DNA of 64,000 bases, taken from NCBI GenBank assembly GCA_900314635.1, contig OMVY01000007.1, positions 1 through 64,000 on the forward strand, read 5' to 3'. Within the stretch, counting starts at the first letter, position 1. Each line of letters starts with the position of its first letter. This DNA is from an uncultured Methanobrevibacter sp. Lineage in GTDB: Archaea > Methanobacteriota > Methanobacteria > Methanobacteriales > Methanobacteriaceae. The notes under the pieces were generated by a model, which saw only the letters and a list, made by a program, of their open reading frames with translations, was not told the DNA's origin and did no database searches. A program made the position numbers and the translations under genes. Below, in pieces: positions 1 to 64,000 of this stretch.

Positions 1-1
1 G

Positions 2-592
2 ACAACCAATGGCAGATATGCCGTTTCCCTATCAGGCACAGATTCTATGGTTGTTGATTCAATCATTGCAAATAATGTGCTGAATTCCGAAACTTCCAGT
101 GGAAATCGTGCTGTTCGAGTTGGTTCCGGTTACAACAATACTATCCGTAACAATACTGATGGCGTTTTCAGGAATACCTTAAATCCGGATGATTTGCCTG
201 ATTGGCTGAAAAATCATAAGGGTTTGGTTCCAAGGATTGTTGTTCCTAGGTATTATCGTGAGGGTTCCAATGGTTCTGGATTGACTGATGATGAAGGTAA
301 TGGTGCAGCGCCTTGGAATACTGGGTCTAATCCTAATGGTGATACTGTTTTCGGTTCAAATAGGGATACTGCTCCTGGTTTTGGTGGTGATGCTTCTCCA
401 AGTTTCACTGCTGCAAGTCCTGGTGAAAGTGGCAGTTCTGCTGCTGATCCGAATGCCTATGAGATTGATGAGCATGACAATGTTGTTAGCAAGTCTTCAG
501 ATTATCTCCAATTATGTATCATCTGTATTGTTGCTTTGCTGTTGTTGCTTGTTGGTTATAAGCGTCAGAAGGATAAAGAGGAAGAAGAATAG
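2..592 (+). CDS. Adhesin-like surface protein, C-terminal end (5' truncated by window)
   Basis: The frame is open from base 2, so this is the tail of a longer gene. The visible part begins with a repeat-like stretch (SLSGTDSMVVDSIIANNV) typical of parallel beta-helix adhesin-like proteins of Methanobrevibacter. It continues into a Gly/Ser/Asn/Pro-rich low-complexity linker and ends with one hydrophobic membrane segment (LQLCIICIVALLLLLVGY) and a short charged tail (KRQKDKEEEE). This is the layout of a cell-surface protein anchored by its C-terminus with the bulk outside. The function as adhesin is inferred from this architecture and from the abundance of such genes in the genus; no binding domain is visible here. 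A start at the internal ATG (base 47) is unlikely because the frame is open upstream. Confidence 0.75.
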   Translation, partial: TTNGRYAVSLSGTDSMVVDSIIANNVLNSETSSGNRAVRVGSGYNNTIRNNTDGVFRNTLNPDDLPDWLKNHKGLVPRIVVPRYYREGSNGSGLTDDEGNGAAPWNTGSNPNGDTVFGSNRDTAPGFGGDASPSFTAASPGESGSSAADPNAYEIDEHDNVVSKSSDYLQLCIICIVALLLLLVGYKRQKDKEEEE

Positions 593-611
593 TTAAAATT
601 TTGTTTATGAT

Positions 612-698
612 GGGTGTTTGCCAAAAAATACCAATTTTTTAAGCTTCATAGTTTTTTAGATGATAAACCTCTAAATTTTTTAGTTTTTTGGCAAATGC
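612..698. repeat. Imperfect palindrome with IS-like ends, possible terminator or mini-element
   Basis: GGGTGTTTGCCAAAAAA at 612-628 is mirrored by TTTTTTGGCAAATG near 684-697, giving a 12 bp perfect inverted repeat around about 55 bp of A+T-rich DNA. The left arm matches the terminal repeats of the insertion sequence just downstream (GGGTATTCGCCAAAA and the complement of TTTTGGCGGACACCC). It could be a remnant of a related element, or simply a transcription end for the adhesin gene that stops 20 bp upstream. The rest of 593-972 shows no gene; a 13-nt palindrome TGTCATCATGACA lies at 931-943. Confidence 0.45.
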
Positions 699-972
699 TT
701 TTTTTTAATTTTTTAATTTTAAAATTAAAGGATTAAGTTTTGTTTTTTTGATTTTAAAATTAATAGATTATTGTGATTTATTAATGGTTTTATCTATATA
801 CGTAAAGAAGCCTAAACTATAACATGACATGAAGTAGTCTTTAAATCAATTGTAGACATGAATAAAACACGTTTACAAATAGCAAACATTATTTTAAAAA
901 TAGTGAAAATTAAAAATAAGATAAGTGTACTGTCATCATGACAATGCTGTTTTTTTTTAAAAGTTTAATAAA

Positions 973-2760
973 GGGTATTCGCCAAAACTTATTTTTTTAA
1001 AATTTTATAATTTTTTTCTTTTATTAAATTTCTTATTTTTCAGATATTTTAAATAATTTTTCTTTTTTTCACTTATATGTGTCAGAAAATTTTTAATTTT
1101 TAATTATTTCGTTAAATTATTTCTTATTTTTGATTTAAAGACTAAATAATAATGAAAACATTTATATACTATTTTAAACATAGTAATATTAGATATTAAT
1201 TGTTATGGTGTTGTTATTTATGGTAAAAAATAAAAATAAGAAGAATCAAAGCAAATTAGGAATTATCACATTAGATTCAGCCGTTCCAAAGAACCATATC
1301 GCTCGTTATGTTGTGAAATTTGTCGACGAATATTTCGATCTTTTGCAATTCCCGGAAAAAACTAAAAAAGGCAAAAAAGGCGGACGCCCTGCATTTCCAC
1401 CAAAAGAAATGTTCAAACTCCTTATTTATGCAAAAATCGAACATGTAGAAAGCGCAAAGTACATAGCAGACATGGCACGCTACCATGACATCTACAAATA
1501 CGTATGCGACGATATAAAACCATCCGAACGCTCAATCCAACGTTTCAGAAGCGAAAACGGAAAGGAATTTGAAGCTTTGCTTCAAATGACACTTAAAAAA
1601 GCAGCAGATGCCGGATTCACAGAATTTAATCACGTCGCCATCGACGGAACAATCAAAAAAGCATACAATTCCAACAACAACGTCATAACCAAAAAAGAAA
1701 CCCGAATATTAATCGATTACTACAACGGACTACCAACCAGTCCTGAAACACTTGAAAAACTCCATAAACCAGCCAAAAGAATTCTCGAATACAAGAAACT
1801 CTCAGATGATGATAAATTGGAGCTTTTATATGACATTTCAACCCAATTCACACTCACTGGACAGAATACAATACCTGTAAACGATATTGAAGCAAGATTC
1901 ATGAAAGGGAAGAAAGGAAATCAAATGGTTGCCTATAATATCCAGTCTGCAGTCGATTACGATACAAAATTAATTTGCGCAATAAACGTCACACAAAGGC
2001 CTACAGACCATTATGAACTGCCAGAAATCGCAGAAAAAGCAATAAACAATATAGGGAAAGTTCCAGAAACAATGAGTGCGGATACAATCTATCTTAATGA
2101 AATAAGCTTATCATTCTTTGCAGATAACAATATTAATGGTCTTATTCCAACTAGAAAGCAATCTAAGGAAAGAATTGGGCATTTGAATGAAAATCCGTAT
2201 CACAAAGATCATTTTTCATACCTTTTTGAGCAAGATGCATTTTTATGTCCGGAAGGTCAGATTTTAACTTTTTTCAACGATTACGTTGAAAAAAGTGAAG
2301 ATCCGGAAAAACCGGATAAGATAAAAAGGTTATATAATAATTACGGTGCTTGCAAGGCTTGTAAAGCAAGAAATAAGTGCATTTCAGCGTCCCAGTATCA
2401 TCGAACAATCACAGAATATGGGTCTGAGATGAAGAAAGGAATGCAGGAAAAAATGGAAAAAGAGGAATATAAGGACGAATATGCTAAAAGGTCAAGTGTA
2501 GACGGTCCTTTTGGAGTTTTTAAGGAACAATTCAACATAGAAAAAGAAGTAGTCATCGGAGTGCAGAAAACAGAGGAAAGGATTAATTTAGATGCAGTTG
2601 CATACAATTTAATTAGATTATATAATCTTGAAAATGAAAAAGAGAATAATAAAGAAGATTTAATTGATTTCTGTGAAAGTGAGTCCGTTAAAAACGAATT
2701 GCAACTCAAAGTAACAATTTTCTAGGATTAAAAAATTAAAATTTGTTTTGGCGGACACCC
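973..2760 (+). mobile_element. Insertion sequence, IS1182-like
   Basis: Terminal inverted repeats are visible: GGGTATTCGCCAAAA at 973-987 and TTTTGGCGGACACCC at 2746-2760 (13 of 15 positions pair). They enclose a single transposase gene. The tetranucleotide TAAA occurs on both flanks (969-972 and 2761-2764) and could be the target duplication, although in such A+T-rich DNA this is weak evidence. An archaeal TATA-like stretch (catttatatact, near 1158-1170) precedes the transposase start by about 40 bp. The left end is not certain because a similar terminal sequence also occurs at 612. Confidence 0.7.
1205..2725 (+). CDS. Transposase, IS1182-like DDE family
   Basis: The 506-residue protein has the layout of IS1182/IS5-type transposases. 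An N-terminal helical DNA-binding region (around residues 55-125, with GGRPAFPPKEMFKLLIYAK) is followed by a DDE catalytic core. The first Asp lies in NHVAIDGTIKKA (about residue 147) and the second in ETMSADTIYLNE (about residue 293). The third position, usually Glu, reads SSVDGPFGVFKEQFN (about residue 432), so Asp replaces Glu or the acid is shifted. A Cys cluster (CKACKARNKC) before it resembles the metal-binding insert seen in this family. The gene looks intact, with no internal stop or frameshift, so the element may be active. An alternative start is the ATG at 1220 (MVKNKNKK); no clear ribosome-binding site decides. Confidence 0.85.
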   Translation: MVLLFMVKNKNKKNQSKLGIITLDSAVPKNHIARYVVKFVDEYFDLLQFPEKTKKGKKGGRPAFPPKEMFKLLIYAKIEHVESAKYIADMARYHDIYKYVCDDIKPSERSIQRFRSENGKEFEALLQMTLKKAADAGFTEFNHVAIDGTIKKAYNSNNNVITKKETRILIDYYNGLPTSPETLEKLHKPAKRILEYKKLSDDDKLELLYDISTQFTLTGQNTIPVNDIEARFMKGKKGNQMVAYNIQSAVDYDTKLICAINVTQRPTDHYELPEIAEKAINNIGKVPETMSADTIYLNEISLSFFADNNINGLIPTRKQSKERIGHLNENPYHKDHFSYLFEQDAFLCPEGQILTFFNDYVEKSEDPEKPDKIKRLYNNYGACKACKARNKCISASQYHRTITEYGSEMKKGMQEKMEKEEYKDEYAKRSSVDGPFGVFKEQFNIEKEVVIGVQKTEERINLDAVAYNLIRLYNLENEKENNKEDLIDFCESESVKNELQLKVTIF

Positions 2761-2770
2761 TAAAAAATAA

Positions 2771-2810
2771 AAAAGAAAAGTAATACTAATTTGTTAATAA
2801 AGTATTACAA
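2771..2810 (-). terminator. Hairpin with T-tract downstream of the nucleotidyltransferase gene
   Basis: GTAATAC (2780-2786) and GTATTAC (2802-2808) form a 7 bp inverted repeat with a 15 nt loop. Read on the minus strand it is followed by a T-rich run (ttttcttttttattttttag). It lies immediately past the stop codon of the minus-strand gene ending at 2812 and between that gene and the insertion sequence, so it probably ends that transcript. Confidence 0.4.
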
Positions 2811-2811
2811 A

Positions 2812-3948
2812 TCATTGATTTATAGTACGGTCCACAACTGGACTTTCTCTTAGTTTTATATACTCATTAATGGATTCTCTAGTAGTGCCTACAAGAAGTC
2901 TGTACTTTTCAAATTCTCCATTCTTCATGACCTTTTCAACAAGTCCCCTGGCCACAACTTCCTCGCCGTCCACTACTTCTCCTGCATAAGTATGTGTGCG
3001 TGATGCAAGTTCGGATATTTCAACATCAGGGCCTTCAAGGACATCAAGGTCTTCTATGGTGTATGTTGCAGGATTATCGAAGGATCCAAGGGCGCTTACA
3101 ATCTTGCAGTTTATAGTGGCAAAGTCTACAGGCTCATAGATGGTATCTCCCCAGCTGCCTTCTATCTCGTCATAATTTCTAGTTGCAAGGATGTCGAATA
3201 AAGTGTCTCTAATGAGCCCTCTATTGCTTTTACGCTCTTCATACCATGCAAACTCGGCTTTTGAGAGGCTGTCGTCCTTTATTCTCTTATTGAATACAAA
3301 GTCCCAGAAGTCATCGTTTATCTTGCTTAAAGTAATGGATTTGCCTAATTCGTCAATGTAGGCTTCTTTGTCCTTGTTTGCCTTATATGCCTGAATGGCA
3401 TTTCTATGGTTTTCAAGTCCGTAGACAACGAAATCAAGATCTGATGTTCCAGGCTTTTGAAGCCCTGGCAGGATTGAGCCTGAAATTCCCAGATTGCCAT
3501 AATCCACTCCGGCAACATAATGGAAGAAGTCAGATAAATCAATCAGCTTTTCCATCAGCTCTTCCATGAATGTCAGGTCTTCATTGTTTTGCCTCTTTTC
3601 TTTTATGATTGGGATATATTGCTCTCTAAGTTCTGCCAAACGCTCTTCAGGCTTGATGATTCTATCGATTTTTTCATATGGAACTCCTACGAGTTCTGCA
3701 TTGAACACATCTGATTTGAATAAATATTCCGGATGATTTTCTCTTAAATATGCATAAGCTTCATCTGAACCTACCTTGCTGTATCTGATTCCATCCTTTT
3801 CACGGTCTCCTTCTGGATCAGGCACATATCTTAAAAAAGCGATTGCCCATCCTTCAGGGTGAATGTAGTCTGTTGAAGCAAAGAACAATCCGTCAGTTGA
3901 TACAACAAAATCTCTTACTCTTACCTTAATATCTTTAATACCAGTCAT
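2812..3948 (-). CDS. Archaeal nucleotidyltransferase (DNA polymerase beta superfamily)
   Basis: The start is taken as the ATG at 3948 because a good ribosome-binding site (gagggtaaaaATG) precedes it; the ATG 60 bp upstream has none. The 378-residue product contains the nucleotidyltransferase signature: Gly-Ser in GISGSILPGLQKPG, then TSDLDFVVYG with the two metal-binding Asp residues (about 155-175). Long helical segments surround this core. Proteins of this layout are conserved in methanogens and usually annotated as nucleotidyltransferase-domain proteins of unknown substrate. The N-terminal part (residues 1-60) carries an S/T-x-D-G-L-x-F motif. I cannot name a substrate; transfer of a nucleotide to RNA, protein or a cofactor is possible. 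Confidence 0.7.
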   Translation of the reverse strand: MTGIKDIKVRVRDFVVSTDGLFFASTDYIHPEGWAIAFLRYVPDPEGDREKDGIRYSKVGSDEAYAYLRENHPEYLFKSDVFNAELVGVPYEKIDRIIKPEERLAELREQYIPIIKEKRQNNEDLTFMEELMEKLIDLSDFFHYVAGVDYGNLGISGSILPGLQKPGTSDLDFVVYGLENHRNAIQAYKANKDKEAYIDELGKSITLSKINDDFWDFVFNKRIKDDSLSKAEFAWYEERKSNRGLIRDTLFDILATRNYDEIEGSWGDTIYEPVDFATINCKIVSALGSFDNPATYTIEDLDVLEGPDVEISELASRTHTYAGEVVDGEEVVARGLVEKVMKNGEFEKYRLLVGTTRESINEYIKLRESPVVDRTINQ

Positions 3949-4087
3949 TTTTACCCTCTTGTTTGAAAAATAATTGTGAAATATGAGTCTAATTTCTAAA
4001 ATTAGCAAATAATATATTTTATTATTATATCATGAGTTATTATATTTTTGTATGAAAATCCTCATTATTTATCAAGTTTCTATTTTT

Positions 4088-4170
4088 TTGTTTATTTTTT
4101 TCATGTGTTTGTATTCGTGGTTTTTTATTTTTTGTTTATTTTTTTTTCATGTGTTTGTATTCATGGTTTT
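4088..4170. repeat. Two-copy direct repeat in a long intergenic region
   Basis: A unit containing catgtgtttgtatt(c)(g/a)tgg with T-rich flanks occurs twice, at about 4088-4126 and 4131-4170. The whole 3949-4760 stretch (812 bp) between two divergent genes contains no supported gene. It is mostly A+T and holds the promoters of both neighbours somewhere within it. Confidence 0.6.
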
Positions 4171-4760
4171 ATGGGGGTTTTTATTTTTTGACATTTTTTT
4201 CATATAGTTTCCGTATGTCTTATTATTCTTTCTTAAAAATTCTGATTTTGTTTATAATAATAGTTTAGTCATTAATTCATGCTAAATTTATCTTTTTGTT
4301 TAAAATCTTTAATGTAATGATGTTTGAAATTTTAATTTTTAAGTATGCCAAAAATAAATCGATAATAATATTAATGACTCATTACATAAATTATATAGTA
4401 GTTAGTTTCATGTCATTTTTAGATTTTTTATATGGGTTTTATTTCTTTTAAACCCTTTTTAAAGTCTATGGGCAGGAACTTCCAACAATCCATAATTTAT
4501 AAATTAAATCGAGGTTGTTAGTGAGTTTAATTAGTTATTAAGGCATTTGATTAAAATTAAACTTGTTTGCAGATTTAATCTTAAAATCACAATTCAATAT
4601 TATCTGGATTTATTTATTTGAAAAAATTCATTATGATTGGAATAAAATCCTGATTTTAGTTAGATCTTTTAATGATTTTATTTAATTGATTGTTCTTAAG
4701 ACAGATATTCTCCTAACGATTTTGATTGACCTGGAAGAATATACATTCGGAGGTGTCGAT

Positions 4761-5684
4761 ATGAAAGACAAAAATGCAAAAAATTTAAGAAAATCCATGA
4801 ACCGTGGATCTATCGAACATGAAACCCGTGCAGCTGAAAAAGAAGGAGAAATCATGACTCTTGCTAAAAAAGACGTAATTTCCATCCCTCAAACCAAGAC
4901 CATTAAGGAAGCTGCAGAGATGATGATAGAAAACGAGTTCAGAAGATTGCCAGTAACTGACCCAGGTTCAAACAAGCTTTTAGGTATTGTAACAGCTATG
5001 GATATACTCGATTTCCTTGGTGGAGGAAGCAAATTTGATATTATTGAGAAAAAACACAATGACAACTTCTTAGCCGCTATCAACGAGCCTGTTAAGGAAA
5101 TCATGACTAAAGGTGTTATCTCAATTACTCCAAAATATTCAATTGGAGAAAGTGTTGATTTAATGACTGAAAAGGGAATCGGTTCCCTGCCGGTTTTGGA
5201 TGCTGATGGTAAATTAGTTGGTATCGTAACTGAAAGAGACTTTGCTTTAGCTCTTGCTGGAGTTTTAATGGATGAAACTGTAGAAGATGTTATGATTAAA
5301 GATGTTATTACCACCACTCCTGGAACACCAATTGAAAGCTGTTCTAAAATTATGGTAAGAAATAATTTAAGAAGAATTCCTGTAGTAGAAGAAGGCAAGC
5401 TGATTGGAATTGTAACTTCTACAGATATCTTAAGATTCTTTGGAGATAAGAAAATGTTTGCATCCATGACCTCAACAAGTGGACTGGATGTTTTAAAACA
5501 AAAGATTTCAGAAATCATGCAGCCTAACATCTCTGTTATCGAGCCTAATATCAGACTCGGAGATTTATGCGGTTTACTCGCTGAGAAAAACATTGGTGGA
5601 GCTCCAGTTGTCGAAGATGACAAGCTGGTTGGAATTATCACCGAAAGAGATATTTTAAATACAGTTCTTGCTAAAAAAGAATAA
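4761..5684 (+). CDS. Protein of four CBS domains
   Basis: The start at 4761 is chosen for its strong site ggaggtgtcgATG-like spacing (GGAGGTG 7 nt before ATG); the open frame upstream lacks such a site. The 307-residue protein begins with a charged leader (MKDKNAKNLRKSMNRGS). It then holds four consecutive CBS domains at roughly residues 35-90, 110-165, 175-230 and 245-305, each with the pattern I-M-x-(K/P)-(D/G/N)-V-I-(S/T)-I and ending L-V-G-I-(V/I)-T-x-x-D. CBS pairs bind adenine nucleotides or S-adenosylmethionine derivatives and act as energy or ligand sensors. No enzyme domain is fused, so the partner is unknown. A second four-CBS gene lies 360 bp downstream on the same strand; the intergenic stretch 5685-6047 shows no gene. 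Confidence 0.9.
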   Translation: MKDKNAKNLRKSMNRGSIEHETRAAEKEGEIMTLAKKDVISIPQTKTIKEAAEMMIENEFRRLPVTDPGSNKLLGIVTAMDILDFLGGGSKFDIIEKKHNDNFLAAINEPVKEIMTKGVISITPKYSIGESVDLMTEKGIGSLPVLDADGKLVGIVTERDFALALAGVLMDETVEDVMIKDVITTTPGTPIESCSKIMVRNNLRRIPVVEEGKLIGIVTSTDILRFFGDKKMFASMTSTSGLDVLKQKISEIMQPNISVIEPNIRLGDLCGLLAEKNIGGAPVVEDDKLVGIITERDILNTVLAKKE

Positions 5685-6047
5685 TTGCGTTTTAAGGAAT
5701 TATCTTTATTCTAAACTCAAAGTAAAAAGATTTGGTTTTCAATTAAAGGTAATTCCAATTAAAATCTGTATAATGTGCCTGAATTTTCAGGCATTCGCTA
5801 TAGTTGAATTTTATAAATAGCTTTGATATATTCTTGGTATATTGGATATAAGACATCATTATATTCAATATCATTGAATATGAACTGTATGTCTGATATT
5901 GATATAACTGATTATATGTCACTTAATTCTTGATTATATTATGAAAATTCGTTGTTTTCAAAATAAATTTCTAGGGATTTATTTTGATTGTTTTCTTTTA
6001 TAATTTAATTATTTTACAGCTATTTTAATATTATCGTTGGGGTTAAA

Positions 6048-6866
6048 ATGAAAATCAAAAATATTATGTCAGAAAATGTGGTATCTATTGATAAGAACTT
6101 GAACATCTGTGATTGTCTTAGAATGATGTATAAGGACAATTTATCAAGAATACCAGTAACTAGCACCAATGAAAATAAAAAAGAATTGGTTGGTATCATC
6201 TCTGAGAAGGATATAGCTAATAAGTTAGGTTCTGTTAAATATGGTGATCTAGCACCTTCACATTTTTATGTATCAACTGTGATGATTAAGGATTTAATTA
6301 CCGTAGATGCAGATGATGATTTGACAGATGTGGCTAAAATATTGATTGATAAGAATATTGGAGCCATACCTGTAATGTCTGATGGTGAAATGACAGGTAT
6401 TGTAACCAAATCAGATTTCATATATCTTTGCAAGGCCAAGGCTTATGAAAAAGTCAAAGTCAAGGATATCATGTCAACTGATCTCATTTCCGTATCTGCT
6501 GATGACCGTTTGGTTCATGCTAGAAAAGTCATAATGGACTCAGGCATTGGCCGTCTGCTCTTAAGCGAAGATGACGAGCTTGCTGGAATATTGACTTCCA
6601 AGGATATTGCAAAGGCCCTTGTGTCATTTAGAAAACATACAAGCGGCAAGCATATGGCAGCTAAAATCAAAGAGCTTAGGGCAGGAGACTACATGTCTTC
6701 AAACGTTCAAAAGATTTCAGCCGAGGCTACTGTTCCTGAACTTGCGGATGCCATGCTTGAAACAGGATTCAATGGTTATCCTGTTGTAAACAGCCAGGAT
6801 CAGGTTGTGGGAATTGTAACCCAGTCAGACCTTTTGGAATTAATCTATGAAATTGAAACCCAGTAA
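6048..6866 (+). CDS. Protein of four CBS domains
   Basis: A 272-residue protein starting directly with the first CBS domain (MKIKNIMSENVVSIDKNL). Four CBS units lie near residues 1-65, 75-130, 138-190 and 205-270, each closing with a G-I-(V/I/L)-T-(K/Q/S)-x-D type motif. No catalytic domain or membrane segment is present. The site ggggttaaaATG supports the start. It is a paralogue of the neighbouring upstream gene but differs in its N-terminus and in linker length. Such free-standing CBS proteins are numerous in methanogens; ligand and target cannot be read from sequence. Confidence 0.9.
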   Translation: MKIKNIMSENVVSIDKNLNICDCLRMMYKDNLSRIPVTSTNENKKELVGIISEKDIANKLGSVKYGDLAPSHFYVSTVMIKDLITVDADDDLTDVAKILIDKNIGAIPVMSDGEMTGIVTKSDFIYLCKAKAYEKVKVKDIMSTDLISVSADDRLVHARKVIMDSGIGRLLLSEDDELAGILTSKDIAKALVSFRKHTSGKHMAAKIKELRAGDYMSSNVQKISAEATVPELADAMLETGFNGYPVVNSQDQVVGIVTQSDLLELIYEIETQ

Positions 6867-7009
6867 TTGGTATGTGAATCTTGTATAAGATATTTAAATC
6901 AATTGTCTAGTTTCAATTATTAATGGTTAATTCAAATTCAAGCATAAGTATTTCTTATGCTTTTTTCTTCTTTTTTTATTTTTTTCTTATTTTTATGAGT
7001 TTTCACTGT

Positions 7010-7125
7010 TTTTAGTAGTTTTTTCTATATTTTCTCATGTTGGATTATTTTTGTGAATTCCCTATATTTCTTATAGTTAGATTTTTTTTAGTAGTTTTTT
7101 TCTATATTTTTTAGTTGGATTTTTC
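7010..7125. repeat. Two-copy direct repeat upstream of pheA
   Basis: tttttagtagttttttctat followed by atttt(...)gttggatt occurs at about 7010-7050 and again at about 7084-7125. The 6867-7265 region otherwise shows only A+T-rich spacer, probably with the pheA promoter near its end. Confidence 0.5.
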
Positions 7126-7265
7126 TGTTTTTATATTATTTTTTCAATTATTTTTTTCTAAAATCCGTTAATTTTATTTTAATGATTGTATATAATTTAA
7201 TTTGTATTCTAATTGCTGAAATTAGTTCATTTAATTAATTATTCAATTTTAACTTTGGTGATAAA

Positions 7266-8087
7266 ATTAAACCCGTAGCATTTTTAGGTCCTCAAGGAAC
7301 ATTTTCACATGAAGCGGCGTCACTGGTATCCGACGATTTGGTATCATTCTGCTCCATTCCTTCAGTCATGGAGTCTGTTGCAAATGGAGACTGCAAATAT
7401 GGGGTTGTTCCAATAGAAAACTCAATAGAGGGATCAGTAACTCTCACTTTGGATTCCCTGATTCATAATTTTGATTTGAAAATAAGAAACGAGATTGTAA
7501 TTCCAATCAATCACAATCTCCTTGCAGCCCATGATATGGCTGTTGAAAGTGTGAGCGATGTCTATTCACACTCACAGGCATTAGGCCAGTGCCAGCCTTA
7601 TCTTGAAAGGCATGGAATGACTCCTCATTATACTTTAAGCACCGCTGCTGCTGCAAAGCAGGTTGCAGAGTCTGGAGAAGGAGCAGCTATTGGAACACTC
7701 AAAGCCGCCGAGCTTTATGGCCTCAAGGTCATAGACAGAAACATTCAAGAGAAATTCAACAATCAAACAAGATTCATTGTTCTGGATAATGAAGATTCTC
7801 CAATGAGCGGCAATGACAAGACTTCTGTAGCCTTTTCATTATATGAAGACAGGCCTGGAGGATTGTTCTGGCTTTTAGGTATTTTTGCAAGGGAGAATAT
7901 CAACCTGACCAAGATTGAATCACGTCCATCCAAGGAAGGACTGGGTCATTACATATTCTTTGTTGATTTTGAAGGACATAGAATGGATGGTCGAATGAGT
8001 GAAATATTAGAGGAGCTGGATGGCAAGACTTCCTTCTTCAAGGTTTTAGGTTCTTATCCAATTTATTCAGACGAACTTTTCAAATGA
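7266..8087 (+). CDS. pheA: Prephenate dehydratase
   Basis: Converts prephenate to phenylpyruvate in phenylalanine synthesis. The catalytic periplasmic-binding-like fold occupies residues 1-180, with the hallmark VAFLGPQGTFSHEAA near the N-terminus, GVVPIENSIEGSV, and NNQTRFIVL containing the conserved Thr-Arg-Phe. A C-terminal ACT domain follows (SVAFSLYEDRPGGLFWLL, ESRPSKEGLGHYIFFVD), the usual phenylalanine-sensing module. Homology requires the protein to begin before the first ATG/GTG/TTG (TTG at 7338), because the conserved first strand VAFLGPQG is encoded upstream. The only fitting start is ATT at 7266, placed exactly where ATG would stand after ggtgataaa; an in-frame TAA lies at 7236. 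This gives 273 residues, normal for the family. Either ATT is used or a base substitution has weakened the start. Confidence 0.9.
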   Translation: MKPVAFLGPQGTFSHEAASLVSDDLVSFCSIPSVMESVANGDCKYGVVPIENSIEGSVTLTLDSLIHNFDLKIRNEIVIPINHNLLAAHDMAVESVSDVYSHSQALGQCQPYLERHGMTPHYTLSTAAAAKQVAESGEGAAIGTLKAAELYGLKVIDRNIQEKFNNQTRFIVLDNEDSPMSGNDKTSVAFSLYEDRPGGLFWLLGIFARENINLTKIESRPSKEGLGHYIFFVDFEGHRMDGRMSEILEELDGKTSFFKVLGSYPIYSDELFK

Positions 8088-8361
8088 TTTTTCACTTAAA
8101 ATTTGGTTTTTTTCATTTATTTTTGAAGCGTTTTTTATTGTTTTTATTCTTTTTTTGAAATTTGGTTTTTTAATTTATTTTTTCTCATAAATTTTTCATT
8201 GTCAAGAATTTTTTTATCTCTTTTAATTTAGTGAAAGTATATAATCTATAAAAAGAATATATAAAATTATTATAATTTATAGTGATGAACAGCAAGTAAA
8301 AAAATTATTATTGTCTGTCTGTAATATCATTATTTCATTATTAAAGCTTAGGAGATAAAAG

Positions 8362-9132
8362 ATGAGTCAGGATAAGCAGAAGCTTATGCAAATTTTAAAT
8401 AATCTTGAAAAGGATTATGAAGATGGATTGATTTCCGAAGAGAAATATATTTATCTGTCTAATCAGTATAAGCATAAGATTGAAACTATTGATGTAAGCA
8501 ATAGGATAAGGGCCATGCAAGGTAGAAAAGGCTCTGATGAATCATCTCGTTATGCAAGGGATAGAAATAGAGCACGCAGAAGTCGTGAAGAGGATGAGAA
8601 TCTAGTGCGCAAATACATTCAAAATCCGGAATCCTACACTTTTTCAAAACCTGAAAAGAAAGAGGAAAAAAGCAGTCCATGGTACAGTGTTTTAGCTATT
8701 GTATTCTTACTTGTAGCTTTTGGTGTGGGAATCACCTTTGGAATTTCCACTTTTGGAATCGATGGAAACATTCCGGATATAATTGGTGGAACCGCTACAA
8801 TTAATGATACCGCATTTCCTCAGGTTGTTAAAAATAAAACTGTAGATTCCAATATTACTTATTCCACTACTAAAACGAATTACTCATCTGCAGAAATTGA
8901 TTCTAGTGATTCGGATGATTCAAGTTCATCTTCAAGCAGTTCAATTGATACTGGAGACTCTTCTGATGGAGGTAGTTCCTATGATGGTGGCTCTTCTGGT
9001 GGAGGCAGTTCCTCTGGCGGTGGTTCTTCTGGTGGAGGTAGTTCCTCTGGCGGTGGCTCTTCTGGTGGAGGTAGTTCTTCCGGTGGTGGTTCTTCTGGTG
9101 GAGGTAGTTCCTCTGGAGGGTCTGAAGAATAA
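8362..9132 (+). CDS. Membrane protein with Gly/Ser repeat tail
   Basis: 256 residues in three parts. Residues 1-90 are charged and helical (MSQDKQKLMQILNNLEKDYE...), with a short hairpin segment like those of SHOCT-type oligomerisation modules. One membrane segment lies at about 108-130 (VLAIVFLLVAFGVGITFGI). The region beyond residue 150 is Ser/Asp-rich and then made almost only of Gly and Ser, repeating with an 11-residue period (GGGSSSGGGSS), matched by a 33-nt DNA repeat at about 8980-9110. The tail probably lies outside the cell as a flexible spacer. Start supported by aggagataaaagATG. No enzymatic motif seen; function unknown. The tail is prone to length change by replication slippage. 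Confidence 0.8.
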   Translation: MSQDKQKLMQILNNLEKDYEDGLISEEKYIYLSNQYKHKIETIDVSNRIRAMQGRKGSDESSRYARDRNRARRSREEDENLVRKYIQNPESYTFSKPEKKEEKSSPWYSVLAIVFLLVAFGVGITFGISTFGIDGNIPDIIGGTATINDTAFPQVVKNKTVDSNITYSTTKTNYSSAEIDSSDSDDSSSSSSSSIDTGDSSDGGSSYDGGSSGGGSSSGGGSSGGGSSSGGGSSGGGSSSGGGSSGGGSSSGGSEE

Positions 9133-9265
9133 ATGAATTTTGTCATTTAAATATTCTTTTATTGACTAAGTTTGTTTAATTAGAAATTTATCATTTAAAT
9201 TTTTCATCAGTTAATGGTTATTACTTATTCATTTGACTATTCAAAATGTTTTTTGGAGATAATTT

Positions 9266-9814
9266 ATGAAAAAATGGATTGTTATTGTAATTTTATTAGT
9301 TATAGTAGTCCTTGGAGCTTCATTCATGTTTAAATCTCATAATGAAACTCAGCAAAAGGAAAACACTACTGAGGCTTATGAAATTTCTGAAAATGGTGTT
9401 GCATTGACTGTTCCAAGTACATGGGTTTCTGCAGAGTCCAAGTCAAACATGACTTTGCTTGCAGTTGCAGACCCTAATTCCAAGGATTCCTCAGGTTTTA
9501 GCAATGTGAATATCAATGTGGAGAAAAAAGAGACTATAAATACTCTTAAAAATGAATTTGAATCAAATTACAAATCATTGTCAAGAAATTCAGATTATGA
9601 GATTCTATATCTTGGAAATGCTACAGTTCAAGGCAATGATGCAATGGAAGCTGCATATTTAACAACTGGAGGTTCTGTTGTTAAAGAACACAAGGCAGTC
9701 TGGCTGCAAGGTGATGGTGAGATTTATGTTATTTTATGCACCTCTCCTCAGGACCAGTTTGACAATTATGAACCTATATTCGATTATGCAATCAATTCAG
9801 TTAAAATCAGCTGA
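9266..9814 (+). CDS. Membrane-anchored extracytoplasmic protein, PsbP-like
   Basis: 182 residues. An N-terminal hydrophobic anchor (WIVIVILLVIVVLGASFMF, residues 4-23) has no lipobox Cys. The remainder is a single soluble domain with the pattern ISENGVALTVPSTW near residue 45, which resembles PsbP/Mog1-type domains commonly exported by methanobacteria. Start supported by ttggagataatttATG. It follows the Gly/Ser-tail membrane protein by 133 bp on the same strand and may be co-transcribed. No catalytic motif; function unknown. Confidence 0.7.
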   Translation: MKKWIVIVILLVIVVLGASFMFKSHNETQQKENTTEAYEISENGVALTVPSTWVSAESKSNMTLLAVADPNSKDSSGFSNVNINVEKKETINTLKNEFESNYKSLSRNSDYEILYLGNATVQGNDAMEAAYLTTGGSVVKEHKAVWLQGDGEIYVILCTSPQDQFDNYEPIFDYAINSVKIS

Positions 9815-9855
9815 TTCTACTCTTTGATTTTTATTATTTTATTTAAGGTGGAAAG

Positions 9856-11025
9856 ATGGATATTGTTTTATGTGTAACAGGCAGCATAGCTGCTACTGAA
9901 ACTATTAAATTAGCTCGTGAGTTAAAAAGACAGGGACATGTGGTCAAGGCATTTATGAGCGAGGAAGCATGCAAGATCATTCATCCGAATTCTTTGGAGT
10001 TTGCAACAGGTCAAAGTGTTGTAATAGACTTGACAGGCCAGATAGAGCATGTGCGATACTCTCAAGTTGATTTGATTCTAGTTGCACCAGCTACTGCCAA
10101 TTCAATAAGCAAATTTGCTTATAGGATAGCGGATAATCCAATCAGCACTCTTTTGATTACTGCATACGGCCATGATACTCCTATTGTTTTTGTGCCATCA
10201 ATGCATGATTCCATGTATGATGCGGTAAGTGAAAACGTGGAGAAACTAAAAGCCGATGGAATTACCTTTGTAAATCCCCGCATGGATGAGGGAAAAGCCA
10301 AATTTCCAGCTATTGAAGATATCGTTCTTGAGTCTGTTCGCGCCGTTAACCTTGACAAGGCTCGAAAAGGAGAAGAAAATAAACTGGCAGGCAAGAATGT
10401 CCTGATTTCCCTTGGAGGAACTTATGAGGAGATTGATCCTATTAGAATCATTTCCAACAAGTCCTCAGGTAGAATGGGTCTGGAACTTGCAAAGGAGGCT
10501 TTTAAACGTGGTGCTGAATTGACAGTTCTTGCGGCTAAGCATGATGTTCATCTGCCTAAGGCATTCAATGTTATTGAAGCGGAATCCAACAGTTTGATGA
10601 GGGAAAAAATAGATATGCTGACTTCTTCTTCAGACATATTCATAGCAACTGCAGCTATTTCAGATTTTGCTCCAATCGCTAGGGAGAAGTCCAAGATATC
10701 ATCATCATTTGATTTGTCACTTGATTTCAAACCTGTCGGCAAGATCATTCAAAACATCAAGAAGATTAATCCTGACATATTCTTGGTAGGATTCAAGGCA
10801 GAGTATGATATTTCACGTGATGAGATGATAAGTCTGGCTAAAACTCAAATGAGGGATGCCGGTACAGACCTTGTTGTTGCAAACGATGTCGGTAGAAAAG
10901 GCTGTGAGTTTGGATCTTCAACAAATGAAGTGATTCTGGTTAGTGATGAGGTTAAGGATATTCCTTTAAATACAAAAGCCGAAATTGCCAAGGCAGTATT
11001 TGACGAAATCGAAAACAAGATTTGA
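9856..11025 (+). CDS. coaBC: Bifunctional phosphopantothenoylcysteine decarboxylase / phosphopantothenate-cysteine ligase
   Basis: Performs two steps of coenzyme A synthesis: CTP-dependent joining of 4'-phosphopantothenate with cysteine, and FMN-dependent decarboxylation to 4'-phosphopantetheine. The 389-residue protein has the CoaC flavoprotein domain first (MDIVLCVTGSIAATETIKLAREL; APATANSISKFAYRIADN; FVPSMHDSMYD) and the CoaB ligase domain after about residue 180 (NVLISLGGTYEEIDPIRIIS, NKSSGRMGLELA, ATAAISDFAP, VVANDVG). Start supported by aaggtggaaagATG. Length and order match archaeal Dfp proteins. It follows the PsbP-like gene by 41 bp. Confidence 0.95.
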   Translation: MDIVLCVTGSIAATETIKLARELKRQGHVVKAFMSEEACKIIHPNSLEFATGQSVVIDLTGQIEHVRYSQVDLILVAPATANSISKFAYRIADNPISTLLITAYGHDTPIVFVPSMHDSMYDAVSENVEKLKADGITFVNPRMDEGKAKFPAIEDIVLESVRAVNLDKARKGEENKLAGKNVLISLGGTYEEIDPIRIISNKSSGRMGLELAKEAFKRGAELTVLAAKHDVHLPKAFNVIEAESNSLMREKIDMLTSSSDIFIATAAISDFAPIAREKSKISSSFDLSLDFKPVGKIIQNIKKINPDIFLVGFKAEYDISRDEMISLAKTQMRDAGTDLVVANDVGRKGCEFGSSTNEVILVSDEVKDIPLNTKAEIAKAVFDEIENKI

Positions 11026-11273
11026 TTTTGAATAATCCTTTCATATTTTTTATATTTTTTTTAAATTCTTTGAAAACTTTTTCATTTTATAACTTCTATG
11101 GTTTTTTAAATTTTTTCTATTTTTTAAATTCTTTGAAAATTATTCTTTTTTAATTTTTTTTTATTTTGTCATATTAAAAAACTTGATTTTCCATTATTTT
11201 TCATTAATTTTGCAATTTATTTTTTTAATCTTATCCAATTTATTTTAAATATGTTTTTATGCAAAAATAAGAG

Positions 11274-11292
11274 TAAAAAGTATTACTTTTTA
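11274..11292. promoter_or_regulatory. Palindromic GTATTAC motif
   Basis: TAAAAAGTATTACTTTTTA is a perfect 19-nt palindrome around a central T. The same core recurs as a 17-nt palindrome at 55507-55523 and 55676-55692 upstream of mcrB, and as the 11-nt AAGTAATACTT at 11535-11545 and 11722-11732. Repetition only in gene-free DNA suggests a protein-binding site, but its factor is unknown. Confidence 0.35.
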
Positions 11293-11397
11293 TTAGAATT
11301 TGAGAAAATACCGAGCTATAAATAATTTTGAATAAAATTAGCAAGTTTTTAAAAAAATTATATAAAAAAAGCTCTAAAAATAGTTTATTTCATAAAA

Positions 11398-11477
11398 AAA
11401 GTTCAGTCTACTAAGTTTTTTTGATTTGGAAGTATTTTTTATGAGTGAATAAAACTTAGAAGACTTTTATGAACTTT
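11398..11477. repeat. Long imperfect inverted repeat
   Basis: The left arm AAAGTTCAGTCTACTAAGTTTT (11398-11419) pairs with the right arm starting AAAACTTAGAAGAC and ending TGAACTTT (11451-11477). About 20 of 22 left-arm positions pair, with one mismatch and a 5-nt bulge (tttta). The loop is about 31 nt. Such a stem is unlikely to be chance even in A+T-rich DNA. It could be a structured RNA, a double terminator or the remains of a small mobile element. Confidence 0.5.
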
Positions 11478-11976
11478 ATTTATATTGCATTAGCATTTAT
11501 ATATTTGTTATTTTATTATATAAAAAGCTTTCATAAGTAATACTTTTTTCTATTTTTTCCAAATCATTAAACTTTCTAAAATTCTTTATTTTTATAATTT
11601 TTTAATAATTTAGCTATGAATTTTTATAATAAATTTTATTAGTCTATTTTTTAAATTTTTATTAAAGATTTGTGTCTTATATATAAAAAGTAATAATTTT
11701 TTATTTGCCAATTTTAATAAAAAGTAATACTTATAAAATAAGGATTTTATGGCAGTATTTTTTTATTTTAACGATTTGTAATAAGTATTTTTAATATATG
11801 TAATCTAATTGATTTTTAACTTGCATATAAAGTCTTATTAATTGATATATTAAAAAAAATTAGTTTAAAAAGTTAAATTTTTAAAATCAAGGAAATATTT
11901 AATAAGCTAATTTAATAAAAACGATTTTATATTGTTTTTTAAAAAATAATTTTCTTAAAATAGAATATAAATTAGT

Positions 11977-12621
11977 TTAAAAGGATTTTTCAACTAGAAA
12001 TGCCATATGGTCTTTTTCATAAGGCTCTAATTTGATTTTTTCTAAAATGGAATAACCATGTTGTTTTATTTTTGCAGATTCGTCTTTGAAAATTTTCTTA
12101 GGTTTCTGAACAACATCAATGCTTCGAGCTTTTATTGTAATCAATCCCTGTCCATCTTCCTTTAGGAATAAATCCATATTTTTCATGAATAATTCGCTTT
12201 GCTTTTCCTGCGCCACATCGCAATAGACCAAATCAACTTTTTCAACTTTATTGAGATAATATTTGGGTTTTGTTGCATCCGCAAGAATAGGCAGGATATT
12301 TGATCTTTTCTCTGCAAGCCTTGCCAGTTTTTTCATGCTGACCGGAGAAAATTCGACGGCATAAATCAATCCATCTGTGAGGATGTCTGAGATGTGTGAT
12401 ACAGTAGTTCCTGTAGATGCTCCAAGATAAAGAACTTTTGAATCTTCTTCCAGTTTCATGCCGCTTAAGCCATTCAATAATGCTGCAGACAATTTGGAAC
12501 GCCTTGGATTCCAGACTCTGTATTCTGCTTCCCCATCTTGAATCAGCTTTTCATCATAAACTTTGATTCCAGGGTTTAGGTTTTTTGTAGCTATTTCATT
12601 GTCTTTTATGAAAACTTCCAT
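11977..12621 (-). CDS. flpA: Fibrillarin-like rRNA/tRNA 2'-O-methyltransferase
   Basis: The methyltransferase of archaeal box C/D ribonucleoproteins; it transfers a methyl group from S-adenosylmethionine to ribose at guide-RNA-selected sites. The 214-residue protein shows EYRVWNPRRSKLSAALLNG (family signature), the SAM-binding VLYLGASTGTTVSHISDI, the acidic AVEFSP, and DLVYCDVAQEKQSE. Start supported by aagagggaaaatATG. The nop5 gene lies 150 bp upstream on the same strand, so both partners of the complex are likely expressed together. Length is slightly below the usual 225-230 residues, without loss of motifs. Confidence 0.96.
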   Translation of the reverse strand: MEVFIKDNEIATKNLNPGIKVYDEKLIQDGEAEYRVWNPRRSKLSAALLNGLSGMKLEEDSKVLYLGASTGTTVSHISDILTDGLIYAVEFSPVSMKKLARLAEKRSNILPILADATKPKYYLNKVEKVDLVYCDVAQEKQSELFMKNMDLFLKEDGQGLITIKARSIDVVQKPKKIFKDESAKIKQHGYSILEKIKLEPYEKDHMAFLVEKSF

Positions 12622-12772
12622 ATTTTCCCTCTTAAACTAGTATTGGCTTGATTTTTATTGAAATTAATTAATAATTAGGAATATTTTTGCAGGTTTATTT
12701 TTTTTAAAGATTGTTTTTTGACAGTTTCGTATTTTTTATAAAATGATTGATGGAATCATTTGCTGCTCTTAT

Positions 12773-14005
12773 CTATTTTCGTCTTTTCTTTTTGTTCTTT
12801 TTATTGCTCTTCTTTCCTTTGTATTTCTTTGATTTTCCCTTTCTTAAGTCTTTATCCCTTTGCTTTTCCTCGTTTCTTTTTCTGCTTGTTTTTTTAGGGA
12901 ATGGATTTTCCTTTTCTATCTGCTCCACTTTCTTTAGATAATCCTCGGCAATTGATGGATCATATTCCTTGGTGAAAACATCTTTTCTAACAGCGAATGT
13001 GATTTTCAATGCAAGGTTTCTAGCTACTTTTCCCCTGTTCCACCATTTCGCTCCGCGAACACTTGGGTGCTGGAAGATGATTCCGTGCTTTGGAGGTCTT
13101 TCTCCAGTTTTCAAATGCCTGAATACCGCCTTTTCGGCCCCCATTATCTGAATTGTGCTTGCAGGGTATGTGGCAAGGCGCTTGATGCTTCCGATATGTG
13201 CAATAAGCTTTGCTCCAAGAGTTGAACCAAGCAAGTCCCTAAGGTTTGGAGCTATTTCCTCCATTTTTGCATCTATGTATTTCTCAAGGTCTTTTCTTGA
13301 GTTTTGAAGTGAGTATATTGACTCTGCAAAACTTTTAACCATAACTAGATCTGCTTCCTCTATGTCTGCTCCTGCACTATAGTTTATTTCGCCATCGAAG
13401 GATTCTGGATGGTTCTCCATAATTTCCTCCCTGTCCTGGCAGGTGGCAATCAACTTTATATAAGTGTCATTGCTGCTGATGGTATCCATTTCAGGGAAGT
13501 ATATTGTATACCAGTCTCTCATGCGCTCTACAAGCTTTGCAATGGAATCGTCTATATCATCTATTGAGTTGACCGCCTGTATGAGCAGCTTGTCTTCTTC
13601 TTGAGATGCTTTTTTAATCTTTAAAACAGCAGCATCCCTATAGATTCTATTGATTTTATCCAATTCGGTATTTGAATCCTCTATAAATCCTATTTCCTGA
13701 TAGATGTCCTTTAGATTATCTCTTAAGTGTTCTCCGCCTTTGTTTGGAGTTTCCACTTTGATGTTTTCATAATTTTCAAATATCTTGTAAGTGGAAAGCC
13801 TTTTGGTGGTTTCTATAGAGAAAATAGCATCATCTGAGGATAGTTCCTTTATAAGTTCAATCTCTTCATCAAGAATTTCGTTTTCTTCGATTTTTAGAAG
13901 ATTTGAAGCTATTTCATCCTCTTTAAATAATTTGTAGGATGCTATGTCAAGATTTTCATCAAAAGCAATAAATCCTGCTATGCATTGTGTTATATAATAT
14001 TCCAT
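12773..14005 (-). CDS. nop5: Nop5/Nop56-family C/D box RNP scaffold
   Basis: The protein bridges fibrillarin, L7Ae and the guide RNA. The 410-residue product has an N-terminal fibrillarin-binding domain, a long coiled-coil region (about 120-270), and the Nop domain with the characteristic GSTLGAKLIAHIGSIKRLAT, GAEKAVFRHLKTG and PKHGIIFQHPSVRGA (about 275-345). It ends in a very Lys/Arg-rich tail (KKYKGKKSNKKNKKKRRK), common in this family. Encoded upstream of flpA on the same strand, matching the conserved archaeal gene pair. Confidence 0.96.
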   Translation of the reverse strand: MEYYITQCIAGFIAFDENLDIASYKLFKEDEIASNLLKIEENEILDEEIELIKELSSDDAIFSIETTKRLSTYKIFENYENIKVETPNKGGEHLRDNLKDIYQEIGFIEDSNTELDKINRIYRDAAVLKIKKASQEEDKLLIQAVNSIDDIDDSIAKLVERMRDWYTIYFPEMDTISSNDTYIKLIATCQDREEIMENHPESFDGEINYSAGADIEEADLVMVKSFAESIYSLQNSRKDLEKYIDAKMEEIAPNLRDLLGSTLGAKLIAHIGSIKRLATYPASTIQIMGAEKAVFRHLKTGERPPKHGIIFQHPSVRGAKWWNRGKVARNLALKITFAVRKDVFTKEYDPSIAEDYLKKVEQIEKENPFPKKTSRKRNEEKQRDKDLRKGKSKKYKGKKSNKKNKKKRRK

Positions 14006-14242
14006 AGTTTTATTTTAATCTTCCTTTTTAATAAATTTTAAGATATTTTAATCTTTTTTAACTATTATGTACTGTTTTTTTTATGAAAAGATTAAATTAA
14101 TTCTCCAGTTTTGTTTTTGGTTTTTATTAAAATTGTTTTGTATTTTGTTTTTCGTTTTGTTTTTGGTTTTTTATAAAAATTGTTTTATATCATTAAAAAT
14201 AAATCTTATAATAATTAATTGAAATAATTTAAAGGTGAAATA

Positions 14243-14641
14243 ATGCCTGAAGAGATGACTAAGGAAGAAGCTTGGGAAAAAGTAAGACAGCACAAGGAGA
14301 AAGTCCGGGCTAAAAAGAAGGAAAAGGGCATGAACCTATGGCCTATTGAAGAAGGGCTGGAAGATGATATAATTGATTATATCAAGGGTAAAAAGCTTAC
14401 TGAAGCTGAATTGATGGACTTGGAAGACAGGCTTGAAATATTCTTCTATGGGTGCCGATTGAAATGCAGAAAGAGAACCTACTTCTTCAGCGACGGTTTT
14501 GAATTTTATGTAATCAATTTAAGTGTTGATTTAAGAAAGCTTCAGCATATCAAAGAGTCTTTTCCTAAGTTCTTTAAAGTTGAAGTCACAGCTGAAATGG
14601 ATCAAGGATATGCGACTTTGGCTGTTAAGCTGACTTTATAG
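14243..14641 (+). CDS. Conserved small protein, function unknown
   Basis: 132 residues, soluble, starting with a highly charged helix (MPEEMTKEEAWEKVRQHKEK) and followed by an alpha/beta segment with two Cys (FFYGCRLKCRKRTYFF). The site aaaggtgaaataATG supports the start, and codon use resembles neighbouring housekeeping genes, so it is a real gene. I do not recognise a domain. It lies divergently from nop5 and before an ArsC-like gene, neither of which suggests a role. Confidence 0.7.
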   Translation: MPEEMTKEEAWEKVRQHKEKVRAKKKEKGMNLWPIEEGLEDDIIDYIKGKKLTEAELMDLEDRLEIFFYGCRLKCRKRTYFFSDGFEFYVINLSVDLRKLQHIKESFPKFFKVEVTAEMDQGYATLAVKLTL

Positions 14642-14806
14642 TTTTATAGTCAATGGGATTTAAATTTAAAAAATTTATGATTATTTTTGAATTTTAGAAA
14701 ATAGCAAATTAATTTTTAAATTTAGAAAATTAGTTTTTAAATTTAGAAAATTAGTTTTTAAAATTAGAAAAATTTTTTTAGATTAATTAAATAGTTAGGT
14801 GATAAA

Positions 14807-15157
14807 ATGTTATTTGTATACTATCCAAGATGTTCTACTTGTCAAAAAGCTAAAAAATGGTTGGATGAACATGATATTGAGTATGAAGAAAGGGATATTG
14901 TAAAAGACAATCCTCAATATGACGACTTGAAGGAATGGCATGAAAAAAGCGGTTATCCCCTTAAGAAATTCTTCAACACAAGCGGCATGGTCTACCGTAA
15001 GAATAATATCAAGGACAAGCTGCCTGATATGAGCGAGGACGAGCAGTTAAAACTTCTTGCTACTGATGGAATGCTTGTGAAGCGTCCTGTTCTTGTCGGT
15101 GACGATTTTGCGGTTACCGGTTTTAGAGTAAAAGAATGGGAAGAAAAATTATTATGA
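14807..15157 (+). CDS. ArsC/Spx-family thioredoxin-fold protein
   Basis: 116 residues with the family start MLFVYYPRCSTCQKAKKWLDEH, containing a redox C-x-x-C, then IEYEERDIVKDNP, KKFFNTSGMVYR, and the closing MLVKRPVLVGDDFAVTGF with the conserved Arg-Pro of the ArsC fold. This is the YffB/Spx-like branch of arsenate reductase-related proteins; true arsenate reduction is not demonstrated by sequence and no other ars gene is near. Start supported by taggtgataaaATG. Confidence 0.85.
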   Translation: MLFVYYPRCSTCQKAKKWLDEHDIEYEERDIVKDNPQYDDLKEWHEKSGYPLKKFFNTSGMVYRKNNIKDKLPDMSEDEQLKLLATDGMLVKRPVLVGDDFAVTGFRVKEWEEKLL

Positions 15158-15185
15158 TTTGATTTAAATTCTTTTTTTATTTTTT

Positions 15186-16358
15186 TTATTTTCTGTTTTC
15201 TTTTAATATTCTTACTCCTTCTTTCAATGCCTCAAGTCCTCCATATAAGAGTTCCTTTGGACATGCCACATTCATTCTCATGAAATTGTCTCCACACTTT
15301 CCAAATTCCGCTCCAGGAGATAGGAACAAACTCACATTTTCCTTTAAGAATTCAGAAAAACTTTCTGAAGAAATATTCAAATCACTGCAGTCCAGCCATA
15401 AGAGATAAGTTGCTTCTGATTCAACAAATTTTATTTCCGGAATCTCCTCTTTTAAAAAGCTCTCAACAATCTGCTTGTTTTCAAAGAGATACTCTCTCAA
15501 TTCCTCAAGCCAATCTTCGCTTTCATTATAAGCAGCTATCACGCTGTCTATTGCAAAGACATTGGCTCCAGATGAAAAATCCCATGTCAGTTGATTCTGT
15601 ATTTTTGAGTAAAATTCCTCATTTACAGTATAAACCATTGAGCTTTGAAGTCCGGCTATATTGAAAGTCTTGCTTGGAGCTATGGTGATTATGCTGTTTT
15701 CCACAATATCCTCATCCAATGATGCAAAAGGAACATATTTAAGTCCTGGATTTGTCAAATCGCAGTGAATCTCATCTGATACCAGAATAACGCCATGCTT
15801 TTTACAAAGCCTGCCGATTTTTTCAAGTGATTCCTTGTCCCATATTTTTCCAATAGGATTGTGGGGATTGCATAGAAGCATCAGTTTTGTATCTTCAAGA
15901 GCCAGTTTCTCCTCAAGGTCTTCAAAGTCGATATGGTAAATATTGTTTTCATAAATCAGCTCGTTTTCAATAACTTCCCTGTCATTGTTTTCAATAACAT
16001 AAAAGAATACATGATAAACAGGGCTTTGAATCAATACCTTGTCTCCAATGGATGAAAATGATCTTATAATGCTTGTTATTGCAGGCATCACTCCTGTTGC
16101 AAAGAGCATTTCCTCTCGCTTCATTTGAATGCCGTATCTTCTATCCCACCAGTTTATGTATGCATCGAAGAGCCTTTCCGGAGGAATCGCGTATCCATAG
16201 ACATTGTGGCCGGCTCTTTTTTCAACAGCTTCAGCTATTTTCGGAGCGGCTTTGAAATCCATGTCCGCAACCCACATTGGATGGTCATAGCCTCCAAAAT
16301 CCCACTTTGCACAGTCTGTGTTTTTCCTATTAATCACGGTATCAAAATCATGCTTCAT
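15186..16358 (-). CDS. MalY/PatB-type PLP-dependent C-S lyase / aminotransferase
   Basis: A class I/II aminotransferase-fold enzyme of 390 residues. Motifs: WVADMDFKAAPKIAEA near residue 30, YGYAIPPERLF, LLCNPHNPIGKIW, SDEIHCDL, and the pyridoxal-phosphate Lys in IITIAPSKTFNIAGLQ (about residue 233). The pattern NPHNP.G and the short N-terminus are those of MalY/PatB cystathionine beta-lyases, which release homocysteine, pyruvate and ammonia from cystathionine; an aminotransferase role cannot be excluded. Start site gtgataccATG. Confidence 0.85.
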   Translation of the reverse strand: MKHDFDTVINRKNTDCAKWDFGGYDHPMWVADMDFKAAPKIAEAVEKRAGHNVYGYAIPPERLFDAYINWWDRRYGIQMKREEMLFATGVMPAITSIIRSFSSIGDKVLIQSPVYHVFFYVIENNDREVIENELIYENNIYHIDFEDLEEKLALEDTKLMLLCNPHNPIGKIWDKESLEKIGRLCKKHGVILVSDEIHCDLTNPGLKYVPFASLDEDIVENSIITIAPSKTFNIAGLQSSMVYTVNEEFYSKIQNQLTWDFSSGANVFAIDSVIAAYNESEDWLEELREYLFENKQIVESFLKEEIPEIKFVESEATYLLWLDCSDLNISSESFSEFLKENVSLFLSPGAEFGKCGDNFMRMNVACPKELLYGGLEALKEGVRILKENRK

Positions 16359-16601
16359 GGTATCACGTCTAAATTCATTAGATAATATTTAAATCTCATT
16401 TAAAAATAGTTTAAAATAATATAAAAAATTATAATTTTGCTTATTTATAAAAATAGCTGTTTTATATAAGCAATTATAATTTTTCCTATTTGATTTTAGC
16501 TTATTCACTCAAGCACAAACAATTTTTGATTGTCCTGCTTGAATTAAAGAAAATTGATTTTAGCTTATCTACAAGCTGTTTTGGCATATGCCTTTACAGA
16601 C

Positions 16602-17879
16602 TTATTTTTGAGCTTCAATAATGGTTTTTCCGCCCATGTAAGGAATCAGAACTTCAGGAATCCTGACACTTCCGTCAGCTTGCTGGTAGTTCTCCAGTAT
16701 GCAGCAGATGGTTCTTTCAGTAGCGATTGCAGTACTGTTTAAGGTATGCAGTATCTGAGCATCACCTGCTCCAGCCTTTCCTACTCTGGTTTTTGTCTTT
16801 CTTGCCTGGTAGTCTGTGCAGTTTGTACATGAGACAAGCTCGCGGTATGCCTTGGAACCTGGGAACCATGCTTCAAGATCGTATTTGATAGCTGCATTGT
16901 CATTTAATGCAGAGGATACGATAGCCACGATATGGTATGGAAGACCAAGCTTTTGATAGATTTTCTCGGTCATTTCCAATAATTCCTTGTGTGCTTTTTT
17001 AGATTCTTCAGGAGCGGAATATATGAACTGCTCGATTTTTTCAAACTGGTGGACTCTGAAAATTCCCAGAGTATCTTTTCCGTGTGATCCTGCTTCTTTT
17101 CTAAAGCAGGTTGATAATCCGCAGTATTTAAGAGGCAATTCCTCAGGTCTTATGATTTCGTCTCTGTGGAGCGCTGCTAAGGTTTGTTCTGCAGTTGCAA
17201 TCAGGTACAGGTCTTCGCCATCTACTTTGTACAAGGTTTCCTCGAATTCGCCAAGTTCTGATGTTTCAGCAGCTACTTCGCCTTTTACAAAGAAAGGAGT
17301 TTGAAGTGGAATGTATCCTTCGCCTTTCAATTCATTCAATGCAAATTGGATGAGGGCAAGGTTTAAGAACATTATGTCTTCCTTTAAATAGTAGAATCTT
17401 GCACCTGAAACGCTTGCTGCGGTTTCAAGGTCTGCGCCGTTGATTTTTTCAATCAGGTCGACGTGGTTCAATGGTTCGAAGTCGAATTCCGGAAGATTGC
17501 CGTATTCCTTGATGATGACATTGTCATCTTCAGTATCTGAAACAGGAACATCCTCATCAATGATGTTTCCGACCTTGTATCTGTAATCGTCACGCAGTTT
17601 CTTATATTCTTCACCTTTGGCGCTTAATTCCTTGATCTCAGCAGCTACAGCCTTTGACTTGGCAACCACTTCCTCAAAGTTTCCATCCTTTTTTGCCTGC
17701 TTGAATGATTTGGATAATTTGTTCTTTTCCTGACGAAGTGAGTTTAATTTGCGTTCTCCTTCTCTCCATAAGGTATCATATTCAATAACTTTCTCAGCAA
17801 AATGATTATCTCTGAATCTCTTCTTTTCTGATTCGAGAATTATTTCAGGATTTTCTCTGAATAATTTTATATCTAACAC
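16602..17879 (-). CDS. serS: Seryl-tRNA synthetase
   Basis: Charges tRNA(Ser). The 425-residue class II synthetase has the N-terminal coiled-coil arm that grips the long variable arm of tRNA (residues 30-110, charged heptads) and the catalytic core with motif 2 (FRKEAGSHGKDTLGIFRVHQ) and motif 3 (ATERTICCILENYQ). This is the common bacterial-type SerS, not the divergent form of some methanogens. The start codon is GTG at 17879, preceded by ggagaacctcat. About 240 bp (16359-16601) separate it from the neighbouring minus-strand gene downstream and contain nothing recognisable. Confidence 0.96.
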   Translation of the reverse strand: MLDIKLFRENPEIILESEKKRFRDNHFAEKVIEYDTLWREGERKLNSLRQEKNKLSKSFKQAKKDGNFEEVVAKSKAVAAEIKELSAKGEEYKKLRDDYRYKVGNIIDEDVPVSDTEDDNVIIKEYGNLPEFDFEPLNHVDLIEKINGADLETAASVSGARFYYLKEDIMFLNLALIQFALNELKGEGYIPLQTPFFVKGEVAAETSELGEFEETLYKVDGEDLYLIATAEQTLAALHRDEIIRPEELPLKYCGLSTCFRKEAGSHGKDTLGIFRVHQFEKIEQFIYSAPEESKKAHKELLEMTEKIYQKLGLPYHIVAIVSSALNDNAAIKYDLEAWFPGSKAYRELVSCTNCTDYQARKTKTRVGKAGAGDAQILHTLNSTAIATERTICCILENYQQADGSVRIPEVLIPYMGGKTIIEAQK

Positions 17880-18351
17880 ATGAGGTTCTCCTATAAATTT
17901 CTAAATGATTAATAAGTTTTATATTTCATAAAATATTATACATTAACTTTATTTTTCTTATTTAATAATTATTTTGATTATTGGCTATTTTTTAACATAT
18001 TTTTTAATCTAATATTTTTTCATACATATTTTTTATATTTTATTTTTAGTTCAAAATCTGATTTTTTTTCACTTCCATTCTTTTTTTTACTTCAGCTCTG
18101 GTTTTTTTCACTTTAATTCTGATTTTTTCTACTGAAAAATCATGAATATTTTAAATTAAACAAACTTTTAAATTATATGTTTAATATAAATTAAATTAGT
18201 ATAAAATTAAATATATTATGAACTTAGAAAATTATTTTTTATCTAGATTTTTGCAAGTGATTGTAAATTTTTAGATAAAATTGTATATTTGTAATTTAAT
18301 TTATTAAAAAGATGCATTATTAAAATTTAAGCTAATTTAGGAGTTTTATTC
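17880..18351. other. Gene-free divergent promoter region, serS / pyrD
   Basis: 472 bp of A+T-rich DNA between divergent genes. Around 18055-18140 a loose unit of the form ctg(a/g)tttttt(t)ca/ctt recurs about three times with a spacing near 30-35 bp. Promoters for both genes must lie here, but several TATA-like stretches compete and none can be singled out. Confidence 0.4.
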
Positions 18352-19260
18352 ATGTTAAATGTTAATTTATGCGGTATTGAATTGGAAAATCCCTTAATGC
18401 TTGCTGCTGGAATTCTTGGAAGCCATGCTTCCAGCATGAACCTTGTATTGGATGCAGGTGCAGGTGCGGTGGTAAGCAAATCATTTTCAAAAGAAGCAAA
18501 TGAAGGATACCATAATCCTACAACTGTGGAAGTGGAAGGAGGCATTATTAATGCTGTAGGGCTGTCAAGTCCTGGAGTCGATGCATTCTTGGAAGAGCTT
18601 GAGCTTGTAAACCGTGACAAGGGCAAGTCAATCGCTTCAATTTATGGTGCAAATCCTGAAGAATTTTCATATGTTGCAGAGAAGATAAGCAATCTGGTTG
18701 ATGCAATAGAACTTAATGTTTCCTGCCCTCATGCAATGGAAGGATATGGAGCATCCATTGGTGAAAACCCTGATTTGACCTGTGAAATCGTCAGCGCTGT
18801 AAAAGATGCAGTTGATGTTCCTGTATTTGCCAAGTTGACACCAAATGTAACTGATATCAAGGAAATAGCTGTTGCTGCAGAAAATGGAGGGGCAGATGGA
18901 CTTACATTGATCAATTCCCTCGGACCTGGAATGAAGATTGATATCGTGACAGGCCATCCGATTTTATCCAATAAATTCGGAGGAATGAGCGGTCCTGCAA
19001 TAAAGCCAATAGCTATCAGATGTGTTTATGATGTTTATGATGCCTGTGACATACCTATAATCGGCGTCGGTGGAGTACGCAATTATGAGGATGTTGTTGA
19101 ATTCTTATATGCTGGTGCTACTGCAGTTCAAATAGGAACATCCATAATGTATGAAGGTCCGGATATCTTTGGAAGAATAACTGCAGACCTGGATGGATTT
19201 TTAGAAGACAGTGAATTTGATTCAATTGAAGAAATGGTGGGTTTTGCTCATAAGGACTAA
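18352..19260 (+). CDS. pyrD: Dihydroorotate dehydrogenase, type 1B catalytic subunit
   Basis: Oxidises dihydroorotate to orotate in pyrimidine synthesis with FMN. The 302-residue beta/alpha barrel shows NPLMLAAGILGSHASSM, VVSKSFSKEANEGY, ELNVSCPHAMEGYG with the active-site Cys of class 1B enzymes, VFAKLTPNVTDIKEIA, and the FMN phosphate site IIGVGGVRNYEDVVEFLYAG. Start aggagttttattcATG. The electron-transfer subunit pyrK follows 68 bp downstream, making an operon for the heterotetrameric NAD-linked enzyme. Confidence 0.96.
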   Translation: MLNVNLCGIELENPLMLAAGILGSHASSMNLVLDAGAGAVVSKSFSKEANEGYHNPTTVEVEGGIINAVGLSSPGVDAFLEELELVNRDKGKSIASIYGANPEEFSYVAEKISNLVDAIELNVSCPHAMEGYGASIGENPDLTCEIVSAVKDAVDVPVFAKLTPNVTDIKEIAVAAENGGADGLTLINSLGPGMKIDIVTGHPILSNKFGGMSGPAIKPIAIRCVYDVYDACDIPIIGVGGVRNYEDVVEFLYAGATAVQIGTSIMYEGPDIFGRITADLDGFLEDSEFDSIEEMVGFAHKD

Positions 19261-19328
19261 TTCAATTATTTGAATAATTATTGATTGAATGGTAGTTGAA
19301 AGAGTGATAATAAGGAGTAAGTGATAAA

Positions 19329-20141
19329 ATGAAGCATGTTCCACAAGTTTTAGAGATTAAGGATATTATAGAGGAAACTCCTACAATTAAGACTTTTATT
19401 TTTGATTGGACTATGATTGGCGAGAAGATTCCATCCCCCGGCCAGTTTGTAATGGTTTGGAACTTCCATGATGAAAAGCCGATGTCAATCTCATATATTA
19501 ATGAAGCCAAGGATGAAATAGGTATTACTGTTAAAAAAGTAGGTGAGTTTACTGAAAATCTTCACACACTTCAAGTAGGGGATAAATTAGGCCTTCGTGG
19601 ACCTTATGGAAATGGTTTTGATACTGATTTGGAAGGCATGAAAGTGCTGGCTATTGGAGGAGGAGTCGGAATGGCTCCTATTGCTGCGTTTACTGAAGAA
19701 GCTTTAAAAAACAAGGCTCAGGTGGATGTTGTTTGTGCAGCGCAGACAATTAGTGAATTATTATTCAACAACAGGCTTAAAGATGCAGGAGCTAATGTTT
19801 ATACATGTACTGATGATGGATCCTGCGGTTTCAAAGGATTTGCAACTCACAGGGTTTTAGAGCTTATTGCAGTCAAGGAATACGACTGGGCTGTAGTTTG
19901 CGGACCTGAAGTCATGATGAAGCCTATTCATGGAACCTTGGATGTTAATGGAATCGATGGCGAATATTCCCTTGAGCGTTACATGAAATGTGCGATTGGA
20001 ATCTGCGGCCAGTGTTGTGTTGACAATACCGGCTGGAGGATATGCGCTGAAGGACCTGTGTTCTCATCTGATCAGCTCTCTCAAATAGATGAGTTCGGTA
20101 AGTTCCATAGAACTTCTTCAGGTTTGAAAGAGTATTTGTAA
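19329..20141 (+). CDS. pyrK: Dihydroorotate dehydrogenase electron transfer subunit
   Basis: Carries electrons from PyrD to NAD. The 270-residue protein has a ferredoxin-reductase-type FAD domain (PSPGQFVMVWNFHDEKPMSI; LGLRGPYGNGFD), a nucleotide-binding domain (KVLAIGGGVGMAPIAAF) and a C-terminal [2Fe-2S] cluster motif with four Cys in KCAIGICGQCC followed by RICAEGPVF. It lies directly after pyrD. Start site gtgataaaATG. Confidence 0.95.
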   Translation: MKHVPQVLEIKDIIEETPTIKTFIFDWTMIGEKIPSPGQFVMVWNFHDEKPMSISYINEAKDEIGITVKKVGEFTENLHTLQVGDKLGLRGPYGNGFDTDLEGMKVLAIGGGVGMAPIAAFTEEALKNKAQVDVVCAAQTISELLFNNRLKDAGANVYTCTDDGSCGFKGFATHRVLELIAVKEYDWAVVCGPEVMMKPIHGTLDVNGIDGEYSLERYMKCAIGICGQCCVDNTGWRICAEGPVFSSDQLSQIDEFGKFHRTSSGLKEYL

Positions 20142-20331
20142 AATTTCTGTTGTATTTAATTAATGATTATATAATCATGATGGTAAACCTTTAAATTGGT
20201 TGTGTATAGTAAACTTTTAAATGATTTATATGAAGTAACCTTATGGATTGATGGTAACCTTAAGAACTAAACCTTAAATAAGTTTAAATCCCATAATCCG
20301 GCCGAATTATAAAATTTCCCAGGTAATTAAA

Positions 20332-21558
20332 ATGAATGAAAATGTTTTGAATAAATTAAAACTTCCAATAATTTTAATCGTTATATTGCTTGCAATTTCT
20401 TTTCTTTCAGTTGTGCCTGTGCTGAATATGATTCTTTTAGGGGCCATGCTTGCTTATGGAATTAGGCCGATAGCTTCTAAAATTCAAACAAAAACAAAAT
20501 ACCAATCCGTATCAATTATTTTAGCAATCGTGATTGTCATTATTCCAATAATTTTAGTGATGGTCTACATGATCTTTGAGTCAATAGGGCTAATGTCATC
20601 ATTTTTAAAGGCAGGTGGATTTTCACTAGGCACAAATTCATCAGAAGTTGGAACCATAATCGTCCAAAACTTGCCTGTGAATGTGCAGGATATGATTCAG
20701 CCTCATATTGGAAGAATAAATGCAGGAATCAGCCAGTTATTCAGCCTTTTGCTTGATTATATTTTTGAATTTATAAAGAATGTTCCTGATGCATTAATTA
20801 AAATATTCATTTTGGTTTGTTCCATTTACTACTTCACCAAGGATGGGGACAATATCTGGGATTATGTCTTTGCATTCATACCTGATGATCAGAAAACATT
20901 CTTTGATAACGTGTTTAATGATGTCGGAGAAGTATTGAAGAGTATTTTCTATGGACACTTCCTGACTGCAATCATCATAGGCGTAATGGCTGCTATAGGT
21001 TACTATATTCTCGGTTATCCATTCATATTATTCATTGGTGTGGTAACAGCATTTTTCCAATTGCTTCCAGTCCTTGGTCCGTGGATTGTTTACTGGTCAC
21101 TGATACTTTATGATGTATTTATCACAGGAAATATTCCAAGAGCGATAATCACTCTTCTTTTTGGATTTGTTCTTAGTTTAAGCGATATGTACATACGCCC
21201 TGCTCTTACAAGCAGGTATGTTGATGTTCATCCATTGATTCTTTTAATAGGTTTCCTGGCAGGGCCATTGACTTTAGGTCTTATTGGATTCATATTAGGG
21301 CCTTTGATTCTGGGAATAACTTATGCTGTGATTATTTCTGTTAAAAAGGAAATTGATTTGGAAAAATCCAAAGAGAGTAGTGGTGTGGATTCAACTGAAT
21401 CTGAACCGGACAGCATTGATTTGGAAAAATCTGGGGAAAATGATGATGGTTTAACAGAATCTGAACCTGGTGATATTGATTTGGAAAAATCTGGGGAAAA
21501 TGATGATGGTTTAACAGAATCTGAACTTGATGACATTGATTCTGTAGCTAATGATTAA
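20332..21558 (+). CDS. PerM/YdiK (AI-2E family) membrane protein with repeat tail
   Basis: A 408-residue integral membrane protein of the AI-2E/PerM family, with 7-8 hydrophobic helices between residues 10 and 345. Family marks include the glycine-rich YGHFLTAIIIGVMAAIGYY, FFQLLPVLGPWIVY and DMYIRPALTSRYVDVHPL. Members are thought to be transporters or exporters; the substrate in archaea is unknown. The cytoplasmic tail (residues 345-408) is made of three 20-residue acidic repeats (DIDLEKSGENDDGLTESEPG), which are 60-nt DNA repeats and not part of the family. No clear ribosome-binding site stands directly before the ATG (ccaggtaattaaaATG is acceptable). Confidence 0.85.
   Translation: MNENVLNKLKLPIILIVILLAISFLSVVPVLNMILLGAMLAYGIRPIASKIQTKTKYQSVSIILAIVIVIIPIILVMVYMIFESIGLMSSFLKAGGFSLGTNSSEVGTIIVQNLPVNVQDMIQPHIGRINAGISQLFSLLLDYIFEFIKNVPDALIKIFILVCSIYYFTKDGDNIWDYVFAFIPDDQKTFFDNVFNDVGEVLKSIFYGHFLTAIIIGVMAAIGYYILGYPFILFIGVVTAFFQLLPVLGPWIVYWSLILYDVFITGNIPRAIITLLFGFVLSLSDMYIRPALTSRYVDVHPLILLIGFLAGPLTLGLIGFILGPLILGITYAVIISVKKEIDLEKSKESSGVDSTESEPDSIDLEKSGENDDGLTESEPGDIDLEKSGENDDGLTESELDDIDSVAND
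21358..21540 (+). repeat. 60-nt in-frame tandem repeat, three copies
   Basis: Units at about 21358-21417, 21418-21477 and 21478-21537 encode the acidic tail of the PerM-like protein. The last two copies are almost identical in DNA, the first is diverged. The period keeps the reading frame, so copy number can vary without breaking the gene. Confidence 0.85.
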
Positions 21559-21616
21559 ATAAATAAAATTCTAAATAATTAATAATTCAATTGATAAAAA
21601 TTTACAGGTAGATAAA

Positions 21617-23479
21617 ATGACAAAAAGAAACATGATCCTTTTAGATATTGATTATATAACAAAGGATGATAAGCCGGTTATACGTTTATTCGGTAAAGTA
21701 AAAGGAAAATCCAATGACATTATCGCTTTGGATGATTCTTTTGTTCCATATCTCTACATCATGCCAAATGGAGATATAGATGACTGTATAAATGATTTAA
21801 AAGAACTGGAGTCTGCAGGTAAATTAAAAATCAATGTTTTGGAAAAGGTAGTCAAGACAGACTATCAAATTCCAAAGGAATTCATAAAGCTTTACTTGAC
21901 TCACCCTCAAGAGGTGCCTCAATACAGGGATGATTTATGGAGTCTTGATTCAGTAAAAGCTCTTAGAGAGCATGACATTCCATTTTATAGAAGATATCTA
22001 ATCGACAACGACCTCATTCCAATGGGCGAGCTGGAAATTGAGGGGGAGCTTATTGATTCATATGAGACAATCGATTCCGATGATGAGAATCTTGAGATTC
22101 TAAAATTATCAAAATCTCCAATTACAGTAAATACAGATTTTCAAGATTTGAAGATGATGAGCTTCGACCTTGAAGTCTACAACCCTCATGGAATGCCGAA
22201 TTCAGAAAACGATGAAATCATCATGATAGGAATTGACAGCAATGTAGGCATTAGAAAAGTCATATCAACCAAGGGTGAGGAATTCCTAGGTGATGAGGAA
22301 ATGAGCTTCATCCAAAGCGTTCGCGATGAGAAGGAAATGATTGAAGAGTTTGTGAAAACTGTCAAGGAAAGCAATGTGGATATCATAATCGGTTACAATT
22401 CAGATAATTTTGATTTTCCATATTTGAAGGACAGGGCCAAGATACTTGGCGTTGACTTGGACCTGGGCATGGATGGTTCCACAGTCAAATTCTTAAGACG
22501 AGGATATGCAAATGCTGCAAGTTTCAAGGGACTATTGCATATTGATTTGTATCTGGTTATGAGAAGATACATGTCTCTTGACCGCTATACTCTTGAGAGG
22601 GTTTATCTCGAGCTCTTTGGAGAGGAAAAAATCGATGTGCCTGGAGAGCGCATTTATCAATTCTGGGATAATGGAGGAGAAGAACTTAAAAATCTCTTCA
22701 AATACTCTCTTGATGATGTTGTAGCTACTTTGAAAATTGCAGATCAGATCCTGCCGTTGAATTTGGAGCTTACCCGTTTCGCAGGTCAGCCTTTCTTTGA
22801 TGTCAGCCGTATGTCAACAGGTCAGCAGGCGGAATGGTTTTTGGTTAGAAAAGCATATGAAAGAAATGAGATGGTTCCAAACAAGCCAAACATGACCAAA
22901 GGAGATGTTGTAAGGCGAGGAAATAATTCCGGAGGTTATGTGAGGGAGCCTGAGAAGGGATTGCATGAGAATCTGGTGCAATTCGATTTCAGAAGCCTGT
23001 ATCCTAGTTTGATCATATCCAAAAATATCTCCCCTGATGTTCTGGTCAAGGATGATGATTTGGATTATTTCGCTGAGGGAAACGACATTGACTTGGATAC
23101 CGACGAGTACTATGTCTGTCCTGAACATTACTACAAGTTTAAAAAAGAGCCTAAGGGTTTTATTCCATCAGTTGTAGGAGACATATTGGATGAGAGGTTC
23201 AAACTCAAGCGCGAGATGAAGGCTTGTGAAGACCCTGTTTTGAAAAGGAGTCTGGATGTGCAGCAGCAGGCGTTGAAAAGGCTGGCAAATACAATGTTCG
23301 GCAGTTTCGGATTTTTAAGATTCAGATGGTATTCATTTGAATGCGCTCAGGCGATAACAGCCTGGGGAAGGCAGCATATCAAGAAAGCCATGAAGGAAGC
23401 TGAAAAGTATGGATTTTATGCAATCTATGCTGATACTGATGGTTTTTATGCAAAGTACAATCCAGACAAGAAAGATTAA
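21617..23479 (+). CDS. polB1: Family B DNA polymerase, large subunit of a split enzyme
   Basis: Replicative-type DNA polymerase fragment of 620 residues. The 3'-5' exonuclease motifs are present: ExoI MMSFDLEVYNPHG (about 183), ExoII IIGYNSDNFDFPYL (about 258) and ExoIII YSLDDVVAT (about 370). Polymerase motif A is FDFRSLYPSLIIS (about 457), motif B is LKRLANTMFGSFGF (about 555) and motif C is YADTDGFYAKY (about 608). The protein stops about 10 residues after motif C, so the thumb domain is missing. In Methanothermobacter the enzyme is encoded as two separate genes with the same break point, so this is the natural large subunit and not a truncation; the small-subunit gene is not in this window. 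No continuation of the frame is seen after the stop. Confidence 0.93.
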   Translation: MTKRNMILLDIDYITKDDKPVIRLFGKVKGKSNDIIALDDSFVPYLYIMPNGDIDDCINDLKELESAGKLKINVLEKVVKTDYQIPKEFIKLYLTHPQEVPQYRDDLWSLDSVKALREHDIPFYRRYLIDNDLIPMGELEIEGELIDSYETIDSDDENLEILKLSKSPITVNTDFQDLKMMSFDLEVYNPHGMPNSENDEIIMIGIDSNVGIRKVISTKGEEFLGDEEMSFIQSVRDEKEMIEEFVKTVKESNVDIIIGYNSDNFDFPYLKDRAKILGVDLDLGMDGSTVKFLRRGYANAASFKGLLHIDLYLVMRRYMSLDRYTLERVYLELFGEEKIDVPGERIYQFWDNGGEELKNLFKYSLDDVVATLKIADQILPLNLELTRFAGQPFFDVSRMSTGQQAEWFLVRKAYERNEMVPNKPNMTKGDVVRRGNNSGGYVREPEKGLHENLVQFDFRSLYPSLIISKNISPDVLVKDDDLDYFAEGNDIDLDTDEYYVCPEHYYKFKKEPKGFIPSVVGDILDERFKLKREMKACEDPVLKRSLDVQQQALKRLANTMFGSFGFLRFRWYSFECAQAITAWGRQHIKKAMKEAEKYGFYAIYADTDGFYAKYNPDKKD

Positions 23480-23506
23480 TGAAGATATTATTATTAAGGT
23501 GATTTA

Positions 23507-23899
23507 ATGGTTAAACCTAAAAAAGTGCTTGATACAAAGCTTTGGGATAAGTTTGCAAATGATTTGGAAGTTCAATTGGCTATTTTAAAGCCGGGAACTA
23601 AAATAGCTTTTTTTGTAGGTGAAAGCGATAAGAATTATTTATTCATTAACCGTGTTGAAGGAGCTGTCAATCATGAATTCAAGGTCAATGGATCTTTGAA
23701 CATGATGGATTTGGATTTGTTCTTTACTGTTGCAGAAGATGATGCATTGGAAATTCTCGAGGATTCAAGCAAGCTGGAGGAGTTTGTTAGTGATGGAAGG
23801 CTGGGAATAGTCTGCATGGTTGATGATGTTGCAATGGAAGAAAAATCCATAGACAAGTTCCTGCAGAATCTGGGATTCAAGCCTATGCTCGGATTTTAA
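23507..23899 (+). CDS. Conserved small protein, function unknown
   Basis: 130 residues, acidic, soluble, beginning MVKPKKVLDTKLWDKFAND and ending KFLQNLGFKPMLGF. It follows polB1 by 27 bp with its own site (aaggtgatttaATG) and is therefore likely co-transcribed with the polymerase. A hydrophobic-strand pattern (GTKIAFFVGESDKNYLFI) suggests a compact alpha/beta or lipid-binding-like fold, but I do not recognise the family. Confidence 0.7.
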   Translation: MVKPKKVLDTKLWDKFANDLEVQLAILKPGTKIAFFVGESDKNYLFINRVEGAVNHEFKVNGSLNMMDLDLFFTVAEDDALEILEDSSKLEEFVSDGRLGIVCMVDDVAMEEKSIDKFLQNLGFKPMLGF

Positions 23900-23926
23900 T
23901 TTTTTCAAATGATTATTTAATTTTTA

Positions 23927-23998
23927 GGGGTTATGCCCATAATCTTTTTTCAAATGATTATTGTCAATTCTCATGGGTTACGCCCATAATCTTTTTTT
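23927..23998 (+). terminator. Tandem hairpin-plus-T-tract terminators
   Basis: Two copies of a 45-bp unit lie right after the stop of the previous gene. Each contains a GGG/CCC hairpin followed by a T run: GGGGttatgCCCAT then ATCTTTTTT (23927-23950), and ATGGGttacgCCCAT then aatcTTTTTTT (23973-23998). Both copies also share tttttcaaatgattat. They are placed to end the polB1 transcript. Confidence 0.65.
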
Positions 23999-24248
23999 AT
24001 TAAATTATTATATTTGCATTAACTTATCTACATAATTAATTTTAAATTTTTATTTGTCTGCTATTTCTTTAAAAATATTGTTGTAAACTATGTTTAAAAT
24101 ATGGTTTGAATAATTTCTTTTAAAATAATTGGTCGCTAAATCGATTATTTTGTATTGTTTTTTGAATGGTGTTTATATTTTTAAATAATTGGCTAGCGAG
24201 ATATTTTTTTAGAATTTTATGATTTGAAAAATAGTAATTGTAAGGATA

Positions 24249-24362
24249 AATCCATATTGGTAAAAAGTAGGAATTATAAAAATAGGTTTTTAAAAAATGA
24301 TTTTGGGAATAATCCATATTGGTAAAAAGTAGGAATAATCCATATTGGTAAAAAGTAGGGAT
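24249..24362. repeat. 26-bp repeat, three copies (two in tandem)
   Basis: AATCCATATTGGTAAAAAGT with the tail AGGAAT occurs at 24249-24274, 24311-24336 and 24337-24362; the last two are directly adjacent. It lies in the 504 bp between the convergent polB1 group and comC, which has no gene. The unit is not strongly palindromic, so a simple terminator role is not evident. Confidence 0.8.
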
Positions 24363-24403
24363 TATGATTTTTAAAAATAGTAAAAAAAAGAATAAATAAA
24401 GAT

Positions 24404-25435
24404 TTATTCAGTTAAATAACTGTCTAAATCAATATCTAAGTCTGTACAAATTTTAGTCAAGGTTTCGTAGAGTTTCTCATCTACTTCAAGGCCTTTAACT
24501 TCGTTTTCTTTTATTCTGCTTACTTCAAGGTCACCAGGAATAGCCATTGCTCCGCCGTCTCTGATTTCTTGAACGAATTCTTCAACTTCTTTTTTGAATG
24601 TGTCAATGTCCACAAACTTGGAAGGGTCGATTGCTACGAATAGATCTCCTTTAGTACAGTCTTCCTTGTAATCTCCAGCAGTTCCTTTAACAGCGGCTCC
24701 GAATGCAGCGTTTACTAGAGGGCCGGTTAGAATCTCAATCATGAAGCTTAATGCATATCCTTTGAATCCACCGAATGGCAGGATGGAACCTTCAAGTGCT
24801 GTGGTAGGGTCGGTAGTTGGGTTTCCTTCCTTATCGATTGCAAAGTTAGGAGGCAGTTCCTCTCCTTTTCTTTGACATTCAAGGATTTTTCCTCTTGCTC
24901 CAACGGAAGTTGCCATATCCACAGTAATATATGTGCCATTTGCAGGAATTCCGATTGCTACAGGGTTGGTACCGAGAATCGCGGTATGTCCTCCAAGAGG
25001 AGCAACTCCAGGTTCTGTATTGCATAACACTATACCAACCATGTCATTTTTAATAGCAAGGTCTGAATAGTATCCGGTTACTCCGAAGTGGTTGGAGTTG
25101 AATGTACCTACAGCGGCAATACCAGTATTTTTCGCCTTTTCAATAGCAAGCATCATTGACTGGTGTGCGACATACTGGCCGAAAAGGCTGTGTCCATCAA
25201 TTAATGCAATGGATTCGGTTTCTTTCACAATTTCAAAGTCTCCATCGGTTTCAATGAAACCGTTGTTGATTCCTCTGATATATTGAGGGAATCTTCCAAG
25301 TCCGTGAGAAGTGAATCCTTTTAAATCTGAATCAAGGGTAGCTTCGGTGATTATCTCGGCCTGGTTTTCAGCTACTCCAATTTTTAATAAAATTTCCTTA
25401 ACGAGTTTTTTCTCATTTTCAACACTAATATTCAT
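24404..25435 (-). CDS. comC: L-sulfolactate dehydrogenase (Ldh2 family)
   Basis: A 343-residue NAD(P)-dependent dehydrogenase of the LDH2/MDH2 fold. Motifs: GFTSHGLGRFPQYIRGI with the active-site His, GTFNSNHFGVTGYY, IGIVLCNTEPGVAPLGG-like segment, and PFGGFKGYALSFMIEILTGPL. In Methanobacteriales the member in this gene context oxidises sulfolactate to sulfopyruvate for coenzyme M synthesis; malate dehydrogenase is the alternative. Start supported by ggaggataaaaATG. The polB1 - comC - purM - fttA - psmB order is that expected for this order of archaea. Confidence 0.85.
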   Translation of the reverse strand: MNISVENEKKLVKEILLKIGVAENQAEIITEATLDSDLKGFTSHGLGRFPQYIRGINNGFIETDGDFEIVKETESIALIDGHSLFGQYVAHQSMMLAIEKAKNTGIAAVGTFNSNHFGVTGYYSDLAIKNDMVGIVLCNTEPGVAPLGGHTAILGTNPVAIGIPANGTYITVDMATSVGARGKILECQRKGEELPPNFAIDKEGNPTTDPTTALEGSILPFGGFKGYALSFMIEILTGPLVNAAFGAAVKGTAGDYKEDCTKGDLFVAIDPSKFVDIDTFKKEVEEFVQEIRDGGAMAIPGDLEVSRIKENEVKGLEVDEKLYETLTKICTDLDIDLDSYLTE

Positions 25436-25658
25436 TTTTATCCTCCATTGTCCCTTTTAGTGTTTAATCGTAAATAAGCAGTATAAGCTTTTTTAATAAA
25501 AAATATCAAAAAATATTAAGAAGATAATCTTTTCTGTACCTGTTTATGTTTTAAAGATATGGTAATCTTATTCTACGTATGTTTAGGTTTTTAAGATAAT
25601 CTTTTTCTGCATCTGATTAGGTTTAAAGAAAAGATATCTTTTTAAAACAGTTTTAAAA

Positions 25659-26678
25659 TTAATAGCTAATTTCAGTTCCTTCAAAGGTTTTAACAGTGAT
25701 TATTCCATCTGATGTAACTGTTCCTACCTTGTAGCTTTCAATGTTTTCATTCAATGCAGCTAAAACATCATCAGCTTCTTGTGGGCTGGCTATGACAACA
25801 AATCCGATTCCCATATTGAATACCTTGTACATCTCTTCAAGAGGAACTCCCTGTTCGTAAATCAATTTGAAAATGTCTTGAGGTTCCGGATATGCGTCGA
25901 TATTGAATCCAATGCCTTTTTTTAATCTTGAAAGGTTGTTTACTCCACCACCAGTCATGTGTGCAAGCCCTTTTATGTTGAAGCCTTTTCCTAAAAGGTC
26001 TACAATAGCTTTAACATATAACTGTGTAGGTTTAAGTAATTCTTCTCCGATTGTGATATCGGAATTAGGCATCTTATCATCTGCCTTGTATCCTCCGTCT
26101 TCAAATATCGCACGTCTTGCAAGACTTAATCCGTTACTGTGAATTCCACTGCTTCTAAGACCAATCAGCACATCTCCTTCTTCTATGTCTGCTCCTGTAA
26201 TGATCTTGTCCTTGTCTACAAATCCGATTCCAGTTCCAGCTAGGTCAAAATCTTTTACAATACCTGGAAGGGATGCGGTTTCTCCTCCGATAATAGCTAT
26301 TTTAGAATCTTCTGCTCCTTTTACAAGTCCGTCTGCAATTTCTTCAGCTATTTTTGGGTCAGGCTCTTCCACAGCAAGGTAGTCTACAAGAGCAATAGGT
26401 TCTGCGCCTACACATAAGATATCGTTTACAACCATTGCAATCATATCGATTCCTATGGTGTCGTATTTATCCATCATCTTAGCTATGAGGATTTTGCTTC
26501 CAACTCCGTCAGTACTCATGGCTATTGCCTTATCGCCAAGTTCAACGAGTGCGGCGAAATGTCCGCTGTCTGTTATGATATTTCTAAAGTCAAGTGTCGG
26601 TTTAAGTTTTTCAGCAATTTTAGATACTGTTAATGCTTCAAGATCTATGTCAACACCAGATTCTGAATAAGTAACCAT
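25659..26678 (-). CDS. purM: Phosphoribosylformylglycinamidine cyclo-ligase
   Basis: Closes the imidazole ring in purine synthesis using ATP, producing AIR. The 339-residue PurM shows TYSESGVDID at the start, GHFAALVELG, AMSTDGVGSKILIA, GAEPIALVDYLAVE, IGGETASLPGIV, GLRSSGIHSNGLSLAR and GLAHMTGGGVNNLSRL. The start at 26678 is preferred over the ATG 15 nt upstream because ggtgaactg precedes it. Confidence 0.95.
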   Translation of the reverse strand: MVTYSESGVDIDLEALTVSKIAEKLKPTLDFRNIITDSGHFAALVELGDKAIAMSTDGVGSKILIAKMMDKYDTIGIDMIAMVVNDILCVGAEPIALVDYLAVEEPDPKIAEEIADGLVKGAEDSKIAIIGGETASLPGIVKDFDLAGTGIGFVDKDKIITGADIEEGDVLIGLRSSGIHSNGLSLARRAIFEDGGYKADDKMPNSDITIGEELLKPTQLYVKAIVDLLGKGFNIKGLAHMTGGGVNNLSRLKKGIGFNIDAYPEPQDIFKLIYEQGVPLEEMYKVFNMGIGFVVIASPQEADDVLAALNENIESYKVGTVTSDGIITVKTFEGTEISY

Positions 26679-26879
26679 CAGTTCACCTACCATTTAAATT
26701 CTGTTAATCCTATGATTTTTTAAAATCAATTCTATTTTTTAATCATTGTTAAAAAAATTATCATTAGTTAAAGATTTTTTAACTAAAGATTGAAATAATA
26801 TTTCGTCAGTTTTATATTTGTTTTTCGCTATTATATATCATTATGTTTTATTTTCTTGTTAGTGACTGATAAAACAATA

Positions 26880-28823
26880 TTATTGCAATCTTACCGCATC
26901 AAGAATCAAAGGAGTTTTAGTTTCTATTTTATAGCTTCTATGAATGCTTGAAGCAAGGTCTACTGTTTTATAAGGGTCTCCGTGACAGGTGATGATCTTA
27001 TCAGGTCTTGGATGAAGTCTTTTTGCGAATTCCATCAGCTGTCTTCTGTTTGAGTGTCCACTGAATCCTTCAATGGTTTTGATTTCCATGTTTACCTTGT
27101 AGACTTTGGTTTTTCCATCTCTGTCTTCAAGAGGGAATTCCTTGTGGCCTCTTTGGATTCTTCTACCGAGAGATCCTTCGGATTGGTAACCTACGAAAAC
27201 CATTGTGTTTCTAGGATCTTCGCAGAGCCATTTGAAGTATTCTACAGAATTTCCTCCAGTAAGCATACCTGAAGTTGAGAGGATTACACATGGTTCTCCT
27301 TCCACGATTTGTTCTCTTTCAGCATTATTTTGAACTTTATTGAATGATTCTGCAATAAATGGATTTCTGCCCTGGTGGAATATCTGGTCTCTTAAATCCT
27401 TGCTTAAGAACTCAGGTCTTGCGGTGTGCACTGCTGTAGCTTCCCAGATCATACCATCCAAGTGTATTGGCACTTCGTCAAGCATTCCATGGCGCATGTA
27501 TTCTTCAAGCACAATCATCAGTTCCTGTGCCCTTCCTACAGCAAATACTGGAACAATTACTTTTCCGCCACGCTTTATTGTCTTGTAAATGGTTTTCATC
27601 AATTCCTTCTCTGCATTGTTTCTGGATGGGGTGATGTCTTCATGACCACCATAGGTACTTTCCATGACACAGCTTTCCACTCTAGGGAATCTTGTTGTTG
27701 CAGGTTCGAGAAGCCTGCTTCTTTCGTATTTGAAGTCTCCTGTGTAGAGCATGTTGTGTGAGCCGTCTCCGATGTGCAAATGGCACATTGCAGATCCAAG
27801 AATATGTCCTGCATTGTGGAGGGTCAATTTTATGTCTGTGGAAATGTCGGTTACTTCTCCGTAATCGAGGGTGATTGTATGCTTGATCATTTCCTTTACA
27901 TCAACGCTGTTGAAATCGAGCTTCTTGTTTTCCCTGTGTGCGATATCGATGTAATCCATCTGCAGAAGAACACTTAAGTCACGTGTTGCAGTTGTACAGT
28001 AAACAGGTCCTTCGTATCCATAATGGTAGAGATAAGGAATGAATCCACAGTGGTCCAAGTGAGCGTGAGATAATACAACAGCATCCAGGTCTTCTATTCT
28101 GAATTCAGGAGCATTCAAGACAGGGTATGATGATTTGTCATCTCTTCCTGCAACATTTACTCCGCAGTCAAGAAGCACTCTGCTGTTTGGAGTTTGAAGC
28201 AGCATGCATGAGCGTCCAACTTCTTTAAATCCGCCCATTGCAGTAAGTCTCACCCAGTCGTTTTCATGTTTTCGGCCGTGAATTCTTGCTCCCAGTTTGT
28301 GAAGGAATTTTTTTCTGTCCTTGCTGTTGTTCAAGGTTGTATTTCTTATTCTTCCAATAATTTCGGATGGTATTGGAGGGGTTCTCAATATTTTAGGAGC
28401 CCAACCGGTATTTCTAACAATTTCTCTTGATGTTACACCGAATTTACCGATTACAAGACCCGGCTTGACAGCTTCTATGACAACTTCATTTGTCACTTTA
28501 TCGAATTGGATGTTTGTAATTTGCGCATCTTCCGGAACTATCTCTTCAATTTTTGCAATGGTTTCCTCCTTGTCAAGCAGAACTGACTTGTCTGATCTAA
28601 TAATGATTCTTTTTCTCAAGTCTTTGGCAAGGGTTCTGATTAAATCACCATTGTCCGCGATAATATCTGGGTTTTTAGTATAAATAACTACTTCCGGACC
28701 TTCAAATTCGATATTAGCTAATTTTACTTCTTCTGGTAATTTTTTAATGATTCTTGTCTTAATCTCTTCAAGAAGAATTTCTTCTTCCAATTTAATCTCG
28801 TTGTTTTTAGTGTTTGAAGCCAT
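26880..28823 (-). CDS. fttA: KH/beta-CASP ribonuclease, transcription termination factor FttA (aCPSF1)
   Basis: 647 residues. Two KH-type RNA-binding domains occupy the N-terminal 150 residues ([18 protein letters not shown]). The metallo-beta-lactamase core follows with [15 protein letters not shown] as the HxHxDH zinc motif (about residue 250) and [11 protein letters not shown], then the beta-CASP domain with [33 protein letters not shown] and [11 protein letters not shown] near the end. Archaeal aCPSF1/FttA cuts RNA and ends transcription genome-wide in a manner related to CPSF73. Length matches the family. Start aagtgattatATG. The 470 bp upstream (28824-29293) hold no gene and presumably its promoter. 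Confidence 0.96.
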
Positions 28824-29293
28824 ATAATCACTTCGAAAATAAGTTATATAAAAGTAGTATATCGATATAAATGATATTCTTGTTTTAAATAAAAAATTTC
28901 TATATTAAATACTCGTTATAAGATATTCTTTTAATAAATTCTTAATTAAATACTCGTTTAAATGATCTTATCGTTGATAAAATTTAATTTAATCTATCTA
29001 TGATAGTTTTTAAGAATATATAAGTAAATATGGGCTGATTTTTAAATAAGCCATATCTTATTTTAATAATTTAATTTGTTTTTGAAAATCAATTGAATTT
29101 CTTTTGCAAAATAAATATTATTGAAAAATTAAAAATATATAAAACCGCTTTTTCAAGCAATTTTATATGAAAAGAATGGCTATTGTGTCATAAAAAAGAT
29201 GTTTACTTATTTATTGCATATACTATTTATATTGTAATATGAAAAATTAGTTGTAATAAAAAAATAAAAATAAATTAAAATTTGTTTTATTTT

Positions 29294-29920
29294 TTAGCCA
29301 TTGATTTTCTCCACAATAGCATCAACTTCTTCTTTGTCTAACATTTTATAACCATCTTTAGTAACTTGTGCTACTAAAAATCCGTTTCCGGAATAGGTAT
29401 CTCTTTCTTGTGCAGCTTTAATTGCTCTAACAGCTACTTCCAAACCTTCTTCCACATCTAAACCTTCGTGGTATCTGTCTTCAAGCACACCGTATGCTAC
29501 GATGGAACCTGAACCGGTTGAGATGTAAGTGTCCTTGATCATGCCGCCGGCTGCATCTAATGAGTAAACTGATGCTCCGGTATCATCCACTCCTCCGATG
29601 AGTGTCTGGATGTATGCAGGGTTTGAGCGTAATATGTTAGCACTTACAGCAGCAGCAGCTTCGATGCTGATGTTTCTTCCATTTCTTAATCTGTATAATG
29701 ATACTTCAGCGCTGATTACTTTCATAATTGCTTGAGCATCTCCAACAGATCCAGCAATGGTAGCTGCAATGTGATTATCAATTTTGAATATTTTTTCGGC
29801 TACTTTGTGTGCAACCAGGTTTCCCATGGTAGCTCTTCTTTCACTTGCAAAAACTACGCCGTCCTCACAGGTAATTCCAACAGTTGTGGTACCTTTAAGG
29901 ATTTTTTCTTCATTACTCAT
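29294..29920 (-). CDS. psmB: Proteasome beta subunit
   Basis: Catalytic subunit of the archaeal 20S proteasome. The short propeptide MSNEEKILKG is cut before Thr11, the N-terminal nucleophile in GTTTVGITCEDGVVFASERRA. The conserved Lys (in HKVAEKIFKI) and the STGSGSIVAYGVLE segment are present. The length of 208 matches archaeal subunits. Start acgaggtgtattaatATG. The alpha subunit is not in the window. Confidence 0.97.
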   Translation of the reverse strand: MSNEEKILKGTTTVGITCEDGVVFASERRATMGNLVAHKVAEKIFKIDNHIAATIAGSVGDAQAIMKVISAEVSLYRLRNGRNISIEAAAAVSANILRSNPAYIQTLIGGVDDTGASVYSLDAAGGMIKDTYISTGSGSIVAYGVLEDRYHEGLDVEEGLEVAVRAIKAAQERDTYSGNGFLVAQVTKDGYKMLDKEEVDAIVEKING

Positions 29921-30665
29921 ATTAATACACCTCGTATCGTATTATAAATTAATTATTAGAATAATAATTATAAATAAACTTTAATAATTAATAATCGAGT
30001 TAAATTCATTAAATCGCTTCTTTTTCTTAAAATAATAGTCTAAAAAAATTAAAATTTTAAAAATCAAGCAATCCTAAATGAATAAATTAATAATTAAAAT
30101 TAGTAATTAGCTGGAAATTTTTCATTATATTTAAAAATAATCTAATTATGATAATTTTTTACAATTTCCTAACTAATTTTATTATGTATTGTCTAATATA
30201 TAATGGTTTCGATGTAACTAATTAATTAATTTAATAGTTCATATCAACCAAAATTATTTTATTCATTTAAAACATTTTTTACTCATTATTTTTTCATTTA
30301 TTTTGGATATTTATAATTTATTATTGTTTGTTTCTAATTCGTCAATCTTTATGCTTGTTATTTAGCAATACAATTAATAAAAATAGTTTTTAGTTATTTT
30401 TATTTAGCTATTGATTTTAATAACTTTAATTTATTTTAATCTTTTCAATTTTATTATTAATCTTTTACTATATAAAACTTTTCACTTTTTTCTAAATTTT
30501 TGTTATTAAAAATTCAAGCTATTTTAAATCATTGATTGTCAAAGCTTAACTGCAGGATTCATTTAGGGGAATTGTAATTTTTTGCACTATTGGACCTGGG
30601 TTTTTCTATGATAAATTTTTTATTTTATGAAAATAAACTATAATTAGATTCGATGGTGTTTTGTT
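29921..30665. other. Gene-free region upstream of psmB and taw2
   Basis: About 750 bp of A+T-rich spacer between divergent genes. A few slightly G+C-richer words (ctgcaggattcatttagggg near 30551) stand out, but no tRNA or other RNA fold could be recognised and no reading frame is credible. Confidence 0.4.
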
Positions 30666-30766
30666 AAATTGGAGATATTCTCCTTGTTGAATTTTAGATG
30701 GTGATTTTTTTCTTTTAAAATGGGAGAAATTGGAGATATTCTCCTTGTTGAATTTTAGATGGTGAT
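30666..30766. repeat. 40-bp direct repeat at the 5' end of taw2
   Basis: AAATTGGAGATATTCTCCTT followed by GTTGAATTTTAGATGGTGAT occurs at 30666-30705 and 30727-30766, a 61-bp step. Each copy also holds the small palindrome GGAGATATTCTCC. The second copy overlaps the region that should encode the first residues of Taw2. Confidence 0.9.
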
Positions 30767-31504
30767 ATCCTTGTTGTTGACAATAAGTTCAGTAAGATTT
30801 CAGCGGATTCTCTTAGAAGTTTGGCTTTAAAGCACAAAGTCAAGTCAATCGTAAAAATCAATCATATTGGCGGCGAAATGAGAGAGCCATCCCTGGAAAT
30901 TATCTACGGAGATGGAACAGAGACTGTCCACAAGGAAAACGGATGCTTGTTCAATTTGGACCTCTCCAAAGTCATGTGGGCTAAAGGCAATAACAATGAA
31001 CGTCTGCGCATAGCCAAGCTTGTTGAAGATGGCGAAGTTGTGGTGGATATGTTTGCAGGCATTGGCTATTTTTCCATTCCAATAGGGGTTCACAGCAATG
31101 CAGAAAAGATTTATTCCATTGAAATCAATCCAAACTCCCATCATTTTCTATGCAGGAATGTCGAGCTTAATAAAATCAATAAAAAAGCAGGTTATGACAG
31201 ATTGGTTCCAATTCTAGGGGATTGCAGGATTGAAGCACCTAAGTACTCTGCCGACAGGGTCCTGATGGGCTATGTTAAAACAACTCATCACTATTTGAAT
31301 CCAGCTATTGAAGCGGTTAAAGAAGGCGGAATCATTCATTATCATGAGACCGTTCCTGAAAAGCTGATTGAGACCCGCCCATTTGAGCGTGTAAAAAAGG
31401 CAGCGGATGAGTATGGCAGGGACATTGAAGTATTAAACATCCAGAATATTAAGAAATATTCTCCAGGTGTAGACCATGTCGTTTTGGATGTTAAAGTTTA
31501 TTAA
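30752..31504 (+). CDS. taw2: Taw2/Trm5-like SAM-dependent tRNA enzyme with disrupted 5' end
   Basis: Member of the class I SAM enzymes of wyosine synthesis. In archaea Taw2 moves the aminocarboxypropyl group of SAM onto imG-14 of tRNA(Phe). Visible motifs: NHIGGEMREPSLEIIYGDG, ETVHKENGCLFNLDLSKVMW, VVDMFAGIGYFSIPI (SAM site), IYSIEINPNSHHFLCRN, RVLMGYVKTTHHYL and IIHYHETVPE. The first in-frame usual start is TTG at 30821, but homologous sequence (GDILVVDNKFSKISADSL) is encoded in frame back to 30752, just after a TGA. A second GDILLVE coding phrase beginning ATG GGA GAA ATT lies in another frame at 30720-30758 and ends at TAG. The 40-bp duplication seems to have scrambled the start, so translation may begin at a non-standard codon or the gene may be impaired. 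Confidence 0.75.
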   Translation: MLDGDILVVDNKFSKISADSLRSLALKHKVKSIVKINHIGGEMREPSLEIIYGDGTETVHKENGCLFNLDLSKVMWAKGNNNERLRIAKLVEDGEVVVDMFAGIGYFSIPIGVHSNAEKIYSIEINPNSHHFLCRNVELNKINKKAGYDRLVPILGDCRIEAPKYSADRVLMGYVKTTHHYLNPAIEAVKEGGIIHYHETVPEKLIETRPFERVKKAADEYGRDIEVLNIQNIKKYSPGVDHVVLDVKVY

Positions 31505-31516
31505 AATTAGATATTG

Positions 31517-31646
31517 TATTTTATTCTATTTCTTTTTGGGGATAGTGTTTATTTTATTCTATTCCTTTTTGAAGTATTGTTTATTCTTTTATTCTTTTCC
31601 TTTTTAGGGTAGTGTTTATTATTTTATTCTATTTCTTCTTGAAGCT
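31517..31646. repeat. Four-copy 32-36 bp tandem repeat overlapping the cofG stop
   Basis: Units of the form atttta-ttctattcctttttg(a/g)(a/g)(g/t)agtgttt lie at about 31517-31550, 31551-31582, 31583-31617 and 31618-31646. The last unit covers the final codons and stop of cofG (minus strand), so the terminal coding sequence appears to have been copied outward. It separates the convergent taw2 and cofG genes. Confidence 0.65.
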
Positions 31647-32745
31647 TTCTAGTTTTTTCCAGCAATTTAGGATTTTCCAGATACTCTGAATTTATATATT
31701 TCTTATAAATGCATAATCTCTCTTTTAATTCAAATCCTGCATCATTGGTTAATTTTTCAAGAGTGTCTAGTTCGGGCCATGGGGAGCTTGGGTTAACATA
31801 GTCCTCACTTAATGGAGAAACTCCTCCCCAGTCGTCAGTGCCGCAAAGCAGGAATACCTGACTGGTTTCATAATTTAAGTTAGGTGGGACCTGGATGGAC
31901 ACGTCATCAAAGAGCAATTGTGCTGTAGAAACTGTTCTAATCATATCCAGAAGGCTAGGCTCTTCATAATTTTCCATTTCAATTCCAGGACTTACTGTAA
32001 AGTTTTGAATGATTATCTCTTGGATATGGCCGTATTTGTCTTGAATTTCTTTTAGCTTTATCAGGGAATCAGCTATTTCCTCTTTTGTCTCCCCGATTCC
32101 AATCAATAATCCTGTTGTGTATGGAATTTTTAGTTTTCCAGCATTTTCAATGGTTTGGATTCTAATTTTAGGATCTTTTCCAGGACTTTTTTTATGGGCA
32201 ATAGTGGTCATGAGACGCTCTGATGAACTTTCAAGCATCATTCCCATAGAGGAATTCACTTTTTTAAGCTTTTTCATGGATTCATAACTGAAATTTCCAG
32301 CATTTGTGTGGGGCAGGAGAGAGGTTTCCTCAAGAGTAGCCTTGCAGATGTCGTAAATGTAATCGGTCATGTTTGAAAAGCCAAGTTCCTTTAATTTCAA
32401 TTGAACTGCTTCCTCTTCATCCGCATCTTCTCCCATGGTGAATAATGCTTCCTTGCATCCATATTTTTCAGCTTCCTTCAAAGTAGCCATTACTTCATCC
32501 TTATCTTTCAATATGATGGCATTTGGATCATCAGGACTCTTTTTAAATGCACAATAGCCGCAATCGTTTTTGCAAATCTCAGTTAAAGGAATAAAAACAT
32601 TTTTAGAATAAGTTACATGATTTGTTTCTCTCTTGGCATTAGCTGCCTTCATAAGGTTTATCAAATCTTCTCCCTGGGCATTTAATAAGCCTAAAATCTT
32701 TTCCTTGTCCAGATTTTTCAAATCAATTGCATTGTTTTGTGGCAT
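31624..32745 (-). CDS. cofG: 7,8-didemethyl-8-hydroxy-5-deazariboflavin synthase subunit CofG
   Basis: Radical SAM enzyme that, with CofH, builds the deazaflavin chromophore Fo of coenzyme F420, the hydride carrier of methanogenesis. The 373-residue product has the cluster motif CKNDCGYC (C-x3-C-x2-C, about residues 58-65), ALFTMGEDADEEE, LLPHTNAGNFSYESM, MGMMLESSSERLM, TGLLIGIGETKEE and LLCGTDDWGGVSPLSEDYVNP, all CofG marks. Start aaaggattgaaaacATG. cofH is not in this window. Confidence 0.96.
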   Translation of the reverse strand: MPQNNAIDLKNLDKEKILGLLNAQGEDLINLMKAANAKRETNHVTYSKNVFIPLTEICKNDCGYCAFKKSPDDPNAIILKDKDEVMATLKEAEKYGCKEALFTMGEDADEEEAVQLKLKELGFSNMTDYIYDICKATLEETSLLPHTNAGNFSYESMKKLKKVNSSMGMMLESSSERLMTTIAHKKSPGKDPKIRIQTIENAGKLKIPYTTGLLIGIGETKEEIADSLIKLKEIQDKYGHIQEIIIQNFTVSPGIEMENYEEPSLLDMIRTVSTAQLLFDDVSIQVPPNLNYETSQVFLLCGTDDWGGVSPLSEDYVNPSSPWPELDTLEKLTNDAGFELKERLCIYKKYINSEYLENPKLLEKTRKLQEEIE

Positions 32746-32842
32746 GTTTTCAATCCTTTTTTTTGATTATTTTTTTATTATCTGTTGTATCTTGGATTAA
32801 TATTCCTTTGAGATTATCATTGATCTACTTAATTTTTTGGAA

Positions 32843-33286
32843 TTAAACATCTAAATCGGTTACAGTAACTTCAACATAAAGAGGTCCAAAACCGGATCTG
32901 TCTTTCCAAATAGCAACAAAAGCACCAGCATGCTCCATCATGAATAATTTATATTCCACATGGAGTCCCATTTGTTCAAGCTGTTTGGCCATCACTTCAA
33001 ATCCTCCGCTGTCTGGAGCATTGTCGACATCCATATTTTCTCTGATATGTTTGTCTACGCTCTCCATGAATTCCTGTGCGGATTCGGATTTGACATCTAT
33101 AACTTTTGCTCCAAGGATGGATTCAAGCTCTGCTAATTTAGGTTCCATTTCATCAATTTCTATAGGGTCTGAGCATATGCCTCTTACTGTAAGCATTTTT
33201 TCTGTATGGTATGATGGTCTGGATCCTTTAAATGCATTAAAATGTCCTATTACTTGTCCTGTAATTTTTTGTAAAAAATGTGCCAT
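32843..33286 (-). CDS. Conserved archaeal protein, function unknown
   Basis: 147 residues if started at 33286, where gagtgattatATG gives a good site; the ATG 12 nt upstream lies inside that site. Soluble alpha/beta protein with MLTVRGICSDPIEIDEMEP and GPLYVEVTVTDLDV at the end. Methanobacterial proteins of this type are annotated as a domain of unknown function (possibly DUF2120, which I cannot verify here). It follows the cofG gene upstream by about 100 bp on the same strand and may be co-transcribed with it. Confidence 0.7.
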   Translation of the reverse strand: MAHFLQKITGQVIGHFNAFKGSRPSYHTEKMLTVRGICSDPIEIDEMEPKLAELESILGAKVIDVKSESAQEFMESVDKHIRENMDVDNAPDSGGFEVMAKQLEQMGLHVEYKLFMMEHAGAFVAIWKDRSGFGPLYVEVTVTDLDV

Positions 33287-33518
33287 ATAATCACTCATTT
33301 AAAATTATTTTTAAGATTTAAGTTTTTATAAACATAAGTAATTTATTTTTTATTTATATTAATACTATCTAATTTTTCTAATTTTAGTTTTTTGAATTTT
33401 TTTTTAATAGCTTTTTTTAAATTTTTTTTATCTTTTTATATTTTTTAAAAGCTTTTTTATATTTTTTAAAGAATTTTTCTAATTTTTTCTTTAAAATTTC
33501 AAATATTTAGCAATGCTT

Positions 33519-33860
33519 TCAAGATTCAAAAATAGGGGAACACTTATTATTGAACCCTATGGTAAAGCCGGGCTTGTCTTTAGAGGGTCGTCTTAAATAG
33601 ACAAATGTCAGTTCATAATCCGGCATCAACCAGACAACGCTTGTATCTGATTCAAAGCAGTAACAGTCAAATTCCTTTTCCTCGCCCCATTCTGGGTTGT
33701 AAAAGTCTTTCACATACTGCCCTATTAGGAACTTTTCCTTTATTTTTTCATAAAAGTAATCGTTATTTAGAACTTTATAGTTTAAAATATTCTCAGATAA
33801 CTCCAATTTTAAACTAAAACTCTCTAATAACTCCTTGATTGTTATTTTATTAATTTTCAT
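33519..33860 (-). CDS. Hypothetical protein
   Basis: 113 residues when started at the ATG at 33860, which follows gagggaaaaa. It has a basic N-terminus (MKINKITIKELLESF), an aromatic middle (DFYNPEWGEEKEFDCYC) and no membrane segment. Codon use and the clear ribosome-binding site support a real gene, but no family is recognised. It stands alone between A+T-rich gaps. Confidence 0.55.
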   Translation of the reverse strand: MKINKITIKELLESFSLKLELSENILNYKVLNNDYFYEKIKEKFLIGQYVKDFYNPEWGEEKEFDCYCFESDTSVVWLMPDYELTFVYLRRPSKDKPGFTIGFNNKCSPIFES

Positions 33861-34030
33861 TTTTTCCCTCATTTGAAAAGCAGCTATAAATTTTATATAG
33901 TTATATTGTTGTTTATTTTATTTAAATTGTCTAATATGATAAATAAAGGATTTTTCTAAATCAAATTTAGTATTTTGCATGTGTTTTAAAGTACTAAATT
34001 AGCTTTTTAATAATTAAAATAAGTATTTTG

Positions 34031-34165
34031 CTTAAAATTAGCTGGGATCGTGATTAAATGGTTTGACTTAAAATTAGCTGGTGCTGTGTTAATTATGTTT
34101 TTTGCTTAAAATTAGTGGATGTCGTGATTAAATGATTTTTTACTTAAAATTAGTTTAAATAAGCA
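34031..34165. repeat. Degenerate tandem repeat, period 36-38 bp, four copies
   Basis: CTTAAAATTAG recurs at 34031, 34067, 34105 and 34143, each but the last followed by (c)tgg.tgctgtg.ttaa-like sequence. The regular 36-38 bp step is striking, but no part between copies is unique enough to be a spacer, so it is a plain tandem repeat and not a CRISPR array. It lies in the 33861-34328 gap downstream of mptA, which has no gene. Confidence 0.65.
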
Positions 34166-34328
34166 TTAGCAATAATCTGATAAAAAAATAGTTGAAAAAC
34201 AAATATGCTTAGATATTTGTTTTTATTATAATCCTATGGATTATTTAGTTTTAAATATATTAGAAAGAGTTTTAAACTCTTTAGTTTCCTAAAGCATTGA
34301 GCTTTTCTTTTTATAAATAAATTTTGAT

Positions 34329-35270
34329 TTATTTAAGATTAAGTTCTTCTTTTAATGCACCAAGTGTAGAAACTTTCTCGGCAAATGCATTATGCCTGTG
34401 AATACTTTCCTGGTTTTCTTGACGGGTTGTGATTTTAGTATCATCAGGTAAATAAGAAAATTCCTTGATGATTTTCTCGTTCATTGCTCTAACACAATCT
34501 TCAACAAAAACAGGGTTTTCATGAGCATTCATAACAACCGCATTTTCATCAGGGCGTTTTAAAAGTTCGCAGACCGGAGAGCTCATTGAGGATTCTATGA
34601 TTTCAATGATTTTTTCACCGTCAACTGTCTGGTTTTCTGGAACTTCGATTAAAACGGTTCCTATTCCTCTTTGGTTGTGAGATGCGAAAGTAACGTTTTC
34701 CAGTACTTTCTCGCAAGTTTCTTCATCTAAGAATTCAAGCAGGTTGTTCTTGTTAACTTCTCTTACGGATTCCTGTGCACATGGACATACAGTCATTCCA
34801 ATGACTTCAGCTCCAATGCTTTTTCTAATGGAGATGTTTCCATCATCGTCACATTTTCCTACAGCATTTGCTATAAGTATTCCCATTTCCTGGGAAGGTT
34901 TTCTTGTGACAGGGGATTCTCTCATAAACATGTATTCGCTTCTCATGTTTACTTCAACACGTTTTGCGTATTCATGTTTTTCAAGCATCTTTCTAACGAT
35001 GTCTGCACAGATTTCTTCTACTCCGATTGAGGAGTTAGTAGCTACTTCGTCTACTACTTCGCTAATAGCTTCTGGAGTTCTAGACATGTGTGTGCCTTTC
35101 TGATCGCTTGGTAAATCTACAAAAGCATCAAAAGTAGGCACCAATATTATTGGTCTTTTTTCTTTTCTTTTAAGACTTAAAAGTTTTTTCACTCCGGTTA
35201 CTCCAACTCTACTTAAATAGATAGGTATGTCTGGTGTACCGTCTTGTGTGTCAGGGAGACAAACTACCAT
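34329..35270 (-). CDS. mptA: GTP cyclohydrolase MptA (type IV)
   Basis: First step of methanopterin synthesis: GTP to 7,8-dihydroneopterin 2',3'-cyclic phosphate, Fe(II)-dependent in methanogens. The 313-residue FolE2/MptA-family protein shows LPDTQDGTPDIPIYLSRVGVTGV at the start in broken form, DLPSDQKGTHMSR (metal/substrate region), SEYMFMRESPVTRKPSQEMG, GMTVCPCAQESVRE with the metal-binding Cys, and SHNQRGIGTVLIEVP. Start agaaggtttaataaATG. Confidence 0.95.
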   Translation of the reverse strand: MVVCLPDTQDGTPDIPIYLSRVGVTGVKKLLSLKRKEKRPIILVPTFDAFVDLPSDQKGTHMSRTPEAISEVVDEVATNSSIGVEEICADIVRKMLEKHEYAKRVEVNMRSEYMFMRESPVTRKPSQEMGILIANAVGKCDDDGNISIRKSIGAEVIGMTVCPCAQESVREVNKNNLLEFLDEETCEKVLENVTFASHNQRGIGTVLIEVPENQTVDGEKIIEIIESSMSSPVCELLKRPDENAVVMNAHENPVFVEDCVRAMNEKIIKEFSYLPDDTKITTRQENQESIHRHNAFAEKVSTLGALKEELNLK

Positions 35271-35728
35271 TTATTAAACCTTCTTTTTTCTTTAATAACA
35301 ATATGCATTGAATAATTCATGCATAAACAAAATATACAAAATATGAAATCTCTTAAAAAAAGATTTTATAAAAAATCATATTACGTCAATATTTATGTTT
35401 TGTTGTTTTATTTATACTTTTTCTTTATTTTATCTATTTTTTTCCATTTTTAATGTCCTTTTGTTTATTTTTTTAAACATCTCTGCTTTATTTTCGAGAA
35501 TGGTTTTAAAAAAATCAGTTTTAGTCCAAAAAATTATTGGATTTTTAGTAGATTCGGCTTTAATAATCTATGAATCTCTTAAAAATAGCATTCAGTTATT
35601 TAATAGATTATTTTATTCGAAAATAGGTATAAAATTAATTGATTTCATTTTATACTAATTTTGGGGGTTAAAATTAAGTATAAAACTCAATCAAGTATTT
35701 TAAAAATAAATTAGATATTTAAATCCAT
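35271..35728. other. Gene-free region between mptA and the Lrp-like regulator
   Basis: 458 bp of A+T-rich DNA. An open frame at 35395-35658 (87 codons, Phe/Leu/Ile-rich) exists but has no ribosome-binding site and looks like chance in this base composition. The mptA promoter must lie at its left end. Confidence 0.45.
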
Positions 35729-36208
35729 TTAGAGTATGTTTGCAGATCCCATATCTTCTTTAACTACGTTAAGTACAGTTTGTGTGTAGGTTCTCTCAAC
35801 ACAGTCTGTTTTAAGCAGTTCTTTCAAGAAGAGATCCAATTCATCGGTATCTTTGAATTTGGCAATTAAAAATGCATCGTACTCTCCGGTGACATCATAA
35901 ATGCCTACAACATTTTTATTATGGGAGATTTCCTCTTCCCATGATTCAAGGGATACTCCTTCGACATTTACTCCAATGATGCTTGTAAGAGTATAACCTA
36001 ATTTCTTATGATTTAGGATTGGTGCAAATTTTTCGATAACTCCTGATTTCAGCATTTTATCTATACGATTGTGTACAGTTCCAACTGAAATGCCTAAATC
36101 TCTGGAAATTTGTCTATAAGAAATTCTAACATCATCATTGATGATTTTTAGGATTTTTATATCAGTTTCGTCTAGTTTAACTATTTCTTCTTTTTTCTTA
36201 GCACACAT
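35729..36208 (-). CDS. Lrp/AsnC-family transcriptional regulator
   Basis: 159 residues. An N-terminal winged helix-turn-helix (LDETDIKILKIINDDVRISY..QISRDLGISVGTVHNRIDKM, about 10-58) is followed by the RAM/AsnC effector domain (SIIGVNVEGVSLESWEEEI; VVGIYDVTGEYDAFLIAKF). Lrp-like proteins in methanogens respond to amino acids or nitrogen state. No target can be assigned; the flanking mptA and trm1 groups are not obviously linked. Start aggcgatacaATG. Confidence 0.92.
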   Translation of the reverse strand: MCAKKKEEIVKLDETDIKILKIINDDVRISYRQISRDLGISVGTVHNRIDKMLKSGVIEKFAPILNHKKLGYTLTSIIGVNVEGVSLESWEEEISHNKNVVGIYDVTGEYDAFLIAKFKDTDELDLFLKELLKTDCVERTYTQTVLNVVKEDMGSANIL

Positions 36209-36713
36209 TGTATCGCCTATATTTTTGAAAAATTTATTTTAAACTTTTTATACATTGTTTAAAATTTTTTAATTTAACACTATTATAAATTAGTATTTTC
36301 ATTTTAATAAAGATTATCATTTAATTTTATTCAAAAATACCTAATTTTGTAAAATTGAACATATGTTATATTTTTTAACAATGTCATAATAATTTATGAT
36401 TTTTATTATTTATAAATTTTTATATAATCATCTACATTTTTGCACTTTAATTGAACATTTTTTTTACAAACAATTATTTTTTTTACAAACAGATGCTATT
36501 TTTGATAATAGTTTTAAGTAAAATTTTTAAACTGGTTAAATCAATTATTATTATCCATTTTTTAAATTTTGTTAATTTCCAAGTATTGATTGATTTTGAT
36601 ATTTTCTAAATATTGTTCATGTCTTGTAGTCTCTTGATTTTGGTTTTTTTAAATATTTCATATCTTGGGGTTTTGCTTGATGATATTTCACTTGCTTTTT
36701 TTAAGGTGTGTCC
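36209..36713. other. Gene-free region upstream of Lrp-like gene
   Basis: 505 bp, strongly A+T rich. A repeated phrase tttttttacaaacaa/gat occurs near 36459 and 36479. Promoters for the regulator and for the small ribbon-helix-helix gene are expected here. Confidence 0.4.
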
Positions 36714-36872
36714 ATGGTGAAAATTAAAAAAATATCATTAAACATAAATGAAGATATAGATTATGAATTCAAGAAAATAGCTTCAAAGCGATTTGGATTT
36801 GAACGAGGATGGTATTCAAAGGCAATTAATGAGGCATTGGTGGAATGGATTGAAAGGCATGGAAATGATTGA
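36714..36872 (+). CDS. Small ribbon-helix-helix protein
   Basis: A 52-residue frame starting at ATG 36714 behind aaggtgtgtcc. The product begins MVKIKKISLNINEDIDYEF and continues with KKIASKRFGFERGWYSKAIN and EALVEWIERHGND. The pattern of one basic beta strand, then two helices joined by RGWYSKAINEAL, matches CopG/MetJ-type DNA-binding proteins, common in archaea as regulators or antitoxins. No toxin gene lies next to it; the neighbour trm1 is convergent. The strand pattern and ribosome-binding site make it a likely real gene despite its size. Confidence 0.7.
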   Translation: MVKIKKISLNINEDIDYEFKKIASKRFGFERGWYSKAINEALVEWIERHGND

Positions 36873-36885
36873 AAAATCATTTCTT

Positions 36886-38097
36886 TTAGTTTTGCATTTC
36901 CTTTAAAATCTGCATGAGTTCGGTATTGCTTGCATTTGTCTTAATGCCTATAGGATTATAATGGGTCTTGGCAGCTGTAAATCCTTTTTCTCTTAAATGC
37001 CCGATTATCTTCTCATATTTAGGAGCGCTGATTTTCAATACTCTGCACATGTCATGAATATTGTAATAGCTTAAAGGAGCATCTGCTTCGTCTTTGCATA
37101 AATTCAATAGCTTCAATACCTGTTTTTTAGTATTGAGATTCTTCTCATCTGCTATTTCAATCATTGATTCGATGAATTCTCTGTTTTGAATAGGCCCTAT
37201 CCATAGAGGGCCTATTCCAATCAGCTTCTCGCCGCATACAGGGCATACATCTGGAATGCTTCCGGCAAGGCCTTTGACAGGCTCTCTGTGCAGGCAGTGC
37301 TTGCAATGGGCAATATATCCAATATTTTCCTTCAATGACTTGTCACAGGCTTTGGATCCTTTTCTAACCTTCATATAGATTCTCATATAGTGCTCGCTGC
37401 TGTGGGACATTTTTATTTCAATGTATTTCTGGTATTTCGCAAGGGTAAGCGCAGTGAATCCTGCAAGGATTCTTATTCCATTTTCGTGGCAGTACTCGCT
37501 TTTATATGATTTTGCATTGTATTTGCGTATGCAAGGCTCCACATAGGTTCCGCAAAGGCAGGATGTGTCTGTGGCTGTGACGCAAAGCAATGAATCCCTT
37601 TTCAAATTGTAGCATGCTGAATCCAGAAATGGAGATGGGGTTCCAAATGGGTCGATGTCGATGACGTCGAATTGCCCCATGTTGTTTCTAAGCTCGATGT
37701 TGGCTTCTCTCTGGTCTATGTTGACCTCCACATCATTCAATTCGGCATTTATTTTTGTAAATCCGTTTGCAAGAGGGTTTATGTCATTGATATAAACGTC
37801 TCCAACGCCATCAATTTCCTTTTTATACCTTATTCCACGAATTCCGCTTCCTCCGAACAAGTCGCAGATATTGATTTGTCTGTCCACTTCCCTTTGATAA
37901 GCTTGAAGAGCAAGTATGGAATTGTCCCTGTTAAATTCCATTCTAGGATTATAGAAAACAGGCGCATCAGATGAAACCTTGTCAAAATCAGGGAATTTGA
38001 TTCTCACATTTCCCTCTTCAATTATTTTCAATTCATCTTCGGTGTAATTTATTTCAATCTCATCCAGAGTCTTGTAATCGTTTTCCTGATAAATCAT
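36886..38097 (-). CDS. trm1: tRNA (guanine26-N2)-dimethyltransferase
   Basis: Methylates G26 of tRNA using SAM. The 403-residue product shows the Trm1 marks VFYNPRMEFNRDNSILAL, NICDLFGGSGIRGIRY (SAM site), VIDIDPFGTPSPFLDSA (catalytic DPFG), LLCVTATDTSCLCGT, a zinc-finger-like set of Cys (HCKHCLHREP ... VCPVCGEKL) and a C-terminal winged-helix tail. Start caggagaatattaATG. The gene ends 13 bp from the convergent small gene. Confidence 0.95.
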   Translation of the reverse strand: MIYQENDYKTLDEIEINYTEDELKIIEEGNVRIKFPDFDKVSSDAPVFYNPRMEFNRDNSILALQAYQREVDRQINICDLFGGSGIRGIRYKKEIDGVGDVYINDINPLANGFTKINAELNDVEVNIDQREANIELRNNMGQFDVIDIDPFGTPSPFLDSACYNLKRDSLLCVTATDTSCLCGTYVEPCIRKYNAKSYKSEYCHENGIRILAGFTALTLAKYQKYIEIKMSHSSEHYMRIYMKVRKGSKACDKSLKENIGYIAHCKHCLHREPVKGLAGSIPDVCPVCGEKLIGIGPLWIGPIQNREFIESMIEIADEKNLNTKKQVLKLLNLCKDEADAPLSYYNIHDMCRVLKISAPKYEKIIGHLREKGFTAAKTHYNPIGIKTNASNTELMQILKEMQN

Positions 38098-38435
38098 TAA
38101 TATTCTCCTGTGATTGTGATAGTTTATGGCATCAAATCACTTCATTTGTTTTTTGAATCTTTATTAATCTTTATTTTGCTGATTAAGCATGTTATTTTTC
38201 TTATTTTTTTAGGTTTATAAGATGCCAACTAGTTTTTATCAAAAATAGGTAAACTAATATAAGATTAAGTTAATAATATATTTAGACATTCTGATTTTAA
38301 TATTGGAATTATAATAATTTAACTAAATTATTAATTTAGTGATAAGAATTTAAAGCATTTTAATTTAAATTTTAAAAGCTTATATTTAAATATATTTTAT
38401 TAAATATTAAATTTTATTATTCATTAGGTGAAAAT
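38098..38435. other. Divergent promoter region trm1 / DegT aminotransferase
   Basis: 338 bp, A+T rich, no gene. A TATA-like stretch (tatatttaaatatatttta, about 38382-38400) lies about 40 bp before the aminotransferase start and may serve that gene. Confidence 0.4.
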
Positions 38436-39530
38436 ATGGCGGACATTAAAGTTTCAATAGCTAATCCGATAATTGGAGAGGAAGAAATCAATGCGGTCAT
38501 TGAAGTCATGAAGTCTGGAATGATTGCACAGGGACCGAAAGTAGCAGAATTTGAAAAGGCTTTTGCCGAATTTGCAGGATGCAAACATGCGATTGCAGTA
38601 AATTCAGGAACTGCAGCACTGCAGGTTGCCAACTTATCCGCAGGCATAGGTCCGGGGGATGAAGTGATTACTTCTCCATTTACATTTGCAGCTACTGGAA
38701 ACTCCATTTTATTCACTGGCGCTAAAGCTGCCTTTGTGGATATCGATCCTGAAACATTCACACTGGATCCTGCTCTCATTGAAGATGCGATTAGCGAGAA
38801 TACAAAGGCGATAATGCCTGTTCAATTATACGGACAGTCTGCTGACATGGATGAAATCAACAAGATTGCAAAAGACCATGGCCTGATAGTCATCGAAGAT
38901 GCAGCTCAAGCTCATGGCGCACAGTACAAAGGCAGAAATGTCGGTCAGCTGGGAGATATTGCATGTTTCAGCTTCTACCCTACTAAAAACATGACCACCA
39001 GCGAAGGTGGAATGATTACAACCGATGATGATGAAATCGATGAAATGTGCAGGATTTACAGGGCTCAAGGCTCAAAAACAAAATATCATAATGAATATCT
39101 TGGCTACAACTTCAGAATGACTGATATTGAAGCAGCTATTGGTTTTGAGCAGTTGAAGAAGGTTTCCGGATTCAATGATGCGAGAATTGACAATGCCGCC
39201 TACTTGAATGAAGGCCTTGCCGATGTTGATTATGTTGAAACTCCTGTTGTAAGAGATGGATGCAAGCATGTCTACCACCAGTACACAATAAAAGTTACAA
39301 ATGGTAAAAGAGATGAATTGATTGAGATTCTCTCTGAGAATGGTGTAGGCAGCGGTGTTTATTATCCTATCCCACTCTACAGGCAGGGAGTATTCACAAG
39401 CAGAGGTTATGATTTAAGTCTTCCTGTAACTGAGAAAATTGTAAATGAAGTCATTTCACTTCCAATTCACCCTTCATTAACTGAAGAAGACTTGGATTTA
39501 ATAATTAAAACCATTAAAGAAGCATTCTAA
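38436..39530 (+). CDS. DegT/DnrJ/EryC1/StrS-family sugar aminotransferase
   Basis: 364-residue pyridoxal-phosphate enzyme. MKSGMIAQGPKVAEFEKAFA, AVNSGTAALQVA, GDEVITSPFTFAATGNSIL, VIEDAAQAHGAQYKGR and the cofactor Lys in FSFYPTKNMTTSEGGMI (about residue 184) define the family. Members aminate keto-sugars bound to nucleotides for surface glycans and glycoproteins. No other sugar-nucleotide gene is adjacent, so the exact sugar is unknown. Start attaggtgaaaatATG. Confidence 0.92.
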   Translation: MADIKVSIANPIIGEEEINAVIEVMKSGMIAQGPKVAEFEKAFAEFAGCKHAIAVNSGTAALQVANLSAGIGPGDEVITSPFTFAATGNSILFTGAKAAFVDIDPETFTLDPALIEDAISENTKAIMPVQLYGQSADMDEINKIAKDHGLIVIEDAAQAHGAQYKGRNVGQLGDIACFSFYPTKNMTTSEGGMITTDDDEIDEMCRIYRAQGSKTKYHNEYLGYNFRMTDIEAAIGFEQLKKVSGFNDARIDNAAYLNEGLADVDYVETPVVRDGCKHVYHQYTIKVTNGKRDELIEILSENGVGSGVYYPIPLYRQGVFTSRGYDLSLPVTEKIVNEVISLPIHPSLTEEDLDLIIKTIKEAF

Positions 39531-39762
39531 TTTTGAATGTTTTTTTTATAAAAAGAGTGTTTTACTTTAAAAAGAGTTTTTTCAATTTTTTCTAAAAAAA
39601 GTAAATTAAAATAAATAGAGCAAATCTATTTATTTTTTCTATTTTTGAAATAACAGTTCAATGTTTTATTTAACTATTTTTTTTAAATTAATCAAGAAGA
39701 TAATTTATTTATTATTTTTTAATTAATCTTAGCTATTTAAATTAAAAAAATATTTATCTGGA

Positions 39763-40077
39763 TTATTTTTTATTCTCCATCAAGTCTTCTACTGTTTTTA
39801 CCTTGGCATCAAGAGTTCTGTTTTCACGGTCGCGTCTGTCATCGACTTTTAATACGCTGTAGACTCTTCCGGGACCCATTTTAAATATTGCTTCCTGAGT
39901 GTCTTGAACAACTTTGTAAAGCTCTTCCAGGCTCTCGGTTTCCATCTGGGTTCCCATTGCGGTTAATTCGTATTTTATTCCAGAAGCCTTGATTACTTCC
40001 ACGGCTTCAGCTACATATTCTCCTATTTCACTACTTTCTATTCCCATAGGAAGTATACAAAAATCTGCGGTAATCAT
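39763..40077 (-). CDS. Thiamine-binding protein, MTH1187/YkoF family
   Basis: 104 residues with the family pattern ADFCILPMGIESSEIGEYV, YELTAMGTQMETESLEEL and VYSVLKVDDRRDR. These small ferredoxin-like proteins form tetramers and bind thiamine or related compounds; the family is named after the Methanothermobacter homologue. No strong ribosome-binding site precedes the ATG. No thiamine genes are adjacent. Confidence 0.85.
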   Translation of the reverse strand: MITADFCILPMGIESSEIGEYVAEAVEVIKASGIKYELTAMGTQMETESLEELYKVVQDTQEAIFKMGPGRVYSVLKVDDRRDRENRTLDAKVKTVEDLMENKK

Positions 40078-40238
40078 GATTATTATTTTTTACTTGACAA
40101 CATATAGATTTTTTGTTATTTACAGAATTGAGTTAAATGGGCCGATGTTTTGATAATTCTCATTTTTATAAAAAAATCTATGATTTTGGAATCTGCTTTC
40201 ATATTCTAAAGTTTTTTATATTTTCAAAAATAATATAA

Positions 40239-40348
40239 TTGTGATTGATTAAATTAATCACAAAAATTCATTTTGGAGTTAAAATATGATACTCTGTGAT
40301 TGATGGAATTGGTTTAATACAAAAATATTATTTTGGAGTTAAAATATG
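40239..40348 (+). repeat. Duplicated leader of ttuA including ribosome-binding site and ATG
   Basis: ttttggagttaaaatATGA occurs at about 40270-40289 and again at 40330-40349, a 60-bp step; the preceding tgtgattgat...aaaaat is also repeated in imperfect form. The first ATG (40286) opens a five-codon frame (MILCD, then TGA) in the same frame as the real gene. It could act as a leader peptide or be a decayed start. Confidence 0.7.
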
Positions 40349-41191
40349 AAAATCGAGAAAGAGGAATTTAATAAAAAGATTTTTTCAAGAATAAACAGAT
40401 TGATTGATGACTATCAATTGATCAAGGAGGAAGAAAAAATAGCTGTTGCTCTTTCTGGTGGAAAAGACAGTGTTTTAACTCTGCATGCCTTGCATGATTA
40501 TCAAATGAATGCTGATTTTGATTTCGATCTTTTAGCTATTTCCGTTGATGAGGGGATAGAGGGATATCGCCAGCATGGAATAGATTCAGCAGTTCGAAAC
40601 GCCGAGCTTCTGGATATTCCCCTTATTCAAAAATCATTCAAATGCGAGGAGGGCTTTGCTCTGGATGATATTTATTCCAATTTCAAAAGCGCTTGCATTC
40701 CCTGCGGTGTATTCAGGCGCACTATTTTAAATAAAACAGCATATGATGTAGGGGCTGACAAGATAGCTACCGGACATAATCTTGATGATGAAATACAATC
40801 CTTTCTAATGAGCTTTTCAAGGGGAGATACAGTGAAGTTCTCCAAGTTCGGACCTGAGCTGGAGCAGATTCATGAAAAGCTTGTGCCTAGAATCAAGCCC
40901 CTTTGGAATACTCCTGAGAAGGATGTTGGAACATGGGCTGTTTTAAATGGCATAGACATACATCTGGCGGAGTGTCCATACTCCAGCCTGTCTCTTAGGG
41001 CTAAAATCAAGGAGTTTCTGAATAATACCGAATCAAAGCATCCTGGAACCAAGGAGAATGTGATGAATTCATTCATAAAGATTCTGGATGTCGAAGCGAC
41101 TTCAACGGTTCTTAATGAATGTGAAAACTGTGGAGAACCAACATCAGGCAGGATATGCAAAGCCTGTGAGATTAGAGAAACAATTGCATAA
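40346..41191 (+). CDS. ttuA: tRNA 2-thiolation enzyme, TtuA/Ncs6 (TtcA-like) family
   Basis: 281-residue PP-loop ATPase that activates a tRNA uridine for sulfur insertion. Motifs: ALSGGKDSVLTLHAL (PP-loop, about 35-50), ACIPCGVFRRTILN with the C-x-x-C, KIATGHNLDDEIQSFLM, AECPYSSLSLRAKI with the third Cys, and the C-terminal zinc finger CENCGEPTSGRICKAC. Three Cys at these places bind a [4Fe-4S] cluster in TtuA-type enzymes. The N-terminal zinc finger common in this family is absent: the protein begins MKIEKEEFNKKIFSRI. Whether target is U34 or U54 cannot be told. A broken second copy of the 3' end lies at 42000-42085. Confidence 0.85.
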   Translation: MKIEKEEFNKKIFSRINRLIDDYQLIKEEEKIAVALSGGKDSVLTLHALHDYQMNADFDFDLLAISVDEGIEGYRQHGIDSAVRNAELLDIPLIQKSFKCEEGFALDDIYSNFKSACIPCGVFRRTILNKTAYDVGADKIATGHNLDDEIQSFLMSFSRGDTVKFSKFGPELEQIHEKLVPRIKPLWNTPEKDVGTWAVLNGIDIHLAECPYSSLSLRAKIKEFLNNTESKHPGTKENVMNSFIKILDVEATSTVLNECENCGEPTSGRICKACEIRETIA

Positions 41192-41218
41192 AAAATTGCC
41201 CGTGAATTAAAATTTTAT

Positions 41219-41255
41219 GTTCGTTTTATATCTACATAACGAAATAATTTTAAAG
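41219..41255. repeat. Solitary CRISPR-like repeat, copy A
   Basis: 37 nt beginning GTTCGTTTTATA and ending ATAATTTTAAAG, 28 nt after the ttuA stop. It differs from copies C and D at three positions. The stem TTCGTT...AACGAA (12-nt loop) is intact. Read on the minus strand it starts with TTTAAAATTATTTCGTT and ends AAAACGAAC, the look of a CRISPR repeat. Confidence 0.7.
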
Positions 41256-41308
41256 TAGATGAAATTAGCAATTTTTTGTTCATTATTAACCTGCATTAAC
41301 TTTAATAT

Positions 41309-41773
41309 CTATTTTTTAACGGTCCCAATCAGTGTTCCATCGATAATGCAGTCAAAATCAACTTTATCTGGCCAATCTGCTTTTTCAAACATGTCCATAA
41401 AGCAGACTCCAATTATTTTGCCGTCATCCTTTAGGATTTCATCAACCAAAGCATTCAGCTCATCGGTGTCAACATCATATTTCGGCATTGACAAACCACC
41501 CAGCAGCACTACAATATCAGAGTCGTGAGGGTCTGACACCTCATCTTTTAAAACCATTGCATAAGGTTTTGACTCAAACTGATGGCAATCGCCAATGTCC
41601 AAGAGAGGAATGAAATGATTTTGCTTATCTCTAACGACATTTGTTAGAAATTCTGCAAATGGTGTGCAAACGCTCGGAGAACCAATGAAAGTAATCTTTT
41701 CAGCATCTCCAACTTCTTCTTTAAATGCTACAAGTTGTCCGTTCAAACCTTTCCATTCTTTAACATCTTCCAT
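41309..41773 (-). CDS. DUF2124-like conserved archaeal protein
   Basis: 154 residues when started at the ATG at 41773, which is preceded by aggtgatttac. It contains ITFIGSPSVCTPFAEFLTNV, a glycine-rich DIVVLLGGLSMPKYDVD and GKIIGVCFMDMF, an alpha/beta fold with nucleotide-binding-like loops. I place it in the DUF2124 family known from methanogens; function unknown. It lies between repeat copy A and a decayed cas1 fragment. Confidence 0.7.
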   Translation of the reverse strand: MEDVKEWKGLNGQLVAFKEEVGDAEKITFIGSPSVCTPFAEFLTNVVRDKQNHFIPLLDIGDCHQFESKPYAMVLKDEVSDPHDSDIVVLLGGLSMPKYDVDTDELNALVDEILKDDGKIIGVCFMDMFEKADWPDKVDFDCIIDGTLIGTVKK

Positions 41774-41795
41774 GTAAATCACCTAATATTATCAT

Positions 41796-41998
41796 TAAAT
41801 AAAAACCATCTCTTAATATAGTGTCTTTTAAATTATCCTAATTTGATAATACATTATTTGTTGATTATTATACTTAATTGTTGAATAATTTTTGTCTAAA
41901 ATTTTAGAAGAGAGCAACTTTCGAACATCTAGTTTTAGGTAAGTTTCTTATCCAAATCCTCCAGAGAAACCTGCTTATGATTTATCAAAGTAAACCAC
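41796..41998 (-). pseudogene. Decayed copy of the cas1 3' end
   Basis: This stretch aligns with the 3' end of the intact cas1 at about 44709-44940. Shared phrases are taaataaaaaccatc, gataatacattatttgttga, ttagaagagagcaacttt and gaaacctgcttatgatttat. Small deletions and a frameshifting base loss are present, so it encodes nothing. It is abruptly joined to a fragment of ttuA at about 41999. Confidence 0.9.
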
Positions 41999-41999
41999 T

Positions 42000-42085
42000 G
42001 TTCTTATGAATGTGAAAAATGAGGGAAACCAAATCCGGCAGGATATGCAAAGCCTGTGAAATCAGAGAAACAATTGCATAAAAAA
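42000..42085 (+). pseudogene. Decayed copy of the ttuA 3' end
   Basis: It aligns with the last 85 bp of ttuA (41109-41191): gttcttatgaatgtgaaaa, ggcaggatatgcaaagcctg, gagaaacaattgcataa, including the stop codon. The Cys codons of the zinc finger are partly lost. The similarity continues past the stop into repeat copy B, so gene end and repeat were duplicated together. Confidence 0.9.
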
Positions 42086-42108
42086 TGGCCGTGACATTGA
42101 AATTTTAT

Positions 42109-42142
42109 GTTAGTTTTAATCAAATAACTAAATAATTTTAAT
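42109..42142. repeat. Solitary CRISPR-like repeat, copy B (degenerate)
   Basis: GTTAGTTTTAATCAAATAAC then TAAATAATTTTAAT: 34 nt with a 3-nt shorter loop. Both sides of the stem are changed in a way that keeps pairing (TTCGTT/AACGAA becomes TTAGTT/AACTAA), suggesting the hairpin has been under selection. It overlaps the stop codon of the DUF3795-like pseudogene. Confidence 0.65.
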
Positions 42143-42472
42143 CCCCCTTTAAATTCTTAAGGGCATCGGCATTGTTTTCAAAGATCATTGCAACTTTATC
42201 GCATGTTTCAAGTTCTGCACAATCAGCACAGCTTTCATATTCCCTTTCTAAGGCACATTGTCTAATTGGACAAATTGGATCACAGAATATGGTCTTTACG
42301 CCTTCAATTCTGCAACCGGTACAGTTTATCATTTCGGGGGTAATGTCTATATCATTCGTTCACTCCAAAGTTTTGAAACTTTAGTGCGCAATTCATTGTC
42401 ATCATTAATTATTGCAATGCGAGCTTCACAAGTTTCACAATCCAATCCACAGTATCCAATAAGTTCCTTCAT
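42138..42472 (-). pseudogene. DUF3795-like Cys-rich protein, frameshifted
   Basis: The gene starts at ATG 42472 (MKELIGYCGLDCETCEARIA) and is broken by a one-base deletion at about 42357-42361, after LRTKVSKLWSE. The remainder continues in another frame (DITPEMINCTGCRIEGVK ... CPIRQCALEREYESCADC). Restoring one base gives a protein of about 111 residues with C-x3-C-x2-C and further Cys pairs, the DUF3795 metal-binding pattern. A frameshift by sequencing error cannot be excluded. Function unknown. Confidence 0.8.
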
Positions 42473-42575
42473 AAGTTTCCTTCCCTTTTTGTTTTTTTAT
42501 TTATTTTTATATCTTTAGAGTTTTATTTTTTAATTTATTTATCCTTTTTTCTTTTTTTATCCCATTAATTATATG

Positions 42576-42612
42576 GTTCGTTTTATATTAACATAACGAA
42601 ATAATTTTAAAC
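42576..42612. repeat. Solitary CRISPR-like repeat, copy C
   Basis: 37 nt identical to copy D. Begins GTTCGTTTTATATTAACATA and ends ACGAAATAATTTTAAAC. On the plus strand it is directly followed by a truncated membrane-protein frame (TCA AAT AGG TCT). The flank just after it (tcaaataggtctgatgcaa) resembles the DNA at 46098-46116 upstream of cas2. Confidence 0.8.
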
Positions 42613-42771
42613 TCAAATAGGTCTGATGCAATTTTTGCAAGTATTATGACTTTTGTTTTATTACTTGTTAGTATTTTGGTTTTTTTAAATAGTAATTTAA
42701 TTAACTTAATTTTAGTTCTTATTTCTTCAATAATTAATTTTATTGTATTTATTCCACATACCTTGAAATAA
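42613..42771 (+). pseudogene. Fragment encoding the C-terminal end of a membrane protein
   Basis: An open stretch of 52 codons begins exactly at the edge of repeat C and ends at TAA 42769-42771. It encodes SNRSDAIFASIMTFVLLLVS, then two hydrophobic segments and FIVFIPHTLK. It could also be read as a 41-residue ORF from ATG 42646, but no ribosome-binding site is seen. It probably is the remnant of a gene cut off at the repeat. The remaining 42772-43390 holds nothing but A+T-rich DNA. Confidence 0.35.
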
Positions 42772-43390
42772 TTAATAAGTGGTTAAGTGTAATTTATTTT
42801 TGATAAGGTGTATATATTCTTTGATATTTAATTATTAAATCATGGTTTTTTCTTAAAAAACTTTAATTTATTAATTAAATAGTAAATATTTTTTAGATAA
42901 ATTTATTAAATTGGTTTAAAATCATTAAATTTAGAGTAAATTTTATTTTAGTTATAAATAAGTAGTTTTAGAAAATTTTATTTTTAAACTTTTGTTGAAA
43001 TACTTAAAATTTTTATAAATAAGCTTTCTTAAAATTGATTTTCAAGTTTTAGCTACTTGTTTAAATTTTTATAAAAAATAGTTTTCAACAGACTTAATTT
43101 TTAAATAAAATAGCTTTTTAATAAGTCTAATTTTTATATTTTTAAATGAGGTTAATTTATAGATATCAATTTCTTTTTAATAATTATCACATATATTTTA
43201 TATTCTCTTGATTTAATTATTGTCTTTGATTAATTTTTATGAATGTTGTTTAATTATTTCTATTTTTTTTAAATAATTTTATACAGTTAAATAATATTTT
43301 TTTAATTCTTATTTGTCTGATTAATTTTATATATTATGAGAATATACATATTTATATTTAAATTATTTTGATTTTTGTGTTAGTGGTATA

Positions 43391-44536
43391 ATGTCTTTTT
43401 TAAAAGTTTCAGATAAATATATTCCATCTATTCCCTTTTCAAATATTTCTAAAAGGATTCCAAAAAGAAGAATTGCATTCATTGATGAATTACGTGCTAT
43501 AAGTATAATGTCTCTTGTTCTTATTAATACATCAACTTTATTAAATCATAAAGGTGTTTTTACTTATGAGGAATATGTTTTATTTTCAACTATGGCTTTT
43601 GGTGTACCTATATTTTTAATGCTTCTTGGAACATTAATGTTAGAAAGAGATTATTATGATGATATTCCAAAGTTTCTTAAAGGTAGATTTATGCGTATTG
43701 TAATTCCATTTTTAGTATGGAACACAGTTATTGCCCTTGTTTATACTTATTATCATGGAAATTTAACATTTAGTTTATCTGGATTAGGAGCATTTTCTAG
43801 AACTTTTGGTTTGCAACATTGGTATGCATGGATGTTAATTGGTATTTATTTGTCTTTACCAATTTTTAATTCTTATATTAAGGAAACTAAAGTTTATGGT
43901 GCTAAATATTTTTTAGTTTTATCATTTCTTGCAGTAATTATTTATCAAGCTTTAGAAATTTTTAATACTCCTACTTACTTTAATTTAACTTTCTTTATTG
44001 GTCCAATAATATATTTGTTCTTAGGTTATTATTTAGATCATAAGGAATTTAATTTAAGTTCTAATAAGTTAATTTGGATTGGTTTATTATTATTTATTAC
44101 TACAACTACATTTATTATATATTTTGATATATTTCATAATGGATTTCAAAAAACAGTTTTCTTACATCATTATAATTTTTATACACGTTCTTATATGGAT
44201 GTAAGTTTGGTTGTTATACTTCAAGCTACTGGAGTATTTTTATTCTGGAAATATATTAATTTTGATAGTACTAAAGGTTTATTTAAGAAATTTGCATTAT
44301 TATTTAAAAAACCATTAATTAGTGTAGGTATTAAATCAATAAGTAGATCTTGTTATGGTATTTATTTAACTCATCAAACAATGTTACTTATAATATTCCT
44401 TCTTGTTGATGTTAATTATTTCAATGCATATTATTGGAATTTTTTACTTGCATTTCTTACATTTGTTAGTAGTTGGGGTTTAATTACTGTTCTTAGAAAA
44501 TTAGGTATTCCTGGTTACTTTATTGGTTATGACTAA
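43391..44536 (+). CDS. Membrane acyltransferase (Acyltransferase_3 family)
   Basis: 381 residues with about ten hydrophobic helices. The family signature is at the start: KRRIAFIDELRAISIMSLVL (residues 26-45; the conserved Arg-His/Asp-x-L-R region), then FGVPIFLMLLGTLML, GRFMRIVIPFLVWN and YGIYLTHQTMLLII near the end. Such enzymes O-acetylate or succinylate surface polysaccharides and lipids. Codon use is more A+T-rich than that of neighbouring housekeeping genes, suggesting transfer. The gene is enclosed by two identical 37-nt repeats (C and D). Start tagtggtataATG. Confidence 0.85.
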   Translation: MSFLKVSDKYIPSIPFSNISKRIPKRRIAFIDELRAISIMSLVLINTSTLLNHKGVFTYEEYVLFSTMAFGVPIFLMLLGTLMLERDYYDDIPKFLKGRFMRIVIPFLVWNTVIALVYTYYHGNLTFSLSGLGAFSRTFGLQHWYAWMLIGIYLSLPIFNSYIKETKVYGAKYFLVLSFLAVIIYQALEIFNTPTYFNLTFFIGPIIYLFLGYYLDHKEFNLSSNKLIWIGLLLFITTTTFIIYFDIFHNGFQKTVFLHHYNFYTRSYMDVSLVVILQATGVFLFWKYINFDSTKGLFKKFALLFKKPLISVGIKSISRSCYGIYLTHQTMLLIIFLLVDVNYFNAYYWNFLLAFLTFVSSWGLITVLRKLGIPGYFIGYD

Positions 44537-44554
44537 TTTCATAACTTATATTTT

Positions 44555-44591
44555 GTTCGTTTTATATTAACATAACGAAATAATTTTAAAC
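44555..44591. repeat. Solitary CRISPR-like repeat, copy D (cas1-proximal)
   Basis: 37 nt identical to copy C, 18 nt after the acyltransferase stop and 108 nt from the end of cas1. On the minus strand the order is cas2, cas1, a leader-length gap, then this repeat, which is how an array leader and its first repeat are commonly placed. No second repeat follows at spacer distance. Confidence 0.8.
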
Positions 44592-44699
44592 CCTAAAATG
44601 TTGCTTGTTTTTAAAAATTAAAAGATTTGAAGAAAATAAATTAAAAAGAAGCCCAAAGGAAGTCTTTACAGTGCACGTTTTTCATACAGACTTCCAAAT

Positions 44700-45698
44700 T
44701 TACCATCTTAAATAAAAACCATCATATTTTTTATCATACAATATGGCGTCTTTTAAATTATCCGCTTGCATTCTAATAATTTGATAATACATTATTTGTT
44801 GATCATTATACTTAATTGTTGAATATATTTTGTCTAAAATTTTAGAAGAGAGCAACTTTAGAACATCTAGTTTTAGGGAGTTGTTTCTCTTATCCAAATC
44901 CTTCAGAGAAACCTGCTTATGATTTATCAAAGTAAAAACCACCTTATCCACCAATTGCTGTCGGAATTCTTCCATCAAATCATAAGTTAAACTGGTCCTA
45001 TTTGGCATGTCGAAATGTAGGAAACCACAGTATGGATCTAATCCAGATAATAGGATATTTTTAGTAACTTCAGATTCCAGAATAGCATATCCATAATTCA
45101 GCATTGAATTCACCAAATCATCAGCATTTCTTTGTCTGTTATCAAAATCGAATTCGGGAGGTAAGATATTGCGAACTCCATTCCAATATTCTATTGATGC
45201 CTTTCCTTCAATCCCCATGATTTGCATCCTTGTTTTCTTAAAAAAATTCTCATTCAAAGATAAATCATCCAATTCATTAATGCAATCATTTATTTTAATC
45301 TCGCTGATTTTAACTGATTCCAATTTTTTATTCTTATTCAAAGTTTTTAAAGTATATCTCTGATTGGAAATTTTAGATTTAATCAATTCTCTTGCTATTT
45401 CAAGACCATTAAAAGATTCACTTAATAAATATTGCTTTCTCTTCAATTCAATGTTATTCTGATTTGGAGATTCTAAAATATAATTAAAATTTCCATAATA
45501 ATCCATGGAGACTAACTTGACATTATTATTTGCAATTAAATTTAATGCATCAAAGCTTATTGAACCTTTCCCAATAATTAAAATATCCGAAATGTCTTGA
45601 ATTTTGATATTTTCAATTTCTTCATCCTTTTCCTTTATTACTAACCTATTGGATTTCTTATGTATGGATTTATTGAATCCTTCTATTACTAACTTCAT
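44700..45698 (-). CDS. cas1: CRISPR-associated endonuclease/integrase Cas1
   Basis: Integrates spacers together with Cas2. The product is 332 residues from ATG 45698 (MKLVIEGFNKSIHKKSNRLV), the usual family start, preceded by gtgatttgattaat. An in-frame ATG at 45749 overlaps the cas2 stop as ATGA and would add 17 residues; coupling makes it a serious alternative. The catalytic set is visible: Glu in GIEGKASIEYWNGV (about residue 163), His in CGFLHFDMPNRTSLTYDLME (about 228) and the Asp/Glu of that same stretch. It looks intact. It belongs to the type I/III-like Cas1 group. No other cas gene except cas2 is present. Confidence 0.92.
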   Translation of the reverse strand: MKLVIEGFNKSIHKKSNRLVIKEKDEEIENIKIQDISDILIIGKGSISFDALNLIANNNVKLVSMDYYGNFNYILESPNQNNIELKRKQYLLSESFNGLEIARELIKSKISNQRYTLKTLNKNKKLESVKISEIKINDCINELDDLSLNENFFKKTRMQIMGIEGKASIEYWNGVRNILPPEFDFDNRQRNADDLVNSMLNYGYAILESEVTKNILLSGLDPYCGFLHFDMPNRTSLTYDLMEEFRQQLVDKVVFTLINHKQVSLKDLDKRNNSLKLDVLKLLSSKILDKIYSTIKYNDQQIMYYQIIRMQADNLKDAILYDKKYDGFYLRW

Positions 45699-45745
45699 AT
45701 TAATCAAATCACATAATAAATACTTTTTAGTATATGATACTCTTA

Positions 45746-46021
45746 TCATAAAATTTTAAAATACTCTTTTTCAAAGTTAATCTCACAACCGTATACCTCT
45801 TTTTTCATATAACAACTATTGCATATGGGAAATAGTATCAAACTGTCCTTTTCTTTAATAAGTTCACTAATTTTGGATTTTAGTTCAGCAATCTCAACTT
45901 TATTAAGATTTCCACAGAAACAGTGATTTTGTATTTGCTTGAAGCCAAAATATCTAAGAGTATCTTGAACTTTTTCCATATTTGTTTTAAATTTAATTTC
46001 AAGAATGATTAAATATTCCAT
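45746..46021 (-). CDS. cas2: CRISPR-associated Cas2
   Basis: 91 residues. MEYLIILEIKFKTNMEKVQD and YFGFKQIQNHCFCGNLNKVE follow the Cas2 ferredoxin-like plan, with a beta strand first, a helix, and LILFPICNSCYMKKEV as the last strand. The family normally has an Asp at the end of strand 1 (as in YDI/D); here Glu (LEI) is found, so nuclease activity is doubtful, although Cas2 acts mainly as a structural partner of Cas1. The stop overlaps the longer cas1 start by four bases. Only a weak ribosome-binding site is seen. Confidence 0.85.
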   Translation of the reverse strand: MEYLIILEIKFKTNMEKVQDTLRYFGFKQIQNHCFCGNLNKVEIAELKSKISELIKEKDSLILFPICNSCYMKKEVYGCEINFEKEYFKIL

Positions 46022-46033
46022 AAGGAATAATAT

Positions 46034-46279
46034 GGTTTTAAAGTTTATATTTTTAAGTAAAAATAAGAATCACAGGTTTTAGAGTTTATATTTTTAAGTC
46101 AAATTAGTTCTGTGCAACTTTTGACATTGTTAATTATGAATAAAATATAAAAGAATAAGGTAAAACTACTATAATAAACTAGTATTTATGAATAGTATTA
46201 AAATTTTTTTACTAGGTCCCATCTTTAATTAATTGGATAGTGGAGTCAACCAATAGTAAAATTTTTAAAAAATTTTACT
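46034..46279. repeat. Direct repeats and strong palindromes upstream of cas2
   Basis: ggttttaaagtttatatttt + taagt (46034-46058) recurs at 46075-46099 with one change. Downstream, AGTAAAATTTTT-A-AAAAATTTTACT (46255-46279) is a perfect 25-nt palindrome, and ATTGG ... CCAAT (46231-46254) forms a stem next to it; TTTTTTTACT at 46205 can pair with AGTAAAA. The cluster fills the gap between cas2 and the cation exchanger (46022-46439), where no gene is present. It could be a leader, a terminator of the exchanger side or the border of a mobile segment. Confidence 0.6.
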
Positions 46280-46439
46280 CTTTAAATTAAAAATAGATTC
46301 AAATGGACATTATTTTAAAGAAAATCTTTCATTTTGTTGCACGCTCTTTATTAAGAACTACTTGAAAAATACCAAATAAGTGGAAATATAATTCCACTCT
46401 TTTTTTTAAATTTATATAAAAGATTCGTAAAAATCAAAA

Positions 46440-47384
46440 TCAGTTTCTCAATATGATAAAAATCATATAAAGCACGAATAATACGAATAATACAAATCCT
46501 TCTTTTTTATCCACTTCTTTTTGTGATTTTGCAAAGATAGCGCCGAGTATTGTAATTGCAGTCATGAAAGCAATATCCGCAATCATTTCAGGGTCTATTG
46601 GCATTGGAATAATAACGCTGCTTATACCCAGGATAAACAGGATGTTGAAGATGCATGAACCAAGCACATTGCCTATGACCATACCGTTTTCTCCCTTTTT
46701 AAGTGCTGTGATTGAAGTGACAAGCTCTGGAAGGGAGGTGCCTATTGCAACAACTGTAAGGCCGATAAGTGCATCGCTTAAACCGAAAAATGAAGCGATA
46801 TCGCTTGCGCCGTCAACAACAAAATTGGAACCTATGATTACTCCGGCTATTCCTATGACAATGTAGGCCGCTGCTTTTGGAATGGATAATCTTGCTTCTC
46901 CCACTTCTTCACCAACAGATTCCGCATGTTCCTTTGATTTTTTAATCATGTGGTAGATATAGATAAACAATACGATTAAAAATATCGCACCTACTAATCT
47001 GCTGATTTCTCCTAGGAAATATGCAATTAATAATAATCCTATGCTTGAAATAACAGTAAATGGGAAATCCCTGTCAATCAAGTCCTGTTCAACGCTTAAT
47101 TTTCCAATCAATGCGCTGATACCGACAACACATAAGATATTGAAGATGTTACTTCCGACAACATTGCCTAATGAGATCGCATTGCTCCCGGCAAATGAGG
47201 AAGTAATTGAAACTGCCGCTTCAGGAGCACTGGTACCGAAAGCAACAATGGTCAGTCCTACAACAAGTGTGGATATCTTGTAGTGGTATGCAACATTGCT
47301 CGCCCCATCTACAAAGACATCAGCGCCCTTTATTAAAAGAACAAATCCAATTACAAGAAGTATGATGCTGATAATTAAACTCAT
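46440..47384 (-). CDS. Na+/Ca2+ exchanger family protein (CaCA, YrbG type)
   Basis: 314 residues, ten membrane helices in two homologous halves. Alpha-1 repeat VAFGTSAPEAAVSITSSFAG with GNVVGSNIFNILCVVG; alpha-2 repeat VAIGTSLPELVTSITALKKG with GNVLGSCIFNILFILG. These acidic-Pro motifs bind Na+/Ca2+ in the family. Acts in the cytoplasmic membrane. Specificity (Ca2+ or other cation) is not defined by sequence. Confidence 0.94.
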   Translation of the reverse strand: MSLIISIILLVIGFVLLIKGADVFVDGASNVAYHYKISTLVVGLTIVAFGTSAPEAAVSITSSFAGSNAISLGNVVGSNIFNILCVVGISALIGKLSVEQDLIDRDFPFTVISSIGLLLIAYFLGEISRLVGAIFLIVLFIYIYHMIKKSKEHAESVGEEVGEARLSIPKAAAYIVIGIAGVIIGSNFVVDGASDIASFFGLSDALIGLTVVAIGTSLPELVTSITALKKGENGMVIGNVLGSCIFNILFILGISSVIIPMPIDPEMIADIAFMTAITILGAIFAKSQKEVDKKEGFVLFVLFVLYMIFIILRN

Positions 47385-47515
47385 ATCCTCTCTCCTTTAT
47401 TCAGTAAGTAATTTTTTTAAATAAAATGATTTAATAAATTTCAAGATTTTAAGTTTTTAAGATTATTAACAAATCTCAAGACTTTAAATTTTTTAAGTTT
47501 TAAACATTAATCCTT

Positions 47516-48880
47516 TTAAGCTTCTTTTATGATGCTTTCATTAACTTCTTCATCTTCTTCAGAATCAATTATCTCATTGACTGTAACCAGGATCTTGTCA
47601 ATATGGTTTCCATCCATATCGATTATCTCGAAACTGTAGTTCTCCCAGTCGAAGGATTCATCAGTATCAGGAATCTTTCCTAAAAAGCTTAAAATAAAAC
47701 CTGCAATTGTAGTAAAACCGTCTTCAACCTCTTGAGGCATTTCATCCTCTATTTCAAAGAGCTCCTTGAAGTCTTCAATTGAGAATCTTCCATCAATCAG
47801 CCAGGAACCGTCTTTTCTTTGAATGGCTTGAGGGTCATCGGTTTCATCAATTCCCGGAATGTCTCCGACAATTCCTTCAAGAAGGTCGTTTAATGTAATA
47901 AGTCCTACCACGCTTCCAAATTCATCCACAACCAAAGCCATGTGCACATACTGGCGGTTGTTTTTAAATTCCTTGAGAAGCTCCATTGAAGGCATGTTTT
48001 CAGGAACGACAAGAGGATTCTTGATGATGTCCTCTATTTTTTCTTTTTCTCCCTGGAACATGCTGGATAGGATATCCTTTGCTTGAACAACACCTATGAA
48101 GTCATCCAGCTCGCCGCTGGATACTGGGAATATTGACCTTTTACTTTCTATGATCTTTGCCTGATTCTCTTCATCGCTGTCTTCAAGGTCAAGCCATATC
48201 ATCTCGCTTCTTGGAGTCATTATCATATCGACTTTCTGGTCGTCAAGATTGAAGACTCTTTTAATAATGCTTTCTTCTTCTTTTTCAATTGTTCCGTCTT
48301 CAATTCCCTCTTCAATCAATAATTTGACTTCCTCTTCTGTTACAACATCCTCTTGAATGTTGTCTGCTCTCAATATTTTTAAACAGAGGTCTGTTGTCAA
48401 ATCAAGGATGTATACGACAGGACTGCATAGCTTGTTAATGAATTTCATTGCCCTGGCGCTTTTCAATGCCATGTTTTCAGGGTCAATCATAGCTATTCTC
48501 TTAGGTACGATTTCACCTACGATGATTGTGAAATATGTTGATACCACTACCACTATGACCATGCTTATGAAATAACTGTAAGGAATGTATGGGCTTAAAA
48601 ATGCGCCTAATGGTTCTGATAATGTGCTTCCACCGAGCGCACCGGTAATGATTGCTACAAGTGTCATTCCGAGTTGAACGGTTGATAAAAATTGGTTGGG
48701 ATCGTCCATTAGTTCTAGAGCGACATTCGCTCTTGAATCTCCTTCATTAGCTGCTTTTTGAATTTTAACTCTTCTAGCAGATACGATTGCTATTTCGGCT
48801 AATGAAAGGATAGCGTTGAGTAAAACAAGTAATATTATAAGTATAATTTCAATTATAATCAATGTCGAATTCATTTTCAT
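47516..48880 (-). CDS. CorC/CNNM-type membrane protein with CBS pair
   Basis: 454 residues: a DUF21/CNNM transmembrane domain (residues 1-190; NAILSLAEIAIVSARRVKIQ, PNQFLSTVQLGMTLVAIITG, VGEIVPKRIAMIDPE), two CBS domains (VDMIMTPRSEMIWLDLEDSD; VVPENMPSMELLKEFKNN...VVDEFGSVVGLITLNDLLE) and a C-terminal CorC_HlyC domain (DGSWLIDGRFSIEDFKELF). Members are linked to magnesium or cobalt efflux; the old name hemolysin is misleading. Start taaggacttaATG. Confidence 0.93.
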   Translation of the reverse strand: MKMNSTLIIIEIILIILLVLLNAILSLAEIAIVSARRVKIQKAANEGDSRANVALELMDDPNQFLSTVQLGMTLVAIITGALGGSTLSEPLGAFLSPYIPYSYFISMVIVVVVSTYFTIIVGEIVPKRIAMIDPENMALKSARAMKFINKLCSPVVYILDLTTDLCLKILRADNIQEDVVTEEEVKLLIEEGIEDGTIEKEEESIIKRVFNLDDQKVDMIMTPRSEMIWLDLEDSDEENQAKIIESKRSIFPVSSGELDDFIGVVQAKDILSSMFQGEKEKIEDIIKNPLVVPENMPSMELLKEFKNNRQYVHMALVVDEFGSVVGLITLNDLLEGIVGDIPGIDETDDPQAIQRKDGSWLIDGRFSIEDFKELFEIEDEMPQEVEDGFTTIAGFILSFLGKIPDTDESFDWENYSFEIIDMDGNHIDKILVTVNEIIDSEEDEEVNESIIKEA

Positions 48881-49024
48881 TAAGTCCTTAAAAAAATTTT
48901 TTTAAAGTATGCTTTTAGTATTTATTATTAGTTTATATAAGTATTTAAAGTTATTTAAATTTGTTTAAAAATCAGTTGAATTTTCTAAAATTTTTAGGTT
49001 TTTTAAAATAGCTGTTGTTTCGCA

Positions 49025-49285
49025 TTATAATTTTTTCATTTTTCTATCAATCTGATTTAAGAATTTATTGTCCTTCATCTCTGCAGCTGTAGAAAAAACG
49101 CTTTCTCCATAAATTTTCTCTTGCATTTGCTGAACTGCATATGTGGCATCTTCAATGGTGTCAACCTTCTGCAGAATTCTTCGGCTTTTCACTTTAAGTG
49201 TTTTTCCGCAGGTGCACTTTCTTGTTGCCACTCCTTTTTTTGCATAAAGCACTCTTCCGCAGTCGCATCTAAATATATAATACAT
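49025..49285 (-). CDS. Small zinc-ribbon-like protein, DUF1922 (MTH1184 family)
   Basis: 86 residues. YIFRCDCGRVLYAKKGVATRKCTCGKTLKV contains two C-x-C-G knuckles, the metal-binding-like core known from Methanothermobacter MTH1184. A helical extension follows. Function unknown; a nucleic-acid or protein binding role is possible. Confidence 0.85.
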   Translation of the reverse strand: MYYIFRCDCGRVLYAKKGVATRKCTCGKTLKVKSRRILQKVDTIEDATYAVQQMQEKIYGESVFSTAAEMKDNKFLNQIDRKMKKL

Positions 49286-49411
49286 GTTTTTGCCTTTTAA
49301 AATTTTTAATAATATTAATAAAACAGTTTTGGTTTTGTCATGTTTAATGCTGTTTGCTTAATTAAATATTTTAATGATTTATCTGTTTTCTAATCAATTC
49401 TTTGATATGGC

Positions 49412-50623
49412 TCACATTCCAAATATCTTCATGAACAATGGTATGAATACCTGGGATGGCAGGATAACAAGTGTGGCAATGCTAACAGCTATATTTGTTC
49501 CAACTACAACAAGAAGTATCCTTACAATATTGTTATTCCACAAATCCCTCAGGCTTTCTGCTTTAGTAAGATTTTGAATGTCGCTCTGCCTTACTTTTCT
49601 GTATCTCACTTCAGCAAGCCCTGAAAACCATCCTGCTGCAAGCAGTGGGTGAATGATTGTAAGTGGGGCCACAAGGCCTCCTATAATTGCTGATTGAATC
49701 TTGGAACCTGATAATATTGAACCTAGAAATCCCATGAGCATGCTGATGACAACAAACTCTATAAGATTTCCTTTTATGGAAATGCCATTAATATAAGCCA
49801 GAAAAAATATCACCACAAATAAAATAGGGATTAAAGCCAGAATGATCTTTGCCCAAGGAATTCCACCTTTTTTCTCGGTGGTTAATAGCTCGTTTCTTGA
49901 TTTCATCTCTTCAGGATGGTTTAAGTAGTGGACTATTCCTTCCCTGTGTCCGGCTCCGACTACTGCAATGACTTTGTCTTCAGGAATGTTCATTATGCTG
50001 CCTGCAAGATACTGGTCTCTTTCATTGACAAGGGCTCCGTAGACTCCTGGAGCGATGTCCCTAAATTCTTCCATCATTTCATCGATCATGTCGGCGCTTT
50101 TAAGCTCTTCAATGCTTATCTCATCCACTTCATCATCGGATGTGAAAAATGATTCTAAAAGAGCATAAGCGAACTTGATTTTTTCCCTAAAGCCCATATT
50201 GTTTATAACCCTTTGTAAGGTGATATTGATGTCTCTGTCAATCAATGCGATTCTACAGATGTATTTATTTCCTTCCTCATCCTCTTCCTGAGCATTATTT
50301 AACTCTTCAACGGCTTCAATGGCGGAAATCATTTCAGAACCCGGTTTTATATCCAGATCATCCCCTATCTTGTTTTGCATATATGATAAGACGGTGGTGA
50401 CTATGAAGACTCCTACCTTGTTTTCCTTGATGATTTTTCCTATTGATATGGTGTCGTCCCTTACAATGCCTGCACGTTCCTCCATCAAACGGTTGTATCT
50501 GCCTCTATCCAATTCAATTGCCACTACATCAGGCATATCAGTTAAAATGGATTCTCTAACTTCATCGGCACTGTTTTGAGATACATGTGCAGTACCTATG
50601 ATTTTCAAACATTCTCTTTTCAT
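49412..50623 (-). CDS. TraB/PrgY-family membrane protein
   Basis: 403 residues. The soluble N-terminal half carries IIGTAHVSQNSADEVRESI and VVGAGHREGIVHYLNHP, the two conserved His motifs of the TraB (Tiki/GumN-like) fold. The C-terminal half has four to five membrane helices (IILALIPILFVVIFFLAY; FVVISMLMGFLGSILSG; RILLVVVGTNIAVSIATLVI). Relatives include pheromone-inactivating PrgY; metalloprotease activity is suggested for the fold. Archaeal role unknown. Start tgaggaaatcaaATG. Confidence 0.92.
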   Translation of the reverse strand: MKRECLKIIGTAHVSQNSADEVRESILTDMPDVVAIELDRGRYNRLMEERAGIVRDDTISIGKIIKENKVGVFIVTTVLSYMQNKIGDDLDIKPGSEMISAIEAVEELNNAQEEDEEGNKYICRIALIDRDINITLQRVINNMGFREKIKFAYALLESFFTSDDEVDEISIEELKSADMIDEMMEEFRDIAPGVYGALVNERDQYLAGSIMNIPEDKVIAVVGAGHREGIVHYLNHPEEMKSRNELLTTEKKGGIPWAKIILALIPILFVVIFFLAYINGISIKGNLIEFVVISMLMGFLGSILSGSKIQSAIIGGLVAPLTIIHPLLAAGWFSGLAEVRYRKVRQSDIQNLTKAESLRDLWNNNIVRILLVVVGTNIAVSIATLVILPSQVFIPLFMKIFGM

Positions 50624-50954
50624 TTGATTTCCTCATTTTAGGCATTGTAATAATTATATTAATTAATTTAGCCATTTTCAAAAAAAAATAATTTATACAG
50701 ATAATAGTTTATTGACTTTTTAATTTAAATAATTATTCATTGAATATAATTAAATAAATTAGTCGCTTTTATTAATGTGAATTTATAAATAATAATTATA
50801 TTTTATATTATAATTTTAATATTTTTTAAGTATTTTCCAAGTTTGCTTTTAAGCATTTTTTCATTTTTGCTTTTTGGATTTCGGGGATTTTTTTCTCAAA
50901 TGCCTTCCAATTTGGCATTAGATTCTTTTATTAATGAGATTTCGTTGTGATATC
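50624..50954. other. Divergent promoter region
   Basis: 331 bp between the TraB-family gene and the next plus-strand gene. A+T rich; around 50838-50915 a phrase of the form ccaa(g/t)tt(t)g(c)...cattttt repeats loosely (ttccaagtttgctttt / ttccaatttggcatta). No gene. Confidence 0.35.
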
Positions 50955-51548
50955 ATGATTGTTGTAACTACTCCAATGTGTAAGGAAATTGTAGAATGGG
51001 CGGGTTTGGCTGATTTCAAAGTGAACAAACATCCTGATAATGAAGATGGCGATTTTGCAATTCTATTATCTGAAAGCAAAACTGATATGGATTCACTTGC
51101 AATCAAATTAAACACCTTTTCTCAAATCGCTCAAAGCATTATTGCAGTTTCCAACAGCCTTTATGAAAAGGGTTTAATCGAAGAGAGAGTTAGTTATGAA
51201 AAGGTCAACCAGATTTTTGAAGGGCTTGGCAGCGATTTTATAAACTCCTGGTTTGAGGATATGGATAAAATCAGGGATAGCAATTCAAGCAAGTCAGTAA
51301 AAGTTTACTCCATGTTTTTAAAAGACATAGTCAAGGATATCGGAGCTCAGATTGTTGATTCAAATGCAGACAGTGGATATGATTATGTTGTTTATCCTGA
51401 TTATCTGATTGATAACGTAAGATCAAGTGAGGATGTTGATGACGATTCTCTCACTTTCATTGAAATACCTACTCACGGCAATGTTTCCAAAAGCCCTGTT
51501 GAAAGAGCGCAGCAAAGATATTCCATTTTGATAAATTCTTTACAATAA
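50955..51548 (+). CDS. Conserved methanogen protein next to mmp7, function unknown
   Basis: 197 residues if started at ATG 50955, which follows gtgatatc and begins MIVVTTPMCKEIVEWAGLAD. The upstream in-frame start at 50934 lacks a site. Soluble alpha/beta protein; aromatic and acidic stretches, one Cys near the N-terminus, and PVERAQQRYSILINSL at the end. Its place before two methanogenesis marker genes and the mcr operon suggests a role in methyl-coenzyme M reductase function or maturation, but I do not recognise the family. Confidence 0.7.
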   Translation: MIVVTTPMCKEIVEWAGLADFKVNKHPDNEDGDFAILLSESKTDMDSLAIKLNTFSQIAQSIIAVSNSLYEKGLIEERVSYEKVNQIFEGLGSDFINSWFEDMDKIRDSNSSKSVKVYSMFLKDIVKDIGAQIVDSNADSGYDYVVYPDYLIDNVRSSEDVDDDSLTFIEIPTHGNVSKSPVERAQQRYSILINSLQ

Positions 51549-51840
51549 GAATTTTATTCACTTGAGAGCTTTATTTTCATTTTCACTTATCTATTTGCTT
51601 TTTTTTTAAGATATTTTAAAATATAGAGTATTTTTCTTAAAAGTTTATTTTGAATAATAAAGTTTAGAATATTTTTTATCTCTGCAAGTTTCTTTCAAAT
51701 TTCAAATAATAAAAAATATAATAAATATTTAATAATAGAAAAATTAAAATATAATCTAATAGTATTGAAAATCTTTTAAATTTATTAATGAATTAAATAA
51801 AATTCCAATTAAATATCATGATTATTATAGGTGATGCAAG

Positions 51841-52755
51841 ATGTATGAAACATTAACATTCACAGGCGGTGTCCACAAAAGCGAGGAGATGAAAGAACTT
51901 ATCGAGGACCTGGGAGGTTTTATTCTCCAGTCCAACATTCTGCAGATGGAGCTTGTCATTAACATGGCAATTCCTCTGGATGATGTCCAAATTGTTCAGG
52001 ACAAGGCAAAGGAACTTCTTGGAGAAGTTGTAGTTGCTCCTATGGCAGGTTCTGAAATAGCCATCGTATCTCCTACCCTTGCAAGACATCACCTCCCTCA
52101 TGCAGCATGTGACATATCAGAGTATCTTCGACGTTATGGAGCAAAGGACAACATGGTAGGGCTTGCCCGCGGACATGGAAAAGGAACTGCTGGAATAAGT
52201 GAGGGAGAGAAAAGACTGATTGAAGAGCATGACATAGCTATTTTTGCTCTTGGAAGTTTCAAGCAATGCATCATTGACAAGTCATTCCTATTTGATGATA
52301 TCGACATTCCGGTAATCGTAACTGGTGCTCCAGAGATTGATCTGGAAGAATTGCCTGGTGCTGATGCATATGTCTCAGGATTGGGAAGAATACCTCGCAG
52401 ATTAAAAAGAGGAGATAATATACGTGCTTTAAGGAACTTGGTTGAAACCGTGGAACGCCTTTTAAACGAGAGAAAGAAGGAAATTGCTCAGGATCCTCCT
52501 ATTGAACCGGCTATTCTGGTCAAGGATGAAATAGAGAAGCAGGTTCCTGCAATCAAGGATATCTTGTCCCCTACTCCTGTTACAAGCCAGCTTTCCGGCT
52601 TGAGGGTAAAGCTTGATTATGACAAGTACCACGAGGAAATCGAAAATGTTGTAATCGATGGACATAAATTAAAAGAGATTGCTGATGTCAGGAAGTCTCA
52701 TATGTATGATTACATACTTATCGAGCTTGCTACTGAAAGTTCACTTGTAGAATAG
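51841..52755 (+). CDS. mmp7: Methanogenesis marker protein 7
   Basis: 304 residues. [76 protein letters not shown] and [15 protein letters not shown] are typical of the marker 7 (DUF2112) family, found only in methanogens and related alkane oxidisers. It accompanies mcr genes and is presumed to help mature or activate the reductase; the precise reaction is unknown. The 292 bp before it (51549-51840) hold no gene. Start ataggtgatgcaagATG. Confidence 0.8.
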
Positions 52756-52977
52756 ATTCTGATTGAATAATTGGTTGAATGATTGGATAAATAATCCTCA
52801 TTCATTATTTTATTTATTTGGAATGTTTTTTCTTCTTTTTGATGATTTGATTTAATTCTTTTAAATTTAAGATATTGGTTTGATATCTTAAAAAAAGGAT
52901 ATTTGATTTGATTTTTTATTATTTTATTTGATTTTTGATTTTCATCTATTTTTAAAATAAGTTTTTTTGGGTTTATT

Positions 52978-53634
52978 ATGAAATTTTATGCAGTATGCGG
53001 AAGCAATAGAAAGGAAGGTAATACCATCAAATTACTTGAATCCGCTTTGGATGGTATCAGGGATACAGTTGGAGAAGAAAACGACTTTGAACTTGTTAAT
53101 TTATACAAGCTTGATTATACAGGCTGCAGGTCATGTTTTCACTGCAAGAAACTAGGAAGCAAATATTATGGAAAATGTCCTATAAATGATGATTTGAAGC
53201 CTCTCCTTAATGACATTTCACATTGCGATGGTTTGATACTTGGCAGTCCTGTTTACTTCGGCGATATCAGTGGACAGATGAGAAGTTTTTTCGAACGTCT
53301 GGTTTTCCCTTATTTCACTTATCTTGAAAAGGTTGATTCACTGGCTCCCCGCAAGTTCCCAGTAGCCACAATATATGATATGAATGTTCCTCAGGACTCT
53401 CCGCTGGTTGAATATTATGAAACTGTTTTTGATGCCTTCGAGCAATATCTGCATGGGGTTTTCTCAAAAGGAGAGCGCTTGACTGTGTATGATACCTATC
53501 AATTCAAGGATTACAGCAAATATGCAAACGATGTCTTCGATGCTGATTTGAAAAAGGAATCCTTGGAAAATCAGTTCCCTAAGGATTTAAATGCAGCATA
53601 TCAGTTAGGGGTTGACATGGCAAAGAGTTTATGA
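52978..53634 (+). CDS. Flavodoxin-like NAD(P)H-FMN reductase
   Basis: 218 residues. YAVCGSNRKEGNTIKLLESA is the FMN-phosphate loop, YTGCRSCFHCKKLG a pair of Cys close to that of archaeal iron-sulfur flavoproteins, and ILGSPVYFGDISGQMRSFFER the flavin-ring contact. Length fits the NADPH-dependent FMN reductase/iron-sulfur flavoprotein family. It probably serves as an electron carrier; a link to reductive activation of MCR is only suggested by location. Confidence 0.88.
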   Translation: MKFYAVCGSNRKEGNTIKLLESALDGIRDTVGEENDFELVNLYKLDYTGCRSCFHCKKLGSKYYGKCPINDDLKPLLNDISHCDGLILGSPVYFGDISGQMRSFFERLVFPYFTYLEKVDSLAPRKFPVATIYDMNVPQDSPLVEYYETVFDAFEQYLHGVFSKGERLTVYDTYQFKDYSKYANDVFDADLKKESLENQFPKDLNAAYQLGVDMAKSL

Positions 53635-53846
53635 TAAAAAATTTCATTGGTTAATCTGATGAGATTATTTGCTAAATAAGTTATTATCATAATGAATCAC
53701 TGTAAAAATATGAATGACTATAAAGTTTATGAATACAAATAAATATTATAATATTTATAACAAAGTTTGCACAAATATTGAAAATTTTTATAAATCATTA
53801 GACATATATAATTTATTCAGAATTAAGGAGAATTAGGAGCATAAAA

Positions 53847-55094
53847 ATGCAGCTTGTAGCAGACCTTGGAGGCGTTCCAGGGAAAGATTGTAGAGGATTT
53901 TGCAAATACTGTTATTTCAAGAAGGCGAAGCCGTTGGCAGAACCTTTAGGATGCAGGCACTGCCCTCCAGGCAAAATAGGTTGTCCTGTTTGCAATGAAG
54001 GGGTTCAGGAGATGGGCCATGAGTTCTATCCAGCATTTCAAGTATTAAACGAGCTTCAAATGTCCCTAATGATGAATCAAGTCGATCCTCGAGATCTTAA
54101 AATCAATATCACCGGTGGTGGAGATGTCAGCTGCTATCCACAGCTTGAGGAATTGATAGGGGCTATAAACCAATGGCAGATTCCAGTACACCTTGGATAT
54201 ACAAGTGGAAAAGGCATAGATGACGGAGATATTGCAAGCCGTTTTGTAAGCCAGGGAGTCAACGAGGTCACATTCACTTTATTTTCATCAGATGCCAATC
54301 TTCGAAGAACCTGGATGGGAGACAAGAATCCTGAGGAATCTTTAAAGGCGGCACAGATTTTTGCTGAAAATGCAGACCTTTTTGCAGCTGCCGTAATCAT
54401 TCCGGGTGTCAATGATGGTGATGTCTTAAGAGAAACCTGCAACAAGCTTGAAGAGTGGGGAGCAAAGGCATTGATGATGATGCGCTTTGCAAACACCTAT
54501 GATCAAGGTCTGATTTTAGGAAACGAACCAATTGTAGAAGGAATTACTCCTCACGAGCCATTGGAATTCGAAGAGCTTGTAAGAGAAATCAATTCAGAGT
54601 ACAAGCTTCGTGTTACAGGCACACCTTTAAGCGATCCTACTATAGGGGCTCCGTTCATCCTTTCAAAACCGGAATATGAGGAATTTCTGGATATATTGCC
54701 TGCGATAACCGGAGAAGCTACTATACTTACATCCAAGATAGCTGCGCCATTTTTAAAGAAAATCTTTGACAAGCTTGATGGAGATGTCAATGTTGTGGCA
54801 ACTAAAAAGGATATTGCCTGTCTTATGACAAAGCAGGACCTTGAAGCACTTGATTTGGATGATATAAAGGATGCTGTGATTCTTCCAGGAAGGGCATTTG
54901 TCAATTTGATGGATGCCGAGAGAATCCTGAGTGCTGATGGTGTTGAAAGAGTTGTAGGCTATGGGCCGGATACTTTAAGCGTTGACGGTGAGTTAAGCAG
55001 CGGAATGAATGAGGAAGAAGTCATAGAACATGAGCTGGAGTCTTTCATTGAATTGATTCAAGCAATAAACTTCTTCGGCATGAGAAGAATATAA
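53847..55094 (+). CDS. mmp10: Mmp10, radical SAM arginine methyltransferase for McrA
   Basis: Installs the 5-(S)-methyl group on the active-site arginine of methyl-coenzyme M reductase. The 415-residue protein has the cluster motif CRGFCKYC near the start (C-x3-C-x2-C, residues 15-22), followed by a second Cys-rich block (CRHCPPGKIGCPVCNEG), then the radical SAM barrel (KINITGGGDVSCYPQLEEL, VHLGYTSGKGIDDG) and a C-terminal part that binds cobalamin in studied members. Its substrate gene mcrA lies 4 kb downstream, and McrA here keeps Arg271. Start ttaggagcataaaaATG. It precedes the mcr promoter region. Confidence 0.93.
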   Translation: MQLVADLGGVPGKDCRGFCKYCYFKKAKPLAEPLGCRHCPPGKIGCPVCNEGVQEMGHEFYPAFQVLNELQMSLMMNQVDPRDLKINITGGGDVSCYPQLEELIGAINQWQIPVHLGYTSGKGIDDGDIASRFVSQGVNEVTFTLFSSDANLRRTWMGDKNPEESLKAAQIFAENADLFAAAVIIPGVNDGDVLRETCNKLEEWGAKALMMMRFANTYDQGLILGNEPIVEGITPHEPLEFEELVREINSEYKLRVTGTPLSDPTIGAPFILSKPEYEEFLDILPAITGEATILTSKIAAPFLKKIFDKLDGDVNVVATKKDIACLMTKQDLEALDLDDIKDAVILPGRAFVNLMDAERILSADGVERVVGYGPDTLSVDGELSSGMNEEEVIEHELESFIELIQAINFFGMRRI

Positions 55095-55908
55095 TAATAT
55101 TATAAATATCTAAAAAATTTTTAATATATTTATTATATTTTTTTCACACTCTGATTTTTCTATTTTTTAATAATTTTCAGATTTATTTTTTTTAAAATAT
55201 TTGCATTTTTTTAAATTCTTATTATTATATTTATAAAAATTTTTTATAATTTTTGATATTTTTTATTTTATTTTTTAGAAGAAAAAATCTTAATTTTTTT
55301 AATTATTTTTATTAGTTTCATATGTTGCAAATGTACTTAATACTTTTAACAAAACCTTTTATTATTTTTTGTCAAATAAGTAATTAAAATCATTTTTTTA
55401 CTATTTTCTTTATTTTTCTATTTTTTTTAAATAAAATAATCATAAAAAACTATTTTCATAAGATTTTAATAAATTTTAATCTTCTATTTTAAAAACTAAG
55501 CTCTCGTAAAAGTATTACTTTTAAATTTTTTTAATATTGCTTAATATGTCTTATTTTATATATTTTAATGATTTTTATTTTTATAATTTTTATATAATCA
55601 TTTTATATTAGGTTAATATGTAATTTAATATGTTTGTAATCGTTATGAATAAAATAAAGCCTTTTTAATTAAAATAAAAAGTATTACTTTTTCACATGGT
55701 TATATTAAAAAATTTTGAAACTTTTATCATTTATAAAGTTTGCGATTTGATTGTTACGATAATGTTTATATTATATTTTAAATAAAATAATATTTGTATA
55801 CCAAATAGCTAGCTATTACAAAGAAATTTCTTTGTGGCTTTACTCAACGAAACTAAAATGGTTTTTTTGAGAGGTATATTCAACTCTATTTATTTAGGAG
55901 GGAAAAAA
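55095..55908. promoter_or_regulatory. mcr operon upstream region
   Basis: 814 bp without a gene. Two GTATTAC palindromes (17 nt each) lie at 55507-55523 and 55676-55692. A TATA-like box TTTATATTATA stands at 55765-55775, so the transcript should start near 55797-55803. Two perfect palindromes follow at once (55804-55835) and would sit at the 5' end of the mRNA. A GTG in frame with mcrB at 55834 could extend the protein by 25 residues, but homology speaks against it. Confidence 0.55.
55804..55835. promoter_or_regulatory. Two abutting perfect palindromes in the mcr leader
   Basis: AATAGCTAGCTATT (55804-55817, 14 nt) is directly followed by ACAAAGAAATTTCTTTGT (55818-55835, 18 nt). Both are perfect. 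They lie about 30-60 nt after the probable TATA box and about 74 nt before the mcrB start. They could be operators for a dimeric regulator or stems in the 5' untranslated RNA. Confidence 0.6.
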
Positions 55909-57240
55909 TTGGCAAAGTTTGATGATAAAATCGATTTGTACGACGATAGAGGTAACTTAGTCGAATCTGAGGTACCTATTGAAGCTATCAGTCCTTTACA
56001 TAACCCTGCTATTAAGAACATTATTAGCGGTGTAAAAAGAACTGTAGCTGTAAGTTTAGGCGGTATCGAAAAATCTTTAAAAACTGGTGCTGTCGGTGGA
56101 GCAAAATCCAAGATCTTAGGAAGAGAAATGGATTTAGCTCTTGTTGAAAACGCTGACAACATTGCAGCATCCTTAAAAGATATGCTCCAAGTTAAAGAAG
56201 ACGATGATACCAAAGTAGAAGTTCTTTCTGGTGGAAAAACTATTTTAGTTCAAGTTCCTACTATCAGATTAGACTCTGCTGCAGAATACTCCGTTGCAAC
56301 TTTAGCAACTGCAACTGCATTAACTCAAACCATTATTAAAGAATTTGATGTAAGCATGTACGATGCAAACATGGTTAAAGCTGCAATCTTAGGTAGATAC
56401 CCACAATCTGTTGAATACATGGGTTCCAACTTAAAAACTATGTTAGACGTGCCACAAAAACTCGAAGGTCCAGGTTACTCTTTAAGAAACATTAAAGCAA
56501 ACGACTTCGTAGCTGCAACTTTAAAAAACACTTTACAAGCTACTGCACTTGCAAGTATCTTCGAACAAACTGCTATGTTTGAAATGGGTGACGCAGTAGG
56601 TGCATACGAAAGAATGCACTTATTAGGTTTAGCTTACCAAGGTTTAAACGCAGACAACATGGTATTAGATTTAGTAAAAGACAATGCTGTTGACGGAACT
56701 GTAGGTTCCATCGTACAAGACACCATTGCAAAAGCTGAAGCTGATGGCATTATTGCTGCAGAAAAAGACTTAAACGGATTCAGCCTTTACGGAACCAACG
56801 ATGCAGCTAAATGGAACGCATATGCTGCTGCTGGTTGTACCGCTGCAATTATGGTAAACGTTGGTGCAGCAAGAGCTGCTCAAGGTATTCCATCCACTAT
56901 CCTCTACTTCAACGACAACATTGAATTCGCTACTGGTTTACCAAGTATCGACTGGGGTAGAGCTGAAGGTGTAGCTGTTGGATTCTCTTTCTTCTCTCAC
57001 TCCATTTACGGTGGTGGAGGTCCTGGTTTATTCAACGGTAACCACGTAGTAACCAGACACAGTAAAGGATTCACTATTCCTTGCGTAGCTGCAGGTATGG
57101 CATTAGATGCTGGTACTCAACTTTTCTCCCCAGAAGCAACTTCTGGTTTAATTAAAGAAGTATACAGTGAGATTGACGAATTCAGAGAACCTCTCAAATA
57201 TGTTGCTGAAGCAGCTGCTGAGATCAAAGGTGACTTCTAA
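55909..57240 (+). CDS. mcrB: Methyl-coenzyme M reductase beta subunit
   Basis: Part of the enzyme that releases methane from methyl-CoM and coenzyme B. Start taken as TTG 55909, because taggagggaaaaa precedes it and the family begins (M)[16 protein letters not shown]; this gives 443 residues, the exact length known for the subunit. Marks: [92 protein letters not shown]. The weak TTG start of such a highly expressed gene may be set against its strong ribosome-binding site. First gene of mcrBDCGA. Confidence 0.98.
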
Positions 57241-57297
57241 GTAATCTAATTAATTTATTAATTAAAATCTAATTTAGCAAATGATTGAGGTTTATTA

Positions 57298-57753
57298 ATG
57301 GATATTGAAATTTTCCCCCACAGAATTCTAGGTGCTGATACCACCGAAAAATTATTGAATGATATTGAATCTTTAGATGAAGTTAAAAGAACTGTGCTTC
57401 AAGGACCTAGGCTTCCTCCTCAAGATGATATCGATCGTCGATATGGAGACCGCCGCATAATCACTGTTAATGGTGAAGAGGTTGAATTGAAGGTTAAAAC
57501 AGGCAGAATTTGGATTGAATTATACGAGGATGTGGGTATTGAAAAAATCAGAAGCATATGTGATGAACATATTAAAAACGGTTTTGATATTAATACCAGC
57601 AAATCTCAGTATATTAGAAAACAAAGAACTGTAACTGATGATATCAAATATGGTTCCGGAACTGAACTTCCTGAGGAATTCATTGGAATTTCAGATACTC
57701 GTTCTCAATTCAAAGATAATGTTGACATTCTAAGAAGAGATCAAGGGGAATAA
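57298..57753 (+). CDS. mcrD: Methyl-coenzyme M reductase operon protein D
   Basis: 151 residues; MDIEIFPHRILGADTTEKLL, LPPQDDIDRRYGDRRIITVN and VELKVKTGRIWIELYED match McrD, a small protein that is not part of the mature enzyme but binds it during assembly or activation. Lies 57 bp after mcrB. Start tgaggtttattaATG. Confidence 0.95.
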   Translation: MDIEIFPHRILGADTTEKLLNDIESLDEVKRTVLQGPRLPPQDDIDRRYGDRRIITVNGEEVELKVKTGRIWIELYEDVGIEKIRSICDEHIKNGFDINTSKSQYIRKQRTVTDDIKYGSGTELPEEFIGISDTRSQFKDNVDILRRDQGE

Positions 57754-57775
57754 TTGACACTTACCATGTGATAAT

Positions 57776-58372
57776 ATGATTGGAAGATGTACTCACGTTG
57801 TTGACTGTAGGGAAACAAGAGGTCTTGGTGAAGGAGGAGGAATTGCTCAAAGAGGAACTTTCGCCGAGTGCGGAAGCGATGTCTTGGCAGTTGCCATGTC
57901 TCCAGGTCGAAGACACATTACCAAACCTGTTTGTGAAATTACATTTGCATTGCGTGAAGCTAACTTGTTAACCAGTACCATGATTTTAAATGCGGGTAGT
58001 GGTGTTCCGCATGATACACCCGGTGCTAGCGGAGGCAGTTTGTTTGGTTTATCCGACAGGGAAGTCGAACAGATGGAACGCTTCAAGGTACTTGTAATTC
58101 ATTTAGGCGGAGTAAGAAACCATATTATTTACAAGGCAAGATTAATATTAAGAAATGTAAATAAACCATGTGTGATTATTTGTGAATATCCTGTAGACTT
58201 TGAAGATTTTGCAAAAATCGGCGTCAAGACCGCACAGGTCATGCCGGATGAAGTAAAAACACAAGGGAAAATTATGAATATAGTTACAGGTGTTATCAGA
58301 GGCGAAACCGCTTCTCAGGAAAAATTAGATGAGATTATTAGAAAAGTTAAATTAACATTAGGAGATGCATGA
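57776..58372 (+). CDS. mcrC: Methyl-coenzyme M reductase I operon protein C
   Basis: 198 residues starting [20 protein letters not shown]. Includes [20 protein letters not shown] and [23 protein letters not shown]. McrC belongs to the complex (component A3a) that activates MCR with ATP. Its presence marks this as the MCR I operon, since the isoenzyme II operon usually lacks this gene. Its stop overlaps the start region of mcrG by a few bases. Confidence 0.95.
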
Positions 58373-58374
58373 TT

Positions 58375-59127
58375 ATGGCACAATTTTATCCAGGAACTTC
58401 TCAGGTTGCTCAAAACAGAAGAAACTTCACTAACCCTGAGTACGAATTAGAAGTTTTAAGAGAAATATCTGACGAAGACGTAGTAAAACTCTTAGGTCAC
58501 AGAGCTCCAGGTGAAGAATACAAATCCGTTCACCCACCACTCGATGAGATGGACGAACCTGATGACATTATTAGAGAATTAGTAGAACCTATTGACGGTG
58601 CAAAAGCAGGAGACCGTGTAAGATACATTCAATTCGTAGACTCCATGTACTTCGCACCAGCTCAACCTTACTTAAGAGCAAGATCCTACTTAAACAGATA
58701 CAGAGGAGTAGACACAGGTACATTATCCGGTAGACAAATTATCGAAGCTCGTGAAAGAGATGTAGAACGTATTTCCAAAGAATTACTCGAAAACGAATAC
58801 TTTGACCCAGCACGTACTGGAATCAGAGGTTCTGGTGTACACGGACACTCTTTAAGACTCGATGAAAACGGTTTAATGTTTGACATGCTCAGAAGACAAG
58901 TATTCAACAAAGAAACCGGTAAAGTAGAAATGGTAAAAGACCAAATCGGACACGAATTAGATGAACCTGTTGTATTAGGTGAACCATTAGATGAAGAGAC
59001 CTTGAGAGCTAAAACCACTATTTACAGAATTGATGGTGAAGCTTACAAAGATGACGCTGATGCTGTAGAAGTATTAAACAAAATCTTTGTAACAAGATCC
59101 AACTATGGTTACAACCCAGAGTTATAG
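58375..59127 (+). CDS. mcrG: Methyl-coenzyme M reductase gamma subunit
   Basis: 250 residues from ATG 58375 ([20 protein letters not shown]). An ATG two codons earlier overlaps mcrC, but homologues start at MAQFYPGT. Marks: [40 protein letters not shown] and [17 protein letters not shown]. Length matches the family. Its site is ggagatgcatgatt. Codon use is strongly biased, as expected for a very highly expressed gene. Confidence 0.97.
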
Positions 59128-59150
59128 GAGAATTAAGGAGGTTAATTAAT

Positions 59151-60803
59151 ATGGCTGATAAAAAATTCTTAGATGCAATGACCAAAAAATTCAAAGAAGC
59201 TCCAGATGAAAAAACTACCACCTTCTATAACATGGGTGGTTGGAAACAATCTGAGAGAAAAACTGCATTTGTAAACGAAGGTAAAGCTATTGCTGAGAAA
59301 AGAGGAATCCCTATGTACAACCCTGACATTGGTAACCCTCTTGGACAAAGAGCTTTAATGAGCTACCAATTATCCGGAACCGACACTTTTGTTGAAGGTG
59401 ACGATTTACACTTTGTTAACAACGCAGCTATCCAACAAGCATGGGATGACATTAGAAGAACTGTAATTGTAGGATTAAACACTGCACACAACGTACTCGA
59501 GAAAAGATTAGGTATGGAAGTAACTCCTGAAACCATTACCAACTACCTCGAAGTTGTAAACCACGCTATGCCTGGTGCAGCTGTAGTACAAGAGCACATG
59601 GTAGAAACCGACCCATTACTCGTAGAAGACTCCTACGTAAAAGTATTTACTGGTGACGACGAATTAGCAGACGAAATCGACTCTGCATTCGTTTTAGACA
59701 TCAACAAACAATTCCCAGAAGAACAAGCTGAAGCTTTAAAAGCTGAAGTAGGCGGAGCAATTTGGCAAGCTGTACACATTCCTTCCGTTGTAGGAAGAGT
59801 TTGTGATGGTGGTACAACTTCCAGATGGTCTGCTATGCAAATTGGTATGTCAATGATTTCCGCATACGGTCAATGTGCTGGTGAAGGAGCTACTGGTGAC
59901 TTCGCATACGCATCCAAACACGCAGAAGTTATTGGTATGGGTACTTACTTACCTATCAGAAGAGCAAGAGCAGGAAACGAGCTCGGTGGTGTCCCATTCG
60001 GATTCATGGCTGATATCGCACAAGGTACCAGAGTAACCGACGACCCTGTTAAATCTTCATTAGAAGTAGTAGCTTTAGGTGCAGCTTTATACGACCAAAT
60101 CTGGTTAGGTTCTTACATGTCTGGTGGTGTAGGATTCACTCAATACGCAACTGCAGCATACACTGACAACGTATTAGATGACTTCTCATACTACGGTAAA
60201 GACTACGTAGAAGACAAATATGGTGGTTTAACTGAAGCTCCTAACAATATGGACACTGTTTTAGATGTAGGTTCCGAAGTAACATTCTACTCACTTGAAC
60301 AATACGAAGAATACCCAGCATTACTTGAAACCCACTTCGGTGGATCTCAAAGAGCTGCTGTAGTATCTGCTGCTGCTGGTATTTCCACAGCATTCGCTAC
60401 CGGTAACGGTCAAACTGGTTTAAGTGCATGGTACTTAGCACAATACTTACACAAAGAACAACACTCCAGATTAGGATTCTACGGTTACGACTTACAAGAT
60501 CAATGTGGTGCAGCTAACGTATTCGCTATCAGAAACGACGAAGGTCTGCCAATTGAATTAAGAGGTCCTAACTACCCTAACTATGCAATGAACGTAGGTC
60601 ACCAAGGTGAATACGCAGGTATTGCTCAAGCACCTCACTCCGCTCGTGGAGACGCTTTCGCAATGAACCCTCTCGTTAAAATTACTTTCTCTGACCCTAA
60701 CTTAGTATTCGACTTCTCACAAGTACGTGCTGAATTCGCTAAGGGTGCATTAAGAGAATTCGAACCTGCTGGTGAAAGAAGCCTCATCATCCCTGCAAAA
60801 TAA
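59151..60803 (+). CDS. mcrA: Methyl-coenzyme M reductase alpha subunit
   Basis: 550 residues, as in Methanothermobacter. All positions that are modified in studied enzymes are conserved with the same numbering: His257 ([12 protein letters not shown]), Arg271 ([12 protein letters not shown]), Gln400 ([11 protein letters not shown]), Gly445, Asp450 and Cys452 (GYDLQDQC). The coenzyme F430 and CoM pocket motif [20 protein letters not shown] is present. Start preceded by aaggaggttaattaat. Together with beta and gamma it forms the (alpha beta gamma)2 enzyme with two F430. A hairpin at the 3' end spans the stop codon. Confidence 0.99.
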
Positions 60804-60813
60804 ATTTGCAGGG
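60791..60813 (+). terminator. Hairpin across the mcrA stop codon
   Basis: CCCTGCAAA (60791-60799) pairs perfectly with TTTGCAGGG (60805-60813) around a 5-nt loop; the TAA stop (60801-60803) lies in the loop. No T-run follows at once. It may protect the 3' end of the mcr mRNA or mark a pause rather than act as a classical terminator. Confidence 0.55.
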
Positions 60814-60863
60814 TTTGAGTCTTGAATCATTAGGTTTAAAGTAATTTAATGGTACAAATAGAA

Positions 60864-60951
60864 AAGATCTTTTGATCTTAGAATCAAACACAAAAATAGA
60901 GGCATATGCCTTAGGGATTTATAAATAAGGGTTTAAAACCAATGGTTTTAA
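60864..60951 (+). repeat. Series of short perfect hairpins after mcrA
   Basis: AAGATCttttGATCTT (60864-60879), GGCATATGCC (60901-60910) and TTAAAACCaatGGTTTTAA (60933-60951) follow each other within 90 bp. With the stop-codon hairpin they make four stems in 160 bp between mcrA and mtrE. Confidence 0.6.
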
Positions 60952-61606
60952 TTTGGAAAGTTTTTCTTTCACCTTATTTATTTTTTTCAAAATTTTAGAT
61001 TGTTCTATTAAATAAGAATTGATTTTTATTCAATCGGTTTTGAATAAAAAGGTTGAGAGAGGTCAATTTCTTAAATAAGTTTAGTAAAACTTATATATTG
61101 CAATTTAAAAAAATTATATTAAGATTATGATAATAATCTTTAAAATAAAATAATTTTTAGGTATTCTTAAAAATTTTTTAAAAGATTTTTAATAAAAAAA
61201 GTTTTATTTAGGTTTTTTTCGAATTTAATGATTTTTAATAAGTTTTTTAAGAAACCAATTAAGTTATTTTATGCTTTATCTTATTAATTATTCAAGTTTA
61301 ATTATTAAGATTTTTAGATTTATTCATCAAATATTTCATTCTTAACACATTAAGGATTTAATCTAGCTAGATTAAAAGCTTAGTGATTAATCTTCACGGC
61401 TTATTTGATTTAAAAAATCTTTGTTTAAGTTTTGAAGTATAATCATAGAATATGAATTATTTTATCAAATAATTGGATCTTTGGATTCAATCTAGCAATT
61501 GTTGGATTTAATAATTCTTATTAGTAGAATATATCTAAAGTGATTATTTTTTAATCACAACTTTGTTTATTAAATTTAATTTAATAATTTAGGAGGAAAA
61601 GAAAAA
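60952..61606. other. Gene-free region upstream of the mtr operon
   Basis: About 650 bp, A+T rich. acttatatattgc (61088-61100) and gaatatatc (61527-61535) are TATA-like. Two short palindromic words (ctagctag near 61362) occur. The mtr promoter must lie here unless mtr is read through from mcr. Confidence 0.45.
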
Positions 61607-62479
61607 ATGGACCCTGTTACATTAGGTGTAGTCGCATTAATGGGCGCTGCTGCTACTATTGCAGGTGCTGCAGAGGACTTAGAGTCAGACATAGGTTCTC
61701 AAAGTAACCCTAACTCACAAGTACAGCTTGCTCCTCAGATGGGACACTTACACCGTATGATAAATAAGGCAGCTTCTGGTGAACCAGTTTCTTATGGAGT
61801 ATGGTGTGGTACCGCTGGTGCTATAGCAGCTCTTGCTATATCCGCAGGCATCATTCCAGTCGTAGCAATTGCTATGGGTTCAACTGTCGCTGCATTCGTT
61901 CACGCAATTTATACAGTCACATCACACCTGGGTAGGATTGTTGGTCAATCTCAATTCGAACAACCATTATTTATGGATGTATTAACTCAATCATTAGGAC
62001 CAATCGCTGCTCACGGTTTTATAGCTAGTTTTGGTATTGTAGGTATGTCTTACTTAATGACCCTTCCATTAGACGGATTAGGACACCCATTCCCATTACC
62101 TTTACTCGCAATGCTCTGGGGAATAACTATTGGAGCAATCGGATCATCCACTGGGGATGTTCACTACGGTTCTGAAAGTGAATATCAAAAATTCGAGTAC
62201 GGTGGAGGTACTCCTGTAGCTATTCAAGGTGATATCGTAACTAAAGCTCCAACTGGTGCAAAAAACTCTATCGATGTAGGTAACTTTTGTGCTAAGTATG
62301 GTGGACCTTTAACTGGATTCTGTTTCGGACTCATTGTCTTCGTAAGCTTCTGGATTACCTTAGTATTCGGAACCGTACCTGGACAAATCGTAGGTATTGT
62401 TATCATCGTATTATTAATCTTAGGTAACATGTATCTCGAGAAGTTCGCAAGAACAAAATTCGGTCCATATGAGGAATAA
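61607..62479 (+). CDS. mtrE: Tetrahydromethanopterin S-methyltransferase subunit E
   Basis: Membrane subunit of the sodium-pumping methyltransferase that moves the methyl group from methyl-H4MPT to coenzyme M. 290 residues with about six membrane helices; MDPVTLGVVALMGAAATIAG at the start, LAPQMGHLHRMINKAASGEP, and TSHLGRIVGQSQFEQPLFMD are family marks. MtrC, D and E are the membrane subunits thought to conduct Na+. Start aggaggaaaagaaaaaATG. First gene of mtrEDC.... Confidence 0.97.
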   Translation: MDPVTLGVVALMGAAATIAGAAEDLESDIGSQSNPNSQVQLAPQMGHLHRMINKAASGEPVSYGVWCGTAGAIAALAISAGIIPVVAIAMGSTVAAFVHAIYTVTSHLGRIVGQSQFEQPLFMDVLTQSLGPIAAHGFIASFGIVGMSYLMTLPLDGLGHPFPLPLLAMLWGITIGAIGSSTGDVHYGSESEYQKFEYGGGTPVAIQGDIVTKAPTGAKNSIDVGNFCAKYGGPLTGFCFGLIVFVSFWITLVFGTVPGQIVGIVIIVLLILGNMYLEKFARTKFGPYEE

Positions 62480-62491
62480 GGAGGCTTCATT

Positions 62492-63208
62492 ATGGAACTT
62501 ATTAGTTTAATTATATTAGTCATATTTATTGTCGCAGGTGGAGTCTGCATTGGTGGAGGTGTACACTTCATTCCTGTAGGAGGTGCTCCTGCAGCTATGT
62601 CTACCGCTACTGGTGTAGGTACAGGTACTGCAATGTTAGCAGCTGGTGCAGGTTTAACTGGACTGATCACTGCTGCTTCAATGACTGGCCAAGCTTGGTA
62701 TTTAGTAGCATTAGCTGGTGCAGTTGGTGCTATGTTAATGATGGGTATTACCATGCTTATTGCTAATTTTGTATATATTTTTGGTGTAGGTATCGTACCA
62801 GCTTCAAGTAAAGCTTCTATTGACCCAATCACCAAATTAGACCAAGACCCATATAAAACTCCGGGTACCGAAGGTCACGGTGTACCTACTGTTTGTTTCG
62901 TAAGTGGTATTATCGGTGCTTTACTCGGTGGTGCTGGAGGAGGATTAGTATACTATGCTGTAGACTCATTCGCATCCGCTTCTACTGTTTTATCTGGTGT
63001 TGACGCTACTGCTGCTGCTGGACTTGCAGCTATTGTTTCCGTAGGTATCTTCTTTATTAATTCTGTAGCTGCTTCCTATAACATTGGAGGTACTATTGAA
63101 GGTTTCCACGACCCTAAATTCAAAAGAATTCCTAAAGGAATATTAGCTTCTGCAATCATGTCTTTAGTAGCTGCTATTTTTGTAATTTTAATGTTAGGAG
63201 GTATTTAA
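62492..63208 (+). CDS. mtrD: Tetrahydromethanopterin S-methyltransferase subunit D
   Basis: 238 residues, six or so membrane helices, glycine-rich (VAGGVCIGGGVHFIPVGGAP; GTGTAMLAAGAGLTGLITAA). Integral membrane part of the Na+-translocating complex. It starts 12 bp after the mtrE stop with aaggaggcttcattATG. Same codon bias as mcr. Confidence 0.97.
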   Translation: MELISLIILVIFIVAGGVCIGGGVHFIPVGGAPAAMSTATGVGTGTAMLAAGAGLTGLITAASMTGQAWYLVALAGAVGAMLMMGITMLIANFVYIFGVGIVPASSKASIDPITKLDQDPYKTPGTEGHGVPTVCFVSGIIGALLGGAGGGLVYYAVDSFASASTVLSGVDATAAAGLAAIVSVGIFFINSVAASYNIGGTIEGFHDPKFKRIPKGILASAIMSLVAAIFVILMLGGI

Positions 63209-63209
63209 G

Positions 63210-64000
63210 ATGGCTGAAAGTAACTTACTTAATCAAAATAATCTCTTAATTTTAGGTATTGTCGGTGGATTAATTGGTATTTATTTATCTGGTCTTTCTA
63301 CCATTGGCGGACTCATTTCCTGTCTCGGAGGAATCTGTGCTATCGTTTGGGGTGCAGATGCAATCCGTAGAGTAGCAAGTTACGGTTTAGGTACTGGTGT
63401 ACCTTCCATCGGATACATGTCCTTAGGTATTGCAACCGTAGGTTCCATTGCAGGTTTAACTGCTGTTTTAGCATTCCCTGCATTAGGTGGTTTAGCTATC
63501 GCTGCTCCTATCTTAGGTTTAATCTTTACCATGATCATTGGTGCATGTATGGGACTTGTTGCTGTAAAAATTATTGGAATGAAGATTCCTATTATGGTAA
63601 GATGTACTGTTGAAATCGCAGGCGCTGCTTCCTTATCAATCTTAGCATTCTCCTCTGCTGTTGCAGGAGGATTTGCTGCTGCTGATATCTTAAACTATGT
63701 TGTAGCTCCAGGTTTCATCGCATTGTTTTATATTATGAATTGTATGGCTATCCAACATCCATATAACGCATGTTTAGGTCCTAACGAAGAACAAACCAGA
63801 ACCTTAAAATGTGCTGCTTCCACTGCATTCTTAGCAATGACCATTACCGGTATTATTGCATTATCTCATGCAGGTGTTGTTCCAGCAATACTCATCTTAA
63901 TTGTTGGTCTCTGTGGATGGTATGTTTCATTTAAAGCATTCTTGAAAGCTTCTTACGAAGCTGCTGCTTCTGTAAAATGGACTGGTCTATGGCCTAAAGT
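63210..64000 (+). CDS. mtrC: Tetrahydromethanopterin S-methyltransferase subunit C (3' end cut by window)
   Basis: The frame starts at ATG 63210 (MAESNLLNQNNLLILGIVGG), one base past the mtrD stop, behind ttaggaggtattta. About 263 residues are visible, against a usual length near 265-270, so only the very end is missing. Many membrane helices; LGRVAS-like ADAIRRVASYGLGTGVPSIG, then NCMAIQHPYNACLGPNEEQT are family marks. The remaining mtr genes (B, A, F, G, H) are expected just outside. Confidence 0.96.
   Translation, partial: MAESNLLNQNNLLILGIVGGLIGIYLSGLSTIGGLISCLGGICAIVWGADAIRRVASYGLGTGVPSIGYMSLGIATVGSIAGLTAVLAFPALGGLAIAAPILGLIFTMIIGACMGLVAVKIIGMKIPIMVRCTVEIAGAASLSILAFSSAVAGGFAAADILNYVVAPGFIALFYIMNCMAIQHPYNACLGPNEEQTRTLKCAASTAFLAMTITGIIALSHAGVVPAILILIVGLCGWYVSFKAFLKASYEAAASVKWTGLWPK

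Follow-up and report, generated by a model that had tools for sequence, protein, structure and literature searches.

The window analysed here, a stretch of 64,000 nucleotides from an uncultured Methanobrevibacter sp., contains a pheA gene that raises the question of where its translation begins. The frame is open from 7239, after a TAA at 7236-7238, to the stop codon at 8085-8087, and ATG, GTG and TTG are absent from it upstream of a TTG at 7338, that is before codon 25. The features of the locus are the following.

6048..6866, + strand: upstream syntenic gene encoding four CBS domains (PF00571), with an ATG start, used as a control
7257..7262, + strand: Shine-Dalgarno sequence GGTGAT of pheA, read directly, in the same register as before the ATG codons at 14807 and 23507
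7266..8087, + strand: pheA, prephenate dehydratase with a C-terminal ACT domain (PF00800 and PF01842, both over cut-off)
7266..7268, + strand: ATT, inferred start codon of pheA, the sole codon in register
7338..7340, + strand: TTG, first canonical codon in the pheA frame, without a Shine-Dalgarno sequence
8362..9132, + strand: downstream syntenic gene without a Pfam match, with ATG in the window

The identity of the product as a prephenate dehydratase follows from the two profiles, which scored above their curated cut-offs (PDT, 197.4 bits, cut-off 25.2; C-terminal ACT, 45.1 bits, cut-off 27). The PDT match reaches the N-terminus of PheA, and the protein is the sole PDT of the genome. The first-pass annotation had placed the conserved first strand of the domain upstream of the first ATG, GTG or TTG, and this was borne out: the strand VAFLGPQGTFSHEAA begins at 7275. 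It had also stated that the ribosome-binding site lies in a context that other genes of the window have in front of ATG. Indeed, GGTGAT and the ATT at 7266 are separated by a 3-nt spacer, and the same register (AGGTGAT and a 3-nt spacer) was found in front of the ATG starts at 14807 (AGGTGATAAAATG) and 23507 (AGGTGATTTAATG), with GTGAT at 3-nt spacing upstream of the start of several other window genes. When the whole genome was scanned for GGTGATNNNATT, 28 matches were obtained, among which pheA alone opens a long frame with no ATG, GTG or TTG upstream or within the 20 codons that follow; the scan, which covers that single form of the Shine-Dalgarno sequence, detected no further gene of this type in the window's genome. 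A search of a phage collection yielded nothing.

The start slot was then compared between those 129 Methanobacteriaceae genomes in which the start of pheA could be assigned. Candidate start-type codons were ranked by a score, and in cases of a weak Shine-Dalgarno sequence (genus groups g12, g15 and g17) the ATG was set by hand. The slot was occupied by ATT in 59, ATA in 20, ATG in 49 and TTG in 1 of the genes. ATT or ATA was present in g3, g5, g6, g7, g8, g9, g10, g11, g13 and g16, which with the window makes eleven genus groups, whereas ATG was found in the window's genus (14 genomes), g12 (19), g4, g14, g15 and g17 and in a minority of g9 (9 of 65) and g13 (1 of 6). The view that ATT is a rare oddity of one strain was wrong: in most of the family's genera, pheA commonly has AUU/AUA. 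The nearest relatives compared (77% PheA identity) belong to a Methanobrevibacter clade of the window's genus. Nearly all members of this nearest clade (M. ruminantium type) have an ATG two codons further upstream (MIKDKVAFLGP), at position -9 instead of -7, and this ATG looks derived. In one g8 genome (G032, locus L171) pheA is split into several pieces with stops and is apparently a pseudogene.

Five tests identify the slot as a start codon, as opposed to part of a spacer or an internal isoleucine codon. In 49 of the 79 near-cognate genes, ATG, GTG and TTG are absent from the stretch that runs from the last in-frame stop to the conserved core, and 7 of the 79 have an in-frame stop directly 5' of the slot. 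A Shine-Dalgarno register test that was blind to the codon picked ATT/ATA in 70 of 89 genomes, against an expectation of 15% from the candidate codons. In g8 the distance from the slot to the core is 16, 17 or 19 codons, and the spacing between the Shine-Dalgarno sequence and ATA is constant. In G131, a g13 genome, ATG stands exactly where its sisters have ATT. Finally, ATC does not occur in the slot (0 of 79), as opposed to 16 of 86 among the isoleucine codons just downstream (p=1.7e-5, a value that, like other p-values here, is indicative only, the genomes being related and not independent samples). Taking these results together, genuine AUU/AUA initiation of pheA that is old in the family, comparable to that of bacterial infC (AUU) and Streptomyces sigR (GUC), is the best reading. 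The pheA gene of the window thus has no plausible ATG, GTG or TTG start, a non-canonical codon in Shine-Dalgarno register and conservation of this state across species (79 of 129 family genomes), and the claim that it starts at the ATT at 7266 is strongly supported; on these sequence data we put its probability at roughly 93 per cent.

Three ways in which this assignment could fail were considered, all of them very improbable. The codon at 7266 could be an ATG misread in sequencing or assembly; with no SSU rRNA found in it, the assembly could be a metagenome bin, and ATG is present in the nearest clade. However, the ATG of that clade sits elsewhere, at -9 and not at -7, and the homologous slot holds ATT or ATA in 79 family genomes from many assemblies, some of them complete; a state kept across many genera is not an error. 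No better is the chance that translation begins at one of the closest canonical codons, either at the TTG at 7338, which would shorten the protein, or at the GTG at 7258, which is out of frame and would have to be followed by a frameshift. The TTG has no Shine-Dalgarno sequence, and a start there would drop a strand that is conserved in all homologues; the GTG lies within the Shine-Dalgarno sequence and its frame ends after six codons; and the 49 genes without a canonical in-frame codon before the core have no such start to offer. Least probable of all is that the gene, having lost its start, is decaying as a pseudogene. Such decay has a precedent in the fragmented pheA of G032, but the PDT and ACT domains of the window's single-copy gene are complete, the frame is open throughout with 77% identity to relatives, and ATT is common to the intact pheA genes of many genera.

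How the codon has evolved was examined on a PheA tree with 70 sequences, on which there were at least 10 changes between AUG and near-cognate starts; the ATT gene of the window is sister to 13 ATG genes. In the outgroup families, TTG is found at position -7 in f2, and TTG also in f4. In f3, the pheA genes of 3 of 8 genomes have no ATG, GTG or TTG and carry CTG at the Shine-Dalgarno register, and in the other 5 of 8 an ATG lies one codon past the CTG (f2 and f3 loci L172-L183); CTG is thus apparently used as the pheA start in f3. Since these outgroup families partly avoid AUG too, a weak pheA start seems to be old in the order and to have been reached via different base changes.

Other genes were inspected as controls. 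ATG was the start in 30 of 30 family members for each of tyrA, aroC and the aIF1 gene (SUI1), and, for the upstream CBS gene, in all 26 distinct relatives that matched over the full N-terminus. Autoregulation of aIF1 through a near-cognate start of its own was rejected on the basis of its 30 ATG starts. No special initiator tRNA carrying AAU or UAU as its anticodon was detected in a search with an initiator anticodon-arm pattern; the single tRNA gene found with an initiator-type arm has the anticodon CAU. The gene downstream of pheA has ATG in the window, g1 and g9, and ATT at the position of the homologues' methionine in four genera (g5, g6, g7 and g8; loci L255-L264), so the near-cognate trait is not restricted to pheA. 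As a background of ordinary genes, approximately 560 kb from two complete relatives were surveyed, and this yielded only a handful of other near-cognate candidates. In G042, the signal peptides of two secreted-type ORFs (L208:7680-12116 and L206:10369-11733, both on the - strand) seem to start at ATT (after GAGGTGTAATT) and ATA, respectively, and neither ORF has a suitable upstream ATG. In G031, a methyltransferase-like ORF (L196:619-1506, + strand) has a perfect AGGAGGTGATC-type Shine-Dalgarno sequence followed by GTA, after which ATG, GTG and TTG are absent for 83 codons.

The mean energy of the Shine-Dalgarno duplex was -10.1 kcal/mol for pheA genes with AUU/AUA, -3.2 for those with AUG, -5.4 for tyrA and -5.9 for aroC, all calculated with a standard archaeal anti-Shine-Dalgarno tail, which was assumed because SSU rRNA was not found in this assembly. 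A stronger Shine-Dalgarno sequence is the expected outcome if pairing offsets a weak start codon. The leader that separates pheA from the CBS stop codon is just about 30-70 nt long in most g9 genomes, with a U-rich tract directly before the Shine-Dalgarno sequence, and this may lower pheA expression further. Many g9 genomes (for example at loci L097, L098 and L086) have an inverted repeat of the GTAGCTAT..ATAGCTAT type between the CBS gene and pheA, followed by the U-rich tract, an arrangement that resembles a terminator or an attenuator.

According to the mechanism that we propose, the Shine-Dalgarno sequence, in its normal register, would set the ribosome on the AUU at 7266, which would be read by the ordinary initiator Met-tRNA (anticodon CAU) with a third-position mismatch. 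The near-cognate start, old in the family, swaps between AUU and AUA and at times becomes AUG, its weakness being offset by the strong Shine-Dalgarno sequence. Initiation at AUU would presumably be slow and would respond to how stringently start codons are selected (aIF1), and therefore the feedback-inhibited PheA would be made in small amounts, a likely consequence. We regard this explanation as a whole as likely, if less secure than the position of the start itself. A weak start makes sense for a feedback-inhibited enzyme of which little is needed, and the reduced or special control of phenylalanine synthesis that had been suggested for this gene is plausible in view of the strong Shine-Dalgarno sequence and the non-AUG starts of the outgroups. 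Whether a low or regulated output of PheA could be the function under selection is, judging from the sequences, evenly balanced.

The main competitor is that AUU and AUA are used without regulatory meaning: demand for PheA may be low, the strong Shine-Dalgarno sequence may suffice, and the third base may simply drift in AT-rich genomes. This is a serious contender, although we hold it to be somewhat short of an even chance. It agrees with the free interchange of AUU and AUA, with the recurrence of ATG and with the number of changes on the tree. Within the near-cognate clades ATG occurs in 10 of 89 genomes, above the expectation from third-base composition alone, and hence nothing points directly to selection against AUG. 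Against drift stand the exclusion of ATC from the slot and the four control genes (tyrA, aroC, aIF1 and CBS), which never leave ATG. Moreover, TTG and CTG in the outgroups represent a different mismatch, and therefore the weak start recurs by several routes. A selected weak start is favoured by the variety of non-AUG codons in the outgroups and by the controls, which keep strictly to ATG.

Near-cognate initiation has parallels in bacteria. As described in PMC5472188, infC, which encodes IF3, has an ATT start in E. coli and ATC in Streptomyces. Like pheA, it has a near-cognate codon with a third-base difference from AUG, conserved between species. In contrast to pheA, whose product is an archaeal biosynthetic enzyme, infC codes for a fidelity factor and thereby controls its own synthesis. 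The gene of the archaeal fidelity factor, aIF1, has an ATG start here (30 of 30), so that the autoregulated fidelity factor of the infC model has no equivalent in it. Moreover, the ATC used in Streptomyces infC is absent from the pheA slot. The Streptomyces sigR gene starts with GTC (GTT in two species) after a conserved AGGAGGTG, a start missed by annotation (PMC5472188). It shares with pheA a non-canonical start that is combined with a long conserved Shine-Dalgarno sequence and kept across the genus with one alternative codon (PMC5472188). It differs in codon, gene and domain of life, and repression by IF3 has been demonstrated for sigR (PMC5472188). Compared with ordinary Shine-Dalgarno-led initiation in archaea, pheA has the same Shine-Dalgarno sequence and spacing, but its codon lies outside AUG, GUG and UUG, the archaeal start codons listed in a 2020 review (PMC7531240). 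A review of 2021 describes non-canonical events in archaea as demonstrated just for elongation and termination (PMC8211752), and Ribo-seq of small ORFs in Methanosarcina mazei gave ATG, GTG, TTG and some CTG starts (PMC11456600). Sulfolobus aIF1 is reported, in work cited in PMC6237735, to disfavour non-canonical starts. No earlier report of a Methanobrevibacter prephenate dehydratase or pheA with an AUU start was found in the open-access literature, although a report outside it may exist.

Conserved AUU/AUA starts are known for very few genes, only bacterial ones in the open-access literature searched, and pheA is a metabolic gene in which such a start has been kept through many archaeal genera. 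For this reason, gene callers limited to ATG, GTG and TTG probably misplace the pheA start in these genomes. The gene is also a natural archaeal substrate for testing how start codons are judged by aIF1 and the ribosome. We tentatively suggest that pheA of the Methanobacteriales may have a deliberately weak start (AUU/AUA, UUG or CUG, depending on the lineage) combined with a strong, compensating Shine-Dalgarno sequence, that its output may follow the stringency of start selection and that it might represent in archaeal metabolism what infC and sigR are in bacteria. The finding thereby offers a concrete hypothesis for how expression of the phenylalanine pathway may be set in methanogens.
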